64,000 nt of DNA from Boudabousia marimammalium (GTDB lineage Bacteria; Actinomycetota; Actinomycetes; Actinomycetales; Actinomycetaceae): the NCBI RefSeq assembly GCF_001936115.1, contig NZ_MPDM01000005.1, positions 124,001 through 188,000 on the forward strand, in the 5' to 3' direction. A model generated the notes under the pieces. It made no database searches, was not told the DNA's origin, and worked only from the letters and a program-made list of their open reading frames with translations. Positions 1 to 64,000 of the stretch are shown here, piece after piece. The translations under genes were made by a program, and so were the position numbers. Within the stretch, counting starts at the first letter, position 1. Each line of letters begins with the position of its first letter.

Positions 1-653
1 GTGACATGTCCGACTAGAATGACCGGTAAATTACGGCGCTTAGCCATCGCAATCAAGGCTGCCGCCACGGCTCGAACCTGCGCGACGCCACCCGCGCTTC
101 CATCGACCTCACTGGAAGTCATAGTCTGCACAGAGTCCACAATCAGGAGCGAAGGATTAGTGCTCTCAACCTGTCCCAGTACCGCTGAGACATCAGTTTC
201 GGTCGCCAGCAGAAGAGAGTCATCGAGGGCGTTAATCCGTTCGGCCCGCAGTCGCACCTGGGAGGCAGACTCTTCACCGGTCACATACAGGACGGGGGAG
301 AGCCCATCTCGGCGCGAAGCGGCAGCCGCTTTGGCGGAAACTTCCAGCAGGAGAGTAGATTTTCCGACACCAGGTTCGCCGGTGAGCAGGACGACCGCGC
401 CGGGAACGTAGCCGCCACCCAGCACTCTGTCGAGTTCCGGCACCCCCGTGGAGCGACGTTTAGTGGCCTGCCCATCAATCTGACTAATCGGTTGCGCCGG
501 GGTAGCTGGGGCTAGACTCTGTACTTGGCCGGTAGCTTGTGGGAGGTTTTCCTCCAGGGTGGACCAGGCTTGGCACCCTCGGCACTGTCCCACCCATTTG
601 GTTGTGCTCCAACCACATTCGGTGCAACTGTACAGGGTCTTTTGCCGTGCCAT
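1..653 (-). CDS. radA: DNA repair protein RadA (5' part; runs off window start)
   Basis: Encodes the N-terminal 217 residues of the RecA-like ATPase RadA/Sms, which processes branched recombination intermediates. A four-cysteine zinc finger (Cys10, 13, 24, 27; CTECG and CRGCQ) is followed by a Walker A motif GEPGVGKST at residues 92-100, the GEES segment and a Walker B-like LLIVDSVQT near residue 168. The Lon-like C-terminal domain lies outside the window. The ATG at 653 is preceded by AAAGGGATCC. The gene starts 37 bp after the trkA stop on the same strand, so it may share transcripts with trkH-trkA. Identification is by family motifs and is firm; only the missing 3' end limits it. Confidence 0.96.
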   Translation of the reverse strand, partial: MARQKTLYSCTECGWSTTKWVGQCRGCQAWSTLEENLPQATGQVQSLAPATPAQPISQIDGQATKRRSTGVPELDRVLGGGYVPGAVVLLTGEPGVGKSTLLLEVSAKAAAASRRDGLSPVLYVTGEESASQVRLRAERINALDDSLLLATETDVSAVLGQVESTNPSLLIVDSVQTMTSSEVDGSAGGVAQVRAVAAALIAMAKRRNLPVILVGHV

Positions 654-690
654 TTAAATTAGGATCCCTTTCGCTTTGATTTGACTGTGT

Positions 691-1362
691 TTACGGGCGG
701 CGACCAAAAGCATCCAACAGTTCAGAGTCACCTGAAACAATCAAAATATCGTTGCTGCCGACCAGGGTAGTCTCAGTGGCATACTCGAACTGCTGCCCGG
801 GAGACATTACGCCAATAATGCGCACACCGTACTTGGTTTGGACTTCACTCTCGCCAATGGTAAAGCCCTGAATTTCACGCGGCGGCAGCATCTTCACGAC
901 CGCGAAGCCATCACGCTCCAGCTCAATATAGTCAAGCATTCGCCCACCCACTAGGTGGGCGGTGCGCTGGCCTGCGTCAAACTCCGGGTAGACAACGTGA
1001 TGAGCGCCGATACGGCGCAGAATACGTCCGTGCTCACGGGAGGTAGCTTTCGCCCAAATCTGGACTTTCTTTAAGTCAACGAGGTTTGCGGTGATGAGCG
1101 CGGAGGCTTCCAAGGAGCTACCCACGCCCACTACGGCAGTTGTGAAGTCGCTGGCTCCCACCTGATTTAAAACCTCCGGGCTGGTGGCGTCGCCCTCGAC
1201 GAGGGGGATGCGTCCCGCCCACTTTTCTACGGTGGCGGGATTCTTTTCCAACACTAAGATTTCCTGGCCGAGGCGATCCAAGGTTGCAGCCACCGCTGAG
1301 CCAAAACGTCCCAAGCCGATCACTAGGGTGGACGCCTGCGAGCTTTCGTTCTTACTGGCCAT
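691..1362 (-). CDS. trkA: TrkA family potassium uptake protein (RCK subunit)
   Basis: Cytoplasmic gating subunit of a Trk/Ktr potassium transporter, 223 residues, the normal size for a single RCK_N plus RCK_C protein. The Rossmann nucleotide-binding loop is visible as VIGLGRFGSAVAATL (residues 14-28, GxGxxG), followed by the LVLEKNP strand and acid residue. The C-terminal part from about residue 140 resembles an RCK_C (TrkA_C) domain, which in some family members binds c-di-AMP. It lies 104 bp downstream of the trkH-type pore gene on the same strand, so the two very likely form one system. In Ktr nomenclature it would be KtrA or KtrC. Confidence 0.93.
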   Translation of the reverse strand: MASKNESSQASTLVIGLGRFGSAVAATLDRLGQEILVLEKNPATVEKWAGRIPLVEGDATSPEVLNQVGASDFTTAVVGVGSSLEASALITANLVDLKKVQIWAKATSREHGRILRRIGAHHVVYPEFDAGQRTAHLVGGRMLDYIELERDGFAVVKMLPPREIQGFTIGESEVQTKYGVRIIGVMSPGQQFEYATETTLVGSNDILIVSGDSELLDAFGRRP

Positions 1363-1466
1363 TAAGACTCCTTCACCAAGGCCGCGACTGCAGCCATTAA
1401 ATCAATGTAATAATGCTATCTCTAAGACTAGCTGACCCGCGGGACATTAGCGGGAGAGCATATGGA

Positions 1467-3017
1467 TTAGCCGACCGCTGGGCTTTCTGGCGGGTAGTGG
1501 AATAGCCGACGATGGTTGGTCATAGCGAGTGCGGCAGCCACTGTCATGGTACCGGTACGGCCGAAGAACATCAGCGCGGTGAGCACATATTTCGGACCAT
1601 CAGGCAGGTCTCTGGCCATAGAGATGCCGGTAGATAGGCCAACGGTACCGAAAGCGGAAATAGATTCAAAAAGAAGTGCGTCTAGGCTGTAGTTGGTCAT
1701 CTGCATGAGCAGCCACACTGCCACGACGATGGTGAATGTACTGATTAAGACGATGGACACGGCCACCCGGACGGTCTCAGTCGGAATCTTGCGTTCAAAG
1801 GCTTCAATGTCTCGGCTACCACGGGCTTCCGCCACAACCGCCAAGACCAGCACGGCGATGGTGGTGACTTTCACGCCACCAGCGGTAGAGCCGGAGCCAC
1901 CCCCAATGAACATGAAGATGTCTTGCAATAGCCAGGTGGAACGGCTCATTTCCCCAATATCGAGGGCAGACAGGCCGGTCGATCGCGTGTTAACTGCGCC
2001 GAGGAAGGCGTTAGCTAGTTTGCCGGACCAGCTCAGACCACCAAAAGTTTTAGGATTGCTCCACTCAGAAAGGGGAATCAGAACGAATGAAAGCGCCGCA
2101 ATAATGCCGTAAGTGGAGATTGTCAGCTTAGTGTGTAAAGTCCAGTGCCGGGGAGAGTGCCGGTATTGCCACATATTGTGAATGACAGGGAAACCGAGGG
2201 CGCCGACCACAGTACCTAGCGCAATTGGGGTGAGCATCCAGACGTCTTCCACGTGGGAGCTAAGACCCGCCTGAATGGTTTCAAATCCGGCATTGTTGAA
2301 AGTCGAAATCGACATGAAGATAGAGTGCCAGATGGCCGGCAGGAGGTCTTCTTTCATAGTGAGGAAGCGGGGCAAGAAAATCGCGAAAAGGACCCCTTCG
2401 CAGATCACGGAAGTTAAGATAACTGCCTTAAGGAGGGGGCCGAGGCTACCTAGCGACTGGGTTTTTCGTTCGCTGGCGGCCAGCATCCGACTGGCCAAAC
2501 CGATTCGCCGAGAAACCACCATCGCCAAGATCGATGACAGCGTCATGATTCCGAGGCCGCCCACCGCAATCCCGACAGCAATACCAATCTGTCCGAAAAT
2601 TGACCAGTAAGTGATGGTGTCTTGGACTGACAAGCCGGTGACACAGACAGCGGAGGTGGCGGTAAAGAGGGCGTCGGCGAAACTGGGCGATTGACGACTG
2701 GCAGTAGAAATAGGAAGCATCAGCCAGCCGGTCATGAACAGAATGAAGCCGGCGAAGATGGAAAGAGCTAAGCGGGCCGGATAATCGCGCGCCATCCGCT
2801 CAAAGAACTCCCGAAACATCTGCGTGCGGGAACGAGATACATGGAGATAGCGCTGGTCCTTGCTGGTGGCGTAGCGAATCTGTGTGCTGGTGTCAGCGTC
2901 TGGGGCTGCCTTGAATCCGATTGAGCTGGCTCCGTCGGGTGAGCCAGAGGAAGACAAGGGGAGCTGACGTCCGCGGTTGAAGTGCCGCGAGAACCGACGC
3001 TTAGGATCGTCTGCCAT
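1467..3017 (-). CDS. trkH: TrkH/KtrB family potassium channel subunit
   Basis: Membrane pore subunit for potassium uptake, 516 residues. Four pseudo-repeats carry the selectivity-filter glycines characteristic of TrkH/KtrB: VCVTGLSVQDT, NNAGFETIQAG, TRSTGLSALDIG and GTVGLSTGIS. About 70 N-terminal residues are hydrophilic and precede the first membrane helix; this tail is longer than in classic KtrB and its role is unknown. The trkA-type regulatory subunit follows on the same strand. The promoter should lie in the 272-bp divergent region 3018-3289 shared with the BldC-like gene. Confidence 0.95.
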   Translation of the reverse strand: MADDPKRRFSRHFNRGRQLPLSSSGSPDGASSIGFKAAPDADTSTQIRYATSKDQRYLHVSRSRTQMFREFFERMARDYPARLALSIFAGFILFMTGWLMLPISTASRQSPSFADALFTATSAVCVTGLSVQDTITYWSIFGQIGIAVGIAVGGLGIMTLSSILAMVVSRRIGLASRMLAASERKTQSLGSLGPLLKAVILTSVICEGVLFAIFLPRFLTMKEDLLPAIWHSIFMSISTFNNAGFETIQAGLSSHVEDVWMLTPIALGTVVGALGFPVIHNMWQYRHSPRHWTLHTKLTISTYGIIAALSFVLIPLSEWSNPKTFGGLSWSGKLANAFLGAVNTRSTGLSALDIGEMSRSTWLLQDIFMFIGGGSGSTAGGVKVTTIAVLVLAVVAEARGSRDIEAFERKIPTETVRVAVSIVLISTFTIVVAVWLLMQMTNYSLDALLFESISAFGTVGLSTGISMARDLPDGPKYVLTALMFFGRTGTMTVAAALAMTNHRRLFHYPPESPAVG

Positions 3018-3289
3018 GTGACACCTCTTTCTTTCCCGGTCGTGCAGGGCGTTACCTGACAGCTCACTGCTGTCACTGGGACTATCTTAGTGCCCTGTCT
3101 GGGGATTACCTGTTAGATGGTAAATATCCTATGTAATTTTATGGTATCTAACACACTATGCCAGATTTTTGGGTGCACGCCAGGGTTCTGAGAGGTAAAA
3201 ACTATGCGACTGGGAAGGGCTGGTATAGAATCAATATAAGAAACACACGCATTAGTCTCGCTGTTTGCTAGTGATTGGAATGAGGCCTC

Positions 3290-3508
3290 ATGTCTGAACC
3301 AGATGGTCCCCAATTTGCAACCGTTTCAGAGGTTGCAGGGGTTTTGCGGGTGTCTCAAATGACGGTGTATCGAATGATACAAGATGGTACTTTGCCCGCT
3401 ATCCGGGCAGGGCGCTCATTCCAGATTCCACGTGGTGTGGTTGAACAACTGAAGCTGCGTGGGGTGGGTGATTGGGTTACCCGGCGTGATACCGTCATTG
3501 GCCAGTAA
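3290..3508 (+). CDS. BldC-like helix-turn-helix DNA-binding protein
   Basis: A 72-residue MerR-superfamily winged-helix protein of the excisionase/BldC type. The motif runs from ATVSEVAGVLRVS to TVYRMIQDGTLPAIRAGRS, followed by a wing (FQIPRGVVEQL). Small actinobacterial proteins of this kind (BldC in Streptomyces) bind direct repeats head-to-tail and control development; the target here is unknown. It is divergent from trkH and upstream of the bS22-like peptide, an arrangement also seen in other Actinobacteria. The ATG at 3290 gives the usual family length. An upstream inverted repeat (TGTTAGAT 3111-3118 with ATCTAACA 3146-3153) could be an operator; this is speculative. Confidence 0.85.
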   Translation: MSEPDGPQFATVSEVAGVLRVSQMTVYRMIQDGTLPAIRAGRSFQIPRGVVEQLKLRGVGDWVTRRDTVIGQ

Positions 3509-3595
3509 TATCAGCTAATATAGATTTCACTGTCACCAGCGGAAGTTGCGTAATCTGATTCGGGTTGCGTCTGATCGAAACATAGGGAGGGCCGT

Positions 3596-3694
3596 ATGGG
3601 CTCCGTTATTAAGAAGCGCCGTAAGCGTATGGCTAAGAAGAAGCATCGTAAGCTGCTTCGTAAGACTCGTCACCAGCGTCGTAACAAGAAGTAA
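3596..3694 (+). CDS. AURKAIP1/COX24 domain small basic ribosomal peptide (bS22-like)
   Basis: A 32-residue, extremely basic peptide starting MGSVIKKRRKRMAKKKHRK and ending RRNKK. Homologues of this length in Actinobacteria are the extra small-subunit ribosomal protein bS22 described from mycobacterial ribosome structures, where it lies near the decoding centre. The ATG at 3596 follows AGGGAGGGCCGT, a good Shine-Dalgarno. It sits 87 bp downstream of the BldC-like gene and ahead of a strong inverted repeat at 3793-3839. It is easily missed because of its size. Confidence 0.9.
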   Translation: MGSVIKKRRKRMAKKKHRKLLRKTRHQRRNKK

Positions 3695-3792
3695 GCCTGT
3701 TTTTAGCGGGTGGCTTTTAGCTTGCCCGAAAAGCAGACTGCTTCGCGTGCGTAGCAAAGTCGACAGGCTGAGTAACTACTTAGCTAAGTTTT

Positions 3793-3839
3793 ACAGATTG
3801 AGGGTCGGTCAGATTTACTAGGATCGACCCTCAATCTGT
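3793..3839. terminator. Inverted repeat between convergent genes, probable bidirectional terminator
   Basis: A perfect 15-bp inverted repeat, ACAGATTGAGGGTCG at 3793-3807 and its complement at 3825-3839, encloses a 17-nt loop. It lies between the rightward bS22-like gene and the leftward HAD phosphatase gene, where a bidirectional terminator is expected. A clean T-tract is missing on the + side (TTCTTCACGTTT follows), so termination efficiency is uncertain. Confidence 0.65.
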
Positions 3840-3848
3840 TCTTCACGT

Positions 3849-4694
3849 TTAGTGTCGCGTAGTAAAACGGCGGTACAGCCACGACACGAAGAAGGTGCCG
3901 AGGGCGGTTTTCAGGGTTCGCTTCGCAATCAGTTTTAAGTCGATGCGCCGCCGGAAACTATGAATCGGCCAGTCTTTTTCTAAAGCCACAATCCGGAGCA
4001 GAGGTTCAGGGTTGATGGCGGAGGGGTTCCCAACCGTGGTGAGCAGAGGTAGGTCGTTAATGGAATCCCCGTAAGCGTAGGAATGGTCTAGGTCAAGGCC
4101 GCGTTCGTGGGCTAGAGCCCGGGCCGCCATTGACTTACCTTTCAAGTGCATGATGGGGCCTTCCAGCTCGGGCAGGAACTTTCCGTCCTCCCCGATTTTC
4201 ACCTGGGTGCCGAGGGCGCCGGTAGCTTCCAGTCTTTCGGCCAGCAGCGTGGACACCTGAATCGGAGTGGCGGAAATCAGCCAGACTTCATGCCCGAGGC
4301 GAAGGTGTTCATCCAAAATCTCTTTGGTGCCGGGGATGATGCGGTGTGAAAAGATTTTTTGATACAGGGAGGTGGCAATCTCGTCTAGTTCCGCTGCGGG
4401 GCGTCCAGCCATCACGTTGAGGGCCCGGTCAATCACGTTCTGGATACGGGTTCGGTCTTCACCTAACAGACGGTAAAGCAGGGCGTGACGGGCAGCGAAA
4501 ACTAGGTCACGTTTGCCGAAGAATTTTCGCTGGTAGAGCTCCTTGGCCACATGGTACGCGGAGGCCCCCCGAATTAGAGTCTCATCGATATCGAAGAAGG
4601 CAGCTACTTCCGCTTTTTCCTGTGGCGAGTGTAAAACCACTCCGGCGGAAGGGGCTTTAGCTTCTGAAGGATGCTGAAAATCTGACTCTGTCAT
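3849..4694 (-). CDS. HAD-IB family hydrolase (SerB-like phosphatase)
   Basis: A 281-residue haloacid-dehalogenase phosphatase. Motif I is FFDIDETLIRG, with the nucleophile and general acid Asp35 and Asp37. Motif II is the ISATP segment near residue 140, and motif IV is YGDSINDLPLL near residue 206. The mainly helical cap between motifs I and II, and the proximal nucleophile, match subfamily IB, which includes phosphoserine phosphatases and lipid-phosphate phosphatases. A basic C-terminal tail (RRRIDLKLIAKR, then a short hydrophobic segment) suggests membrane proximity. The substrate cannot be told from sequence. The gene is divergent from the histidine phosphatase gene with 48 bp between starts. 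Confidence 0.88.
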   Translation of the reverse strand: MTESDFQHPSEAKAPSAGVVLHSPQEKAEVAAFFDIDETLIRGASAYHVAKELYQRKFFGKRDLVFAARHALLYRLLGEDRTRIQNVIDRALNVMAGRPAAELDEIATSLYQKIFSHRIIPGTKEILDEHLRLGHEVWLISATPIQVSTLLAERLEATGALGTQVKIGEDGKFLPELEGPIMHLKGKSMAARALAHERGLDLDHSYAYGDSINDLPLLTTVGNPSAINPEPLLRIVALEKDWPIHSFRRRIDLKLIAKRTLKTALGTFFVSWLYRRFTTRH

Positions 4695-4742
4695 GTTCCT
4701 AGATTAGCTTGAAATGAGATTTTCTGGTTAATCTCTGACAAA

Positions 4743-5432
4743 ATGACGGTTATGAAGAAAACCATAATCCACGTCATGCGTCACGGTGAGGTCCACAATC
4801 CGGAAGGAATCTTGTATGGCCGGCTACGTGGCTACCGCCTTTCTGATTTGGGTCAGCAGATGGCCCAGGCGGGGGCTGACTACCTGCAATCCTTGCAGGC
4901 TGATATTCAAGCGGTGATTGCTTCCCCGCTGTTGCGGGCGCAGCAGACGGCCACCCCGACCGCGCAGGCTTATGGTTTAAAAGTTCAGGCTGATACGCGC
5001 CTGATTGAGGCGGCAAATAGCTTTGAGGGGATGGCGATTCACGCTAATCCCTTAGCCTTGGGGCACCCTCGGTACTGGTCACGCTACGCGAACCCTTTGC
5101 GTCCCTCTTGGGGTGAGCCTTATCAGGAGCAGGTCGACCGGATGCGGGCCGCAGTTTCTGCCGCGATTGATCGGGTTTCCGGGGCGGAGGCTCTGCTGGT
5201 TTCGCATCAGCTGCCAATCTGGATGCTACGTTCTTTTGCCGAGGGTTGGCCGCTGCCGCATGATCCGCGGAAACGGGAGTGCTCCCTCGGCTCCATCACT
5301 TCTTTTGTTTTCGCAGGTCACACCCTGTTGGGGATTGAGTACGCGGAACCATCCGCGCATCTGCTCGGTCAAGCTAGCGATGTGACGCCCGGGCAGTCCG
5401 CTGCCGGAGTGAACACTGGCGGAGCCAAATAG
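4743..5432 (+). CDS. Histidine phosphatase family protein (phosphoglycerate mutase-like)
   Basis: A 229-residue branch-2 histidine phosphatase. The RHG motif (VMRHGEVHNP, catalytic His14), the second arginine in SPLLRAQQTA and the late catalytic histidine in VSHQLPIWM are all present. In M. tuberculosis the equivalent gene (Rv0525) heads a cytochrome c assembly block that ends near menA. Here the next gene is the PLDc_N protein on the opposite strand, with only 80 bp between. An alternative start is the ATG at 4752. The substrate is unknown; family members range from glycolytic mutases to general phosphatases. Confidence 0.9.
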   Translation: MTVMKKTIIHVMRHGEVHNPEGILYGRLRGYRLSDLGQQMAQAGADYLQSLQADIQAVIASPLLRAQQTATPTAQAYGLKVQADTRLIEAANSFEGMAIHANPLALGHPRYWSRYANPLRPSWGEPYQEQVDRMRAAVSAAIDRVSGAEALLVSHQLPIWMLRSFAEGWPLPHDPRKRECSLGSITSFVFAGHTLLGIEYAEPSAHLLGQASDVTPGQSAAGVNTGGAK

Positions 5433-5512
5433 CTAGCAGTCCGATTGTATGTGGGGCGGAAAGGTGGCTGGGGTAAATCTCCGGTTGAGCTGACAGGGGT
5501 TTTGCAAGCCCG

Positions 5513-6058
5513 TTAGTTTTCAGCCTCGGGGGAGTTCTCCTGCGGGTCTTCCTCGGCTTGATTTTTCGTGGAGTCCTCGGCCTCTCCACCGTCCTGATTT
5601 GAGTCATTCTCTGGCTGCTCTGGACTGGATTTGGCCTGCTGCTGACGTTTTTGTTCCTCTAAGAGGGCTTTGCGTTCGGCTTCTTTCTCTGCCGCTCGCT
5701 GTTTCGCGAGTTTTTGCCGATTGACTTCCCGCTGGATACGCTCCAAGTATTCTTCGTCATCATCGGGGCTGTGCGGTCCGGCTTCTGGTTCCGGTTCGGA
5801 CTGCTGCCCGCGGGCCATATTTTCCACTTTCCCTAGCACGTCGCGGGGCGAGGGCGCTTTCTCCCCGCGCTCAGCTCGTTCAATGCGGAGCAGCACTATC
5901 CAGGCCAGCGGCCCAATCACGGTGAGGAGCAAGATAATGGCGAACCAGAAGGGCTTAGGGATCCGGTAGGGCATTTCCTCACCGTCAGTGAGGGCGCATT
6001 CAATCAGCGCATAGAGGGCCAACAGGATGGGTACAACGTACAGTAAGATTCGTGCCAT
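5513..6058 (-). CDS. PLDc_N domain membrane protein with charged coiled-coil tail
   Basis: A 181-residue protein with two N-terminal membrane helices (about residues 3-22 and 37-57) forming the phospholipase D-nuclease N-terminal (PLDc_N) motif: ALIECALTDGEEM, then IGPLAWIVLLR. A long, highly charged cytoplasmic tail follows. Its middle (residues 105-140) is rich in E, K, R and Q and probably a coiled coil, and the end is strongly acidic. The catalytic HKD domains of phospholipase D are absent, so this is a stand-alone membrane module of unknown role. Such genes commonly neighbour menA in Actinobacteria. The stop is 13 bp... downstream of menA on the same strand order, so it is probably co-transcribed with menE-menA. 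Confidence 0.8.
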   Translation of the reverse strand: MARILLYVVPILLALYALIECALTDGEEMPYRIPKPFWFAIILLLTVIGPLAWIVLLRIERAERGEKAPSPRDVLGKVENMARGQQSEPEPEAGPHSPDDDEEYLERIQREVNRQKLAKQRAAEKEAERKALLEEQKRQQQAKSSPEQPENDSNQDGGEAEDSTKNQAEEDPQENSPEAEN

Positions 6059-6072
6059 AAGACCAGCCTACT

Positions 6073-6951
6073 TCAGATTAGGAGCCAAGCGCCTACGACT
6101 AGAGCGTAGACGACGGTAACAATACCGGTCATTTTCAAAACCGCCACCAGGTCCATGCCTTTGGCGCCACGTCGGACCGGGATAGTGGGCAGCCAGCAAA
6201 GCGGGAACAGCATGAAGGCTGACACTGCGCCCCACCAGCCGCGCGCGCCCATGACAGTGATGACGCCGCTGAGGGCGGCCAGCATGGCGATGCCAATAAA
6301 CCAGTAGCGGGAGGCTTTATCCCCTAAACGGACCGCTAGGGTTTTCTTACCGCTAACCTTGTCGGAAGCGAGATCACGGAGATTGTTGACCATGAGAATA
6401 TCTGCGGACAGTAGTCCCACACCGGTCGCAGCGAACCACATCCACCAAGGCGCCGCATGGGCTTGCGTCCAGGTGGTGCCCAGCACGGCAAGGTAGCCGA
6501 AGAAGACCATCACCATAACTTCGCCCAGACCGTAGTAGCCGTAGGGGTGCTTACCGCCCGTGTAGAACCAGGCTGCCACCACCGCTAGGATGCCGGGAAT
6601 CAGGAACCACCATGCCCCCGACAGATAGAGCAGCAATAGACCCAGCACGCCGGCCAGCGCGAAGCATCCGAAAGCGGCTGCGAGCACGGTACGGGGGGCG
6701 GCAAGTTTTCCGCCGGTCAGTCGCGGCGGTCCGGTGCGGTTATCGTCGGTGCCACGGATCCCGTCAGAGTAGTCATTCGCGTAGTTCACGCCGACTTGTA
6801 GGGCGAGGGCCACGCCTAAAGCCAGGAGCGCACGGTCCCAGTAAAACGAATCTAATGCTCCCGCTCCGGCGGATCCCAAAATTACGGGCGCAATCGCAGC
6901 GGGCAGGGTGCGTAGCCGCGCGCCCTCAATCCAGTCACCAACAGTGGCCAT
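6073..6951 (-). CDS. menA: 1,4-dihydroxy-2-naphthoate polyprenyltransferase MenA
   Basis: A 292-residue polytopic UbiA-superfamily prenyltransferase that attaches the polyprenyl tail to 1,4-dihydroxy-2-naphthoate, giving demethylmenaquinone. The first aspartate-rich motif is clear (NYANDYSDGIRGTDDNR), and the second resembles DILMVNNLRDLASDK. Multiple hydrophobic helices span the protein. It starts 2 bp after the menE stop, so translation of the two is likely coupled. The prenyl donor is probably made by the polyprenyl synthase at 57019. Confidence 0.95.
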   Translation of the reverse strand: MATVGDWIEGARLRTLPAAIAPVILGSAGAGALDSFYWDRALLALGVALALQVGVNYANDYSDGIRGTDDNRTGPPRLTGGKLAAPRTVLAAAFGCFALAGVLGLLLLYLSGAWWFLIPGILAVVAAWFYTGGKHPYGYYGLGEVMVMVFFGYLAVLGTTWTQAHAAPWWMWFAATGVGLLSADILMVNNLRDLASDKVSGKKTLAVRLGDKASRYWFIGIAMLAALSGVITVMGARGWWGAVSAFMLFPLCWLPTIPVRRGAKGMDLVAVLKMTGIVTVVYALVVGAWLLI

Positions 6952-6953
6952 AG

Positions 6954-8273
6954 CTATTCCTCACTTGTCGCAGATTCTGCCCCTAGTCTACCGCCCGGCG
7001 CGGACAACAGCGCCCTCGCGGCGGCGCGGTCCACCTTCCCGATGCCCCGCAAGGGGAGAGCCGGGGTGGTTTTCACAATCTGGGGGACGCTGGCGTGCCC
7101 CAGCTGGGAGGAGATTGCGTCTGCAAGTTGCCTCCAAGTTTGCGCGGGGAAAGGATTGGGGGCCGAGGACGAGGGGGCCAGCAGTGCCCCGAGGCGCGGT
7201 GAAGTTTCAGACTGGATGGCCACCACTGCGGCGTCACTAATCAGCGGATGGGAGCGCAGGATTTCTTCAACCAGTCCGGGCTGAACCTTGAGTCCGCCAA
7301 TAATGAGTAGGTCATCAGTGCGGCCAGTGACCTGCAGGGAACCATCCGAGCCCAGCCGGCCCAGGTCGGAAGTCTCCAGCCAGCGGATTCCGTTTTCTTC
7401 CACGAAGGGTGAAGGTGCGTTGAGGTAGCCGGACATGAGCTGCTCTCCTGCAATCTGGATCACCCCATCCGCAGAGAGCCTGAGTTTCACACCCGGCAGG
7501 GGGAAGCTATTGTAAACACAGCCGGCGGCCGTTTCAGTGGAACCGTAGGTGGTGAAAATCTGCAAGCCGATATTGCGGGCCGCCTGCAACAGCGGGGCAG
7601 GTGTGGCCTGGCCGCCCACCAAAATCGCATCATATCTTCGGACTGCTGCGACTGCCTGAGCGTCACCCATGATTCGCTCCAGCTGCCGCGGCACCAAAGA
7701 AGTGTAGAGCCGCAAAGCGCCGGCCTGCTGCTCAGCCGCCTGCCGCGTGGCCGCAATAAACTGTGGCAGGGAGAACCTACCCGCCGGGCGCTGCGCCACC
7801 AGCGGTTGCGTACCGGAGATAATCGCCCGCGTCAGCATCTGCAATCCGGCAATATGATGCACCGGCAAAGTCACCACCCAGTGCCCTGGCCCGCCCAGAT
7901 AATCAAGGGTCGCCCGGGCGCTGGCAAGCAGTGCCTCCCTAGTTAAAGACACTAACTTCGAGTTGCCAGTAGTGGTGCCGGAGGTGTGGGCAATCAGATC
8001 GGTTTGCGCTAAATCCGCGACCTGCTCTTTTCCAGCCCACTGGCGACACTGCTTTTCCACTTCCTGAATCACCCGTTCAGGTGATGAGTCAGGCCCGCCC
8101 TCGGCCCCGTCATCAACCGGCACCAAGATTGGGTGTGACGGGTTAACGCTGTGGCCGCCCTCGGTAATTAAACCTGCCAGTTCCCGGGTGAAGCGGGCAA
8201 TGTTATCTGGCATAAGCCCGCCCACGCAGGGGCGAAAAACAAGATTTTCGCTGGAAACGAGTACGCTAGACAT
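6954..8273 (-). CDS. menE: o-Succinylbenzoate-CoA ligase MenE (AMP-binding)
   Basis: A 439-residue adenylate-forming enzyme, shorter than typical acyl-CoA synthetases but normal for actinobacterial MenE. Visible motifs are the P-loop-like AHTSGTTTGNSKLVSLT, the YGSTETAAG motif, the LETSDLG hinge region and the C-terminal catalytic lysine region GIGKVDRAA. It activates o-succinylbenzoate to its CoA thioester, the step before MenB. Its position directly upstream of menA and close to menB, menC and menD supports this over a generic fatty acid ligase. The ATG at 8273 is accepted; an internal ATG (MPDNIARF) about 20 codons in is an alternative start. Confidence 0.92.
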   Translation of the reverse strand: MSSVLVSSENLVFRPCVGGLMPDNIARFTRELAGLITEGGHSVNPSHPILVPVDDGAEGGPDSSPERVIQEVEKQCRQWAGKEQVADLAQTDLIAHTSGTTTGNSKLVSLTREALLASARATLDYLGGPGHWVVTLPVHHIAGLQMLTRAIISGTQPLVAQRPAGRFSLPQFIAATRQAAEQQAGALRLYTSLVPRQLERIMGDAQAVAAVRRYDAILVGGQATPAPLLQAARNIGLQIFTTYGSTETAAGCVYNSFPLPGVKLRLSADGVIQIAGEQLMSGYLNAPSPFVEENGIRWLETSDLGRLGSDGSLQVTGRTDDLLIIGGLKVQPGLVEEILRSHPLISDAAVVAIQSETSPRLGALLAPSSSAPNPFPAQTWRQLADAISSQLGHASVPQIVKTTPALPLRGIGKVDRAAARALLSAPGGRLGAESATSEE

Positions 8274-8354
8274 ATCAATAGAGTACCTTGGAAACAGGCG
8301 GTTACCTTCGCTTGAGGGAATCCGGTTGCTATATTTTGAGAACTGAGTGGTGAA

Positions 8355-10376
8355 ATGCGGATATTAGTAGGCGCTTCTGTGGCGCTCAGCCTAGTGGCTG
8401 GCGCTTTTTCTTCGTTTAATCCGGTTGTGGGTAGTCCCGAGATAACGGCCTGGCCGGGCGTGAATGGCGCTCAAGTAGCCGCTGAAACTAGCGGCACAGA
8501 CGACTTGAACGGGATTGTGACGCGCAATGATGAGGATAGTCCCGCGGAAGAGCCAAGCGCTCAAACCTACCGGATGGATCTGGTGCCCACTATCCCCACC
8601 GCAGCGGAGGGGGTTGATAAGCATGGAATCCCCTTGCCCGGTGGCACAATCGAACCGGAAGCAGTTACTTTTCGTCGCGCTCTTACCACCGATATTACGG
8701 TGTTGGGACTGACGTGGAAAACCAGCCCCTCCGACGTGGTCGTCTACTATCGTTTCCTAGTTGATGGCAACTGGTTGCCGTGGAATCATCTCAACCATCA
8801 GAGTGAAGACCAAATTAGTGAAAGAGAAGGCGCGCGGTTCCTTGAGCGGGGAGGGACCGAAGTAGCGGCAATCACTAATGCCACCATGGTTGAAGCCAAA
8901 CTCATGGTCTCGCCGGGGCAAACTCTGCCGGAGGAACCAGAGATTACGATTGTCTCCAGTCAATCACCCGCTGGACAGGAGAACGAGGGAGAGGACAATC
9001 CTGATTTCCAAAATGGTCCCGCAATCGAAGCTGGTCATCACCTTAGGGATGCTAATCATGGTGAGGGTACGGGACATCGTGAAGCCGCCGACTATGTTGA
9101 GCACAGCGACTTAGTAAACGCGCCGATTCGCAGCACCTATTTTTCCGCGATTCCTCTGGTAGTAAAGAGCGCTAAGCAAAATCCGCGGCCGCGTCTGCGT
9201 CGGCCTGAAATTCTGTCACGGCAAGCTTGGGGTGCCGACCCGAAACTTCTGGATTGGAAAGTCGAATATGGCCATCCGAAAGCAATCATTGTGCACCATA
9301 CTGCGACTGGTGGAGATCATGCCACAAAAGCGCAGATTCCAGGGTTGATTAGGAATATCTATTACTTCCATGCCAAAGTTAGGGGCTGGGGGGATATTGG
9401 CTACAACGTAATCATTGACCGCTTTGGGCGAGCCTGGCAGGGACGCAACGGTAATGTACAGTTGAACCCAGTGGCCGCGCACGCTTGGGGTGTTAACAGC
9501 GTGACTTTCGGAATCTCAGTCCTGGGGTCTTATGAGAGTGCTGAGATTAGCCCCGCTGCGGAACAGAAACTAGCAGAAGTAGTGGCTTGGAAAGCTGATC
9601 AGATGGGTCTGAACCCGCTTGGCCAAGTAACTTTCACGGAGAAAGCTAAGGGCCACAAACCGCCTTTTACCGCCCCGGTTGTGGGAGGACACCGTGATGT
9701 TGGTTCCACTTCCTGCCCCGGGAATGCGCTTTACATGCAGCTGCAAAGAGTGCGCAATAAAGCCGCGCAATATATGGTGACTGGACCGCGCCTACCTTTC
9801 GTTGACGTGGATGACGATAATCTCTTCCTTAACGAAATTACTTGGATGAAAGCTCAGGGCCTGAGCACGGGATGGGAGGACGGCACTTATCGTCCGTGGA
9901 CTCCGGTGCAACGCGATGCTGTCATAACCTTCCTGCACCGCATGGTGAAGGGAACCACTGTGGAGGTTCCGACAGAAAATACTGTCGAAGAATTTGTGGA
10001 TGTTCCCCCTGGAACGGCCTTTTATAAGGAAATCAGCTGGGCGAAAGCTAACGGCATCAGTACCGGTTGGAGTGATGGCACTTTCCGTCCTACCGCAGCA
10101 ACGAACCGGGACGCCATGGCGGCCTTCCTCTACCGCATGTGTCACCAGTACCCGCAGGCATGTTCCCAAACGGCCCGAAATGCCACAGTGGACGGCCGCC
10201 CACAGTTCTTCAAGGATGTTCCCCCGAGCCATCCTTTCTACGAGCAGATTCAATGGATGGGGTACTCGGGTCTATCCACTGGCTGGAATACGCCTCAAGG
10301 TAGGGAATACCGGCCTTGGAAGGCGACGAATCGGGACGCCATGGCGGCCTTCTTGAAGAGAATGAGCGTGCAGTAG
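8355..10376 (+). CDS. Secreted N-acetylmuramoyl-L-alanine amidase with three S-layer-homology-like repeats
   Basis: A 673-residue exported peptidoglycan hydrolase. A signal peptide (hydrophobic LVGASVALSLVAGAFSS) is followed by a long low-complexity region. The amidase_2/PGRP domain spans about residues 300-480: AIIVHHTAT, FHAKVRGWGDIGYNVIIDR and GGHRDVGSTSCPGN give the two zinc histidines and the cysteine ligand. Three C-terminal repeats of about 55 residues follow, each with F-x-DV, a GLSTGW or GISTGW core, and RDA(V/M)xxFLxRM. These look like SLH domains, which bind pyruvylated wall polymers. The gene is divergent from menE with an 81-bp gap and probably acts in cell-wall remodelling. Confidence 0.9.
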   Translation: MRILVGASVALSLVAGAFSSFNPVVGSPEITAWPGVNGAQVAAETSGTDDLNGIVTRNDEDSPAEEPSAQTYRMDLVPTIPTAAEGVDKHGIPLPGGTIEPEAVTFRRALTTDITVLGLTWKTSPSDVVVYYRFLVDGNWLPWNHLNHQSEDQISEREGARFLERGGTEVAAITNATMVEAKLMVSPGQTLPEEPEITIVSSQSPAGQENEGEDNPDFQNGPAIEAGHHLRDANHGEGTGHREAADYVEHSDLVNAPIRSTYFSAIPLVVKSAKQNPRPRLRRPEILSRQAWGADPKLLDWKVEYGHPKAIIVHHTATGGDHATKAQIPGLIRNIYYFHAKVRGWGDIGYNVIIDRFGRAWQGRNGNVQLNPVAAHAWGVNSVTFGISVLGSYESAEISPAAEQKLAEVVAWKADQMGLNPLGQVTFTEKAKGHKPPFTAPVVGGHRDVGSTSCPGNALYMQLQRVRNKAAQYMVTGPRLPFVDVDDDNLFLNEITWMKAQGLSTGWEDGTYRPWTPVQRDAVITFLHRMVKGTTVEVPTENTVEEFVDVPPGTAFYKEISWAKANGISTGWSDGTFRPTAATNRDAMAAFLYRMCHQYPQACSQTARNATVDGRPQFFKDVPPSHPFYEQIQWMGYSGLSTGWNTPQGREYRPWKATNRDAMAAFLKRMSVQ

Positions 10377-10402
10377 TCGAACGGTAACCTACCTAAACAG
10401 GA

Positions 10403-11389
10403 CTAGAAGTAGTAAGGGTAGGGAGTCCAGTCGGGTTCGCGCCGCTCCAAGAAAGCGTCCCGGCCCTCCACCGCCTCATCGGTCATATAGGCTAAACGGG
10501 TGGCCTCACCGGCGAAAACCTGCTGCCCAGCTAAACCATCATCAGCCAGGTTGAAAGCGAACTTCAACATGCGGATCGCCTGCGGGGATTTCGTCGCAAT
10601 AATCCGCGCGTATTCGAGGGCGGTTTCTTCCAGCTTCTCATGCGGGACAGCCTCATTGACGGCCCCCCATTGTTCGGCCTGCTCAGCCGTGTAGGGGCGG
10701 GCTAGGAAGAAGATTTCTCGTGCCCGGCGGTCGCCCACCTGACGGGCCAGTAGCGCGGAACCGTAGCCGGCGTCGAAAGAGCCCACATTCGCGTCCGTCT
10801 GCATGAAACGGGCGTGCTCACGTGAAGCAAGGGAAAGATCACAAACCACATTCAAACTGTGCCCGCCACCGGCCGCCCAACCGTTCACCGCGGCAATCAC
10901 AACCTTCGGCATGGTGCGAATCAGGCGCTGCACCTCCAGAATGTGGAGCCGACCCGCCCGGGCCTTATCGACCTGTGCTTGGCGCGTTGCCGCATCCACA
11001 TTGGCACTAAAATCTGCGCCTTCAGTTTCATACTGGTAGCCGGATCGCCCACGAATCCGCTGATCCCCGCCAGAGCAGAAACCGTAGCCGCCATCCTTCG
11101 GGGAAGGCCCATTACCGGTCAAAATTACGGCCGCTACATCGCCGCTCATCCGGGCGTGATCTAGCACCCGATACAGCTCATCCACGGTGGCGGGCCGGAA
11201 GGCGTTACGCACATCCGGGCGGTCAATCGCCACCCGCACGACCGGCAGTAAGGCGCCCGCCGGGCGCCCATCCTCGTCCCCGCGACTAATGCCACGATGA
11301 TAGGTGACCTCCTGCAAGTCAGCGAAGCCGGGGATTTCCCGCCAGCGGGCCGGGTCGAAAGTATCAGAAACGAAAGGTAGAACACTCAT
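10403..11389 (-). CDS. menB: 1,4-dihydroxy-2-naphthoyl-CoA synthase MenB
   Basis: A 328-residue crotonase-fold enzyme that closes the second ring of the naphthoquinone. It has the oxyanion-hole segments GYGFCSGGDQRIRG and VNGWAAGGGHSLNVVCDLS and the MenB-type DANVGSFDAGYGSALL stretch, and it ends with the family-typical aromatic tail PYPYYF. The product feeds the thioesterase step, whose gene is not in the window, and then MenA. It is transcribed away from the DUF2797-menC-menD operon, whose first start is 66 bp from its own. Confidence 0.96.
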   Translation of the reverse strand: MSVLPFVSDTFDPARWREIPGFADLQEVTYHRGISRGDEDGRPAGALLPVVRVAIDRPDVRNAFRPATVDELYRVLDHARMSGDVAAVILTGNGPSPKDGGYGFCSGGDQRIRGRSGYQYETEGADFSANVDAATRQAQVDKARAGRLHILEVQRLIRTMPKVVIAAVNGWAAGGGHSLNVVCDLSLASREHARFMQTDANVGSFDAGYGSALLARQVGDRRAREIFFLARPYTAEQAEQWGAVNEAVPHEKLEETALEYARIIATKSPQAIRMLKFAFNLADDGLAGQQVFAGEATRLAYMTDEAVEGRDAFLERREPDWTPYPYYF

Positions 11390-11455
11390 GCGTCCAGTTT
11401 AGCGACTTCACACCCCTCACGGGTAGATGCGGAATGGACGCGGTAGGCTAGAGGC

Positions 11456-12433
11456 ATGCGAATTCTGGTCACCAACTTCAAAGCTGCCGAAACAGACACA
11501 GTCCTCACTGCGCAAACCCTAGCGGAGGCCGAGGGGGAGGGATCGCTGGCTACTGGAGCGACCGTGATCAAACCCAGTGACGCCCTGCACTACCGCGCCG
11601 ACGGGCAGCGCCACTGCATCGGCTACTGGCAGCTCAAAGCCGAGGGCGGTTTCACCGAAGTGCCCTGCCCGTGGGGTAACCGAATCAAAAAAGGCACCCA
11701 ATGCTACCGGTGCGGGCGGGCGGACGAGTCCTGGCAGATTCACAACACTACCCGCGAACAAGCCTCCCCGACTTTGACTTCTTACCTAGATCGGCCCCAT
11801 TTCCTGTATGTTGCAGTGTTCGCTGATGGCTCCCTCAAAGTGGGAACGTCACGGTCAGCGCGTAAGCTCTCCCGTTGGATTGAGCAAGGCGCCGTGATGA
11901 CCGTACGCCTTGGCGAATATGCGGACGGCTGGGAAGTGCGTGAAGCAGAAAATCTGGCCAGTAAGCAGGGAGGGATTAAACAGGCTGTGCGAACTGTCAC
12001 CAAAGCTAAAGGCTTCCTTTCCGATGTGACTGTGGGACAGCTGGCCGGGGAGCTGGCCGATACGGCGACGGAGATTGCTGGCCTGCTGGATGCTTACGGC
12101 TTGCGCGGTGAAGCAGTCGGGAATGAGCTGGGCTCCCTCGGTGCGTCCCTGCCGGAAGCGCTGGCGGGTCTCGCTGACATGGACCCGTGGGTGAACCCGG
12201 TCGCGATTAAACATTTAGGGGAGCCGCTTCCCGCCTACCCGCATGAGTTGACTACTGGTGAACACAATCTTGAACTGGTGGACCTGGTGGGGACTACCGC
12301 CTTCGTGCGGATTAATGAGCCGCCGGAAGGGGCCTTCGACTTGGCGGCGCTCTCCGGGGAAGAGAGCGAGCAACTCTATGTTGCGAATTTTGCCCAGCTG
12401 AAGGCTTTTGAACTGGAGCAGATAGACGCATGA
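11456..12433 (+). CDS. DUF2797 domain-containing protein
   Basis: A 325-residue protein of the DUF2797 family, function unknown. A cysteine-rich region near residues 61-90 (CIGYW, then CPWG, then CYRCGRADE) looks like a metal-binding knuckle. A segment beginning LYVAVFADGSLKVGTSR, with RWIEQGA following, resembles the core of a GIY-YIG nuclease fold, though a catalytic role is not demonstrated. The stop overlaps the menC start by 4 nt (ATGA), so it is the first gene of a DUF2797-menC-menD operon. The same neighbourhood occurs in relatives, but no menaquinone role is known. Confidence 0.82.
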   Translation: MRILVTNFKAAETDTVLTAQTLAEAEGEGSLATGATVIKPSDALHYRADGQRHCIGYWQLKAEGGFTEVPCPWGNRIKKGTQCYRCGRADESWQIHNTTREQASPTLTSYLDRPHFLYVAVFADGSLKVGTSRSARKLSRWIEQGAVMTVRLGEYADGWEVREAENLASKQGGIKQAVRTVTKAKGFLSDVTVGQLAGELADTATEIAGLLDAYGLRGEAVGNELGSLGASLPEALAGLADMDPWVNPVAIKHLGEPLPAYPHELTTGEHNLELVDLVGTTAFVRINEPPEGAFDLAALSGEESEQLYVANFAQLKAFELEQIDA

Positions 12434-13461
12434 GCGGCAAACTGATCATGCGGGAGTTCACTGCGGCGCAGATCCCCACCGTCTTACAAGAGGCAGGGAT
12501 TGACCGAGTGGTGGCCTGGTCCACGCCCATGCGGATGCGTTTTCGGCGCATCACTGAACGTGAGGGCTTGCTCTTGCATGGCCGTGCCGGCTGGGGTGAG
12601 GTCAGCCCCTTCTGGGATTACGGGCCGAAGGAGTCCGCCACCTGGCTCCGCGCCGGAATCGAGCTGGCCACCGCTACTCTACCCGCCCCGCTACGCACTG
12701 AAATTCCAGTGAATGTGACCGTGCCGGTCTGTGCGCCGCAAGTCGCCTATGAGCGGGTCAAAAACAGCGGCTGCCACACCGCCAAAGTTAAGGTCGCAGA
12801 CCCGAATTCTGGGCTGGCCGCTGATTGTGCCCGACTGGAGGCCGTGCGAGACGCCCTCGGCCCCGGTGGGAAGATTCGCGTGGACGCGAACCAAGCTTGG
12901 GACGAGGACGCGGCGGTTTCAGCCATCGCGCAGTTGGATGCGGTAGCCGGTGGCCTAGAGTACGTGGAACAGCCCTGTGAAACGGTAGAGGAACTAGCGG
13001 CGGTGCGACGCCGGGTGCAGGTGCCGATAGCGGCAGATGAGTCGGTGCGTCGCGCCAGTGACCCGCTGCGCGTCGCCCGCGCTGAAGCCGCCGACGTGAT
13101 GATTGTGAAAATGCAGCCCTTGGGTGGGGTGCGGGCGGCCGCCCAGATTTGTGAGCAGCTCGGCCTCCCGGCGGTGGTGTCTTCGGCTCTGGATTCTGGT
13201 GTCGGAATTTGGGGCGGCGCTGCACTGGCCGCCACTTTGCCGGATTTGCCTTACGCCTGCGGCCTAGCGACTGGGGATTTACTCGCTGGTAATCCAGCCA
13301 TGAAGGTTACACACCGGCCCGGTTTCGTCTCCTTAGAGCGGCCCGGCCTGGATGAGGCGACGTTACTGGACAGTCAAGGAAACGGAAATGCAGAAGTGTC
13401 CGGGCAGCTGCTTTCCCGTTGGGAGGAAAGACTCCGACTGATGACGCAGCAGATGGGATAA
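12430..13461 (+). CDS. menC: o-Succinylbenzoate synthase MenC
   Basis: A 343-residue enolase-superfamily enzyme that dehydrates SHCHC to o-succinylbenzoate. The catalytic pattern is complete: the KxK pair in TAKVKVADP, metal ligands in RVDANQAWDED, YVEQPCE and ADESVRR, and the second-half lysine in VMIVKMQPLGG. It overlaps the DUF2797 gene by 4 nt and ends in a TAATG junction with menD, which suggests coupled translation. Confidence 0.95.
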   Translation: MSGKLIMREFTAAQIPTVLQEAGIDRVVAWSTPMRMRFRRITEREGLLLHGRAGWGEVSPFWDYGPKESATWLRAGIELATATLPAPLRTEIPVNVTVPVCAPQVAYERVKNSGCHTAKVKVADPNSGLAADCARLEAVRDALGPGGKIRVDANQAWDEDAAVSAIAQLDAVAGGLEYVEQPCETVEELAAVRRRVQVPIAADESVRRASDPLRVARAEAADVMIVKMQPLGGVRAAAQICEQLGLPAVVSSALDSGVGIWGGAALAATLPDLPYACGLATGDLLAGNPAMKVTHRPGFVSLERPGLDEATLLDSQGNGNAEVSGQLLSRWEERLRLMTQQMG

Positions 13462-15173
13462 TGGAAATCATGAGCCTACAGGAATCAGAATCTGCAGCCA
13501 CGAATTTGGCACGCGCCACGGTTACCGCTTTAGTCCGTTACGGGGTGAAAGAAGTCGTGGTCTGTCCCGGTTCGCGGTCAGCCCCGCTGGTTTATGCGCT
13601 GGCTACTGCGGAGGATGCCGGGTGGCTTCGCACGCATATTTGTTTGGATGAACGGTCGGCGGGATTCTACGCCCTCGGACTGTCTCTTTCGGATGAGGAT
13701 CGCTCAGCCCCGGTCTCAATCGTGATGACTTCTGGGACTGCGGTCGCGAATGTGCATCCTGCGGTTTTGGAAGCCACTCATGCTGGGGTGCCGCTCTTGG
13801 TACTGTCTGCGGATCGGCCGCATGAACTGCGGGGAACGGGGGCGAACCAGACCACCGAGCAGGTCGGAATTTTTGGTGCCGCCCCGGTCTTTGCTTTTGA
13901 TGTTCCTGCCGGTTATGATCCGGCACGAATGGATGCTTTGCTCCGTCGCGCAGTGTGTTCTGCCTGCGGGATGTTCTCTGGGGTCGAGGGAGTGTCCCAT
14001 TTGAATCTATGCTTTGCTGACCCGTTGGTGCCGCAACAGCAGTGGCGGCCGGGTCAGAAACCTGAGGTCGTGCACATCTCGCGGCGTTCCTTGCAAGCCA
14101 CCCCTGAAGGCGGATCTTTAGCTGAATCTCCCGTGACTGGGATTGATTGGGATGAGGACCAGACTGTTATCGTAGCGGGTGCCGGTGCGGGCCCGGAAAG
14201 CCGCATGATTGCGGCATTGACCGGTTGGCCGCTGCTGGCCGAGCCTAGTTCCTTAGCGCGCGGGAGTCTCACCCATGCCGGTGACGCTACGGTGACGCTG
14301 CGTGACTATCAGCAGGCTTTGGGTTTGCGGGAGCCCTCTGAACTGGCGCGGCAGGTGAAGCAGATTATTCAGTTGGGGCGGCCTACTTTGTCTCGCCCGG
14401 TGAGTCGTTTGTTGGCTTTCGAGCAGGCCCGCCTAGTGGTGCTTTCCCCGGGCGGGCAGTGGGCTGATCAGGCGGGCAGGGCCGCGGCGGTGCTTTGCCC
14501 GGTCGATGCGGCGGAAGCGGCGCGCCAGTGGTCGCAGCGCCATAGCCTGTCTGAGTTGTCCGGCCGCGGTGAATGGTTGGAGCGCTGGCAGGTAGCCAGT
14601 CGTCCTGACTTCCCAGCGGTTTCTCCGCAGCATTTGGCGGCACGTTTGTGGGCGGAGTCGAAGCAGGCTGATTTGAATCTGATGATTGGAGCTTCCTCGA
14701 TTATCCGCTACTTTGATCGCGCTGCGGATGCGATCTTGGTGGATTCTGATGGGCCGCTGCAGGTTTTCTCTAATCGCGGTTTAGCGGGCATTGACGGCAC
14801 CTTGGCGACAGCCCGCGGGGTGCGTCGCGGCACGAACCGTCCCACCCGCGTGGTCTTGGGGGATTTGACTTTCTTGCATGATGCCATGTCTTTGCTACCT
14901 TCTTTGGGGGTCGAGGATGTCTTGGCTTTACCCGGCCTGCAGGTGATCGTGCTTAATGATGGCGGGGGTAGTATTTTTGCTGGCCTTGAGCACGCGGCAG
15001 CCCCGCAGGCGCTTTTTGATCGTTTCTTTAGGACTGAGCAGCACCTAGATTTCGCTGCTTTCGCGCAGTCTGTGGGGGCAAAATATCGGGAGTTTTCTTT
15101 GGCGGAAGCCTGCGAATCAGCCGATTTTGCTCCGGCGGAGGGCTTGGAAATCATTAATGTGGCACTCAAGTGA
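13461..15173 (+). CDS. menD: 2-succinyl-5-enolpyruvyl-6-hydroxy-3-cyclohexene-1-carboxylate synthase MenD
   Basis: A thiamine-diphosphate enzyme of 570 residues from the ATG at 13461. It condenses isochorismate with 2-oxoglutarate. Family motifs are VVVCPGSRSAPLVYAL, TSGTAVANVHPAVLEA and LSADRPHELRGTGANQTT. The ThDP-binding region is GDLTFLHDAMSL, followed by VLNDGGGSIF. The reading frame stays open back to 13419 inside menC, but the TAATG overlap at 13459-13463 favours 13461; a second ATG lies at 13470. It acts directly after MenF, encoded further downstream on the opposite strand. Confidence 0.94.
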   Translation: MEIMSLQESESAATNLARATVTALVRYGVKEVVVCPGSRSAPLVYALATAEDAGWLRTHICLDERSAGFYALGLSLSDEDRSAPVSIVMTSGTAVANVHPAVLEATHAGVPLLVLSADRPHELRGTGANQTTEQVGIFGAAPVFAFDVPAGYDPARMDALLRRAVCSACGMFSGVEGVSHLNLCFADPLVPQQQWRPGQKPEVVHISRRSLQATPEGGSLAESPVTGIDWDEDQTVIVAGAGAGPESRMIAALTGWPLLAEPSSLARGSLTHAGDATVTLRDYQQALGLREPSELARQVKQIIQLGRPTLSRPVSRLLAFEQARLVVLSPGGQWADQAGRAAAVLCPVDAAEAARQWSQRHSLSELSGRGEWLERWQVASRPDFPAVSPQHLAARLWAESKQADLNLMIGASSIIRYFDRAADAILVDSDGPLQVFSNRGLAGIDGTLATARGVRRGTNRPTRVVLGDLTFLHDAMSLLPSLGVEDVLALPGLQVIVLNDGGGSIFAGLEHAAAPQALFDRFFRTEQHLDFAAFAQSVGAKYREFSLAEACESADFAPAEGLEIINVALK

Positions 15174-15203
15174 TGAAGATTACAGCAGCCGCAGTAGCTG
15201 AAA

Positions 15204-15251
15204 TGTAACAATCATGTAACACTGATAAGCGAAAAGTCACAAAACTGTAAC
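15204..15251 (+). promoter_or_regulatory. GTAAC direct repeats upstream of htrA (possible MtrA-type site)
   Basis: TGTAAC occurs three times upstream of the HtrA gene: 15204-15209, 15215-15220 and 15246-15251. The first two are 11 bp apart, one helical turn. Tandem GTAAC-type repeats are the kind of site bound by OmpR-family regulators such as actinobacterial MtrA, which controls cell-wall and envelope genes. No binding is shown and the promoter boxes are not clear. Confidence 0.4.
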
Positions 15252-15283
15252 TAACGATTAGTAGGGTTTGGAGAAAGAAAGTC

Positions 15284-16927
15284 ATGAACGAAGAGAACTT
15301 GCCGTTCAACCCCTATGCCCCAATGGGTGATAATGCAGATAACTCTGGTACGGCCCCCAACGGTGAAAATACTTCTGCTTCACAGCTAGAAAACCAGGCG
15401 GCTACCCTCCGGCGCCACTACACTGGCCCGACCCGATCCAGTCTGTTTGGTGACGGACCTAGCGCTACTGCGGTTCCCGCAGAACGCTCTGAACCTGTCG
15501 CCCAGGTAGAGAGTGAAGAAGAACCGCTACAGATGCCTGGTTTTAAACCGGTATTTTCGCAGGCTCCCGCGACCTCCGGTGAGGTACCTGCAACGGCGGG
15601 GCCACAGCAGTACTCTCCGCAGACGGGACAACAAGCTGCCCAGCCGGCCGGACAGCACCCCGAATCCGCCTTCGCCCCACAACCTAGTTACGGTCCAGCG
15701 AACCCAAAGCTGGTAGCAGAAGGAGATAATCTTTATTCACCGCCTGCCCCCCACTATCAGCAAAGCACACCGGTAATGACGGCTTCGCGTCACCGCGGAC
15801 CTAGCTGGGGTGGCGTTGTTGCAATCTCCTTCTTAGTTGCCATCGTGACCATGGCGTTCACCCTGGGTGGGCTCTGGTCGGTGAACCTGCTGGGCAATGG
15901 TCCGCGCGTGGTCAATACCCCGCCCGCCGCAACCACTGCAGAAGTTGCACCCGTGGTGGATTCTCAGGCCGCGACCGCTGACTGGAAAGCAGTTAATGAA
16001 GCGGTGGGACGCTCCGTAGTGCTAATCCAAGCAGTCTCTGGTAGCGGCGAGGGAGGCACCGGATCAGGCGTCATTATCGACGATCAAGCACACATTTTGA
16101 CTAACTATCACGTGGTGGCCCGCTCCAGCGCCGCCGAAGGTGGAAAGCTTTTGGTGACACTGGAAGATTCCCGTATCTACCAAGCCAAACTGGTGGGCGT
16201 GGATGTGACTACTGATCTAGCGGTAATCCAGCTGGTTGATGCCCCGAAGGATTTGACGATCGCCCGTCTAGGTAGCTCCAGTAATCTGGAAGTTGGTCAG
16301 CAGGTCGCAGCGATTGGTGCTCCGCTAGGTCTGAAATCAACTATGACTACGGGCATTATTTCCGCACTGGAGCGTCCTACTGTGGTTTCAGATAAGCAGA
16401 TTTTTAACCAAGCTGGCGGCGCGGTTTTCACCAATGCAATCCAGGTGGATGCCTCCATTAACCCCGGTAACTCGGGTGGCCCGCTCTTCGATGCGCAGGG
16501 CCGAGTAATCGGAATTAACTCATCAATCATGTCGATTTCTTCATCCGACCAGCAGCAGGCCGGTTCCATTGGTTTGGGTTTTGCCATTCCGATTGACCTA
16601 GCTAAGCGCGTGAGTGCCGAACTCATCAGTAAGGGGGAGGTCAAGCATGCGCTTATCGGGGTAAAGGTGAAAGCCGGATATGCGCAGGTGGGTGATGCCC
16701 GTCTAACTGGTGCAGTAGTCAGCGAGGTTGAACCCACCTCTAAGTTCTTGGCCGCTGGCCTGCGAGCTGGCGATGTCATCCTCTCCATTGATGGGAAACC
16801 GGTCGTGGATTCCTCCAACCTGATCGGTCACGTCCGCTACTACGCTCCTGGTGACACGGCCACTTTGCAGGTGGCTCGTGATGGTAAGCGCCTTGAGATT
16901 CAAGGAGAGCTACTCGGGGCAGAGTAG
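15284..16927 (+). CDS. HtrA/DegP-type serine protease with PDZ domain, membrane anchored
   Basis: A 547-residue envelope quality-control protease. About 175 residues of cytoplasmic, proline- and glutamine-rich sequence precede one membrane helix (residues 177-203, VVAISFLVAIVTMAFTLGGL). A trypsin-like domain follows, with catalytic triad His276 (TNYHVV), Asp311 (TTDLAVIQL) and Ser397 (GNSGGPLF). A PDZ domain occupies about residues 450-540 (LRAGDVILSIDGKPV). The architecture matches actinobacterial HtrA/PepD proteins, which sense misfolded wall proteins. It has its own upstream region with GTAAC repeats and stands apart from the men genes around it. Confidence 0.93.
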   Translation: MNEENLPFNPYAPMGDNADNSGTAPNGENTSASQLENQAATLRRHYTGPTRSSLFGDGPSATAVPAERSEPVAQVESEEEPLQMPGFKPVFSQAPATSGEVPATAGPQQYSPQTGQQAAQPAGQHPESAFAPQPSYGPANPKLVAEGDNLYSPPAPHYQQSTPVMTASRHRGPSWGGVVAISFLVAIVTMAFTLGGLWSVNLLGNGPRVVNTPPAATTAEVAPVVDSQAATADWKAVNEAVGRSVVLIQAVSGSGEGGTGSGVIIDDQAHILTNYHVVARSSAAEGGKLLVTLEDSRIYQAKLVGVDVTTDLAVIQLVDAPKDLTIARLGSSSNLEVGQQVAAIGAPLGLKSTMTTGIISALERPTVVSDKQIFNQAGGAVFTNAIQVDASINPGNSGGPLFDAQGRVIGINSSIMSISSSDQQQAGSIGLGFAIPIDLAKRVSAELISKGEVKHALIGVKVKAGYAQVGDARLTGAVVSEVEPTSKFLAAGLRAGDVILSIDGKPVVDSSNLIGHVRYYAPGDTATLQVARDGKRLEIQGELLGAE

Positions 16928-18379
16928 TCACTCAATCCGGAGGGCCTTACGCATCAGCTGCATCTTCCGGCCCATCTCGTCCCATTCGCGGGCTGGGTCG
17001 GAAGCTGGCAGGATGCCTGCCCCCGCCAGCAAACGCCAGGCTTTAATCTGCGCAGAATCGGGGTCGCTTACGCCGTCTTCAGTTAGAGTCTGCGCGCAAC
17101 GCAAAGCAATATTCCACTGCCCATCCCCGTTCGGGGCAATTATTCCGACCGGACCAGTGAAATCGCCACGTTCCATCCCTTCCAGCTGAGAAATCAGCTG
17201 CATGGCAACCTGTCGGGGCATGCCGCAAATCGCGGCGGTGGGGTGGAATACCTCAGTAATAGTCGCGGAATCAACTAGGTCGGAAACCTGTCCGGTAACC
17301 ACCGACTGGAGATGATCCACATTCGGTAAAGACAGAATCGAAGGCTCACTGGCCTGCACATCGGTGACACCGGCTTGCGTGAGCAGCTCCATTACCGAGT
17401 CGCGGGCAACTTGATGCTCACGGACCTCTTTCGGATCGTCGAAGAGCTCTGGGCCGTATCCGGGTAGAGTGGTGCCCGCCAGAATCCGGCAGGCGAATTC
17501 TCCGCGCTGCGTTCGTGCGAGGACCTCTGGGCTGGCGCCCACCTGATTTCCGATCGCAAAAGCCCAGGCGGAAACCTGCTGGCCTTCCTGGTCGTCACGG
17601 CTAATCAGCCGGTGCAGGACCTGTTTCACCGGCACCGGCTGGGACGACCGCCAAATCTCATCGCGCGCCATCACGAACTTGGTGGCTTCACCGTGTTGCA
17701 GTCGCTTGATTCCTGCGCTCAGTTGATTCAGCCAAGTCTCACGGGGGACAGTGCCGCCCAGATGTTTCCAGTCACTTCCGTCCAGTTCTTCCTCTGGGGC
17801 CGAGGGGGAGGGGTCGCCTGCTTCCGCCAGCCGCAAGATGTGCTCAGCTTCAGCAGTGAAATCTGAACGCCACAGCAGGCAGGTCCTCAGATAGGGCAGA
17901 CCGATCAGTGCAACCGCCGGGACGGTGATTTGGCCGTCCCCGCCCGCAAAGGGGAAAGAACCTAAGCCAAACAGAATCTGCTCCAAATCGGCCGGCTGCG
18001 GGGCGAGGGGATCTGATTCAGTTTCCGGTAGTTTGAAATCTGCTAGCTCAGGCGCGACCGTAGGAGCGTCAGTGGTTTCGCCGGGCCGGTTCCAATGCAG
18101 CGGGGTATTTTTCGCCCAGTTTCGGTAGGAGCGGCTCGCCGATACTAGCGTGCCTGTGAAGGAGGCTCCCTCGTCCCACCCCACCAGGCAAGGCCCGCGC
18201 CCAATCCAAGCTAGCGGCCGCCGGTCTGCTGGGACAAAGCTGAGGGCCCACCGTCCCCACGGTTGCGCCATGCCCTGCGGGTGTGAGGCGGATCCGTAAG
18301 CTGTTTCAGGGGCGGCCACAATGCACGCATGCCAAGTCAGCTGCGGGGCGGGGGAAGAAGAATTAGTTCCAGTATTCAC
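16928..18379 (-). CDS. menF: Isochorismate synthase MenF
   Basis: A 483-residue chorismate-binding enzyme converting chorismate to isochorismate, the entry step to menaquinone. The C-terminal half has the family core: GEFACRILAGTTLPG, the EVREHQVARDSV helix, HLQSVVTGQVSD, FHPTAAICGMP and FTGPVGIIAPNGDGQWNIALRCAQ. The N-terminal half is variable. The start is a GTG at 18379. Anthranilate or salicylate synthases share the fold, but the men neighbourhood makes MenF the natural reading. Its stop abuts the htrA stop, with the two genes convergent. Confidence 0.92.
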   Translation of the reverse strand: MNTGTNSSSPAPQLTWHACIVAAPETAYGSASHPQGMAQPWGRWALSFVPADRRPLAWIGRGPCLVGWDEGASFTGTLVSASRSYRNWAKNTPLHWNRPGETTDAPTVAPELADFKLPETESDPLAPQPADLEQILFGLGSFPFAGGDGQITVPAVALIGLPYLRTCLLWRSDFTAEAEHILRLAEAGDPSPSAPEEELDGSDWKHLGGTVPRETWLNQLSAGIKRLQHGEATKFVMARDEIWRSSQPVPVKQVLHRLISRDDQEGQQVSAWAFAIGNQVGASPEVLARTQRGEFACRILAGTTLPGYGPELFDDPKEVREHQVARDSVMELLTQAGVTDVQASEPSILSLPNVDHLQSVVTGQVSDLVDSATITEVFHPTAAICGMPRQVAMQLISQLEGMERGDFTGPVGIIAPNGDGQWNIALRCAQTLTEDGVSDPDSAQIKAWRLLAGAGILPASDPAREWDEMGRKMQLMRKALRIE

Positions 18380-18454
18380 AAGCGGTAATTCTACCGTGAT
18401 TAGGCAAAGGGCGCGGCGGGCGGTTATCCTTATTCCAGACTATGAGGAGAATAA

Positions 18455-19156
18455 ATGACTGATTACGCAGCCGATAAGCCTGTTGATAAATCCCCGCACC
18501 GCGTCGCGGAAATGTTTGACTCCGTGGCGGCGCACTACGATATTACCAATGATGTTATGTCCCTCGGGATGGACCGGGCTTGGCGTCACGCCACCTACCA
18601 GGCTCTGCAGCCTGAAGCGGGACAGTTGATTTTGGATCTGGCGGCCGGTACCGGTACGTCCTCGGCGGCGCTAGCAAAATCAGGTGCCACCGTGATTGCC
18701 TGCGATATTTCCCTCGGCATGATGGAGCAGGGCAAGAAACTCCACCCAGAGATCCAGTTCGTGGCCGGTAATGCGACCGCCTTACCTTTCGCTGATGATA
18801 CTTTCGACGCAGTCACCATTAGTTTCGGACTGCGTAACGTGGATGACACGATGAAAGCGCTACAGGAAATGCGTCGCGTCACCAAGCCTGGTGGTCGCAT
18901 CGTGATTTGCGAATTCTCTGAGCCGACCTGGAAGCCTTTCCGGAAGCTCTACCACTTCTACATGGGTACGCTCATGCAGAAGATGTCTTCCCTGTTGCAG
19001 AGCAATGATTCCGCTTACGTGTACTTAGCGAACTCGATTATGCAGTGGCCGAACCAAGAGAAGCTGGGGGCTCTGCTAGTTGAGGCAGGCTGGAAGGCAG
19101 TGGAGTACCGCAACCTCACCGGCGGAATCGCGGCCCTCCACCGCGCCACTGTCTAA
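18455..19156 (+). CDS. menG: Demethylmenaquinone methyltransferase MenG (UbiE family)
   Basis: A 233-residue class I SAM-dependent methyltransferase that adds the ring methyl group in the last step of menaquinone head assembly. Signatures are the N-terminal VAAHYDITNDVMSLGMDRAWR, motif I LDLAAGTGTSSAALAKSG, VTISFGLRNVDD and GGRIVICEFSEPTW. Both ends match UbiE/MenG length. The ATG follows the Shine-Dalgarno GAGGAGA. It is divergent from menF and convergent with the GNAT gene. Confidence 0.95.
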   Translation: MTDYAADKPVDKSPHRVAEMFDSVAAHYDITNDVMSLGMDRAWRHATYQALQPEAGQLILDLAAGTGTSSAALAKSGATVIACDISLGMMEQGKKLHPEIQFVAGNATALPFADDTFDAVTISFGLRNVDDTMKALQEMRRVTKPGGRIVICEFSEPTWKPFRKLYHFYMGTLMQKMSSLLQSNDSAYVYLANSIMQWPNQEKLGALLVEAGWKAVEYRNLTGGIAALHRATV

Positions 19157-19268
19157 CCGTATTTGGTGGGCGGCGGCTGACAATATTGGTGGCCGCGACA
19201 ATCCCGCGCTACTGCCGGAAAGTAATCAGCCGGCGGCCCATTCTGGGGCCACCCGAGCTAATCCTCTT

Positions 19269-19733
19269 TCAGTGGCGGTAGACGTTAGTTTCACGCTTTT
19301 CAAAACCGCAGGACTGGTAGAGGCGGTTCGCCGCCTCACGGCTAGGACGGGAAGTCAAATCCACTGTCTTGCAGCCGATTTCTTTCGCGAAAGCGACAGA
19401 TTCTTCAATCAAAGCGCGACCCAGTCCCTTCCCGCGGGCAGTTTCGTCCACGACAACATCCTCAATCCAGCCGCGCATGCCAGTGGGAATATGGAAAGTG
19501 ACGAGGGTGAGCATTCCCAGGATCTGGCCGGGCTGGGTGGTGTCAACCTCCGGGCCGGCAGTCGTGTAGTCCGGCTCATCGCGGGCAATGAAGAGGTAAA
19601 CGTCAGGCTGGTCAAGGAGCTGATCAATACCGTCGTAGCCCAGCGGCTGAGCCGAAGATGATAGCTGCGGGATGAGTCGGGCAAAAGCGTCGACTAGCTC
19701 AGGGCTGGCGTCGGTAACAAGTTCAATGCTCAT
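19269..19733 (-). CDS. GNAT family N-acetyltransferase
   Basis: A 154-residue acetyltransferase with the acetyl-CoA loop in ARGKGLGRALIEESVAFA (R/Q-x-x-G-x-G/A type), preceded by WIEDVVVDE and followed by the VDLTSRPSREAANRLYQSCGF C-terminal segment typical of the fold. The frame is open further upstream, but the ATG at 19733 has the Shine-Dalgarno GGAGG and leaves a 34-bp gap to the antiporter stop, so this start is chosen. The substrate is unknown. Confidence 0.85.
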   Translation of the reverse strand: MSIELVTDASPELVDAFARLIPQLSSSAQPLGYDGIDQLLDQPDVYLFIARDEPDYTTAGPEVDTTQPGQILGMLTLVTFHIPTGMRGWIEDVVVDETARGKGLGRALIEESVAFAKEIGCKTVDLTSRPSREAANRLYQSCGFEKRETNVYRH

Positions 19734-19767
19734 GTGTTCCTCCAAATGATGAGATGTAGAAAGTAGT

Positions 19768-21477
19768 CTACTCTGCCGTGGGCTGGCTTTGTGGAGATTC
19801 GGGTACCTGTGCAGCATCTCCATCCTCAATCGCACATACTTCTGAACCACTCTCCGGTGGTTGCAAGCGATCCAAATACCTGATGACTAGGTCGCTGCTG
19901 ATGACCATTTCATCCTCGTCCTCAGACAAAGTCTTCCAGGTCTCATGCAGGTCCACGTCGTCTTGTAAGTGGTGGAACAGCTGCTCAATGACCGCGCGGC
20001 GTTCCAAGTTGAGGCGCTGCGCGATAGCTTCCCAGTCTGAGCCGGGGAAGACCTGTGAGGCTTTCAGTGCCAATGCCTCAGTCACGACCTGCGCATGTTT
20101 GACCATATCGGCTAGTTCTTCGCGGCGTTTAAGGGCGGTCTCGCGGGTTTCCTCATCGAGGGTGTCCGGGTCAACCGAGGATGCCTCCAGCTGAGCGACG
20201 GCCGCTTCGCGCATAATTTTGCGGGTCGATTCCATGGCTTCTTTAGCTTCGTGAGCTTTCTGCTCCGCCGACCGCACCTTGGTGTCATCGGATTTTTCCA
20301 TGTCTTTATGGGAGTCCAGCAGGGAGCCCAGCAGTGGCATGATGAGGACAGAGGCGGCACCGCCAATCACCAGAGTGGAGGCCGTCGCCGGTTCCATCAC
20401 GCCAGAGCTGACGGCCACATGTGTGACCGCCACAATCATGGGCAGGGAGGTCGAAGAATACGTGGCGATGCGCAATGCCTGCCTGAACCGGGTCAGGGGT
20501 GCGGAATCCAGCTCCAAGAAGGCGGCAAGGAAAACTGGGGTGCCGCGCACCACCATGAGGAGTCCAACGAAGATGAGGGCGAACCAGGGGTTCTGGATAA
20601 CGCCGTCCAGCTCCAAAGACATGCCGGTGGTGACGAAGAAGATGGGGATGAGGAAACCGTATCCGATGCCGTCTAGTTTTTCTTCGAGCTCGCGCCGTCC
20701 CTTCGGGAGGGCTTGACGAACAATGAATCCGGCGGCGAAGGCGCCGAGGACCACGTCAAGTTTGAAGATGGTGGCTACGGTAATCAAAATGACCAGCAGT
20801 AGCACGGTGAGGCGTACCGTGGTTTGGGCGGTGGATTCTGCGCCGAAATGAATAATGTCGATGAGCCTGTTGCCGACCGCTTGGGCTTTACGGGGGATGA
20901 GGCCAATCACGATGGCGATAGCGAGGAAGATAATCACGACTACCGCATTAACAACCGTGTTCCGTACCCCCAGCAAGATGGCCATTGCGAGAATCGGGAA
21001 AAGCTCACCCATGGTGCCGTGATTAATAATGGCTTTCCCGATCTTGCTTTCCAGCATATTGCGGTCACGCAAGATGGGCAGGAGGGCGCCGAGGGCGGTT
21101 GCTGTCATGGCGATCGCTACGGCGAAGCCTTCAGCGGAGAATACTGTTACGCCGGGCATAAAGACGGTGACTAGAAGAGCCAGCAGCGCACTGATCATCC
21201 AAGCGCCAGATGCTAGTCTGCCGGAGCGTCCTTTGAGTCCGTGTACGTCCACTTCAAAACCGGCCAGAAGAAAGAGGAAGCCGAGGCCGAGTTCACGCAG
21301 TAGCTCAATTTCGTGTCCCATGTGTCCAATGCCTAGCATGGCAGGGCCAATGATGATGCCGCCGACTACCAGTAGGACAGATTCGGGGAGCAGGTTGCGG
21401 GGGACCAGGAATGAAATCACGGGGGCGATCGTTGCTACTAGCACGATGGCGGTGAGCGAGATAAATACGGAACTCAT
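19768..21477 (-). CDS. CPA2 family monovalent cation:proton antiporter
   Basis: A 569-residue membrane exchanger of the cation:proton antiporter-2 family. The first about 400 residues form a dozen hydrophobic helices, including the FLFLLAGFEVDVHGLKG segment and GAFAAGFIVRQALPKGRRE. A cytosolic tail of about 165 residues, rich in charged residues and probably partly coiled coil, follows in place of a recognisable TrkA_N domain. Likely substrates are Na+ or K+, for pH or osmotic homeostasis. The same-strand GNAT gene follows 34 bp later. Confidence 0.88.
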   Translation of the reverse strand: MSSVFISLTAIVLVATIAPVISFLVPRNLLPESVLLVVGGIIIGPAMLGIGHMGHEIELLRELGLGFLFLLAGFEVDVHGLKGRSGRLASGAWMISALLALLVTVFMPGVTVFSAEGFAVAIAMTATALGALLPILRDRNMLESKIGKAIINHGTMGELFPILAMAILLGVRNTVVNAVVVIIFLAIAIVIGLIPRKAQAVGNRLIDIIHFGAESTAQTTVRLTVLLLVILITVATIFKLDVVLGAFAAGFIVRQALPKGRRELEEKLDGIGYGFLIPIFFVTTGMSLELDGVIQNPWFALIFVGLLMVVRGTPVFLAAFLELDSAPLTRFRQALRIATYSSTSLPMIVAVTHVAVSSGVMEPATASTLVIGGAASVLIMPLLGSLLDSHKDMEKSDDTKVRSAEQKAHEAKEAMESTRKIMREAAVAQLEASSVDPDTLDEETRETALKRREELADMVKHAQVVTEALALKASQVFPGSDWEAIAQRLNLERRAVIEQLFHHLQDDVDLHETWKTLSEDEDEMVISSDLVIRYLDRLQPPESGSEVCAIEDGDAAQVPESPQSQPTAE

Positions 21478-21567
21478 GAATACATTTTTACAGCAAAAAA
21501 GGGGGAAGTCAGGAATCTTTGGTCTGTAAGATATCTCCTTTCCTTTCCAGATAATCAGAAAACCAAA

Positions 21568-21588
21568 GTTGAGTCACTGTGACTCAAG
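21568..21588. promoter_or_regulatory. HAIR element 1 (HspR operator)
   Basis: GTTGAGT, 7 nt, ACTCAAG: one mismatch from the HspR-associated inverted repeat CTTGAGT-N7-ACTCAAG. The palindrome is in fact longer (TTGAGTCAC/GTGACTCAA at 21569-21587). It lies 123 bp before dnaK, whose operon encodes HspR. Confidence 0.88.
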
Positions 21589-21603
21589 AATCACTATCTT
21601 AAA

Positions 21604-21624
21604 CTTGACAATAGTAGACTCAAC
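21604..21624. promoter_or_regulatory. HAIR element 2 (HspR operator)
   Basis: CTTGACA, 7 nt, ACTCAAC keeps the HAIR spacing with two departures from consensus. It overlaps TTGACA at 21605-21610, a perfect -35 hexamer, so HspR bound here would block polymerase. The centre is 36 bp from element 1. Confidence 0.75.
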
Positions 21625-21631
21625 TATTAAA

Positions 21632-21652
21632 GTTGAGCGTGTTCGGCTCAAT
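21632..21652. promoter_or_regulatory. HAIR-like element 3 (HspR operator)
   Basis: GTTGAGC, 7 nt, GCTCAAT is a third half-site pair with exact HAIR spacing, more degenerate, 28 bp centre-to-centre from element 2 and 58 bp before dnaK. Its position suggests it covers the -10 or start-site region. Confidence 0.65.
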
Positions 21653-21710
21653 ATGGCAATCAGTTGCCAAGAGTCCAGATAGCTTAGAAGAAGAAAATAA
21701 GGAGAAAATT

Positions 21711-23558
21711 ATGGCACGCGCAGTTGGTATCGACTTAGGTACAACAAACTCAGCCCTGGCTGTTCTCGAAGGTGGCGAGCCCACCATTATTGCTAACGCA
21801 GAAGGCACCCGCACCACCCCGTCGGTGGTCGCCTTCTCCAAGTCCGGTGACGTCCTAGTTGGCTCCGTCGCCAAAAACCAGGCAGTCACCAATGTTGACC
21901 GCACCATTTCCTCAGTCAAGCGCCACATGGGCACCGACTGGACTTTCAAAGTCGACGACAAGAACTACACTCCGCAGGAAATCTCCGCCCGCATCCTCGG
22001 CAAGCTGAAGCGTGACGCGGAAGCCTACCTCGGTGACACCGTGACCGACGCGGTCATTACCGTTCCCGCCTACTTCAACGACGCTGAGCGTCAGGCCACC
22101 AAGGATGCCGGACAGATCGCTGGTCTGAACGTGCTCCGGATTGTGAATGAGCCGACCGCCGCAGCTTTGGCCTACGGCCTGGAAAAAGGCAAGGAAGACG
22201 AACTCATCCTCGTCTTCGACCTCGGTGGCGGTACCTTCGACGTCTCCTTGCTGGAAGTTGGCAAGGACCCCGAAGATGGCTTCTCCACCATTCAGGTGCG
22301 CGCCACCAACGGTGACAACCGCCTCGGTGGTGATGACTGGGATCAGCGCATCATGGAATGGCTGGTCAAGCAGATTAAGGAACAGTCCGGTGTGGACGTC
22401 TCCGACAACAAGATGACCATGCAGCGTCTGCGTGAAGCCGCTGAGCAGGCCAAGAAGGAACTGTCCTCAGCTTCGTCCACCAACATCTCCCTGCAGTTCG
22501 TCGCCATGAACGAGGACGGCCCGGTTAACTTGGAAGAAAGCCTCAGCCGCGCCAAGTTCGAAGAAATGACCGCGGACCTGTTGGAGCGCACCAAGAAGCC
22601 GTTCCGTGCGGTAATCGCTGACGCCGGCATCAAGGTCTCCGACATTGACCACGTCGTGCTGGTGGGTGGCTCCACCCGTATGCCGGCCGTGACTGAGGTC
22701 GTGAAGGAACTGACCGGCGGCAAGGAACCCAACAAGGGCGTGAACCCCGATGAGGTCGTTGCTGTGGGCGCTGCTTTGCAAGCTGGCGTTATCCAGGGTG
22801 ACCGTAAGGACGTCCTGCTGATTGACGTGACCCCGCTCTCCCTCGGTATTGAAACCAAGGGTGGCTTCATGACGAAGCTGATTGAGCGTAACACCGCTAT
22901 CCCCACCAAGAAGTCCGAAATCTTCTCCACCGCAGAAGATAACCAGCCTTCTGTGATGATCCAGATTTACCAGGGTGAGCGTGAGTTCGCTCGCGACAAT
23001 AAGCCGCTGGGTAACTTCGAACTGACCGGGATTGCTCCCGCCCCGCGCGGCATGCCGCAGATTGAGGTCACCTTCGACATTGACGCGAACGGTATCGTCC
23101 ACGTCTCCGCGAAGGATAAGGGCACCGGTAAGGAACAGTCCATGACTATCACCGGTGGCTCCGGACTGGGCAAGGAAGACATCGACCGCATGGTGAAGGA
23201 AGCTGAAGAGCACGCCGCCGAAGATAAGCAGCGTCGTGAAGAAGCTGAAACCCGTAACCTCGCGGAGCAGACCGCATACTCCATTGACAAGCTACTCAAG
23301 GAGAATGAGGACAAGCTCTCCGATGAGCTAGTCACTGAGGTCCGCGAAGCCAACCAGGCCGTCAAGGACGCCCTTGAGGGGGATGACACCGAAAAGGTGA
23401 AGTCCGCCCTGGATGAGCTCAATGAGAAGTCTCAGAAGATCGGCCAGGCCATCTACGCAGCCGCTCAGGCGGAAGAAGCCCAGGCTGGTGGCGCCGAGCA
23501 GGCCGCCGCTGAGGATGATGTTGTCGACGCTGAAATCGTAGACGACGAAGAAAAGTGA
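21711..23558 (+). CDS. dnaK: Molecular chaperone DnaK (Hsp70)
   Basis: A 615-residue Hsp70. The ATPase domain begins [18 protein letters not shown] and includes [15 protein letters not shown] and [12 protein letters not shown]. The linker [13 protein letters not shown] leads to the substrate domain, and the tail is acidic ([12 protein letters not shown]), as usual for actinobacterial DnaK. The ATG at 21711 has AAGGAGAAAATT before it. It heads dnaK-grpE-dnaJ-hspR and is preceded by three HspR-type operators, which implies autoregulation by HspR with DnaK as co-repressor, as known in Streptomyces. Confidence 0.98.
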
Positions 23559-23605
23559 GCAGAATAGATCACCTCGTGGCACCCCACGCAGTGTGAACTA
23601 AGATT

Positions 23606-23638
23606 GGGGCCGAGGACACTACACACGTCCTCGGCCCC
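23606..23638 (+). terminator. Strong hairpin between dnaK and grpE
   Basis: A perfect 12-bp inverted repeat (GGGGCCGAGGAC with its complement) encloses a 9-nt loop and lies 47 bp past the dnaK stop. No T-tract follows. It is better read as a partial attenuator or mRNA 3'-end stabiliser that raises dnaK over grpE than as a full terminator. Confidence 0.6.
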
Positions 23639-23672
23639 TGCCGCTCACCTAACTCAGCGAAAAGGAGAAACC

Positions 23673-24296
23673 ATGACCAACCCGAATAACCCCGAAGAAA
23701 CCCCGATTGGGGACCAGGCCGAGGAATGGCTGGCTGAACAAGCCGCCGAGCAGACGCCGAGCGATGCCCCCAGCCCGAAGGAAGCGGAAGCGGGGGAAGG
23801 CATGGACGGTGAGGACGCTCCCGCCGACAGCGCCCCTGACCCGCTGGAAACAGCCCAGGCGCGTATCGCGGAACTGGAGGACCTCCTCGCCCGCGCGCAA
23901 GCTGACACCTACAATGTGCAGCAGGAATACAACAACTATGTGCGCCGCACTAAGGGAGAAATCCCCACCCACCGGCAAAACGGACAGGCCGAGGTCGTAG
24001 AAGCGCTGCTTCCTGCCCTCGATGACGTGCATGCCGCCCGGGAACACGGACAGCTTGAAGAAGGCCCCTTCGCCGCGATTGTGAAGAAGATCGAGGAAGC
24101 CCTCGCCAACCGGATGAACCTAGAGATTTACGGTGGCGTCGGGGAACTCTTCGACCCGAATCTACATGAGGCCCTGATGGCGGAACCTTCCGACGAGGTG
24201 GAAGAAACCACTATCGTCCAGGTCCTGCAGCCCGGCTACCGGATCGGTGACAGAATCTTGCGGCCCGCCCGCGTAATCGTCCACAATCCAGCCTGA
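23673..24296 (+). CDS. grpE: Nucleotide exchange factor GrpE
   Basis: A 207-residue co-chaperone that releases ADP from DnaK. After an acidic, disordered N-terminus of about 65 residues comes the long helix (ETAQARIAELEDLLARAQAD, then YNNYVRRTKGE) and the beta-wing region DPNLHEALMAEPSDEVEETT, ending RILRPARVIVHNPA. The ATG at 23673 follows AAAGGAGAAACC. A strong hairpin separates it from dnaK, and dnaJ begins 61 bp downstream. Confidence 0.95.
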   Translation: MTNPNNPEETPIGDQAEEWLAEQAAEQTPSDAPSPKEAEAGEGMDGEDAPADSAPDPLETAQARIAELEDLLARAQADTYNVQQEYNNYVRRTKGEIPTHRQNGQAEVVEALLPALDDVHAAREHGQLEEGPFAAIVKKIEEALANRMNLEIYGGVGELFDPNLHEALMAEPSDEVEETTIVQVLQPGYRIGDRILRPARVIVHNPA

Positions 24297-24357
24297 GTCA
24301 GGTAAAGATAAAGACAGACACAGTGAAAACACTTTTAACTAGAAAGGGGGAGTAACA

Positions 24358-25368
24358 ATGAGCGCACAAGAATGGTTCGATAAGGACTTCTACGCGGTCC
24401 TAGGCGTTTCCAAAACGGCAAGCGAAGACGAAATCAAAAAAGCGTATCGTAAACTCGCCCGCAAATACCATCCCGATAAGAACCCCGGTGATAAAGCCGC
24501 GGAAGAGAAGTTCAAGGAGATTGGTGAAGCCTACCAGGTGCTATCTGACCCAAAAGAGCGCAAGCAGTACGATGCGATCCGTCAGATGGCGGGCGGTGGA
24601 GCCCGCTTCGCAACTGGTGCAAATGGCGCATCGGGCGGCTTCGAAGATCTCTTCGGAGGAATGTTTGGCGGTGGGCAAAACGCCCAGTACGTCAATTTCG
24701 GAACTGGCGGCGGGGCCGGCGGGGCCAACTTTGATGACATCCTCGGCTCTATGTTTGGGGCTGCGAGCGGTCGCGGCCGCGGCAGCGCAGGCTTTGGTGG
24801 CTTCGGTCCCACCGCCGGGCGCGGTGCAGATCTGAACGCCTCCACTACGCTGAGCTTCAGGCAGGCTTTCGAAGGCACCACCTTGACCCTGAAAGTTGAA
24901 GGACGCACCGTAAAAACCCGTATCCCAGCGGGCGTGCATGATGGCCAGAAAATCAAACTGGCCGGCAAGGGACGTCCCGGACAAAACGGGGGACCGGCCG
25001 GGGATTTGATTATCAAAATCCAGGTTGCTGAGCATCCCGTCTTCTCCATTGAGGGTGACGATGTGATCGCTCGTGTCCCGGTGAGTTTCGATGAAGCCAT
25101 CCTCGGCACCAAAATGAAGGTGCCCATGGTGGATGGCAGCTCCGTGACGGTGAAGGTTCCCGCCGGGACTGTCTCGGGCACGCGCCTGCGTTTGCGAGGC
25201 CGTGGCCTGAAACGTTCAAAGCTGAGGACCGGACACATGTTCGTGGAAATCCAGGTGCAGGTTCCCGCCGAGCTCAACGATGCCGCCCGGGCAGCTGTAG
25301 AGCAGTATGCGCAGGCGATGGCGGGAAATGACCCGCGGGCAGACCTGTTCGACTTGGCAGCGCAGTAA
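24358..25368 (+). CDS. dnaJ: DnaJ-family co-chaperone lacking the zinc finger (class B)
   Basis: A 336-residue J-domain protein. The J domain (residues 8-75) contains the HPD motif in [10 protein letters not shown] long glycine/phenylalanine-rich linker and two C-terminal beta domains follow ([19 protein letters not shown], then [19 protein letters not shown]). There is no cysteine in the protein, so the four CxxCxGxG zinc repeats of classical DnaJ are absent. It lies in the dnaK operon where many Actinobacteria carry a zinc-finger DnaJ1. It could equally be called CbpA-like. Confidence 0.92.
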
Positions 25369-25441
25369 TACAATGGTGGCGTGGAGCTAGCCGCACCGGC
25401 TTAGCTCCGCGCTTTGACTTAACGAGGAGGTGAAAGAGTCC

Positions 25442-25855
25442 GTGGCTGAAACAACCTATGTGATCTCGGTGGCAGCTGAGCTGGCCGGAATGCATCCACA
25501 GACTCTGCGCCAATACGATCGACTGGGACTGGTCACCCCGCGGCGCACTCGCGGTCGAGGGCGCCGCTACACGCAACGCGACATTACAATTTTGCGTCGC
25601 GTGCAGTACATGTCCCAAGAAGAAGGCATTAATCTGGAGGGAATCCGCCGGATTCTGGAGCTCGAAGCCCGCGTGGAGCGGGCGGAGCAGATGCTTCGTC
25701 AGGTTGCGGAAGCTGAAGCTGCCAGAGCGCGTTCCCGCCACCGCGTCTTCGCTGCGGACGCCTCCGGGCACATCTACGAGACTGCTACTGGCAGGCCGGT
25801 ACGGATGAACTACCGGCTGCTACCTGCCGCGCCTTCACCAACTGATGTGGTTTAA
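25442..25855 (+). CDS. hspR: Heat shock repressor HspR (MerR family)
   Basis: A 137-residue MerR-type repressor. The N-terminal helix-turn-helix is complete (YVISVAAELAGMHPQTLRQY, then DRLGLVTPRRTRGRGRRYT), followed by a dimerisation coiled coil (LELEARVERAEQMLRQVAEA). It represses its own operon through HAIR elements, three of which precede dnaK. The GTG at 25442 is chosen; AGGAGG at 25425-25430 lies 11 nt upstream, a slightly long spacing. A GTG at 25430 would overlap that Shine-Dalgarno. Confidence 0.93.
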   Translation: MAETTYVISVAAELAGMHPQTLRQYDRLGLVTPRRTRGRGRRYTQRDITILRRVQYMSQEEGINLEGIRRILELEARVERAEQMLRQVAEAEAARARSRHRVFAADASGHIYETATGRPVRMNYRLLPAAPSPTDVV

Positions 25856-25905
25856 GGAGCAGGATAGGGACTAAATGCTTCTGGGGAAAGCAAATCAACT
25901 AAACC

Positions 25906-25913
25906 TAATTGTG
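25906..25913 (+). repeat. 8-bp target-site duplication, left copy
   Basis: TAATTGTG directly abuts the left inverted end at 25914; an identical copy directly abuts the right inverted end at 26499-26506. Confidence 0.75.
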
Positions 25914-26010
25914 GGGCTATAGGACATTGGGTGTTGTTGTGCTTGGTTTCCCTTGCTGTGGTGCGGGGTGCCCGCACCCTTAACGCACTACAGTCCCACC
26001 CAGCCACCCG

Positions 26011-26086
26011 CACCGTTTACGTATGAGTTTTTTGCTGAAACAGCCCGTTTTACCCCTGTTTGGGTAAAAAACTCATACATAAATAC
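26011..26086. repeat. Palindromic repeat unit A inside the element
   Basis: A 76-bp unit containing a perfect 13-bp inverted repeat, GTATGAGTTTTTT at 26021-26033 and its complement at 26066-26078. The central stretch includes GCTGAAA and GTTTTACCCCTGTTT, both shared with unit B. Confidence 0.75.
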
Positions 26087-26103
26087 TGAAAAACCACCCA
26101 CAT

Positions 26104-26179
26104 CACCGTTTATGTATGACTTATTTGCTGAAATGGTCGGTTTTACCCCTGTTTTTGTGAATAACTCATACGTAACTGC
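26104..26179. repeat. Palindromic repeat unit B inside the element
   Basis: The second copy starts 93 bp after unit A and is of the same length. Its inverted repeat (26114-26125 and 26160-26171) has one mismatch. Divergence from unit A is scattered and keeps the stem, suggesting the fold matters or did. Confidence 0.75.
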
Positions 26180-26195
26180 GGTGGCGCATTCGGAC

Positions 26196-26256
26196 TGTGT
26201 GGGATTTTGCGTTTTGTACTAGAAATTATCTAGTACAAAATACGTTTTCCCACACA
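26196..26256. repeat. Long imperfect hairpin inside the element
   Basis: The inner stem is a perfect 12-bp repeat, TTTTGTACTAGA at 26212-26223 and its complement at 26229-26240, around the 5-nt loop AATTA. An outer 9-bp stem (TGTGTGGGA at 26196-26204 and its complement at 26248-26256) is in register, giving a 61-nt structure. Confidence 0.7.
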
Positions 26257-26498
26257 CTCCATGAACAGTAGGCAGAGCAGCCAGTGGACAGAGTAGCCAG
26301 CGGGCTGGAAAAGATCACAGCGAGAACGCCCTTACACCACTCCTCACAGCACTGGCACGACCCTCGGACACGCCACAGCAGTAGCACAAAACCTTCAAAC
26401 ACCAACCCCCAGTTTTCCGACTCATCACAGTCCCTTCACACCAGAACTGCCCAACCACAAGGACGCATTCCACACCACCACAGTTTGTCCTATAGCCC

Positions 26499-26506
26499 TA
26501 ATTGTG
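26499..26506 (+). repeat. 8-bp target-site duplication, right copy
   Basis: TAATTGTG, identical to 25906-25913 and directly adjoining the right terminal inverted repeat. Confidence 0.75.
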
Positions 26507-26530
26507 ACAGGTAAACTCATGGTTTTGGGC

Positions 26531-26559
26531 TTGCAATTAGGGTATTGTTGTTGTATAAG
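26531..26559 (+). promoter_or_regulatory. Predicted promoter of the secreted-protein operon
   Basis: TTGCAA (26531-26536), a 17-nt spacer and TATAAG (26554-26559) give a good sigma-70-type promoter 55 bp before the ATG at 26615. CAATTAGGG at 26534-26542 overlaps the -35 box and is an inverted match to CCCTAATTG at 26496-26504, which spans the right end of the element, so the insertion may have altered control. Confidence 0.55.
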
Positions 26560-26614
26560 CATTTTTCTATCGATTTGAGAAGTGCTTTTACCTGATAGTT
26601 TCAAAGGAGAAACC

Positions 26615-27193
26615 ATGAACCAGAAGGTTATTATTGCAAGTGCGGTTGTACTTTTAGCTGTGCCCGCATTGGTCGCATTACCAATGGTTGCTGGTAATGC
26701 TGTTGCTACACCCAAGGCACAGCCTGTAGAAATGGGTCAAGAACGATTGTGGCATGGCGAGGCTTCACCGGAAGTCGATCGACTGATTGAGAGACTGGGT
26801 GGGGAAGTTGCACAATACCCCGATTTGTTTGGGGGTGTGGCATTGTCCTATGACCGACAGATGGTGAAGCTATTTGTGGTCGATCCAAGTAGCATTTCTA
26901 GAATTTCTGCAATTGACGCTATTGTGAGAGACAATCCTGCTTTAATCAAAGTTGTTGACGTCAACTATTCCATTACCGAATTGGAATCGCACAGAGATAA
27001 GGCGATAGAGGTATTGCACGGTAAAGACTTGGTCGCGGCCTCAATCGATTCAATGAACAACACTGTTTCATTGGCTGTAGAAAAGAATTCGGAAGCGGAA
27101 GCCATGCTGGCCTTGCCCGGTAATAGTTCAGTCTTGGACCCTTCCTTGTTCAAAGTTGAGCTGGCAAATCAGGCCGAACTCAGCGCGAACTAG
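26615..27193 (+). CDS. Secreted protein of unknown function
   Basis: A 192-residue protein not assigned to a family. It has a clear signal peptide (lysine at 4, hydrophobic VIIASAVVLLAVPALVALPM, likely cut after GNAVA near residue 31). The mature part contains two similar beta-strand patterns, GGVALSYDRQMVKLFVVD and LVAASIDSMNNTVSLAVEKN. This pattern faintly resembles pro-domains of alpha-lytic-type proteases, but no protease domain follows. There are no cysteines in the mature part. The ATG at 26615 has AAAGGAGAAACC before it and a good promoter upstream. The lipoprotein gene follows 20 bp later, so they are probably co-transcribed and work together at the cell surface. Confidence 0.75.
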   Translation: MNQKVIIASAVVLLAVPALVALPMVAGNAVATPKAQPVEMGQERLWHGEASPEVDRLIERLGGEVAQYPDLFGGVALSYDRQMVKLFVVDPSSISRISAIDAIVRDNPALIKVVDVNYSITELESHRDKAIEVLHGKDLVAASIDSMNNTVSLAVEKNSEAEAMLALPGNSSVLDPSLFKVELANQAELSAN

Positions 27194-27213
27194 CTACCCT
27201 GAGAGGAGAAATC

Positions 27214-27597
27214 ATGGGAGTCAAACTGGTTTCGTTTACCGTGCTGACTTTGGCAGCACTGTCTCTCTCAGCATGTAGCTCTGCTTCATATCCGTTACCA
27301 AAGCTGGAACCGCATAAAGCACACAACTCCATGCTGGCTGAATATGAGCTGGGCAAGATTGTTGTCGGGAAAGATCAGGCTTGCCCGTTCACTAGTGACA
27401 ATCAGCTGATTGTTTTCAGTGAAGACGGTACTGCTGACGCTGCTGGAAAATCCATCACAGTTGGTGAAACCGTCGTAAAAGTCGGAGAAAAGTTTAGCGG
27501 ACCTTCCTTTGCTAAACTTCCCGACGGCTTTACGTGTAACGGTGAGAATTATCCGGCGATACAGATTGTTGCTCCCGGAATCGAGAAGTCTAAGTAA
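27214..27597 (+). CDS. Small lipoprotein of unknown function
   Basis: A 127-residue protein with a lipoprotein signal: MGVKLVSFTVLTLAALSLSAC, lipobox LSAC with the lipidated cysteine at residue 21. The mature part is about 105 residues with two cysteines (QACPF and FTCNG) that could form a disulfide. No family is recognised. The Shine-Dalgarno GAGAGGAG precedes the ATG. Spaced 20 bp from the secreted-protein gene, it is likely the second gene of the same transcript. Confidence 0.75.
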   Translation: MGVKLVSFTVLTLAALSLSACSSASYPLPKLEPHKAHNSMLAEYELGKIVVGKDQACPFTSDNQLIVFSEDGTADAAGKSITVGETVVKVGEKFSGPSFAKLPDGFTCNGENYPAIQIVAPGIEKSK

Positions 27598-27686
27598 CTA
27601 GCTGATCGATAGAAAGAATGTAGAGATACAGGGGTGGGGTACTGCCGAAAAGTATCCTCAACCTAGAGAATGGTCGGCGGGTAGTT

Positions 27687-27955
27687 GTGAAGCGGTTAAT
27701 AAATTTGGGTGCCGTATTTTTAGGTATCGTCGTGATTTGTATCGCGTATCTAAATGGTATGCAAATAGAGAACGCGCTACCTTTAGGGGCAGACACTACT
27801 GGGTTTATCAACTTTCAAACTTCACAGCTACCTGCCCACCAAATCAACGAATCATTGCTGGATTTTGGCGTCAAACATGATTTAGAGATTTATCAACTTT
27901 CTGCCACTGATGGGGTTTTGAAAACAGAAATCGTCTCACGGGGCGCTAATCAACT
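27687..27955 (+). pseudogene. Truncated N-terminus resembling bacteriocin-associated membrane protein (DUF1430-like)
   Basis: A GTG-initiated frame (in full 27687-27980, 97 codons) encodes one N-terminal membrane helix (LGAVFLGIVVICIAYLNG) and an extracytoplasmic segment FQTSQLPAHQINESLLDFG. This looks like the start of the large permease-like proteins found beside lactococcin-972-type bacteriocin genes, normally over 600 residues. The frame then passes into DNA whose neighbouring frame encodes the end of an ABC ATPase, so an internal deletion joined the two genes. The Shine-Dalgarno is weak. The family assignment is tentative; the truncation is inferred from the ATPase remnant. Confidence 0.5.
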
Positions 27956-28099
27956 TTCATTCTGCAAGAACTACTGTTAAATGAACGTAATCGCGGCGCC
28001 CTCGTAATCATTTCCACCCATGATTTCGAACTAGCGCAAGCCTGTGACCAAATCGTAGACCTGAGAGCATACCGCCCAGATGCACTTATCGACACTTAG
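27956..28099 (+). pseudogene. C-terminal remnant of an ABC transporter ATPase
   Basis: Forty-seven codons plus stop, in a different frame from the preceding fragment, read FILQELLLNERNRGALVII, then STHDFELAQACDQIVDL and a short tail. This is the H-loop (switch histidine, STHD) and end of an ABC ATPase. Walker A, signature and Walker B are missing, and a stop codon lies just upstream in this frame. It has no start codon of its own. It fits the deletion of a permease-ATPase pair down to its two outer ends. Confidence 0.8.
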
Positions 28100-28519
28100 G
28101 CTTTCTCAACCGGTTTTCGTCCCAAACATTAGTTAGTGTAAAGGCGCTTATCACACAGCTTTCGGGATTTCTTACACTGGTTTTACTCAGGCTTCGCTGT
28201 GTGGAGCAGCGGTGTGTTGCAAAGTGCTGTTTTTGGGGTGATTTTGCGGCACACTGTTGCATTTTGCGACACAGCGGGTGAAATACATTGTCGGAGGACG
28301 CAGATTTCATCCTCATGTGGGTTTATTACGACGTTCTTGGCGAATAGAAGAAAGAGATGGTGCCCTCAGCCGCAGTTCAAAAAACCTTAATCGCGGGAGT
28401 AGAACCCCATCTCTTTAACTGAGAGCAGTGGATTTCTCTCGCATCCTCGTTTTATGTCTTTGGTGCTTTACAAGGCGGCAAGGCGCGACTGATACTGTCA
28501 CGATTGTGTCGAAATAGTT
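28100..28519. other. 420-bp gap with no convincing gene
   Basis: Short open frames here on both strands lack Shine-Dalgarno sites and recognisable proteins, and two of them run through the 64-bp repeat at 28211-28274. Apart from that repeat I see no gene, tRNA or clear regulatory site. It continues the AT-richer accessory segment. Confidence 0.6.
28211..28274. repeat. 64-bp perfect direct repeat, copy 1
   Basis: Identical over 64 bp to 28779-28842. The unit is partly palindromic: TGTGTTGCAAA at 28213-28223 pairs with TTTGCGACACA at 28263-28273 with one mismatch. It also contains two ATTTTGCGnCACA stretches 22 bp apart. Confidence 0.9.
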
Positions 28520-28729
28520 TCACTTCTTCTTGGAAGGTTTCGTCAACAGTATCAATGCGAGTAGCGCAGCCAGACTGAACATTGCGAAAGAACTCGTCAG
28601 AGCGTTCAGCATATGTGAGGGAGTACCTTGCCAGGAATAAACTGTCCCAGTAACTCCAAAGATGACTGTCAAAGTGCCCAAAATTAACGTCGTTACCCGC
28701 AACAGGTTGATGATCTTTTTCATTTTCAT
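28520..28729 (-). CDS. Small membrane protein, unknown
   Basis: A 69-residue protein with two predicted membrane helices (TLILGTLTVIFGVTGTVYSW and SSFAMFSLAALLALILLT), a loop between them and a basic end (KPSKKK). No family is recognised. The start is taken as the ATG at 28729 (MKMKK); the ATG at 28723 is equally possible. Longer versions reaching 28840 would run through the 64-bp repeat and are less likely. It is the only plausible gene in the 504 bp between the two copies of that repeat. Confidence 0.55.
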   Translation of the reverse strand: MKMKKIINLLRVTTLILGTLTVIFGVTGTVYSWQGTPSHMLNALTSSFAMFSLAALLALILLTKPSKKK

Positions 28730-28778
28730 CACTTTACCAGCAAGCCGGGAAACCGTTAAAAGGATTAGTGTTTGAGGT

Positions 28779-28842
28779 GGTGTGTTGCAAAGTGCTGTTT
28801 TTGGGGTGATTTTGCGGCACACTGTTGCATTTTGCGACACAG
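28779..28842. repeat. 64-bp perfect direct repeat, copy 2
   Basis: Second copy, same orientation, starting 568 bp after copy 1, with no divergence. Identity stops exactly at both ends, so it is a discrete unit. Confidence 0.9.
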
Positions 28843-28882
28843 GCTTTGCTCAGGCATGAGGGTGCGAGAGGCAATCGCTGGG

Positions 28883-29260
28883 CTAGGAGTTTTTTAGTAG
28901 AGCCGAGGATGACATCCAAGCTCCCATACTGGTAACGAGGGTTCCCAGCAGTAGACTCACCTGAATTATGACTGCCCACGTCTGGCTAGAGGGCGCCCAA
29001 ATCAGCATGCCGAAAGTTAGCAGTAGCAAGAAATAGCCAGAAACCCCCGCAATAAACCAGGTTGGGGTCCCCTGATTCGCTGACTTCTTTACGCCCTCGG
29101 ACAGGCGCCTTCGGCCCACCAGCAGGGCACTAGCACTAAAGATATAGAGAACCCCGGAAACTAAGAGAGAAGCAACGGTCCAGCCGGTGAAGCTGACACT
29201 CATCAGCACCAGCCAGCCTAGGGTGGGGCCAAAAATTGCGAATGCGGGCATCTTACTCAT
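28883..29260 (-). CDS. Small integral membrane protein downstream of the Fe-S oxidoreductase
   Basis: A 125-residue protein with four likely membrane helices (around residues 8-25, 27-46, 70-88 and 93-115) and a basic cytoplasmic loop, GRRRLSEGVKKSANQ. No family is recognised. The ATG at 29260 overlaps the end of the oxidoreductase gene by 8 nt, and GGAGG precedes it, so translation is coupled. It may be an accessory membrane subunit of that enzyme; this is inference from overlap only. Confidence 0.75.
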   Translation of the reverse strand: MSKMPAFAIFGPTLGWLVLMSVSFTGWTVASLLVSGVLYIFSASALLVGRRRLSEGVKKSANQGTPTWFIAGVSGYFLLLLTFGMLIWAPSSQTWAVIIQVSLLLGTLVTSMGAWMSSSALLKNS

Positions 29261-31538
29261 TACTACCTCCTACACTGGCGGATGCTAAATCTGGCTGATC
29301 GCCGCGGCGAACCGCCTCCAGTAGAGTCAAAGAAATATCGTGAACCTGAACGCTGCTGTCAGTTTCGCCAGCTCCAGACTGCTTCGGAATCTGCCCGGCA
29401 GAGCCCAACATTTGCGTGCAGAAGGGGCAGGCGGTAGCGACCTCAGCCGCACCAGTGCCCGCCGCTTCACCCATGCGGGCGACCGCAATCCGGGTGCCTT
29501 CGCTTTCTTCCATCCAAGCGCGAGCCCCACCGCCACCACAACACATGGCGCCTTCACGTGAGCGCGGCATCTCCACCTGCTTCACGCCGGGAATCGCGTC
29601 CAAAAGTTCACGTGGAGGCTCGTAAATCTGATTATGACGGCCCAGATAGCACGGATCATGGTAGGTGATGGTCTTTTCTGCACCCGGCTGCGGCGGCACC
29701 GGAATCAGGCGCTTCTCTCGCACCAGCCGGTTTAGCAGCTGGGTATGATGAACCACCTCAAAATGGCCATCCAAGTCCGGGAACTCGCGGGCGATCGTAT
29801 TAAAACAGTGCGCACAAGACACCACAATTTTGCGTGCCTTCACCTCATTCAAAGTGCTGACTGCCGCTTCGGCCAGCATCTGATACAGCACCTCATTGCC
29901 GGCTCGGCGGGCCGGATCGCCAGTACAGGACTCGCCCTGACCCAAGACTGCGAAACTCACCCCGGCACGGTGCAAAAGCTCCGCAATTGCGGCAGAGGTT
30001 TTCTTCCCCTGATCATCGAAAGCACCCGCGCAGCCGACCCAGAACAGGTATTCAACTGCGGTGGCATCCTCCACGTCCACGCCCAAGACAGGAACCGGGA
30101 AGTCCAGGTTCTTTGCCCAGTCCATTCGTTTGCGGGCGGCTTGACCGTAAGGGTTGCCTTTCTTTTCTAGCTGCTTGAAAACGCCTGCTAGTTCCTTCGG
30201 GAAAGCGGACTCCATCAGCACCTGGTGGCGGCGCACATCCACAATATGATCCACGTGCTCAATATCTACCGGGCACTGCTCCACGCAGGCACCGCAGGTC
30301 GTGCAAGCCCACAGCACATCCGGGGTGATCACTTCTGGCACCAGCTGCCGCTCCAGCGGATTAGCGGAAGCCTCAGCGCTTTGCGCGCCGGAGGCCCGCA
30401 GGGCCGCTAAAACATCCCCCGAATGCTCCGGGATGGGGGTGAACAGGTCGGAAGGGAAATCCCCGTTAGCGTCCTCAGCTGGCGACTCGCCAGGCTGTTC
30501 CAGTTCCTGGGCGGCACGCATGAAAGCCGCCGTGGCGGCATGATGGTCGCGTAGCGCCAGGGTGAAAAGCTTCGGGGAAAGAGGTTTGCCCGTGGACCAG
30601 GCCGGGCAGAGCTCTTGGCAGCGGCCGCACTCCGTGCAGGTTGAAAAATCCAGCAGGCCCTTCCAAGTGAAATCAGAAATACTGCCCACACCTAGTTTGG
30701 CGTCCTCCGGGAGCTCCTCTAGGGTCTCCATGGTGAGGGGCTCACCGGCAACCCGGATGGGTTCGAGGGGGCCGAGGGCGTTACTGCCATCAACCTCACG
30801 GCGAGCATAAATATTTACTACCGCCAAGAAACGGTGCCAGGCGACGCCCATACTGGTTTGCACGCCGACCACCATCATCCAGAGCATGGAAATCACAATC
30901 TTCGCGCAGGCGGTAACCGTGATCAGATTCGCCAAAGTAGCCTGAGAATAGCCGGTTAGAAGCGTACCCATCCAGGCGGTAAAAGGATGCAAAAGTAGCG
31001 CAGAATGGTCAGGGGAAAGAGCCGGCTGAGAGTAAGCATACTCAGCGGCGCGTAACACCAGCACGCAGATAACGACGCCCAGTACCACTAGCTCCACAAA
31101 AATGGCATGCCAGCGGGTAGAGCCGAAGAAGCGACGCGGCAAATTCGACGCCTCCCCAGTCTGATTGCCGCGCTCTAACTGTTCAGCTTTCCGCCACGGC
31201 AGCACGCCGCCATTACGTAAGCGCACCACCATCAGCGCCAAAATGCCCAGCAAGCTCAGCCAGGCAATCAGCTCTACCGTCCACGTGTAGGGGGCGAAAC
31301 TATCTAAAAAGGGAAGCGCAAAACCGGGGTTGAGTAGCTGCCCGTAACCGGTGATTAGCGTTAAGAAAAGAAGCGGGAAAGAAACCATCACCAGCCAGTG
31401 GGCGACCCGCACCACCGGACGCCCTCGGAACCCAGAATGGGAAAAAATGGAAACGAAAGCACGCCAAAGTCGCGCCCCGACAGGCCGAACCCGCTCAGGG
31501 GCGGGGGCACCCATCTGCATCCGCTGCAGGATTTTCAC
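29253..31538 (-). CDS. Membrane-bound (Fe-S)-binding oxidoreductase with CCG domains
   Basis: A protein of at least 761 residues. The N-terminal part has several membrane helices like a nitrate-reductase gamma/DUF3483 cytochrome b domain. Two 4Fe-4S ferredoxin motifs follow (CTECGRCQELCPAWS and CTTCGACVEQCPVDIEH). Two cysteine-rich CCG domains of the HdrD/GlpC type come last (VSCAHCFNTIAREF; YHDPCYLGRHN with MCCGGGGARAWME). This matches mycobacterial Rv0338c-like enzymes, thought to pass electrons between a soluble donor and the quinone pool. The GTG at 31538 has no Shine-Dalgarno. The frame continues upstream for 28 codons encoding another membrane helix, to an ATT codon at 31622-31620 that overlaps the previous stop, so the true protein is probably about 789 residues. 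Confidence 0.88.
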   Translation of the reverse strand: MKILQRMQMGAPAPERVRPVGARLWRAFVSIFSHSGFRGRPVVRVAHWLVMVSFPLLFLTLITGYGQLLNPGFALPFLDSFAPYTWTVELIAWLSLLGILALMVVRLRNGGVLPWRKAEQLERGNQTGEASNLPRRFFGSTRWHAIFVELVVLGVVICVLVLRAAEYAYSQPALSPDHSALLLHPFTAWMGTLLTGYSQATLANLITVTACAKIVISMLWMMVVGVQTSMGVAWHRFLAVVNIYARREVDGSNALGPLEPIRVAGEPLTMETLEELPEDAKLGVGSISDFTWKGLLDFSTCTECGRCQELCPAWSTGKPLSPKLFTLALRDHHAATAAFMRAAQELEQPGESPAEDANGDFPSDLFTPIPEHSGDVLAALRASGAQSAEASANPLERQLVPEVITPDVLWACTTCGACVEQCPVDIEHVDHIVDVRRHQVLMESAFPKELAGVFKQLEKKGNPYGQAARKRMDWAKNLDFPVPVLGVDVEDATAVEYLFWVGCAGAFDDQGKKTSAAIAELLHRAGVSFAVLGQGESCTGDPARRAGNEVLYQMLAEAAVSTLNEVKARKIVVSCAHCFNTIAREFPDLDGHFEVVHHTQLLNRLVREKRLIPVPPQPGAEKTITYHDPCYLGRHNQIYEPPRELLDAIPGVKQVEMPRSREGAMCCGGGGARAWMEESEGTRIAVARMGEAAGTGAAEVATACPFCTQMLGSAGQIPKQSGAGETDSSVQVHDISLTLLEAVRRGDQPDLASASVGGSNE

Positions 31539-31621
31539 GCAGCCGGTGATAAAAGACCCTAACCCGACTAGGGTAGCTGTCAGCGCCAGAAAAAAAGAAA
31601 CGGCACTAAGCGAGGAGATAA

Positions 31622-31885
31622 TTAGACCTCCAGCTGATTAAACTTGCTACCGCCGTACCACTGGTTAGCTTTGCCGAGGGCAAAACGGCGGGTAGCCGCC
31701 ATGACCAGACCAGAAATCGCGCCGAAGGCGAGCACCTCAAGCATACGGGCTTGGAGTTCTTCTTCGCCCTCGGTCGGGGGCTTATGCCCGGTCACCAGTT
31801 TCCAACCGTTTTTCACCACTAGGTTCGCCACAATCGCCGCCCCCGCTAGGGTTAAGCCATTGACTACTTTCCAACTGATGTCCAT
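31622..31885 (-). CDS. DUF4235 domain membrane protein
   Basis: An 87-residue protein of the DUF4235 family, common in Actinobacteria and of unknown function. Two hydrophobic segments (VNGLTLAGAAIVANLVV and LAFGAISGLVMAATRR) flank the polar linker GHKPPTEGEEELQAR. The ATG at 31885 follows AAGGAGCACTC. Its TAA stop overlaps the apparent ATT start of the Fe-S oxidoreductase by 1 nt, so the two genes and the following small membrane protein form one transcript. Confidence 0.82.
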   Translation of the reverse strand: MDISWKVVNGLTLAGAAIVANLVVKNGWKLVTGHKPPTEGEEELQARMLEVLAFGAISGLVMAATRRFALGKANQWYGGSKFNQLEV

Positions 31886-32052
31886 GAGTGCTCCTTCACT
31901 GCTGAAATAAAGTCTCTCCCAGTCTACCTGCCTGAAGCGGGCTTCACCCAGTGACTGTCTGCGGGACTTTCACGCTTCTAAAGTCCCGGCGGTGCGATAG
32001 AGTTAAAGAAAAGGCTATAACCGACGATTATTTTGTCTCCTGAGGAGGAACC

Positions 32053-33000
32053 ATGTCAGTGCAATCGCTTCGTTTCATCCCGTCTGAGGGTTCCTTCCCA
32101 GCCGCGGATTATCCCGCCGAATTTACTCTCCAGCCGGAACCGGGACACTACCGGATAGTGGGTTTCATGGGCTGTCCTTGGTGCCGGCGCGTCATTACCG
32201 CCCGCCGTCTCTTGGGTTTGGAGCCGGTGCTGGCAGCCTCTGTGGCTTGGTCTGCTAGCGCGGATGGTTTTGTGTTCGAGGATTCTGAAGAAATCGCCCC
32301 GGCAACCGGACCGAAGTTGGGCTTCGATCCGGATTTACGGTCGCGCACGCATCAGGAACTCTACCGGCGACAGTCTAGCTGGGAACCCGGTGAGCCTACC
32401 CCGGTACCGGTCGTAGTGAATGACCGAAACCCGCATTTCCTTGGCGAAATCGTCATGAACAAAACCGACCAGATTGTTTACGATTTAGCGGTGGCTTGGT
32501 CTGCCTATCATGCCGAGGGGGCGCCCCAGCTCCATCCGCTGGATGGGGATGAGGAAGTTGCAGAACAGATTGCCGCTTTCCTGAACTGGTTGAATGAGGA
32601 TTTGACCCCGTACTGGGGGAAGGTGAAGAATGCTGCCACGCAGGAAGATAAAGATCTGGCGCAGCGGCGCATCGTGGAAGCCTTGGTGAATCTCAACGAC
32701 TATCTGAAAGATCGCGATTTGACAGTCGACGCTCAGATCAGGGCCAGCGATGTGGCATTATTCGCCACCTTGATTCCATTGGCTGCGATGCATGCTGAGG
32801 CCGCCTACCAGGTGGGTTATGAGTCTGCGATTCGGCAGGGTGCAGATGAGGAAGGCGCGGAGGTGGCGGGCTTTGATGCGGTTGCTCGGGCCGGTTCACC
32901 CTTCGCTGACTGGAGTGAAGTGGACCGCTACTATCAGCGTCTTGCTAAAGATCCAGTCTGGTTGACTGACGCCGAGCGGAAAGCCTTGCGTCTGGCCTAA
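32053..33000 (+). CDS. Glutathione S-transferase-like protein (xi-class/glutathionyl-hydroquinone reductase type)
   Basis: A 315-residue protein with a thioredoxin-fold N-terminus carrying CPWC (FMGCPWCRRVITARRLLGLE), the nucleophile motif of xi-class transferases such as YqjG/EcmB, and an all-helical C-terminal domain (LNWLNEDLTPYWGKVKNA, then RIVEALVNLNDYLKDRDL). Actinobacteria mostly use mycothiol rather than glutathione, so the thiol cofactor is open. The Shine-Dalgarno TGAGGAGGAACC is strong. It is a single gene, convergent with the ABC exporter pair. Confidence 0.72.
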   Translation: MSVQSLRFIPSEGSFPAADYPAEFTLQPEPGHYRIVGFMGCPWCRRVITARRLLGLEPVLAASVAWSASADGFVFEDSEEIAPATGPKLGFDPDLRSRTHQELYRRQSSWEPGEPTPVPVVVNDRNPHFLGEIVMNKTDQIVYDLAVAWSAYHAEGAPQLHPLDGDEEVAEQIAAFLNWLNEDLTPYWGKVKNAATQEDKDLAQRRIVEALVNLNDYLKDRDLTVDAQIRASDVALFATLIPLAAMHAEAAYQVGYESAIRQGADEEGAEVAGFDAVARAGSPFADWSEVDRYYQRLAKDPVWLTDAERKALRLA

Positions 33001-33044
33001 GCTACCAGCCCCAGCAGCCTATTCCAGCAACTCAGTCCAGCGAC

Positions 33045-35009
33045 TCAGTCCAGTAGGGCGCCGCCTTCATCCGCGTCGGTGCCGGCAGTTAGTTGCGCGT
33101 CATGCAACCTGCGGTAGGCGCCATGGGCAGCCATCAGCTCCCGGTGCGTGCCCTGCTCCACGACGTTGCCGTTTTCCATGACTACAATCAGGTCGGCGTC
33201 ACGAATCGTGGAAAGCCGGTGCGCAATCACGAAACTGGTGCGGCCCGAACGCAGCTGGTTCATGGCCCGCTGCACCAGCACCTCAGTGCGGGTATCCACC
33301 GATGAGGTCGCCTCATCCAAAATCAGGATGGACGGGTCGCTCAAGAAAGCACGCGCAATGGTCAGCAGCTGCTTTTCGCCTTGGGAAATGCCATTGCCTT
33401 CATCGTCAATCATGGTGTGGTAGCCGTCCGGCATGGCCCGAATAATATGGTCCACACTGGTTGCCTTCGTGGCCGCCTGAACTTCCTCATCGGTTGCGTC
33501 AGTCTTGCCGAACTGGACGTTTTCTTGCAAAGTGCCGTTAAACAGCCAGGTTTCTTGCAACACCATGCCCATCTGGGCACGTAGTTCGTCCCGGGGAATG
33601 TCGAGGGTGTTTACCCCATTAACGTAGATGGCTCCAGAATCAATCTCATAGAAACGCATCAGCAGGTTAACTAGCGTGGTTTTACCGGCGCCGGTCGGGC
33701 CCACAATGGCCACAGTCTGACCCTTCTTAACGCTCAGGTTCAAGCCAGTAATGACCGGTTTGCCCGGCTCATAACTGAAGGTAACATCCTGGAAAGTCAC
33801 CACCGGGGTTTCCTTAGGCGAGGTCCCTAGGTGGGTGGGAGTAGCCTCCGGAGCGGCTTTCAGCTCAGCGGAGCGGACATCGTAAGACAGCTCCGGGGCG
33901 TCCAAGAAACTGAAGATACGTTCCGCGGAGGCCGCGCCAGATTGCAGTACCTGAGCCATTTGGGCGAGGCCACTGAGCGGCTGAGTAAAGTTTCGCGAAT
34001 ACTGGATGAAGGCCTGCACCGCACCCAAAGTCATGCGACCGTGCGCGACATAGAAGCCGCCGGCGACCGCCACCAGCACATAGGCGAGGTTCGCCAACAT
34101 GGACATCAGCGGCCACATAATGCCGGAGAGGAACTGCGACATGAAAGTGGCGTGCTGGACGCGATCATTAGCTTCAGCGAACTGGTCATTGAAATTATCT
34201 TGGAGACCGTACAGGGTGACAACTTCCTGACCGGTGAAGTTTTCTTCCACCACATTCGATACGTCGCCGGTCGCCTTCCAGCGTTCCTTGAAGTGCGGTT
34301 TCGCGCGACCCAGCAGCACCCGGCCCAGCAAGATGGCCAGCGGAATAATAATGATGGTTAGCAGCGCCAAGCTCCAAGACATCCAGAACATCATGGAGAG
34401 CATGGCCACCAGAGAAATCATTGACGGCACCAGCTGCACGAAAACCTGCATCAAGGTGTCTTTCACATTGTCAATATCGTTGGTGACACGGGAAAGCAGA
34501 TCACCGCGTGAGGAGTCATCCAGGTAGGAGAGCGTGAGCTTATCAATCTTGCGCTGCACCTTTTGCCGGAGGCGGTTTTCTGTGCGCAGCACCGCGTAGC
34601 GGGCTAGCAAGCCACTAAAGAACAAGATCAGGGCACTCAGCAGGTAGAGGACTGCTACTACACCCAGCAGCCACAGCAGCCCACTCCAGTCGAAGAGGGC
34701 GCCCGGGTGTAGGTCCATTGCGGAAAGCATCTGGCTAATCTGGCTCTGCCCATCCGCCTCATATTGGGCAATCAGCTGCTCTTTCGTGGTGCCGAGGGCG
34801 GCTTTTTGGTTGAATACGCCCTCGAAAACCAGGTTTGTGGCGTTACCCAAAATCATGGGCGCCACTGAGCTCATCGCGATAGAAGCCAAAGACAGAATGA
34901 AGAACCAGATCAGTCCCGTCCGTTCAGGCCGCATATTCTGCGCGAGCCGGCGCATAATGCCACGGAATTCTTTGAAACCGCCGGAGGGTTTTTGCAAGTC
35001 GCCTCTCAT
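33045..35009 (-). CDS. ABC exporter half-transporter (permease-ATPase), subunit 2
   Basis: A 654-residue type IV ABC exporter half with six membrane helices (to about residue 350) followed by a nucleotide-binding domain: Walker A GPTGAGKTTL, signature region GISQGEKQLLTIARAF, Walker B ILDEATSSVD with the catalytic glutamate, and the AHRLSTI switch histidine. The signature is ISQGE instead of LSGGQ. It overlaps the upstream half-transporter by 4 nt, so the two form a heterodimer. The substrate is unknown; such pairs usually export drugs, lipids or peptides. Confidence 0.9.
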   Translation of the reverse strand: MRGDLQKPSGGFKEFRGIMRRLAQNMRPERTGLIWFFILSLASIAMSSVAPMILGNATNLVFEGVFNQKAALGTTKEQLIAQYEADGQSQISQMLSAMDLHPGALFDWSGLLWLLGVVAVLYLLSALILFFSGLLARYAVLRTENRLRQKVQRKIDKLTLSYLDDSSRGDLLSRVTNDIDNVKDTLMQVFVQLVPSMISLVAMLSMMFWMSWSLALLTIIIIPLAILLGRVLLGRAKPHFKERWKATGDVSNVVEENFTGQEVVTLYGLQDNFNDQFAEANDRVQHATFMSQFLSGIMWPLMSMLANLAYVLVAVAGGFYVAHGRMTLGAVQAFIQYSRNFTQPLSGLAQMAQVLQSGAASAERIFSFLDAPELSYDVRSAELKAAPEATPTHLGTSPKETPVVTFQDVTFSYEPGKPVITGLNLSVKKGQTVAIVGPTGAGKTTLVNLLMRFYEIDSGAIYVNGVNTLDIPRDELRAQMGMVLQETWLFNGTLQENVQFGKTDATDEEVQAATKATSVDHIIRAMPDGYHTMIDDEGNGISQGEKQLLTIARAFLSDPSILILDEATSSVDTRTEVLVQRAMNQLRSGRTSFVIAHRLSTIRDADLIVVMENGNVVEQGTHRELMAAHGAYRRLHDAQLTAGTDADEGGALLD

Positions 35010-36766
35010 GCTGTCGCCTCCTGTGCATCAATCTGCGAATCCACAATTTCTCGGTAGGTTTCACAAGTCTCAAGGAGCTGCTCATGGGTGCCTTGGCCGA
35101 CCACTTCGCCGCGATCTAGCACTAAAATATTGTCCGCGCCCGCAATGGTGGAAACGCGTTGCGCCACCATGAGGACGGCCGCGCCTTTAATGGCGGGGCC
35201 GAGGGCGGTCCGAAGCCGCGCCTCCGTTCCGTAGTCAAGTGCGGAAAATGAATCATCAAATATGTAAAGGTCCGCGGCGCGGTAGAGGGCGCGAGCAATC
35301 GTGAGGCGCTGCTGCTGGCCGCCAGAGAAGTTGGAGCCGCCGGTGGAAACGGGCGCGTCCATGCCTTCCTCCAGTCTGCTCACGAACTCCCAAGCCTGCG
35401 CGGTTTTCAGGGCCTGCGCGATTTTTTCTTTGACTTCCTCAGTAATATTTTCGGGAGCCAGACCGGAAACCGTGGAAGCAATCGTGCCGGAGAACAGGTA
35501 GGTGTGTTGTGGGACGTAGGCGATTCGCGCCCGCAGATCCGCCAAATCAAGCTCCCGCAAATCAATTCCGTCGGCGGTGAGTTTGCCGCTGGAAGGATCA
35601 TGGAGCCTGGGCAGCAGGGTCGCCAAAGTGGATTTACCTGAACCCGTCGAACCGATTACCGCGGTGGTTTGGCCGGGCCGCAAAGTCGCATTCACATGCG
35701 CTAAGACAGGGACTTCCGCGCCCTCGTATTGGACGGTGACATCCTCCAAAGCAAAGGTGGGATGCTCGCCTTCTTGGTAGGGGCCGAGGGGGCGAGGGGT
35801 CTGCGGTGAATGAATGCTGGTTTTGGTCTCTAGTACGGCCCCGATACGCTCCGCGGCGACCTGTCCGCGCGGCACCATCATGAAGACGAAAGAGAGCAGC
35901 ATGACAGAGAAGAACACCTGCATCAGGTAGTTCAAGAAGGCGATCATGGAGCCAATCTCCATATGGCCGCCGGTGACGCGTAAAGCACCGAAACCTACCA
36001 CGGCGACGGAGGAAACTCCCAGCAGTACGTTGATAGTTGGGAACATCAGAGAGAACAGGAAACTCAAACCCTGTTTGGCTTCCAGCAGGCTGGTGGAGCG
36101 TTTGTCGAAGCGCTCCCGCTCTGCGTCCTGGCGGACGAAAGCGCGAATCACACGGGCGCCGCTGAGCTGTTCACGTAAGACCGCGTTAATCCGGTCGGTG
36201 CGGGTTTGGACGCGGCGGAAGTGGAACTGGAGCCGCCACATAATCATTCCCATGGCAAAGCCCAGTAGGGGCACTACGACTACCAGCAGCAGGGAGAGGC
36301 CGGCATCTTGACGGATCGCCATAATGACCGCGCCAACCCCAATCAGGGGCGCCATTATCATTTCGGTGAAGGCCAAAATGGTGACCATCTGCAGGGTCTG
36401 AATATCGTTGGTCGCGCGGGTGATTAGTGAAGCCGCCTCGAACTCATGAATTTCTGCGCGGGAAAAAGTCTGCACGGTAGCGAAAGTGTCCCGCCGCATC
36501 TGATGAGAAATTGAGGTGCCGACTTTAGCGCCGTAGTAGGTTGCCACAATGGTGGCGGCAACTTGCACCACGGTCATCCCTAGCATCAGTAGGCCGTAAT
36601 GCCAGATGGCGTTGGTATCTCCGATGACGACGCCGTCGTCAATAATGGCCGCGTTCAAGGACGGTAACCACAGTGAAGCTACGGTTTGGATTAGCTGCAT
36701 CAGTAAAATCACCAGAATTGACCACACGTGTGGTCGCGCGTATTCGCGGATTAGTTTGAACAGCAT
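35006..36766 (-). CDS. ABC exporter half-transporter (permease-ATPase), subunit 1
   Basis: A 586-residue partner half-transporter: six membrane helices, Walker A GSTGSGKSTL, canonical signature FSGGQQQRLTIARALY, and Walker B YIFDDSFSALD with aspartate where the catalytic glutamate should be; the switch region is VAQRVSTI, with glutamine in place of the histidine. Together with the altered signature in subunit 2 this predicts one degenerate and one active ATP site, as in BmrCD and TM287/288. The frame is open to 36880, but the ATG at 36766 (MLFKLIREYARPH) follows AAGGACCG and matches the family N-terminus. Confidence 0.9.
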   Translation of the reverse strand: MLFKLIREYARPHVWSILVILLMQLIQTVASLWLPSLNAAIIDDGVVIGDTNAIWHYGLLMLGMTVVQVAATIVATYYGAKVGTSISHQMRRDTFATVQTFSRAEIHEFEAASLITRATNDIQTLQMVTILAFTEMIMAPLIGVGAVIMAIRQDAGLSLLLVVVVPLLGFAMGMIMWRLQFHFRRVQTRTDRINAVLREQLSGARVIRAFVRQDAERERFDKRSTSLLEAKQGLSFLFSLMFPTINVLLGVSSVAVVGFGALRVTGGHMEIGSMIAFLNYLMQVFFSVMLLSFVFMMVPRGQVAAERIGAVLETKTSIHSPQTPRPLGPYQEGEHPTFALEDVTVQYEGAEVPVLAHVNATLRPGQTTAVIGSTGSGKSTLATLLPRLHDPSSGKLTADGIDLRELDLADLRARIAYVPQHTYLFSGTIASTVSGLAPENITEEVKEKIAQALKTAQAWEFVSRLEEGMDAPVSTGGSNFSGGQQQRLTIARALYRAADLYIFDDSFSALDYGTEARLRTALGPAIKGAAVLMVAQRVSTIAGADNILVLDRGEVVGQGTHEQLLETCETYREIVDSQIDAQEATA

Positions 36767-36966
36767 AGATCGGTCCTTAAAGTGCTTACGGAAGTCAAAA
36801 ATTAAGTTAGAGACAAAAGAGTTAAATGTGTGTACCCAGTCTAGAGGAGAGCCCCTAGGAATCGCCCGCAGTGTTCGCAACCGGCGTGAGTTTTTTTAAG
36901 TTGGTGGCGCAAAAGCGCACTAGATGCGAGAATTGGAGCACATATTCTTAACAATTCGGAGGACCA

Positions 36967-39450
36967 ATGTCCAGCGATAACAGCACCACTGCAACGAAGG
37001 CAGGCAGCTACGACGGCGTGGTAGTCGAGGAGCTAAACCCCGTCCCGGCAACCGAAACTGAGGTTGAGCAGTCAGCTTCACATTCCCAGAACCGGGTCGC
37101 GCACCGGATCGGAGTTTTGACTTCCGGTGGTGACGCGCAGGGCATGAATGCGGCGGTTCGCGCAGTCGCCCGTACCGCCCTCGCCATGGGGGTGCAACCT
37201 TGCGCCATCATGGAAGGCTGGCAAGGCGCCGTTGAAGGCGGTGACCGTATCCGCCCCCTCGGCTGGTCCGATGTTTCCAGTATTCTTCACAAGGGTGGCA
37301 CCGTGATTGGAACCGCCCGCTCCAAGGCATTCCGTGAGCGTGAAGGCATGCGTCAGGCCGCTAAGAACCTCCTCGCATACGGTATTGACCGTCTCATTGT
37401 GATTGGCGGTGATGGCTCCCTCACTGGAACTAATGAGTTCCGTCTGCTCTGGCCTGAACTGGTACAGGAACTCGTGGAGATGGGGGAAATTACCCAAGCT
37501 GATGCCGATGAGCATCCCGCCCTCATGATTTGCGGCCTGGTCGGCTCCATCGATAATGACCTGGTCGGCTCCGATATGACTATCGGCGCGGACTCCGCCC
37601 TGCATCGGATTATGGAAGCCATCGACGATATTTCCTCCACCGCTGCTTCGCATCAACGCACCTTCGTGGTCGAGGTAATGGGCCGCCACTGCGGTTACCT
37701 GCCGCTGATGGCTGGCATTGCGGGCGGCTGCGACTACGTTTTCATTCCTGAGGTGCCGCCAGAAGACGGCTGGGAAGATGAACTGGCAACCAAGCTGAAA
37801 GCTGGCCGTGCGGCGGGACGTCGGGAATCCCTCGTGCTGGTGGCCGAGGGTGCCATCGACCGGGAAGGAAATCCGATTACCGCCACCCAGGTCGCTGAAA
37901 CCTTGGAAGAAAAACTTCAAGAAGACGTGCGCGTCACCATTTTGGGACACGTGCAACGCGGTGGTTCACCCTCGGCCTATGACCGCTGGATGTCTACCGT
38001 GCTGGGATACGCGGCCGTGCAGGAAATCATGTCCGTAACCCCGGAGGATGAACCCACCATTTTGGGGGTGCGCCATAACCGCATGGCCCGGATCCCAATG
38101 ATGAAAGCGGTCGCTGACACCCGCTCGGTGGCCCGTCACGTGAAAGCTGGAAACTATGCGGAAGCGATGCGCCTGCGCGGATCTTCCTTCACTGAGATGG
38201 TGCAGATTAACCGCATTATGTCCACCCCGCCTTTTGCGGCGCAGCAGGCTAAACACCTGAATCGGGTGGAGCAGACCGAGGATGTGGCTGTCTCTCCCGG
38301 ACATATGTGGGAGCAGACTTCGGAGCGTCCCGCTGCCGGTAAGCGGGTCGCCATTGTTCATATTGGTGGTCTCGCCCCAGGGATGAACACGGCGGCGCGC
38401 GCCGCGGTCCGCCTCGGCCTCGATAAGGGCTTCACCATGCTGGGCGTGCAGGGGTCCTTGAAAGGCCTGATGGATAATCAGGTTTCAGAACTGACCTGGG
38501 ACGCAGTGGAAGGCTGGGCTTTCGACGGCGGCGCCGAGCTGGGTACCCGCCGTCCGGTTCCGACGGTGGAGGAACTGTACGCCCTCGGTCGCGCCATCGA
38601 AAATAACGGCATCGATGCGCTCATGATTGTGGGCGGTTTTAATGCTTACCTGGCCGCGCATAAACTCATGGAGGAGCGGGTTCGTTACCCCGCATTCAAC
38701 CTGCCAATGATTTGTGTGCCTGCCTCCATTGACAATAACCTGCCCGGTTCGGAGCTTTCGATTGGTGCTGACACTGCCGTCAATAACGCAGTGTGGGCAC
38801 TGGATCGGATTAAGGAATCCGCGGCAGCTTCCCGGCGCTGCTTCGTGGCGGAAACCATGGGGCGTCGTTGCGGCTACTTGGCTTTAATGTCTGGGATTGC
38901 CGCGGGCGCGGAGCTCACCTACCTGCATGAGGACGGTATTAGCTTGGAGCAGCTCAACAATGACTGCAAGCGAATGCGTCAGTCTTTCGAGGGCGGGCGT
39001 CGCCTCTTCATGGTGATTAGTAACGAGGAGGCTTCCGGCTTATACAACCGTGACTTCTTGGCGCGAGTGTTCGAGGAAGAGGGCGGCGGCCTCTTCGACG
39101 TTCGACAGACAGCGCTGGGACATTTGCAACAGGGTGGCTCTCCCACGCCCTTCGACCGTCTGCTGGCGACACGTTTGGTCTTCCACGGCATGAACTGGCT
39201 GGAGCAGTACTTTGCTGACCAAAATGATCCGGCCGCACATAATGGCCGTGAAGCAAATGCGGTCTACATTGGACTGTCTACTAACTCAATCGCTACGGTA
39301 CCTTTGAAGAACTTCATGGATGAGATTGAACTGGAGAATCGCCGTCCCGTTTCACAGTGGTGGTTGGGCTTGCGTCCGGTTTCGGAAGTGGTGTCGATGC
39401 CGTCTCGAATTTCGGGCAAACCGCACTCAATTCCGATTGTGGACGCCTAA
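36967..39450 (+). CDS. pfk: Tandem (double-domain) 6-phosphofructokinase
   Basis: An 827-residue protein made of two phosphofructokinase domains, against about 320-340 residues for ordinary bacterial enzymes. The N-terminal half (about 45-410) keeps the active site: GVLTSGGDAQGMNAAVRA, VIGGDGSLTGTNEF, GSIDNDLVGSDMTIGAD, MGRHCGYLPLMAG. The C-terminal half (about 455-800) has the fold (HIGGLAPGMNTAARAAVRLG, MGRRCGYLALMSG) but GGDG has become GGFN and SIDND has become SIDNN, so it is probably catalytically dead and regulatory, as in eukaryotic enzymes. About 45 disordered residues lead the protein. The ATG at 36967 follows CGGAGGACCA. Confidence 0.93.
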   Translation: MSSDNSTTATKAGSYDGVVVEELNPVPATETEVEQSASHSQNRVAHRIGVLTSGGDAQGMNAAVRAVARTALAMGVQPCAIMEGWQGAVEGGDRIRPLGWSDVSSILHKGGTVIGTARSKAFREREGMRQAAKNLLAYGIDRLIVIGGDGSLTGTNEFRLLWPELVQELVEMGEITQADADEHPALMICGLVGSIDNDLVGSDMTIGADSALHRIMEAIDDISSTAASHQRTFVVEVMGRHCGYLPLMAGIAGGCDYVFIPEVPPEDGWEDELATKLKAGRAAGRRESLVLVAEGAIDREGNPITATQVAETLEEKLQEDVRVTILGHVQRGGSPSAYDRWMSTVLGYAAVQEIMSVTPEDEPTILGVRHNRMARIPMMKAVADTRSVARHVKAGNYAEAMRLRGSSFTEMVQINRIMSTPPFAAQQAKHLNRVEQTEDVAVSPGHMWEQTSERPAAGKRVAIVHIGGLAPGMNTAARAAVRLGLDKGFTMLGVQGSLKGLMDNQVSELTWDAVEGWAFDGGAELGTRRPVPTVEELYALGRAIENNGIDALMIVGGFNAYLAAHKLMEERVRYPAFNLPMICVPASIDNNLPGSELSIGADTAVNNAVWALDRIKESAAASRRCFVAETMGRRCGYLALMSGIAAGAELTYLHEDGISLEQLNNDCKRMRQSFEGGRRLFMVISNEEASGLYNRDFLARVFEEEGGGLFDVRQTALGHLQQGGSPTPFDRLLATRLVFHGMNWLEQYFADQNDPAAHNGREANAVYIGLSTNSIATVPLKNFMDEIELENRRPVSQWWLGLRPVSEVVSMPSRISGKPHSIPIVDA

Positions 39451-39597
39451 TTGTTGCCGTCTTTTACAATTAGGTAAGACTTTAGTTGCATTAAACATTT
39501 CTGTTCGAGATGTCATGCTTGGACGCAATCCGCATAATAGTGCGCTTTTGTTCAAGCTGGTGCGGCCACCCACAATGCCCGGCTAGGCTAGAAGAGT

Positions 39598-39632
39598 TGA
39601 CTACTGTCAAATATTTATCAGACAGATAGTCA
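39598..39632. promoter_or_regulatory. Inverted repeat upstream of menJ, possible operator
   Basis: TGACTACTGTC (39598-39608) and GACAGATAGTCA (39621-39632) are complementary except for one inserted base. They lie 60 bp before the menJ start, within a 241-bp intergenic region, and overlap TTGACT at 39597-39602, a candidate -35 box. It could bind a regulator of menJ-nuo expression; no regulator is identified. Confidence 0.4.
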
Positions 39633-39691
39633 GCATAGTGTAAGCAAATGCTTAGGCTATGAAATAGTGTGCACGGGAGGGGAGTCAGACT

Positions 39692-40957
39692 GTGACAGTA
39701 GTGCAATCTGATGTGGTCATCGTCGGGGCAGGTCCGGCTGGCTCATCTGCAGCCCACTACCTAGCTGCTTTGGGCGTGCATGTCGTCATTATGGATAAGG
39801 CGATCTTCCCGCGCGATAAGATCTGTGGCGACGGCCTTACCCCCTCGGCCGTAAACGAACTATCCCTAATGGGAATCAACACGGACGGATGGGCGCGCAA
39901 CCGTGGCCTCCAAGTGGTTGGCGGCGGTCATGACATCAAGATGGAATGGCCAGAGCAACGCAGCTTCCCCAACTACGGAATGTGTCGCAGTCGCGTGGAG
40001 CTCGATAATGATCTGCTCCGTCACGCGGAAAACAGTGGTGCCCAAGTTTACGAAGGCACCACCGCAACCTCACTCATTACTGACTTCAGAGACCGCGTAG
40101 TTGGCGTGAAAGCCACCCGCGGCAAAGGCAAAGAGGCGGAGGAAATCGAGTTCCATGCCCGCCTAGTAATTGACGCCGGGGGAGTGGCCGCGCGTTTAGC
40201 CACCTCGGCGGGGCGTGCCGCAATCGAAAACCGGCCGATGGGCGTGGCCGCCCGCACCTACTTCACCTCACCGCTGGCTGACACCGAATGGATGGTTTCC
40301 CATCTGGAGCTTTGGGATGGCAAGCCCGGTGAATCTAACCTGCTGCCGGGTTACGGCTGGATTTTCCCCCTCGGTAACGGCATCGTGAATGTGGGCCTAG
40401 GCTCTGTTTCCTCCACGAAGAAAGCCACGCGCCTACCCTACAAGCAGATTTTCGAAGCCTGGACTCGGAACCTGCCCGAAGAATGGGGCTTCACTCCGGA
40501 GAACCAGCAGGGACCCTTGCGTTCCGCTGCCCTCCCCATGGCTTTTAACCGCAAGCCGCTCTATGAAGATGGTTTGCTCCTTACCGGTGATGCTGCCGGT
40601 CTGGTCTCGCCTTACAACGGTGAAGGTATCGCCCCGGCCCTTGCTGCGGGTCGGATTATTGCCCAGACTTACGCTTCCGCCTCGGTTCGCAGCACCGATC
40701 ATGGTTTCGACCTAGCGATGGAAAACTACCCCGCCGCTTTGAAACAGCAGCTAGGCAGCTATTACATGATGGGCCGCGCTTTCGTTGCCCTGATTGAGCA
40801 TCCCGAAGTGATGCGCCTGTGCACCAAGTATGGGCTCCCCCGCAAACGCTTGATGCGGGTCGTGCACAAGCTCCTTTCTGACGGCTATGAGCGTCAAGGC
40901 GGCGATCTCACTGACCGCACCCTACAGCTTCTCACCAAGTTGGTGCCATCCGCATGA
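39692..40957 (+). CDS. menJ: Menaquinone reductase MenJ (geranylgeranyl reductase family)
   Basis: A 421-residue FAD-dependent reductase of the geranylgeranyl reductase family. The dinucleotide-binding motif is VVIVGAGPAGSSAAHYLAA, followed by KICGDGLTPSAV, and the second FAD motif is LLTGDAAGLVSPYNGEGIAPA. In mycobacteria MenJ (Rv0561c) saturates one isoprene unit of menaquinone. The neighbouring nuo operon and polyprenyl synthase support the same role over chlorophyll- or archaeol-type reductases. The start is a GTG at 39692 with the Shine-Dalgarno GGGAGGGGAG. nuoA follows 43 bp later, probably on the same transcript. Confidence 0.9.
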   Translation: MTVVQSDVVIVGAGPAGSSAAHYLAALGVHVVIMDKAIFPRDKICGDGLTPSAVNELSLMGINTDGWARNRGLQVVGGGHDIKMEWPEQRSFPNYGMCRSRVELDNDLLRHAENSGAQVYEGTTATSLITDFRDRVVGVKATRGKGKEAEEIEFHARLVIDAGGVAARLATSAGRAAIENRPMGVAARTYFTSPLADTEWMVSHLELWDGKPGESNLLPGYGWIFPLGNGIVNVGLGSVSSTKKATRLPYKQIFEAWTRNLPEEWGFTPENQQGPLRSAALPMAFNRKPLYEDGLLLTGDAAGLVSPYNGEGIAPALAAGRIIAQTYASASVRSTDHGFDLAMENYPAALKQQLGSYYMMGRAFVALIEHPEVMRLCTKYGLPRKRLMRVVHKLLSDGYERQGGDLTDRTLQLLTKLVPSA

Positions 40958-41000
40958 TGAATCATCAACTAACTATCAGTCACCCTCTGAAGGAGACCCG

Positions 41001-41360
41001 ATGAACGATTACACGCCATTGCTGGTTATGGCCATTGGCGCCCTCGCGCTAGCGTTGGGTGGTCTCGGCATGTCGGCAATTCTTGGTCCCAGCAAGAAAA
41101 ACCGGACCAAGGTTGCGAACTACGAATGTGGTATCGACCCGGCGCCGCACCAAGAGACTTCGGGACGTTTCCCTGTGAAGTACTACCTGGTTGCGATGAC
41201 CTTCATCATCTTCGACATCGAAGTTGTATTCATGTACCCGTGGGTGATTAACTTTGTACCTCTCGGAGTGGCCGCTTTTGTTGCCATGATGTTGTTTATT
41301 GCCCTCATTACTGTGCCGTTCATTTACGAATGGCGCCGTGGCGGCCTGGAATGGGATTAA
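41001..41360 (+). CDS. nuoA: NADH-quinone oxidoreductase subunit A
   Basis: A 119-residue membrane subunit of complex I with three helices and the conserved loop YECGIDPAPHQETSGRFPVKY, whose cysteine lies near the quinone cavity, and FIIFDIEVVFMYPW. The ATG at 41001 follows GAAGGAGACCC. It is the first of 14 consecutive nuo genes, most overlapping by 4 nt, which implies a fixed subunit ratio. Confidence 0.97.
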   Translation: MNDYTPLLVMAIGALALALGGLGMSAILGPSKKNRTKVANYECGIDPAPHQETSGRFPVKYYLVAMTFIIFDIEVVFMYPWVINFVPLGVAAFVAMMLFIALITVPFIYEWRRGGLEWD

Positions 41361-41369
41361 GGATAAAAG

Positions 41370-41924
41370 ATGGGAATTGAAGAAAAGCTCCCCGCTGGTG
41401 TTGCACTCACCAGTGTTGAGGCAATGCTGGGCCTAGCCCGAAAAGCATCCGTCTGGCCGGTAACCATGGGTCTGGCCTGCTGCGCGATTGAAATGATGGC
41501 GACCGGTACGCCCCGCTACGACATTTCTCGTTTCGGGATGGAGGTCTTCCGTGCCTCCCCGCGTCACGCCGACCTGATGATTGTTTCCGGTCGTGTCTCA
41601 CACCGGATGGCTCCGATTGTGCGCCGCGTCTACGATTCCATGCCTGAACCCAAGTGGGTTATCTCCATGGGTGCCTGCGCTTCTTCTGGCGGCATGTTCA
41701 ATAACTATGCGGTGGTCCAAGGCTGCGACCATATCGTCCCCGTTGACGTCTACCTGCCCGGCTGCCCGCCGCGTCCAGAAATGCTGCTGAACGCTATCTT
41801 CACTTTGCATGATCACATGCGTAAATCACCTTTGGGCGTGAACCGCGTCGAAGCTGCTCGCGCCGCTGAAAAAGCCGCTCTCGAGGCAACCCCCACTCAC
41901 CTGCGGAAGGGACTGCTGGCATGA
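41370..41924 (+). CDS. nuoB: NADH-quinone oxidoreductase subunit B
   Basis: A 184-residue peripheral-arm subunit that holds cluster N2, the last iron-sulfur centre before quinone. The ligands are visible: the tandem cysteines in [18 protein letters not shown], the cysteine in [13 protein letters not shown] and the one in PGCPPRPE. It lies 9 bp after nuoA and overlaps nuoC by 4 nt. Confidence 0.97.
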
Positions 41925-42643
41925 GCGAAGAACAGAACTTGAACGCGGAAATCGCAAAGCCCAGCGACCGCCGCTCCCCTGAGCCGCACCCGGTAGCTGC
42001 CCGCCACGGGCAGTTCGGTGTGACAGGTTCGGGCGACACCAGTGGTTTTGGTGGCCTGGTGCAGCCCGTCGTATTGCCGGGCGAATCAGCCCGCCCCTAC
42101 GGCTCCTGGTTCGATGAGGTCGTCGACATCCTCGAAGAGCTCATTGCCGAGGGCGGCTTGAAAGTCGGTGAAGTGATTGAGCGCGTAGTCGTTCAAAACG
42201 ATGAACTCACCATCTTCATTAACCGTGAGCATATTCGGGCAGTGGCGCTGATGCTGCGAAACGATCAAGATCTTCGTTTTGAACTATGCCTAGGTGTTTC
42301 CGGCGTGCACTACCCGCACGATCAGGGCGCTGAGCTACATGCCGTCTACCATCTTTTCTCCATCACCCACTCCCGCTTGCTGCGTCTGGAAGTTACCTGC
42401 CCCGATGCTGATCCGCACATCCCTTCCATTGTGGAAACCTACCCGGGCAATGACTGGCATGAGCGTGAAACTTGGGACCTGATGGGCATCGTCTTTGATG
42501 GACATCCCGCCTTGACCCGTACCGCCATGCCGGATGACTGGATTGGTCACCCGCAACGTAAGGATTACCCGCTGGGCGGCATTCCCGTTGAATATAAGGG
42601 CGCGACAGTGCCTCCCGCAGATACTAGGAGGTCCTACAACTAA
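41921..42643 (+). CDS. nuoC: NADH-quinone oxidoreductase subunit C
   Basis: A 240-residue structural subunit of the peripheral arm. The family stretch is [20 protein letters not shown], followed by [17 protein letters not shown]. About 60 N-terminal residues are hydrophilic and variable, as in other Actinobacteria. nuoC and nuoD are separate genes, not fused as in E. coli. Its stop shares a base with the nuoD start (TAATG). Confidence 0.96.
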
Positions 42644-43992
42644 TGGCATCCTCGAAACCATTGTTTACCGCTACGGGCCCCGCCCTCGGCGAGGACGAAC
42701 TGGATGAGCTGGTCGCTTCTGGCGGTGACTGGGACGACGTCATCAACGAAATGCACAAGCTCTCCTCTGAGCGCATGGTCGTTAACATGGGTCCGGTCCA
42801 TCCCTCCACTCACGGCGTGCTGCGTCTGATTCTGGAAATCGACGGCGAAACCGTCCGCGAGATGCGCGTCGGGACCGGTTACCTACACACCGGCATTGAG
42901 AAGAACATGGAGTACCGCTCCTTCGTGCAGGGTTCCACTTTCGCGACCCGCATGGACTACGTAGCCCCCATGTTCAATGAGACTGCCTACTGCCTGGCGG
43001 TAGAGAAGGCGCTGGGAATCACCGATCAGATTCCAGAGCGCGCCAACTTGATTCGTGTCCTCATGATGGAACTGAACCGCATTGCTTCCCACCTGGTGGC
43101 AATCGGCTCCGGTGGTAACGAAATGGGTGCCACCACCATGATGACGATTGCTTTCCGCGGCCGTGAAAACGTGCTCCGGATTTTTGAATCCGTCACCGGC
43201 CTGCGCATGAACCATGCCTATATTCGTCCCGGTGGCGTGGCTCAGGATCTCCCTCCGGGCACCACCGACTGGGCTCGTGAGCTACTGCCTTCACTGCGCC
43301 GCGATATTGGTCAGTTGCAGGACCTGACTCAGGAAAACCCTATTTTCAAGCTCCGTCACGTTGATGTTGGCTATATTCCTCTGGCCGCTGGTTTGGCGCT
43401 GGGATTGACCGGTCCCTGCATTCGTGCTGCCGGACTGCCGTTGGATATGCGTAAGCTCCAGCCCTATTGTGGCTACGAGAACTTCGAGTTCGACGTTCCT
43501 ACCCGCGATAAGTCTGACGCCTACAACCGGGTGCAGGTTCGCTTCGCGGAATGCTATGAGTCTCTGCGCATCATCTACCAGGTGCTGGATCGCCTAGATG
43601 AATGCAATGGCGCTCCCGTCATGGTTGCCGACAAGAAGATTGCCTGGCCCGCGCAGCTTTCCGTTTCCGAGGATGGGCAGGGCAACTCCCTCGAACACAT
43701 TCGCGAAATCATGGGTGAAAGCATGGAGTCCCTGATTCACCACTTCAAGCTGGTCACCGAAGGCTTCCGTGTTCCTGCCGGCCAGGTCTACCAGACCATT
43801 GAGCATGCGAAGGGCATCATGGGCGTTCACCTTGTCTCCGATGGCGGCACCCGACCCTACCGTGCGCATTTCCGTGATCCGTCATTCTCCAACCTGCAGT
43901 CCTTCGCCATGATGACCGAAGGCGGACAGCTAGCTGACGTGGTGGTTTCCCTAGCCTCTATTGACCCCGTTTTGGGAGGTGTTGACCGATGA
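42643..43992 (+). CDS. nuoD: NADH-quinone oxidoreductase subunit D
   Basis: A 449-residue subunit lining the quinone pocket with NuoB. The conserved entry loop [14 protein letters not shown] contains the histidine pair region, followed by [14 protein letters not shown] and the C-terminal [14 protein letters not shown]. An acidic N-terminal extension of about 45 residues precedes the family core. It overlaps nuoE by 4 nt. Confidence 0.97.
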
Positions 43993-44705
43993 ATGCTTAC
44001 GCTCCAGAAGTGGAGGAACGTCTCCGCGCTGAAGCTGCCCAGATTGTGGCACGCTACCCGAAGGGTCATGAGCGTTCAGCTTTGCTACCCATGCTGCACC
44101 TAGTGCAGTCCGAGGACGGCTACGTGTCCGCCGCCGGCATCACTCTGTGTGCCGACGTGCTGGGCCTGACCCGCCCCGAAGTCAGTGCGGTAGCCACCTT
44201 CTACACCCAGTACAAGCGCCACCCCAACGGTGACTACACCGTGGGCGTGTGCACCAATGCGCTCTGCGCAGTGATGGGTGGGGACCAGATTTGGGAGACA
44301 CTCTCTGAGCATTTAGGGATTGGCCATGAAGAGCTTTCCGAGGATGGCAAGATTACCTTGGAACGCTTGGAATGTAACGCCGCCTGTGACTATGCCCCCG
44401 TGGTGATGGTCAACTGGGAGTTCTTCGATAACCAGACTCCTGACTCTGCCTTGCAGATCGTTGACGACATCCAGGCTGGACGCGAAATCCATCCGACCCG
44501 CGGCCCGAACACCGTGCACACCTTCAAAGAGGTTTCCCACACCTTGGCCGGCTTCGATGACGGTCTTGCTGTGGAAGGCCCAGTCGCCGGCAGTGCTTCA
44601 CTGTTGGGCTTGAAGATCGCCCGCGAGAACAACTGGAGTGCCCCGGTCGTCGAGGCCACCCCCGTTGCCGCCGCGGCGCAAACTGAAAAGGAGGGCGAGA
44701 AGTGA
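43989..44705 (+). CDS. nuoE: NADH-quinone oxidoreductase subunit E
   Basis: A 238-residue thioredoxin-fold subunit with a 2Fe-2S cluster (N1a): cysteines in [16 protein letters not shown] and in [16 protein letters not shown]. The C-terminal about 80 residues beyond the fold are an actinobacterial extension. It pairs with NuoF, whose gene overlaps by 4 nt. Confidence 0.96.
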
Positions 44706-46042
44706 CAGTCGTGACCCCCGCCGGGAAACTCACCCCAGTCCTTTCCGATTCTTGGGATAAAGAACAGGGATACAGCCTGGAAAGCTACCGTCGTAACGGC
44801 GGCTACCAAGGCTTGGACAAAGCTCTCCGCATGGAACGTTCGGAGATTGTTGACCTAGTTAAAGCCTCCGGCCTGCGTGGCCGTGGCGGCGCCGGCTTCC
44901 CCACCGGCCTGAAATGGTCCTTCCTGCCCCCAGATGACGGTAAACCGCGCTACCTAGTAGTTAACGCCGATGAGTCAGAACCGGGCACCTGTAAAGACAT
45001 TCCCACCATGATGGGTAACCCGCATGTGCTGCTGGAAGGTATCGCGATTACCTCCCGCGCGATACGTTGCGAGCACGCCTTCATCTACCTGCGCGGCGAA
45101 GTCGTCCACGTTTACCGTCGTCTCCTGAACGCGGTACGTGAACTGGAAGAAGCCGGCATCATCGGTGAAGGCCTTGGCCCCAACGGCGACTTCAACTTGA
45201 AGATCACCGTCCACGCGGGCGCTGGCGCATATATCTGTGGTGAAGAAACCGCCCTCCTCGACTCCCTCGAAGGAATGCGCGGACACCCTCGCCTCAAGCC
45301 CCCGTTCCCCGCGGTCGCCGGTCTATACGCGCGGCCTACCGTGGTAAACAATGTCGAATCTATCGCCTCCGTGGTCGGTATTCTAAACCACGGCGCTGAA
45401 TGGTTCGGTGCGATGGGTACCGAAAAATCCAAGGGACATGGCCTTTTCTCCGTCTCTGGACATGTCAAGCATCCGGGACAGTTCGAAGCGCCCTTCGGTA
45501 TCACCATGCGTGAGCTAATCGAAATGGCGGGCGGAATTCGGGAAGGTCACCAGCTCAAGTTCTGGACTCCAGGTGGCTCCTCCACCCCAATCTTTACCGC
45601 CGAACAGCTAGATATGCCGCTCGATTACGATTCTTGTAGTCAAGCGGGCTCCATGCTGGGTACCCGTGCCTTGCAGGTTTTCGACGAAACCACCTCCGTG
45701 GTTCGCGTCATCACTCGCTGGACTGAGTTCTATCAGCATGAATCATGCGGTAAGTGCACGCCCTGCCGTGAAGGTACCTACTGGCTGAAGCAGGTGATGC
45801 TGCGTCTGGAAGCCGGTCAAGGCCAGGAGGGTGATGTGGATTTGCTCCTCGATATTGCGAACAATATTGCGGGCCGTTCCTTCTGTGCGCTGGGCGATGC
45901 GGCAGCGACCCCAATTAAGTCCGGTATTGAGCACTTCCGTGAGGAGTTTGAAGCGGGCCTGACTACTCCCGCGCGAGAGCTCTTCCCCTATGAAGCTTCC
46001 GCAGTATTTGCGCGGGCGACCCAGAAAGAAGGTGTCCGATGA
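44702..46042 (+). CDS. nuoF: NADH-quinone oxidoreductase subunit F
   Basis: A 446-residue subunit that oxidises NADH. The NADH/FMN loops are GLRGRGGAGFPTGLKWSF and GAGAYICGEETALLDSLEG, and the 4Fe-4S (N3) ligands are in ESCGKCTPCREGTYW with a later CALGDAA. The start is a GTG at 44702. Presence of nuoE, nuoF and nuoG shows a true NADH dehydrogenase module rather than an F420- or ferredoxin-linked variant. Confidence 0.97.
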   Translation: MTVVTPAGKLTPVLSDSWDKEQGYSLESYRRNGGYQGLDKALRMERSEIVDLVKASGLRGRGGAGFPTGLKWSFLPPDDGKPRYLVVNADESEPGTCKDIPTMMGNPHVLLEGIAITSRAIRCEHAFIYLRGEVVHVYRRLLNAVRELEEAGIIGEGLGPNGDFNLKITVHAGAGAYICGEETALLDSLEGMRGHPRLKPPFPAVAGLYARPTVVNNVESIASVVGILNHGAEWFGAMGTEKSKGHGLFSVSGHVKHPGQFEAPFGITMRELIEMAGGIREGHQLKFWTPGGSSTPIFTAEQLDMPLDYDSCSQAGSMLGTRALQVFDETTSVVRVITRWTEFYQHESCGKCTPCREGTYWLKQVMLRLEAGQGQEGDVDLLLDIANNIAGRSFCALGDAAATPIKSGIEHFREEFEAGLTTPARELFPYEASAVFARATQKEGVR

Positions 46043-48618
46043 GCGATAACATGGTGCAGTTAACCATTGATGGTGTGCCCGTAGAGGTCGAGCGTGGCAC
46101 CCTGATTATCCGTGCCGCTGAACAGGTCGGAATTAGGATTCCTCGTTTCTGTGATCACCCGCTTTTGAAGCCTGCCGGTGCCTGCCGTCAGTGCCTCGTG
46201 GATGTGGCTGCCCCTGACCGTGAAGGTAACGTGCGGGCTTTCCCGAAGCCGCAGGCATCTTGCACGATGACCGTCATGCCCGGCATGGTGGTCAACACGC
46301 AGCGCACTTCTGAAACCGCAGCAAAAGCGCAGCGCGGCATCATGGAATTCCTGCTGGTCAACCACCCCTTGGACTGCCCGGTTTGTGATAAGGGCGGCGA
46401 ATGCCCCCTCCAGAATCAGGCTCTTTCCAACGGCCGTGAAACCTCCCGTTTCGCAGATGTGAAGCGCGTGTACGCCAAGCCGGTCAGCTTGACCAGCCAG
46501 ATTTTGCTTGATCGTGATCGTTGTATCCTTTGCCAGCGTTGTGTACGTTTCGCTAAGCAGATTGCCGGCGACCCCTTCATTGATCTGCAAGGTCGCGGCG
46601 GCGGTTCTGCCCCCACCGAGCATCATCAGCATATGGGTGAACAGATTGGTAGCTTCGACACTCAGGTGCTGGGCTTCACCGATCCGGTTTCTAACCCTGA
46701 CGGTCACACCCTGACCGGCCTGGAAAGTCTTTCCGGTCCCACCGGACAGTCTGCCGTGATTGGCTCCACCAACTTCGGTCCGTCCACCGAGGACGAACTG
46801 GATATGAGTGGTCGTCCCTTCGCTTCCTATTTCTCCGGCAACGTCATCCAGATTTGCCCGGTCGGTGCGCTAACTTCGAAGTCTTACCGTTTCCGCTCCC
46901 GCCCCTTCGATCTGGTTTCCACCCCGTCCGTGACGGAACATGACGCTTCTGGTTCCGCCATCCGCATTGACGTGCGTCGCGGTCAGGTGACCCGCCGTCT
47001 CGCCGGTGAGGACATGGACGTGAATGAGGAATGGATTACCGATAAGGACCGTTTCGCTTTCACTTGGCAGAGCCAAGACAGGCGTCTGCGTCACCCGCTG
47101 GTGCGCAATGAAGCTGGAGAGCTAGTACCGACCTCTTGGGCTGATGCCCTTGACCGGGTTGCTCAGGCCCTTCGCAGCGGCACTTCCGGTTATCTTCCCG
47201 GTGGCCGTCTCACTTTTGAAGATTCCTACGCTTGGGCTAAGTTCGCTCGCGTGGTGGGACGCACCAATGATATTGACCAGCGCGTGCGCTTCGGGAGCGA
47301 CGAAGAACTCAAATTTCTAGCCGCCCGCGTGGCTGGTACGGGACTGGGTGTAACCTACCGCGATTTGGAAACTGCCGGTCAGGTTCTCCTAGTTGGTTTG
47401 GAGCCCGAGGATGAATGCGGTTCCATTTTCTTACGCCTGCGTAAGGGAGTGCTCGCCGGTTCAGTCAAGGTCACCATGGTAGCGCCTTTCGCTTCGCATG
47501 GTAGCCGTAAGCTTCGCGCCCAACTGGTGCAGGCAGCCCCCGGCACTGAGCCGGAAGTTTTGGCCGCCATGGATCAGGGTAACCCCTATGCTGAGCATGC
47601 CGACGCACTGGCGTCCGGTGGGGTCATTTTGATTGGTGAACGTGCCGCCAATATTGCCGGCACTTTGACCGCAGCCCTTCACTTGGCGGAGCGGACCGGC
47701 GCGAAGATCGCCTGGGTTCCCCGCCGCGCCGGTGAACGAGGCGGCCTCGAAGCTGGCGCGTTGCCCAACCTGTTGCCTTTCGGTCGTCTGGTTTCCGACC
47801 CAGAAGCTCGCGCTGATATCTCAGCCGCTTGGGGAACTGAAATCCCCAGCGAGAACGGCTACGATGCCGAACGTATCCTAGCTGCCGCCCGTGCCGGCTC
47901 CATCAACACTCTGCTGGTCGGCGGTGTTGATGTGCGTGACTTCCCGAACCCGGAAATGGCCCGCGATGCGCTAGATCATGCTGGTTTCGTAGTCGCCCTC
48001 GAGGTGAACGCGACGGAGGTTACCGAACGCGCCGACGTGGTGCTGCCGGTCGCTCCGCCAGTTGAAAAGCCGGGTACTTTCATCAACTGGGAGGGTCGCT
48101 TGCGTCCCTTCGGTCAGGCGATTTCTTCGACCGCTTTGGATGATCGTCAGATTCTGCAGCGCATTGCGCAGGTATGCGGCTTCGACTTGGGTCTTTCCAC
48201 TTTGAAGTCCCTCTATGAGGAAGTCAATCAGCTCATGGATTGGGACGGCAAGCGTGCTTCCGGCCCCGCCGTGGTTGCCGCCCCGCTACCGAAGCTGCAG
48301 CCCGGACAGCTGGTCTTGGATACTCATAAGCTGATGATTGATGACGCTTTGACTCTTGCCGGCGCCACCGACCTGCAGCTGTCTGCACGTCGCCCCGTCG
48401 CCAGAGTCTCCCGTGGCACCGCTCAGGCACTCAACTTAAAGGTAGGGGAGCAGATCACTATCTCCACTGAGCGTGGTCACGTAACGATGCCAGTCATTAC
48501 CGCAAGCATGCCGGACAAGATGGTGTGGTTGCCTCAGAACAACGGAGTAAACGTGTTTGAGAAGCTGGGCGAAGTTGGCTCCATTGCCACTGTCAGCGTG
48601 ATGGAGGAAAGCAAATGA
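46039..48618 (+). CDS. nuoG: NADH-quinone oxidoreductase subunit G
   Basis: An 859-residue subunit carrying several iron-sulfur clusters: the 2Fe-2S set in [20 protein letters not shown] with a later cysteine, the NPLDC-type loop [20 protein letters not shown], and [19 protein letters not shown] for N4/N5-type clusters. The C-terminal two thirds is a molybdopterin-oxidoreductase-like domain without cofactor, including [19 protein letters not shown]. Length is at the long end, as in other Actinobacteria. Confidence 0.96.
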
Positions 48619-49976
48619 TTCCCACTGTAGCTACACTTAGTGCGGTTGCGATAGCCTCGGCCTACCAGCCCGCTGATTTCTCCCAGGAGACTTGGTGGCT
48701 GTCTGCACTAAAGGCAGTTTTCATTATCGTGTACTTGATCCTGTCCGTGCTGATGGCACTGTGGGTTGAGCGTCGTGGCTTGGGTCGGATGCAGACTCGC
48801 CCCGGCCCGAATGTGCACGGTCCTTTCGGTCTGTTGCAGGCCATTGCTGACGCAGTAAAGCTGCTCACCAAGGAAGACATCTGGACCCGAAAATCTGATA
48901 AGTTTATTTACATTCTGGCTCCTACCATCGCGGCTTTCTGTGCCTTCATGATTTACGCGGTCATCCCGATGGGCCCGAACGTCAACCTGTTCGGCTACTC
49001 CAGTCCGTTACAGATGATGGATATGCCGGCCTCTACGCTTTACATTCTGGCAATCAGCGCCCTCGGCATTTACGGCATCGTCCTGGCCGGTTGGTCGACC
49101 AGCTCGACCTTCCCGCTGCTGGGGTCGGTGCGTTCCGCGGCGCAGGTGATTTCCTACGAGCTGTCCATGTCTTTGGCGATCGTCACGGTTTTCTTGATGT
49201 CCGGCTCCATGTCAACCTCAGAGATTGTCGCCGCGCAAGACAAGGTCTGGTGGGCTTTCGCGCTGGCCCCGTCTTTCGTGATTTACATTATTTCCATGGT
49301 CGGCGAAGTGAACCGTCTCCCCTTCGACCTTCCTGAGGCCGAGGGTGAGCTAGTCGCTGGCCACATGATTGAGTACTCGTCAATGAAGTTCGCTTGGTTC
49401 TTCCTGGCTGAGTACATCAACATGTTCAACGTCTCCGCGGTCGCGACCACGCTGTTCTTCGGTGGCTGGCACGTGCCTTTCGGTATCGAGTACATCTGGG
49501 CCGGTGCGAACTCCGGCTGGTGGCCGATGCTGTGGTTCACCATGAAAGTCTGGTTCTTCATGTTCCTAATGATCTGGACCCGCGGTACTTTGCTGCGTTT
49601 CCGTTACGATCAGTTCATGAAGCTGGGCTGGAAGGTTTTGATTCCGGTTTCCCTGGCTTGGCTGGTGATCGTCGCTTTGATGCAGGCCATTCGTTCCTTC
49701 TGGGGTTTGAACACCTACGCCCTCGTCGGTGGCATCACTGTTCTCTTCCTGATTGTGGTAGTTGTGCTGATGCTGCTGCCCAATGTTGAAGAACCAGCCG
49801 CAGAAGATCCTGAAGAAGCCGAAGTTTTTGATGCTTTCGCTGGCGGCTACCCGGTTCCGCCGCTGCCCGGACAGAAGCTCCCGGCTTCTCCGCGCGCTGC
49901 CCGCCGCGCGCAAGCTGCCGCAACGTCGCAACCTGAAGCGATTACAGCTTCGACCCCTGAAGGAGGTAACGCATGA
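48615..49976 (+). CDS. nuoH: NADH-quinone oxidoreductase subunit H
   Basis: A 453-residue membrane subunit at the junction of the two arms. Conserved loops are [17 protein letters not shown] and the acidic quinone-chamber loop [19 protein letters not shown]. The C-terminus extends about 80 residues past the last helix with a charged, low-complexity tail, longer than in E. coli. It overlaps nuoI by 4 nt. Confidence 0.96.
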
Positions 49977-50638
49977 GCGACAAACAGAACTCCCGCATGC
50001 CAGATGAGTCATTCTTCCGTCCTGATGAGAAGGGCCCCATTGGTAAGTTCTTCGCCCCGGTAGCTGGCTACGGTGTCACCATCACCTCTATGTTTGAGCC
50101 GACAGTGACCGAGCAATACCCCTTCGAGAAGCCGGTAATTGCCCCCCGCTTCCACGGTCGTCATAAGCTGAACCGCTACCCTGATGGCTTGGAAAAGTGT
50201 ATCGGCTGTGAACTTTGTGCTTGGGCCTGCCCCGCTGACGCCATCTTGGTAGAAGCCGGAGCAAATACCCCTGACGCACAGTATTCTCCCGGTGAGCGTT
50301 ATGGTCGCGTCTACCAGATTAACTATCTGCGTTGTATCTTCTGTGGCTTATGCATTGAGGCATGCCCGACCCGCGCGCTCACAATGTCTAATGATTTTGA
50401 AGAGCTGACCTCTTTGGATCGTCAAGAAATGATTTACGAGAAGCATGAGCTCCTCGCGGATCTACAGGAAGGCATGCTGGCTGCCCCGCACCCGATGGTG
50501 GAAGGCACCTCTGATGGTGACTACTACCGTGGCATGGTGACCGGTCCGACTCAGGCGCAAGTCGACTGGGTCCGCGAACACCGTCCTGAGGATGAAACTC
50601 TTGAGACCGTTAAAACCGTTGAGGAGGCACGAGCCTGA
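49973..50638 (+). CDS. nuoI: NADH-quinone oxidoreductase subunit I
   Basis: A 221-residue ferredoxin-like subunit with two 4Fe-4S motifs (N6a and N6b): [16 protein letters not shown] and [16 protein letters not shown]. They relay electrons towards NuoB. The N- and C-terminal extensions are typical of actinobacterial NuoI. It ends in a 1-nt overlap with nuoJ (TGATG). Confidence 0.97.
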
Positions 50639-51618
50639 TGCAATATCTCGTGACTGAGCCCGTGCTGGGAGTGGACTGGTCCGCTCCGGGCGAGTTCATT
50701 AAGTTCTCCCTCGTGGCAGTCTTCATGATTGCTTGCGCGATTGGTGTGGCGCGTTTTTCGCGTGCCGCCTACGCAGCAATCTGCATGATTGGTGTCATGG
50801 TGGGTTTCGCAATGCTTTACCTGCTGAACGGGGCAGAGTTCATGGGTGTCGTGCAGATTGTCGTCTACACGGGTGCCATTATGATGCTCTTCCTGTTCGT
50901 CCTCATGCTGATTGGTATCGGGGCCACAGATAACTACAAGAATGGTTCCCGAGGGGGTCGCGTGAGCGCCTACCTGCTGTCAGCCCTAATCGTTTTGGGG
51001 CTGGGCGGAGCCGTCTACGTGAATGTTTCCTTCACCCAGTTCGGCCCGGTGGATGAGTCCTACCGGAGCATGGAGAATCTTGGCGCCACACTGTTTAATC
51101 AGCATCTGTTCACCATCGAGATCTCCGCTATCTTGCTGATTACTGCGGCTTTGGGCGCAATTGTGCTAACCCATCCGGATAAGCTCCTGCCTTCGCGTAC
51201 TCAGCGTGATGTTGCTGAAGCGAAGATGGCCGCCTACGCCGCTTCGCAGCGTCACCCCGGACAGCTTCCCGCTCCCGGTGTTTACGCCGAATCCAATGCT
51301 TTCGATGTGCCGGCACTTTCCGGTGAAACCCATCAGCCGATTCCAGAGTCTGTACCTCGCGTTTTGCGTGTGCGTGGAATTAACCGTACTGTCGGTGAGG
51401 TTTCCCCGGTGGTTGCTCAGCGTCTGTTGGCTTCCCGGGTTGGTAACCCGGCAGAGGGCCTCCACGGTCCGGAGGCTTCCCGTTCAGTGGGTCGCTCCGG
51501 TGCTTGGGGCATGCCTGGCCCGCAAGCCCCGCAGGGTCTGAAGCAGATGGTGGATGAGCCCGCCCCCGCGATTGAATCCGCGGACTCAGATTCTTCCCCG
51601 AAGGAGGAAAACAAGTGA
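50638..51618 (+). CDS. nuoJ: NADH-quinone oxidoreductase subunit J
   Basis: A 326-residue membrane subunit with five helices in the first about 175 residues, including the pi-bulge helix region [20 protein letters not shown]. The remaining about 150 residues are hydrophilic and predicted disordered, much longer than in E. coli NuoJ (about 184 residues) but not unusual for Actinobacteria. It overlaps nuoK by 4 nt. Confidence 0.95.
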
Positions 51619-51914
51619 GCCCTACCTGGTACTTATTCCTAGCGATTATTCTCTTCGCGATTGGCGCTTCCACCGTGCTAACACGTCGCTCCGCGGTGCT
51701 GTCACTGATGGGGGTGGAAATCATGTTGAGTTCCGCGAACCTAGTTTTCATTACTTTCGGGCGACTGCAAGGCAGCGCCCACGGACAGGTGATTGCCTTC
51801 TTCATCATGGTGGTTGCTGCCGCGGAAGTGGTGGTTGGCCTAGCCATTATTGTTTCCATCTTTAGAGCCCGCGGGACCACGTCTGTTGATGACGTTGACC
51901 TGCTGAAGAACTGA
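51615..51914 (+). CDS. nuoK: NADH-quinone oxidoreductase subunit K
   Basis: A 99-residue, three-helix antiporter-like membrane subunit. Conserved features are [19 protein letters not shown], with the key glutamate of the proton path, and [18 protein letters not shown] with a second glutamate. The start is a GTG at 51615, and nuoL follows 14 bp later. Confidence 0.97.
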
Positions 51915-51928
51915 GGGACGAGAGCACG

Positions 51929-53902
51929 ATGATTCATCTATTTGAAACGAGCGCACAGTCCCCGCATGGTTTGGCTGAAGTGACTCAGGCGCAAGGTCTT
52001 GCCGGCTACGGCTGGCTGATGATTGCGATTCCTTTGGTTTCTTTCGCCTTCCTGCTGCTGATGGGCAGAAGGAGTGACAAGTGGGGACACTGGTTTAGTA
52101 TTGCCGCCACCGGTCTTTCCTTGGTGCTGGGTCTGAGCATCCTGATTTCCACCCTCGGTTTGGACCCTTCACAGCGTGTCCAGAACCTGAGCCTATTTAC
52201 CTGGATTCCAGCTGGTGAGCACAGCATCGAAGTGGGATTGCGGATTGACCCGCTTTCTTTGACCTTTGTTGGCTTGGTGACTTTTGTCGGCTTCCTGATT
52301 CACATCTACGCGGTAGCGTACATGGAGCATGACACGGATCGCCGTCGCTTCTTCGCCTACCTGAACCTCTTCATCGCTGCCATGCTGATGCTGGTGTTGG
52401 GTAACTCCTTCGCCACCTTGTTCGTCGGCTGGGAGGGCGTCGGCTTGGCCTCCTACCTGCTGATTGGATTCTGGAACCACGTTCCTGACTACGCTAAGGC
52501 AGCTAAGAAGGCTTTCGTTATGAACCGTATCGGTGACGTTGGCCTACTGTTGGGCATGATGGCAATCTTCAACGCCTTTGGCACGCTGGATTACACTTCC
52601 GTTTTCGGTCGCGTCTCCGAACTGCCGCAAGCCCAGGCAACCTTGATTGGCATCTTCTTGTTGGTCGCCGCCTGCGGTAAGTCAGCGCAGTTCCCCTTGC
52701 AGGCTTGGTTGGGTGACGCCATGGCTGGCCCCACCCCGGTATCTGCGCTAATCCATGCCGCCACCATGGTTACCGCCGGTGTCTACCTGATGGTTCGCGC
52801 TGGCGCTATCTACGCGGTCACCCCGGTTGCTACCACGGCAGTTGCCGTGATCGGTGCTATCACTTTGGTCTTCGGTGCGGTAGTTGGTACCGCGAAGGAC
52901 GACATCAAGAAGGTACTGGCCGCCTCCACCATGTCGCAGATTGGCTACATGATGCTAGGCGCGGGCCTCGGCCCGATCGGTTGGGCTTTCGCCATTTTCC
53001 ATCTTTTGACTCACGGCTTCTTCAAAGCCCAGATGTTCTTGGGTGCTGGCTCCATCATGCACGCCATGGGCGATCAGGTGAATATGCGTCGCTTCGGCGC
53101 TCTCTCCGGCGTCATGAAGGTTACCTGGGTAACCTTCGGGATCGGCTGGCTGGCTATCTTGGGTGTCCCGCCGTTCTCCGGATTCTGGTCCAAAGATAAA
53201 ATCATTGAAATGGCTTTCGTCTCTGACACGGCCGGTCCTTGGCAGCCTTGGGTGATGGGTACGGTGGCGCTGATTGGCGCTGGAATTACCGCATTCTACA
53301 TGTCGCGCCTGTTCTTTATGACTTTCCACGGCAAAGCCCGCTGGACCACTGAAGCAGAAGGCCGTCCCGTGCACCCGCACGAGTCCCCGGCACTCATGAC
53401 TGTGCCGATGATTATTCTGTCGGTATTCTCTGTGGCCCTCGGTGGGGTCCTCACCTGGAACAATATGTTCGTGAACTGGTTGACCCCCGTCCTCGGCCAT
53501 GTGGAACACGGTGAGCCGGTCCTGCCGGTCTGGCTCCTGATGGTCTCCACCCTCGTGGTGGTCGCCATCGGTGTGGCCTGGGCATGGAAACTGTACGTGC
53601 AGGAAGAAGTCAACCAGGCCATCCCCGCCGGAAACGCTTTGACCCATGCCGCCCGCAACGACATGTTCCAAGACCAGGTAAACGACAACCTGGTGGTCAA
53701 GCCCGTCACGGCTTTGGCCGAGGGTGTCATGGTTGCTGATAACTCAGTGGTTGATGGTGCTGTCCGCGGCATTGAGGTTATCTTCAAGGGGGCTGGCAAA
53801 GCAGTCTCCACCACGCAAAACGGTAAGGTCCGCTCTTATGCCACCTACATCCTCGCTGGTGTAGTTGCCATGATTGCTGTGGCCCTCATGGGGGTGCTCT
53901 AA
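51929..53902 (+). CDS. nuoL: NADH-quinone oxidoreductase subunit L
   Basis: A 657-residue proton-pumping antiporter-like subunit. Core segments are FVGWEGVGLASYLLIGFW, AKKAFVMNRIGDVGLL and the pump helix stretch WLGDAMAGPTPVSALIHAAT. A long C-terminal region forms the lateral helix that clamps NuoM and NuoN. nuoM begins 16 bp downstream. Confidence 0.97.
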   Translation: MIHLFETSAQSPHGLAEVTQAQGLAGYGWLMIAIPLVSFAFLLLMGRRSDKWGHWFSIAATGLSLVLGLSILISTLGLDPSQRVQNLSLFTWIPAGEHSIEVGLRIDPLSLTFVGLVTFVGFLIHIYAVAYMEHDTDRRRFFAYLNLFIAAMLMLVLGNSFATLFVGWEGVGLASYLLIGFWNHVPDYAKAAKKAFVMNRIGDVGLLLGMMAIFNAFGTLDYTSVFGRVSELPQAQATLIGIFLLVAACGKSAQFPLQAWLGDAMAGPTPVSALIHAATMVTAGVYLMVRAGAIYAVTPVATTAVAVIGAITLVFGAVVGTAKDDIKKVLAASTMSQIGYMMLGAGLGPIGWAFAIFHLLTHGFFKAQMFLGAGSIMHAMGDQVNMRRFGALSGVMKVTWVTFGIGWLAILGVPPFSGFWSKDKIIEMAFVSDTAGPWQPWVMGTVALIGAGITAFYMSRLFFMTFHGKARWTTEAEGRPVHPHESPALMTVPMIILSVFSVALGGVLTWNNMFVNWLTPVLGHVEHGEPVLPVWLLMVSTLVVVAIGVAWAWKLYVQEEVNQAIPAGNALTHAARNDMFQDQVNDNLVVKPVTALAEGVMVADNSVVDGAVRGIEVIFKGAGKAVSTTQNGKVRSYATYILAGVVAMIAVALMGVL

Positions 53903-53918
53903 GGTGGAAGGAAACATT

Positions 53919-55439
53919 GTGAACGTAATGACGGGAGCCTTCCCGCTACTAACCATCTTGGCGGTGCTGCCCCTCGCGGTTTCCGCGCTAATCTTGATGA
54001 TTCCGGCTTTGCGCGTGCAAGGCCGACCGATTGCCTTGGTCACCTCCTTGGCGGAGCTGCTCGGTTTCATCTGGATTGCCGCTACTTTCGATTACTCGCA
54101 TGCTGCGGACTTCCAGTGGGCGGAAACCTATCAGTGGATTCCTGCTTTCGGTACTTCGTGGGCGCTGGGCGTTAACGGGCTCTCCCTCGTGATGCTGCTG
54201 CTGGCTTCTGCTTTGCTCCCCATTGTGTTGGTCGCGGAGTGGGCTTTAGATTCCGAGGCCGAGGGTGGCCGCTACGCGGCTTTGCTCCTGTTCTTGCAGT
54301 TCTTCATTGTGGTGATTTTTGCGGCCCGCGACGTCTTCGTTTTCTATTTGGCTTTTGAAGCCATGCTGTTGCCGCTGTACCTGCTGATCGGCCAGTTTGG
54401 TCGCACTGAAAAGCGCGGTAAAGCCGCCCTCAAGTTCGTGATTTACTCACTGGTCGGTGGCCTGATTATGCTGGTTGGAATCATCTGGATTCCGATTACG
54501 CAGGGTTGGAAGCCGGATTCATTCCTGATGGAAAACCTGATGATGAACGGGATCGACGCGGGTAGCCCCACCGCTACCATGCTGGTGTTCCTCTCTTTCT
54601 TCATCGCTTTCGCCATTAAGGCGCCGATGGTGCCTTTGCATACTTGGCTGGCGGATGTGGCCGAGGCTGCCCGCCCGGGTACCTCCACCATTTTGGTTGG
54701 CGTCTTGGACAAGATTGGCACCTACGGCATGATCATGATCAGCTTGCGTATCTTCCCGACTGAGACGCTGGTTGCTGCGCCTTGGATTGCGGGCTTCGCC
54801 ATTCTTTCCATCCTCTACGGTGCTTTGGCGGCTTTGGGGTCAAAGAACCTGCTTCGCCTGATTTCATTCACCTCCGTGTCGCACTTCGGTTTCATGGTAA
54901 TGGCCATCTTCATTGGCTCCGCTTATGCTCTGACCGGTGCCATGGTGTACATGGTCGCTCACGGCGTCACCATTGCGGGACTGTTCTTGCTCTCCGGTGC
55001 TTTGATTCGTCGTGGCGGCACCGCCACCATTAAGGAGTACGGCGGCTTGCAACGGGTCACCCCGGTTCTTGCCGGCACCTTCTTAATGACTGGTTTGGCT
55101 TCTGTGGCACTGCCGGGTCTTTCCGGTTTCGTTCCGGAGTACATGATTTTGCTGGGCACCTACCAGGTGGCTCCTTGGGCTGCTGGGGTTTCCGTGATTT
55201 CAGTGGTCATTGCTGCTGTTTACATCCTGTTGCCTTACCAGCACATTTTCACTGGCCCGCCGGAAAAAGCGAAGCAAATCTCAGATTTGAACACGCTGGA
55301 GCGCACAGCAATTACGCCGCTTTTGGTGGCCATGGTGGTTTTGGGTGTTTGGGCTGCTCCACTGGTGAACACTGTTTCCCAGGTGGCTGACTCCACTCTG
55401 ATTGTTACGATTCATCACCTCGAAGGGAGCGCCAAGTGA
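53919..55439 (+). CDS. nuoM: NADH-quinone oxidoreductase subunit M
   Basis: A proton-pumping antiporter-like subunit of 506 residues from the GTG at 53919. It has FYLAFEAMLLPLYLLIGQFG with the essential glutamate, and AIKAPMVPLHTWLADVAEAA. The frame is open into the end of nuoL, but GGAAGGA lies 6 nt before 53919, which favours that start; an ATG at 53928 is also possible. It overlaps nuoN by 4 nt. Confidence 0.95.
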   Translation: MNVMTGAFPLLTILAVLPLAVSALILMIPALRVQGRPIALVTSLAELLGFIWIAATFDYSHAADFQWAETYQWIPAFGTSWALGVNGLSLVMLLLASALLPIVLVAEWALDSEAEGGRYAALLLFLQFFIVVIFAARDVFVFYLAFEAMLLPLYLLIGQFGRTEKRGKAALKFVIYSLVGGLIMLVGIIWIPITQGWKPDSFLMENLMMNGIDAGSPTATMLVFLSFFIAFAIKAPMVPLHTWLADVAEAARPGTSTILVGVLDKIGTYGMIMISLRIFPTETLVAAPWIAGFAILSILYGALAALGSKNLLRLISFTSVSHFGFMVMAIFIGSAYALTGAMVYMVAHGVTIAGLFLLSGALIRRGGTATIKEYGGLQRVTPVLAGTFLMTGLASVALPGLSGFVPEYMILLGTYQVAPWAAGVSVISVVIAAVYILLPYQHIFTGPPEKAKQISDLNTLERTAITPLLVAMVVLGVWAAPLVNTVSQVADSTLIVTIHHLEGSAK

Positions 55440-57004
55440 ACCCGCAAGATGCAATGGACTTCAACTGGCTGGTCATTTCCCCGATCATCATTATTCTGGG
55501 AACTGGCGTCCTCCAGGTTTTATTTGAAGCATTCGTGCCGGCGCGTGCCCGCCGCCTCACGCAACTGGTTTCCAGTTTGCTTGCGGTTGTCGCCGCTCTG
55601 GTAATGACCGCCCTAATCGATATTTGGGGCTTGGTGGATGCTCCCACTTTCGTCGCCGGATCTGATATGCTCGGTGACCATGTGGGCATCTTCGCCTCCA
55701 TGGCTCTGCTGCTGATTGCTTTCTTAGCAATCATGGTGATAGCTGACCGTACCAGCCAGCTCGATGGTGCTTTCGCTGGACAGCCCGCAGACCGTCCCGG
55801 TTCTTCCGATGAGTCGCTTACGAACCGTTTGAACTACCAGCGCACCGAGTTCTATCCGCTGGTCCTGTTCAGCTTGGGTGGCATGCTGGTCTTCGTACAG
55901 GCTGCCAGCCTCCTCACCATGTTCGTAGCTTTGGAAGTTATGTCTTTGCCGCTGTACATTCTGGCTGCCTCCGCGCGCCGTCAGCGTCTAATCAGTCAAG
56001 AGGCTGCTATCAAGTACTTCATTTTGGGTGCTTTCTCTTCGGCGTTCTTCCTGATGGGTACCGCTTTCCTGTATGGCGCCCTCGGCAATATCAACCTCGC
56101 GTTGATTCCGGCGAATCGTCTGCCCGAGTTCCTCGGGCAGTATGGCCTGAATGTGCTCTTGCTCTGGTTCGTGGGTGCGCTTTTGGTGACTGTCGGCCTG
56201 CTCTTCAAGGTTGCGGCAGCCCCCTTCCATGCTTGGACCCCGGATGTTTATCAGGGAGCTCCCACTCCCATCACTGGTTTCATGGCTGCCGGCGTTAAGA
56301 TTGCCGCTTTCGTAGCTTTGCTTCGTGTGCTTGCCACTACAGCCGTCGCCTTGTTCCCCTACATGCAGACCATGATTTGGGTAATCGCCGTGCTGACCAT
56401 TGTGGTTGGCACTGTGATGGGTCTACGTCAAAATGACATCAAGCGAATGCTGGCCTACTCTTCGATTGCTCACGCTGGCTTCCTGCTGATTGCCGTGGTT
56501 GGTAAAGGGACTGTTGTTACCGGGAACGTGGGTGCCTTGCTGTTCTACCTGCTGACCTATGGCATTGCCACGATTGGTGCCTTCGGTATCATCACCTTGG
56601 TACGCAACCGGGATGGGGAAGGTAATATCACCGGCGAAGCAACCGACATGTCCAAGTGGGCTGGCCTAGGTAAGACCAATCCTTGGTTAGCTGCCAGCAT
56701 GTCCGTCTTGTTGCTTTCCTTCGCGGGTATCCCGTTGACCGCTGGCTTCATGGCCAAGTTCTGGGTCTTCGCTTCCGCTGCCAGCCAGGGTGGAACCTTG
56801 CTGGTAGTGATCGCAGTGTTGGCCTCTGCGGCGACCGCGGTCTTCTACTTCCGACTAATCCGTACCATGTACTTCCTCGCCCCCAGTGAGAAGATAGCGG
56901 TTGTAACTTCGGAGGGCCTGAGCTCCTTCGCTATCACCGTCAGCGTCCTGCTGACCGTGCTGCTGGGCCTGTTCCCCACCGTTGTTATGAATCTGATTAG
57001 CTAG
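55436..57004 (+). CDS. nuoN: NADH-quinone oxidoreductase subunit N
   Basis: A 522-residue antiporter-like subunit and the last gene of the complex I operon. Core motifs are TMFVALEVMSLPLYILAA and VAAAPFHAWTPDVYQGAPTP, which holds the pump lysine/histidine region. The start is a GTG at 55436. The stop overlaps a perfect TATAAT region for the next gene, so the polyprenyl synthase can also be transcribed separately. Confidence 0.96.
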   Translation: MNPQDAMDFNWLVISPIIIILGTGVLQVLFEAFVPARARRLTQLVSSLLAVVAALVMTALIDIWGLVDAPTFVAGSDMLGDHVGIFASMALLLIAFLAIMVIADRTSQLDGAFAGQPADRPGSSDESLTNRLNYQRTEFYPLVLFSLGGMLVFVQAASLLTMFVALEVMSLPLYILAASARRQRLISQEAAIKYFILGAFSSAFFLMGTAFLYGALGNINLALIPANRLPEFLGQYGLNVLLLWFVGALLVTVGLLFKVAAAPFHAWTPDVYQGAPTPITGFMAAGVKIAAFVALLRVLATTAVALFPYMQTMIWVIAVLTIVVGTVMGLRQNDIKRMLAYSSIAHAGFLLIAVVGKGTVVTGNVGALLFYLLTYGIATIGAFGIITLVRNRDGEGNITGEATDMSKWAGLGKTNPWLAASMSVLLLSFAGIPLTAGFMAKFWVFASAASQGGTLLVVIAVLASAATAVFYFRLIRTMYFLAPSEKIAVVTSEGLSSFAITVSVLLTVLLGLFPTVVMNLIS

Positions 57005-57006
57005 GT

Positions 57007-57012
57007 TATAAT
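57007..57012 (+). promoter_or_regulatory. Consensus -10 box placed for a leaderless mRNA
   Basis: A perfect TATAAT lies only 6 nt before the GTG at 57019, so transcription would begin at or next to the start codon. The weak TTGTTA at 56982-56987 is a possible -35 with long spacing. The annotated GTG has no Shine-Dalgarno, consistent with leaderless initiation, which is common in Actinobacteria. Confidence 0.5.
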
Positions 57013-57018
57013 AGGGCC

Positions 57019-58026
57019 GTGAACGTCCAGGTACCTAATCTAAATCACCCGGAGCTCCAGGACCAGATTGTTGGTCGTCTGGAGCGGGTGGAAGAGCTCC
57101 TATTCCAGCAAGTCCAGGGTTCAGGTGAACTTGTTGACCCGCTGACCAAGCATTTGGTTTCGGCTGGTGGCAAGCGGATGCGTCCGCTTCTGGTGATGAT
57201 TTGTGGCCTGTTGGGAGAGACTCCGGATGAGGAAGCACTGATTCGGGCCGCTGCGTCCGTTGAGCTTACCCACCTGGCCACGCTCTACCATGATGATGTG
57301 ATGGACTCCGCCCCGCAGCGTCGGGGTGTGCCTTCCGCTCAGATTGAGTGGGGTAACAACCGTGCCATCTTGGCTGGGGATGTGCTGTTCGCGCGAGCTT
57401 CACGGCTCACTGCACAGCTGGGTACTGAAGCGGTCGACTATCATGCGAAGACCTTTGAACGGCTTTGCCTAGGCCAGTTGAATGAAACTTTTGGTCCTGC
57501 TGAGGGGCAAGATAAGGTAGAGTTCTACCTGCAGGTTCTGGCTGATAAGACTGGTTCTCTGGTTGCTTCCGCCGCCTACTTTGGGGCGCTCTACTCGGGG
57601 TCTTCTGAGGAGATTCAGTCAGCTGTGAGCACCTATGCGGAACGTGTTGGGGTCGCTTTCCAGATCGCCGACGATATCTTGGACCTGGTTTCGCCCGGTG
57701 AGGTTTCCGGGAAAACTCCGGGCACTGACTTGCGTGAAGGCGTGGATACTCTGCCGGTGCTCTTGTTGCGCGCTCGCGCGGCACGGGGCGAGGGAGACAA
57801 TGAGGACGCCCGTATCCTTGATGCCTTGGCGGAAGATTTGAGTTCGGATGTCGCCTTGTCTCGGGTAGTGGAAATGCTAGTCAACAATCGGGTGATTGAT
57901 GAGACCCGCAAATTGGCGCGTAAAGCAATCGACCATGCCCTTGAAGCACTGGAGCCACTGCCGCAAAGTGAGGCTAAAGATATGCTGGTGCAGTTCGCTG
58001 AACTGACCATCGACCGGGCCGTCTAA
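57019..58026 (+). CDS. Polyprenyl diphosphate synthase (menaquinone side chain)
   Basis: A 335-residue trans-isoprenyl diphosphate synthase. The first aspartate-rich motif is in LYHDDVMDSAPQRRG and the second in AFQIADDILDLVSPGE. Chain length cannot be read with certainty. The location next to the nuo operon and menJ, as with Rv0562 (grcC1) in M. tuberculosis, points to the side chain of menaquinone. The start is a GTG 14 bp after nuoN, with a consensus -10 box just upstream. Confidence 0.93.
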   Translation: MNVQVPNLNHPELQDQIVGRLERVEELLFQQVQGSGELVDPLTKHLVSAGGKRMRPLLVMICGLLGETPDEEALIRAAASVELTHLATLYHDDVMDSAPQRRGVPSAQIEWGNNRAILAGDVLFARASRLTAQLGTEAVDYHAKTFERLCLGQLNETFGPAEGQDKVEFYLQVLADKTGSLVASAAYFGALYSGSSEEIQSAVSTYAERVGVAFQIADDILDLVSPGEVSGKTPGTDLREGVDTLPVLLLRARAARGEGDNEDARILDALAEDLSSDVALSRVVEMLVNNRVIDETRKLARKAIDHALEALEPLPQSEAKDMLVQFAELTIDRAV

Positions 58027-58127
58027 AGATTTCAGCTCCACCTAATCAGCTAGGTTAGGGTGGACTTTCCTCCGCACGTTTTCCACGTTAGAATGACACA
58101 GGTTAAGAAAATACTTCGGAGGTTCCA

Positions 58128-59558
58128 GTGTCCAATCGCCCCTTAAGCGTCGCCGTAATCGGTGCCGGCCCGGCCGGTATCTATGCTTCAGACATTCTGT
58201 CCAAATCGGAACTAGACGTACAGATTGACCTGTTCGAGGCGCTCCCCGCACCCTATGGCTTGGTTCGCTACGGTGTGGCCCCTGATCATCCGCGTATTAA
58301 GCAGATTATCACCGCCCTGTACCGGATCCTCCAGCGCGGCGATATTCGCCTCCTCGCTAACGTGAAAGTGGGGGAGGACATCACCGTTGAGGACCTCCAC
58401 GAGCACTACGACGCCATTATTTTGGCTACCGGCGCGGACCGGGATCGTCCGCTCAACATTCCGGGCATCGATTTGCCGCAAAGCTATGGCGCTGCGGATT
58501 TTGTTTACTGGTATGACGGTCACCCCGACTACCCGCGCACTTGGCCGCTGGAGGCCAAAGAGATTGCCGTTCTGGGAGTCGGAAATGTGGCCTTGGATGT
58601 GGCCCGCGTCCTCTCTAAGCATCCGCAAGACATTCTGGTTACCGAAATCCCTGCGAATGTTTACGCTGGCCTGCTGGACAACCCTGTCACTGACGTGCAC
58701 GTATTCGGTCGCCGTGGCCCCGCCCAGGTGAAGTTCTCCCCACTGGAGTTGCGTGAACTGGGTCATGTCCCCGACGTTGACGTGATTGTTTACGAGGAAG
58801 ATTTTGACTTCGACGAGGGGTCACAGGCTGCGATTAAGAACTCGAATCAGACCAAGCAGGTGGTGAAAACCCTGACTAACTATGCGATGAAAGATCCCGA
58901 AGAGCAGACCGCTTCACGGCGCATCCATATTCATATGTTCCACTCGCCCTCGGAAATCTTGGCTGACGAAAACGGAAACGTTCGCGCTATCCGGACTGAA
59001 CGCACCAAGCTGGACGGTAACGGCGGAGTTGTCGGAACCGGAGAATTCGTGGACACCCCCGTACAGGCGGTGTACCGGGCGGTGGGCTACTTCTCTTCAC
59101 CCATTGAGGGGCTGCCCTTCGATAATCAGCGGGGCGTGATTCCCTCCCAGCAGGGACGCGTCACCGATCTGGAAGGCAATGTGCTCCCCGGAGTTTACGC
59201 GACCGGATGGATTCGGCGCGGCCCGGTCGGTCTAATTGGCTCCACTAAATCTGATGCGGCTGAAACCATCTCTAAACTGGTTGAGGATGCGCAGGCTGGA
59301 CGTCTCCACGCCACCACTGATGCGGTGGGTCACGAAGCCATGATTAAACTGCTCGAAGAGCGGGGGATTCCTTACACCACTTGGCAGGGTTGGGAGCTGC
59401 TCGACGCCTATGAGCGCAAGCTCGGTGAAGACTACGGTCAACTCCCCGACGGTAAGGGCATGCGTGAGCGTGTCAAGGTGGTTTCCCGCAAGGCAATGAC
59501 CGCGATTTCCCGCCAAGAAGAAATCCCTGCCGACCTCATCGGTCAGGACGGAGAGTAG
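58128..59558 (+). CDS. FprA-type ferredoxin/adrenodoxin-NADP reductase (FAD)
   Basis: A 476-residue flavoprotein of the adrenodoxin reductase family. The FAD motif is VAVIGAGPAGIYASDILSKS and the NADP motif is VLGVGNVALDVARVLS. The segment GYFSSPIEGLPFDNQRG and the end GWIRRGPVGLIGSTKSDA are typical of mycobacterial FprA. It moves electrons between NADPH and ferredoxins. The start is a GTG at 58128 with CGGAGGTTCC before it. Confidence 0.92.
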   Translation: MSNRPLSVAVIGAGPAGIYASDILSKSELDVQIDLFEALPAPYGLVRYGVAPDHPRIKQIITALYRILQRGDIRLLANVKVGEDITVEDLHEHYDAIILATGADRDRPLNIPGIDLPQSYGAADFVYWYDGHPDYPRTWPLEAKEIAVLGVGNVALDVARVLSKHPQDILVTEIPANVYAGLLDNPVTDVHVFGRRGPAQVKFSPLELRELGHVPDVDVIVYEEDFDFDEGSQAAIKNSNQTKQVVKTLTNYAMKDPEEQTASRRIHIHMFHSPSEILADENGNVRAIRTERTKLDGNGGVVGTGEFVDTPVQAVYRAVGYFSSPIEGLPFDNQRGVIPSQQGRVTDLEGNVLPGVYATGWIRRGPVGLIGSTKSDAAETISKLVEDAQAGRLHATTDAVGHEAMIKLLEERGIPYTTWQGWELLDAYERKLGEDYGQLPDGKGMRERVKVVSRKAMTAISRQEEIPADLIGQDGE

Positions 59559-59634
59559 CCTCCTCGTCTTAGCCCTCGGCTAAGAATGGCTCAGCCCGGG
59601 TGCTAAAGAACCCCGCATTGCGTAAATTGGCGTT

Positions 59635-60492
59635 ATGCACAAACATTACAACGGGCTGAAAACAGTGGCACTAATCGCCTCGCTGATAGCTTTGCTTACC
59701 CTGGTGGGTTGGCTCATCGCTAACGCGACCGGCAACTCCATCTTCTTGTGGCTTTTTGCACTACTGGGCGTGGGCAGCACCGCCTACAGTTACTGGAATT
59801 CGGATAAGCTGGCGCTTCGCTCCATGGGCGCATACCCGGTCACCGAGGCGCAGGCTCCCCAGCTTTATCGGATTGTCCGGCAGCTTTCACAGTCCGCGAA
59901 TCAGCCGATGCCTAGGCTTTATATCTCCCCCCAGTTGCAACCGAACGCTTTCGCTACTGGGCGAGACCCAGAGCATGCGGCGGTGTGCTGCACGGAAGGC
60001 ATCTTGCAGATCCTTGATGAGCGAGAGCTCAGGGGAGTGCTCGGACATGAGCTTATGCACGTGTACAATCGCGATATTTTGACTTCCTCTATGGCCGGCG
60101 GCATTGCCGGCATAATTAGCTCCCTCGGCACCATGTTCATGTGGGGATCCATGGGTCGAAGCCGTGAAGATCGTGGCAATGGCCTGGCAGTAATCTTGCT
60201 GGCTTTCCTTGCGCCTTTGGCAGCTAGCGTGATTCAGCTGGCAGTTTCGCGCACGCGAGAGTTTGATGCTGACGAGGATGGCGCGAAACTAACCAACGAC
60301 CCTTTGGCTTTAGCATCAGCTTTGAAAAAGCTAGATGCCGGAACTACCCGTGCGCCGATGCGTGACCCGCGGGTGAAAACTGTTTCCCACCTGATGATTG
60401 CGAATCCGCTAGGTGGCTTGAGGTCACTCTTTTCCACGCATCCGCCCATGGCGGAGCGGATTGCGCGGTTAGAGCGGATGGCCGGTTACTAG
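59635..60492 (+). CDS. htpX: Membrane zinc metalloprotease HtpX
   Basis: A 285-residue M48 membrane protease. Two N-terminal helices are followed by the zinc motif HELMH (GVLGHELMHVYNRDI) and the third-ligand glutamate in SRTREFDADEDGAKL. Another pair of helices lies between them (SSMAGGIAGIISSLGTMFMW, then VILLAFLAPLAASVIQLAVS). It degrades damaged membrane proteins. Its place between the polyprenyl synthase/FprA genes and yajQ matches the Rv0562-Rv0563-Rv0566c order in mycobacteria. Confidence 0.93.
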   Translation: MHKHYNGLKTVALIASLIALLTLVGWLIANATGNSIFLWLFALLGVGSTAYSYWNSDKLALRSMGAYPVTEAQAPQLYRIVRQLSQSANQPMPRLYISPQLQPNAFATGRDPEHAAVCCTEGILQILDERELRGVLGHELMHVYNRDILTSSMAGGIAGIISSLGTMFMWGSMGRSREDRGNGLAVILLAFLAPLAASVIQLAVSRTREFDADEDGAKLTNDPLALASALKKLDAGTTRAPMRDPRVKTVSHLMIANPLGGLRSLFSTHPPMAERIARLERMAGY

Positions 60493-60508
60493 AAGGCTCT
60501 AGTCAGGT

Positions 60509-61003
60509 TCAGCGGTAGTTCACGAACTGCAAGGCGGCGTCAAGGTCTTTGCCCTTGAGTAAGCTGATGACTTCCTGCAGGTTGTCACGGGACTTGGAGG
60601 AGACGCGAACTTCGTCACCTTGAATCTGCGCCTTCACCCCCTTGGGGCCTTCATCACGAATAATTTTCGTAATCTTCTTCGCAATTTCTTGGCTCAGGCC
60701 TTCGCGGAGGGTGCCGGCCAGAATGTAAATCTTGCCGGAAGCCTTGGGTTGTTTATCTCCCAAATCGAGGGCTTTGAGGCTTACACCACGCTTAACCAGC
60801 TTGGATTGCAGGACATCAAGGATCGCCAGCACGCGCTCATCGGAGTTAGCTTTCATGGTGACGGTTTCACCCTTGAACTCGATTTCCGCATCAACACCGC
60901 GGAAATCATAGCGTTGGGACACCTCTTTAGCCGCCTGATTGACAGCGTTATCAACCTCTTGACGGTCCACTTTACTGACAATATCGAATGACGAATCAGC
61001 CAT
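60509..61003 (-). CDS. YajQ family nucleotide-binding protein
   Basis: A 164-residue YajQ/UPF0234 protein. It begins [20 protein letters not shown] and has the two ferredoxin-like halves ([39 protein letters not shown]), ending [10 protein letters not shown]. Some proteobacterial members bind c-di-GMP and act on transcription; the role in Actinobacteria is not established. It is convergent with htpX and faces away from the tRNA cluster. Confidence 0.93.
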
Positions 61004-61157
61004 TTTTCTCTCCTCAATCTAATCGGTGAATATGAATCATATTGTAGTCGAGAATAAAATGTGAGGTAGCACGCCTTCCCCAATTGGCGTTTAGTCCAAG
61101 TTATTTGTTATGATTTTCCGGCAACAACGTTTAACGCTAAATAAACGTTCACTGCAT

Positions 61158-61239
61158 GGCGGGTTACCCGAGTGGCCAAAGGGAGCTGACTGTAAATCAG
61201 CCGCGGAATGCTTCGGGGGTTCGAATCCCTCACCCGCCA
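61158..61239 (+). tRNA. tRNA-Tyr (GTA)
   Basis: An 82-nt class II tRNA with a long variable arm. The acceptor arm GGCGGGT pairs with ACCCGCC and discriminator A61239. The anticodon GTA is at 61192-61194. The T loop is TTCGAAT. CCA is not fully encoded. Confidence 0.95.
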
Positions 61240-61322
61240 CCCATCACAAAATGTGATGTTAACGTCTGGAATGACTTTCCAGTTGCAGAGTGCCTATCTG
61301 TTTCTGTAAAGTAGCCTGCGTT

Positions 61323-61395
61323 GCCCCGATAGCTCAGTCGGCAGAGCATCTCCATGGTAAGGAGAAGGTCAAGGGTTCGATTCCCTTTCGGGGCT
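61323..61395 (+). tRNA. tRNA-Thr (GGT)
   Basis: A 73-nt tRNA. The acceptor GCCCCGA pairs with TCGGGGC, discriminator T61395. The D-arm is AGCTCAGTCGGCAGAGC. The anticodon GGT is at 61356-61358. The T loop is TTCGATT. It is the second of three tRNAs before rpmG. Confidence 0.95.
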
Positions 61396-61425
61396 CTGGT
61401 AGTGACCGGAGACGGTCCCGCCTTT

Positions 61426-61499
61426 GGCGGGGTAGCTCAGTTGGTGAGAGCGCACGACTCATAATCGTGAGGTCGCGGGTTCGAACCCCGCCCCCGCTA
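61426..61499 (+). tRNA. tRNA-Met (CAT)
   Basis: A 74-nt tRNA. The acceptor GGCGGGG pairs with CCCCGCT, the first pair being G-U. The anticodon CAT is at 61460-61462, in the loop CTCATAA. The T arm is GCGGG-TTCGAAC-CCCGC. The terminal pair and anticodon stem fit elongator tRNA-Met rather than the initiator, which has an unpaired 1-72. Confidence 0.93.
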
Positions 61500-61558
61500 C
61501 CGTAAGTGTCTGTCCAAGCCGCTCGGAGCGGCATTATTTATAGAAGCGAGGGAATACC

Positions 61559-61729
61559 GTGGCAAGCAAGTCCGCAGACGTTCGCCCGAAGATCACTCTG
61601 GCATGCTCCGTGTGCAAAGAGCGTAACTACATCACTAAGAAGAACCGTCGCAATACTCCTGACCGCCTAGAGCTGGCCAAGTACTGCCCACGTTGTAATA
61701 AGTCTACTCCTCACAAGGAGACCCGCTAA
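61559..61729 (+). CDS. rpmG: 50S ribosomal protein L33
   Basis: A 56-residue ribosomal protein bL33. It is the zinc-binding (C+) form: CSVC at residues 16-19 and CPRC near residue 43. The start is a GTG at 61559 with GAGGGAATACC before it. It follows the tRNA cluster, as in Streptomyces and Mycobacterium. The fatty-acid dehydratase genes that follow in mycolate producers are absent, and a terminator and murB come instead. Confidence 0.95.
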
Positions 61730-61757
61730 GTAGAATCCCTTCGGGGCTACCGCGTCG

Positions 61758-61792
61758 GACCGTCACCAATGGTGACGGTCTTTTGGTTTTTA
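61758..61792 (+). terminator. Rho-independent terminator after rpmG
   Basis: A 10-bp perfect stem, GACCGTCACC at 61758-61767 and its complement at 61771-61780, with a 3-nt loop, followed by TTTTGGTTTTT. It ends the tRNA-rpmG transcript before murB. Confidence 0.9.
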
Positions 61793-61883
61793 TCGGGTAT
61801 TCCCGGTTGGAAGAGAATCAGCTGAGCGTTAAAGCGTGCTTCAGGCCATGAAGCTGAAAACGAAGGTACGGTAATCTGGAGCT

Positions 61884-63080
61884 ATGGCAGAAAATAAATT
61901 TGTTCCCCTTCACGAGGTCTCATCCCACCGCATTCGCGTAGATTTAGCGGCACCGAGATTCTCTGAGCTCACCACCATGGGGGTAGGTGGTCCCATTGAA
62001 AACTATGTGGAAGCGCAAACAGAGACTGAGCTCATTGATGCTATCCAGGAAGCCGACGCAGCCGGGAGGCCGCTTTTCGTCCTCGGCGGCGGCTCCAATA
62101 CGGTTGCCTCTGACGAGAAATTTGCGGGCACTGTAGTGCGCGATATACGTCAAGAAGTCACCCTTGATGATGACTCTTCCTGCGGTGGCGCCTCAGTTAC
62201 TGCCACTGCCGGTGTCAGCTGGGATGATTTCGTTGCTTACGTTGTCAACCAAGAATGGATGGGAGTCGAAGCACTCTCCGGGATTCCTGGCACAGTCGGG
62301 GCCGCCCCGGTCCAAAATATTGGTGCATACGGACAAGAAGTAGCTGAGACGATTGCTTCAGTGCGCGTTTGGGATCGGTTGGAGTCTCGTGCCCGCACCC
62401 TCGCCCTCGTCGACCTAGAGCTGGAATACCGCAACTCAATCTTGAAACGCTCCCTCACCGACCCGGAAGTGGGTGGCGGACGCACCTGGGGGCCCACCGG
62501 CAGATGGGTGGTACTTTCCGTCAGCTTCCAGTTCCGTCACGCTTCACTGTCCGCCCCCATCCGCTACGGGCAACTAGCCAATGCATTGGGACTGAAAATA
62601 GGGGAGCGGGCAGACTCTCAGGCTGTCCGTGCAGCCGTCTTAGAGATCCGCCGGAGCAAAGGCATGGTCCTAGATGATGCCGATCGTGACACCTGGTCCT
62701 CAGGGTCATTCTTCACTAACCCAATAGTTTCCGATGCCGTCGCGGAGCAGCTACCGGAGGACGCTCCCCGCTTCCCGGTGGAGAACCGTGCCCTGTCCGT
62801 AGGCATCGACATGCAGGCGCCCACTTTGCCCGGCATCAAGAAAGTCTCAGCCGCCTGGCTGATTCAACATGCCGGTTTCACCACCGGATACCGTCTGGAC
62901 GAGGGTAGTGATGCAGCTTTGTCTTCGCGACATAGCCTCGCTATTACGAACCGCGGAAATGCCAACGGGGATGACATCATTGCCCTCAGCGACCAGATTA
63001 GGACCGGGGTGAGGGCAAAATACGGCATCGATTTACACCCTGAACCGGTAATCATTAAACCGAGTACACCCTCGGCCTAA
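61884..63080 (+). CDS. murB: UDP-N-acetylmuramate dehydrogenase MurB
   Basis: A 398-residue FAD enzyme that reduces UDP-GlcNAc-enolpyruvate in peptidoglycan synthesis. FAD-binding segments are LGGGSNTVASDEKF and ALSGIPGTVGAAPVQNIGAY. The active-site serine loop is SSGSFFTNPI, with the late glutamate region DLHPEPVII. It is longer than E. coli type I MurB by an internal insertion, normal for Actinobacteria. It begins 104 bp after the rpmG terminator with its own promoter region. Confidence 0.96.
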   Translation: MAENKFVPLHEVSSHRIRVDLAAPRFSELTTMGVGGPIENYVEAQTETELIDAIQEADAAGRPLFVLGGGSNTVASDEKFAGTVVRDIRQEVTLDDDSSCGGASVTATAGVSWDDFVAYVVNQEWMGVEALSGIPGTVGAAPVQNIGAYGQEVAETIASVRVWDRLESRARTLALVDLELEYRNSILKRSLTDPEVGGGRTWGPTGRWVVLSVSFQFRHASLSAPIRYGQLANALGLKIGERADSQAVRAAVLEIRRSKGMVLDDADRDTWSSGSFFTNPIVSDAVAEQLPEDAPRFPVENRALSVGIDMQAPTLPGIKKVSAAWLIQHAGFTTGYRLDEGSDAALSSRHSLAITNRGNANGDDIIALSDQIRTGVRAKYGIDLHPEPVIIKPSTPSA

Positions 63081-63116
63081 ACTAACCGAAAAAATAGATT
63101 AAAGAACGGAGATAAC

Positions 63117-64000
63117 ATGCGTATTGGTATTGCTGGAGCGGGAGCGATGGGATCCCGATTTGGATACATGCTCTCTGAAGCCGGTCAAGACGTCACCTTA
63201 ATCGATAGCTGGAGTGACCATGTGGAGGCCATCAAAGCTAATGGTTTGCAGATTGACTGGAATGGGGAAAGCCGCGTCGCCCCATTCAAGATCGTTTACC
63301 CTCATGAAGTTGCTGGTACTTTTGATCTGATTATCTGCTTTACCAAGGCGATGGGTTTGGATCAGATGCTCTCTTCTATCCAGTCTGCAATCGGTCCGGA
63401 TACTGCGTTGCTCTGCCTGCTGAACGGAATCGGCCATGAAGAAACCGTGCGCAAATACGTGCCCGACGCTAATTTCATTCTCGGAACCACGATTTGGACT
63501 GCCGGCCTGGATGGGCCGGGACGCGCTCACCTGTACGGCAGCGGTGCGGTAGCTTTAGAGAATATGGAAAATAGTGAATCCGCCAAGCGGAAAGCCTACG
63601 AGGTGGCTGAGCTGCTTGACGGCGCTGGTCTGAATGCCAGCTATTCCGATAGCGTCAGGTACTCCATCTACCGTAAGGCCACCTTGAACGGGGCAGTGAA
63701 CGCCATGTGCACTATCTTGGAATGTAATCTGAATACTTTCGGATCAACTCAATCCTCCGAAGAAATCATTGTGGGCATCTTGAACGAGTTCGGGGACGTC
63801 GCCGCGCATGAGGGAATCAACTTGGACCGTGAAGAGGTGCTGAATTATATTCACAGTATTTTCTCCCCGGACAGCATTGGTGAGCACTACCCGTCCATGT
63901 ATCAGGATCTGGTGAAGAACAACCGTATCACTGAGATTGACTACCTTAACGGTGCGATTGCTCGCAAGGGCAAGGACTATGGGATCCCCACGCCTTTCTG
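63117..64000 (+). CDS. panE: 2-dehydropantoate 2-reductase PanE/ApbA family (3' end outside window)
   Basis: The first 294 residues of a ketopantoate-reductase-family protein. The NADP-binding motif is IGIAGAGAMGSRFGYML. The catalytic lysine region is YRKATLNGAVNAMCTILECN, and the C-terminal domain runs to the edge, IARKGKDYGIPTPF. It would make pantoate for coenzyme A, though the family also includes other 2-oxoacid reductases. The ATG at 63117 follows ACGGAGATAAC. It lies 36 bp after murB on the same strand. Confidence 0.9.
   Translation, partial: MRIGIAGAGAMGSRFGYMLSEAGQDVTLIDSWSDHVEAIKANGLQIDWNGESRVAPFKIVYPHEVAGTFDLIICFTKAMGLDQMLSSIQSAIGPDTALLCLLNGIGHEETVRKYVPDANFILGTTIWTAGLDGPGRAHLYGSGAVALENMENSESAKRKAYEVAELLDGAGLNASYSDSVRYSIYRKATLNGAVNAMCTILECNLNTFGSTQSSEEIIVGILNEFGDVAAHEGINLDREEVLNYIHSIFSPDSIGEHYPSMYQDLVKNNRITEIDYLNGAIARKGKDYGIPTPF

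What the first reader, a model, noticed from the sequence alone, without database searches (positions are those of the whole stretch)
25906..26506. Intact 585-bp MITE-like element with an 8-bp target duplication
Perfect 13-bp inverted ends (25914-25926, 26486-26498), further matching end sequence, and TAATTGTG duplicated exactly at both borders are a full insertion footprint. No transposase is readable. The unmutated duplication implies a recent jump. It lies between hspR and a secreted-protein promoter.
Basis: seen in the sequence. Interest (0 to 1): 0.6.

Follow-up and report, generated by a model that had tools for sequence, protein, structure and literature searches.

The report
Transposase-less jumping element with chimeric interior
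A short stretch of DNA between two genes is the footprint of a mobile element that carries no enzyme of its own and was probably moved by the enzyme of a related full-length element of the kind still present in a sister species; it is an ordinary kind of genome parasite with an unusual patchwork interior.

Summary
Window 25914-26498 (585 bp) has perfect 13-bp inverted ends, GGGCTATAGGACA, and an exact 8-bp repeat, TAATTGTG, on both sides; of five perfect 13-bp inverted pairs in the window only this one has the flanking repeat. The same ends bound full-length insertion sequences in other Actinomycetaceae. In 41 loci scanned, 19 end pairs enclose an IS1249-type (IS256-superfamily) transposase and have an exact 8-bp duplication. 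A congener (G003) has four identical 1457-bp copies with exactly these ends. The host genome has no such transposase, so the element is a non-autonomous IS1249-type derivative, most likely moved in trans. It is single-copy, with no second full copy found in 213 family genomes: 'MITE-like' fits, 'MITE family' does not. The interior is a patchwork: two copies of a host palindrome, a third hairpin, and the 5' end of an IS3-family element 26 bp inside the right terminus. 'Recent jump' is not shown: a perfect 8-bp repeat is weak evidence, and no empty site exists among the three congeners held. Ordinary in kind, modest interest.

The parts
25906..25913 (.). left copy of the 8-bp target-site duplication TAATTGTG
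25914..25926 (+). left 13-bp terminal inverted repeat GGGCTATAGGACA
   Evidence: the same end bounds IS1249-type insertion sequences
25914..25965 (+). left end and subterminal stretch, 84% identical (46 of 55 aligned columns) to the left end of a full 1325-bp IS1249-type element in genome G026 (another genus of the family)
26011..26082 (+). palindrome 1 (72 nt; arms 26016-26043 / 26056-26083)
   Evidence: D1, I2; 77% identical over 71 bp to a solitary palindrome at G000:C1:148119
26104..26175 (+). palindrome 2, 83% identical to palindrome 1; 78% identical over 77 bp to the solitary copy on C1
26192..26260 (.). third hairpin (32-nt arms, 5-nt loop, core TTTTGTACTAGA/TCTAGTACAAAA)
   Evidence: I1; folded
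26387..26473 (-). remnant of the 5' end of an IS3-family insertion sequence (its terminus and the first codons of its transposase), beginning about 26 bp inside the right end
   Evidence: 80% over 86 bp to a stretch in G029; homologous to the left end of an IS3-family element in G251, whose transposase scores 258.7 bits against NF033516; ten loci with this stretch were re-fetched, and the outside flanks printed differ between loci from about this terminus on
26486..26498 (-). right 13-bp terminal inverted repeat
26499..26506 (.). right copy of the 8-bp target-site duplication TAATTGTG
25430..25855 (+). hspR, the upstream neighbour; its stop lies 50 bp before the left target repeat, gene intact
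26615..27193 (+). downstream neighbour: 192-aa protein with a signal-like N-terminus (by eye), no family match; gene intact

Best explanation
It is a single-copy, non-autonomous transposable element of the IS1249 type (IS256 superfamily). A transposase encoded elsewhere, in the same cell at the time, recognised its two GGGCTATAGGACA ends and inserted it into TAATTGTG between hspR and the next gene, producing the 8-bp duplication. Most of the interior was not recognisably inherited from the transposase gene. It is a patchwork of host palindromes and the 5' end of an IS3-family element that came to lie between two IS1249-type ends. The genome has since lost the transposase, or never kept it, so the element is now stranded. 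Shown: the footprint, the shared ends and 8-bp duplications of intact relatives, the absence of the transposase from the assembly, and relatives of three interior blocks. Inferred: mobilisation in trans, the IS256-like copy-out/paste-in route, and the order in which the patches were assembled.
For: Exact ends and duplication. Identical 13-bp ends occur in 22 of 213 family genomes (55 places), while the backward-read control was zero in each row of the table. In 41 loci scanned, 19 end pairs enclose an IS1249-type transposase and have an exact 8-bp duplication (recounted; in one of the 19 the transposase is split). The loci were picked because they hold an exact end, so the sharing of ends is by selection; the transposase and the duplications are not. 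One further copy, L024, was read directly and has CACTACTG on both sides. The L024 transposase scores 446.1 bits against NF033544 IS1249 (cut-off 300). Congener G003 has four 1457-bp copies differing at 0 positions in all 6 comparisons, with exactly these 13-bp ends. The element's first 52 bp are 84% identical to the left end of the G026 insertion sequence. The own genome has no relative of the transposase (G003 is the positive control in 52). A second transposase-less element with such an end (974 bp, exact CGTCAACA duplication) lies in G044.
Against: Single copy, so transposition of this very element was never seen twice. No transposase in the genome now, so trans-mobilisation is inferred. 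The genome is a draft of 16 contigs, and repeats often fall in assembly gaps. Beyond the 13 bp, the ends resemble the element of G026 (another genus) more than that of congener G003, so the partner element is not identified. Weak tblastx matches (E 0.04-0.7) to coding parts of G003e, G026b, G068 and G071 elements leave a trace of transposase gene possible.
Confidence: 0.87

Rival explanations
1. A decayed autonomous insertion sequence: a full IS1249-type element inserted here under its own transposase and later lost its coding region by internal deletion and gain of other sequence in place.
For: The target duplication and ends would look the same; a decayed full-length copy exists in the congener (G003:C1:1887336, transposase split, one end with 2 mismatches). 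A few weak tblastx matches (E 0.04-0.7) touch the 3' coding parts of related elements.
Against: No convincing trace of the transposase gene in the interior: matches of E below 1e-4 to eight related elements lie only in the terminal stretches. Ends and duplication are perfect while the rest is replaced.
Confidence: 0.1
2. A chance or non-transposon repeat (for example a palindromic regulatory or terminator region with coincidental flanking repeats).
For: The interior is rich in hairpins: DNA fold z-score -6.58, 0 of 100 shuffles folding as well; one related palindrome sits downstream of an HPr-like gene.
Against: The end sequence is the terminus of many real insertion sequences with 8-bp duplications; the chance of ends plus duplication in this window is about 4e-5 by my arithmetic, and no other pair in the window has it.
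Confidence: 0.01
3. A mobile regulatory cassette: the three tandem hairpins were selected because they insulate the downstream promoter from hspR transcription. (This adds to the best explanation rather than excluding it.)
For: It lies intergenically, spares both genes, and carries three stable hairpins; a promoter-like TTGCAA-17-TATAAG at 26531-26559 (read by eye) is left intact.
Against: The pattern scan found no terminator-like and no promoter-like site in 25800-26700, and there are no expression data.
Confidence: 0.1

Closest known systems
IS1249-type insertion sequences (NCBIfam NF033544; IS256 superfamily)
   Same: 13-bp ends of the GGG[CT]TA... kind, 8-bp target duplications, same host family
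   Different: Those are 1248-1511 bp among the exact-duplication pairs (one nested outer copy aside) and 1293-1335 bp in the 6 of 16 loci where ends with an exact duplication were found; they encode a transposase. This one is 585 bp and encodes none. IS1249 itself, on plasmid pB85766, appears to end GGGTTAAGGGTCAAAA rather than GGGCTATAGGACA.
Bacterial MITEs
   Same: short, inverted ends, target duplication, no transposase, ends shared with autonomous elements
   Different: single copy here; MITEs are defined in part by being repeated (recalled)
The 974-bp transposase-less element in G044 (L115:1468-2441)
   Same: GGGCTATAGGACA at one end, exact 8-bp duplication CGTCAACA, no transposase found by tblastn
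   Different: no DNA similarity to the window element beyond 30 bp at an end, and the other end has 3 mismatches; apparently an independent derivative

Membership tests
MITE (miniature inverted-repeat transposable element) | short length without transposase gene | tested here: met
   585 bp; no transposase reading frame
MITE (miniature inverted-repeat transposable element) | terminal inverted repeats with target-site duplication | tested here: met
MITE (miniature inverted-repeat transposable element) | ends shared with an autonomous element | tested here: met
MITE (miniature inverted-repeat transposable element) | several copies per genome | tested here: not met
   one full copy in the own draft genome; no full copy among the other 212 of 213 family genomes (at most two candidate places scored in each genome shown)
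IS1249-type / IS256-superfamily element | 8-bp target duplication and IS1249-type ends | tested here: met
   19 transposase-bearing pairs with exact 8-bp duplications have the ends with at most 2 mismatches at either end (loci selected for an exact end nearby)
IS1249-type / IS256-superfamily element | encodes an IS1249-type transposase | tested here: not met
   none in the element or genome: a non-autonomous derivative, not an insertion sequence
IS1249-type / IS256-superfamily element | copy-out/paste-in through a DNA circle | not testable with these tools
   described for IS256 and ISCth4 in passages of PMC7780238; not tested for this element

The most novel reading that the evidence does not exclude
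IS1249-type ends act as a capture device in Actinomycetaceae. Pairs of ends repeatedly enclose unrelated DNA (here host palindromes plus an IS3-family 5' end; in G044 a different 974-bp segment) and are moved in trans, so that hosts without any transposase keep transmissible cargo, including hairpin cassettes that could reset expression of neighbouring genes. An IS3-family element may take part by joining such ends at a fixed place: in the window its left terminus, and in both copies of G251 its right terminus, lies 26 bp inside an IS1249-type end.
Probability: 0.12. Interest if true: 0.5.

Novelty: new member of a known kind. Interest (0 to 1): 0.27.

Why it matters
It names the transposase family that can probably move this orphan element and shows that IS1249-type elements leave non-autonomous derivatives, including a chimeric one, in Actinomycetaceae. 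For genome annotation it explains a hairpin-rich intergenic segment that could otherwise be taken for a regulatory RNA. It does not change the understanding of transposition.

Tried and rejected
Rejected: an RNA gene. The only Rfam match at E up to 1 was a mir-239 hit far below its gathering score (22.1 against 49 bits), a chance hit to the 26192-26260 hairpin. Plasmid or phage origin has no support: no match in plasmids or phages, and an exact pattern built on the left end found nothing in viral contigs. Further copies in the own genome: with two mismatches allowed, the end pattern gives 15 places against 23 for the backward-read control, and only the two known ends are exact.

Led nowhere: an empty-site comparison. 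The three congeners keep dnaJ (in G003 only its first 99 residues aligned) and hspR, but the downstream gene is not found in the fetched stretches, and a search with the 192-aa protein found no match in them. Looking for partners of the remaining ends (duplication with at most one mismatch, end with at most six) gave none in 20 loci. Not examined or 56 out of the 55 places: four places on short contigs of G049 and one of G203; L104 (G049, cut by the contig end) was only. An attempt to learn the genus name through kinship to named loci failed, because the tool tells no kinship for such genomes. The family name Actinomycetaceae rests on one contig-length match (G189:C66, 540,502 bases, = NZ_DS999575.1, Actinomyces urogenitalis); the species of the window stays unknown.

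Literature: the listing for IS1249 (29 papers, 20 listed), MITE plus IS1249 (0 papers), 'miniature inverted-repeat' with Actinomyces (1 paper listed), 'IS256 family' with MITE and non-autonomous (4 papers listed), IS256 with copy-out and others (listing), and passages of PMC7780238. No paper was read whole; except for PMC7780238, only listings and starts of abstracts were seen.

Full report
Observation. The segment 25914-26498 is 585 bp long, begins with GGGCTATAGGACA, ends with its exact reverse complement, and is flanked on both sides by TAATTGTG. In the whole 64-kb window five perfect 13-bp inverted pairs lie 50-3000 bp apart; four have unrelated 8-bp flanks (1-3 of 8 positions equal; one of these four is made by the palindromes inside the element) and this one matches 8 of 8. 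About 3 pairs are expected by chance, and 4e-5 with the duplication too (my arithmetic). The element is 49.7% G+C against 56.7% for the window.

Parent family. The 13-bp end was searched without mismatches in 213 family genomes: 22 have it, at 55 places, and the backward-read control is zero in each row of the table. The G026 copy was read directly: 1325 bp, the same 13 bp at both ends, CACTACTG duplicated, one 383-aa reading frame. That protein scores 446.1 bits against NF033544, IS1249 family transposase (cut-off 300), and below cut-off against the IS256 models NF048019 and NF033543. I fetched 40 stretches, 37 around end matches and 3 at hspR loci, and scanned them together with the window copy, 41 in all. 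End pairs with an exact 8-bp duplication numbered 21 (recounted). Nineteen have a transposase between them: five in congener G003 (one with a split transposase), nine in G034 (one of them nested inside another), two in G068, and one each in G195, G026 and G199. Two have none: the window element (585 bp) and a 974-bp element in G044. The loci were chosen for an exact end, so the likeness of ends is by selection. Against the pattern: two pairs with a transposase lack a matching duplication (L109, L118), and the other fetched end-loci show a solitary end or a pair without matching flanks; a looser search for partners in 20 loci found none. A 13-bp match alone therefore does not prove an element. 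Among named relatives, ends with an exact 8-bp duplication were found in 6 of 16 loci, for example GGGTTAAAGGACAAAA in Actinomyces sp. HPA0247; in the other ten none was found with that test.

Own genome and congeners. G003 holds four identical 1457-bp copies (0 differences in all six comparisons) and a fifth, decayed one. The IS1249 model finds nothing in G000, G001 and G002 at E up to 1, and seven stretches in G003, one of them very weak, so the empty result in the window's own genome is backed by a positive control run in the same call. The element itself is single: other matches in G000 are one external 77-bp palindrome and self-matches of the element. In the family-wide search 10 of 213 genomes match, the own one included; each matched place in the nine others covers one block only: the left 30-52 bp, the right 30 bp, or the block at 474-560 (which scored at most two candidate places in each genome shown). 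An earlier search of 149 relatives, with up to four candidates scored per genome shown, matched 4 genomes, the own one included, with the same blocks.

Interior. Element positions 1-52 are 84% identical to the left end of the G026 insertion sequence. Beyond the first 13 bp the congener's copies are less alike, so the donor of the ends was probably not the G003 element. Positions 98-169 and 191-262 are two palindromes 83% alike. A solitary relative (77-78% identical) lies at G000:C1:148119, just after the stop of a reading frame that looks like HPr of the sugar phosphotransferase system (my reading, not tested by a family search); the strict palindrome pattern is absent from the three congeners. 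A third hairpin follows at 26192-26260. Positions 474-560 are homologous, on the minus strand, to a stretch found in 7 other family genomes. In G251 two copies of that stretch begin a nearly identical segment (99.87% over 1497 bp) encoding a 467-aa IS3-family transposase (NF033516, 258.7 bits against 160). Its termini are inverted repeats TGGACTGAACCC, about 1469 bp apart. The homology with the window begins at that terminus and runs into the first codons. So a piece of an IS3-family 5' end sits 26 bp inside the right IS1249-type end. No IS3 right end was recognised in the window element; the one weak match there (E = 0.97) is explained by the next point. In both G251 copies the sequence next to the IS3 right terminus is itself an IS1249-type end (3 mismatches in 24, 0 of 2000 shuffles as good), again at a spacing of 26 bp. 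Of eight other fetched stretches with the IS3 5' end (L160-L167), none has such an end beside it at two mismatches or fewer. Whether the IS3 element targets these ends, or the likeness is coincidence of few cases, is open. The strand folds far better than shuffles (z = -6.58), which the palindromes explain.

Mechanism. IS256-superfamily elements are described as moving by copy-out/paste-in through a double-stranded circle, and ISCth4 and IS256 favour A/T-rich 8-bp targets (passages of PMC7780238). TAATTGTG, with 6 A/T of 8, fits. The transposase is expected to need only terminal and subterminal binding sites, so a 585-bp element with intact ends could be moved in trans. This is inference; no movement was observed. 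The decayed-in-place alternative is less likely, because the interior shows no convincing transposase remnant; a few weak matches (E 0.04-0.7) keep it alive.

Age. A perfect 8-bp duplication allows about 17% divergence per site at the 5% level, and about 7% if the identity of the 13-bp ends is counted too (my arithmetic). The lack of a transposase in the genome rather suggests that the element has not been moving lately.

Effect on neighbours. Neither gene is broken: hspR stops at 25855 and the next gene starts at 26615. A promoter-like pair TTGCAA-17-TATAAG at 26531-26559 (by eye) is downstream of the insertion; the pattern scan reports none, nor any terminator. A transcriptional effect is possible but untested.

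Verdict. A new member of a known kind: a single-copy, MITE-like, non-autonomous derivative of IS1249-type insertion sequences with a chimeric interior.

Noticed in passing
G000:C1:148119-148195 (L002:1501-1577): A solitary palindrome of about 70 bp, related to the two inside the element, sits just after an HPr-like gene; possibly a species-specific small palindromic repeat or a bidirectional terminator.
   Followed up: partly
L158:1661-3156 and L159:1578-3073 (G251): Both copies of an IS3-family element have an IS1249-type end (3 mismatches in 24) directly beside the right terminus, at the same 26-bp spacing as the IS3 left terminus in the window element; perhaps a targeting preference or a composite unit.
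   Followed up: partly
L115:1468-2441 (G044): A 974-bp transposase-less element with one GGGCTATAGGACA end, exact CGTCAACA duplication and internal repeats (by eye): apparently a second, independent non-autonomous derivative.
   Followed up: partly
L096:1323-3976 (G034): One IS1249-type copy is inserted in the left end of another copy, each with its own exact 8-bp duplication (CCAAAATG outside, TTTTTGGG inside).
   Followed up: no
L094:2317-2348 (G195): Two GGGCTATAGGACA ends in tandem, 19 bp apart, without a transposase match in the fetched stretch.
   Followed up: no
L139:1552-2952 (G251): The IS3-family transposase is a single 467-aa frame whose first residues also match the start of an IS630 model weakly (21.1 against 100 bits).
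   Followed up: no
window 26615-27190 and G000:C2:218192-218674: The secreted-looking 192-aa protein has a 37% identical paralogue in the same genome; in 59 genomes searched, three others match it (G013 39%, G023 25%, G110 30-32%). No Pfam or NCBIfam match.
   Followed up: no
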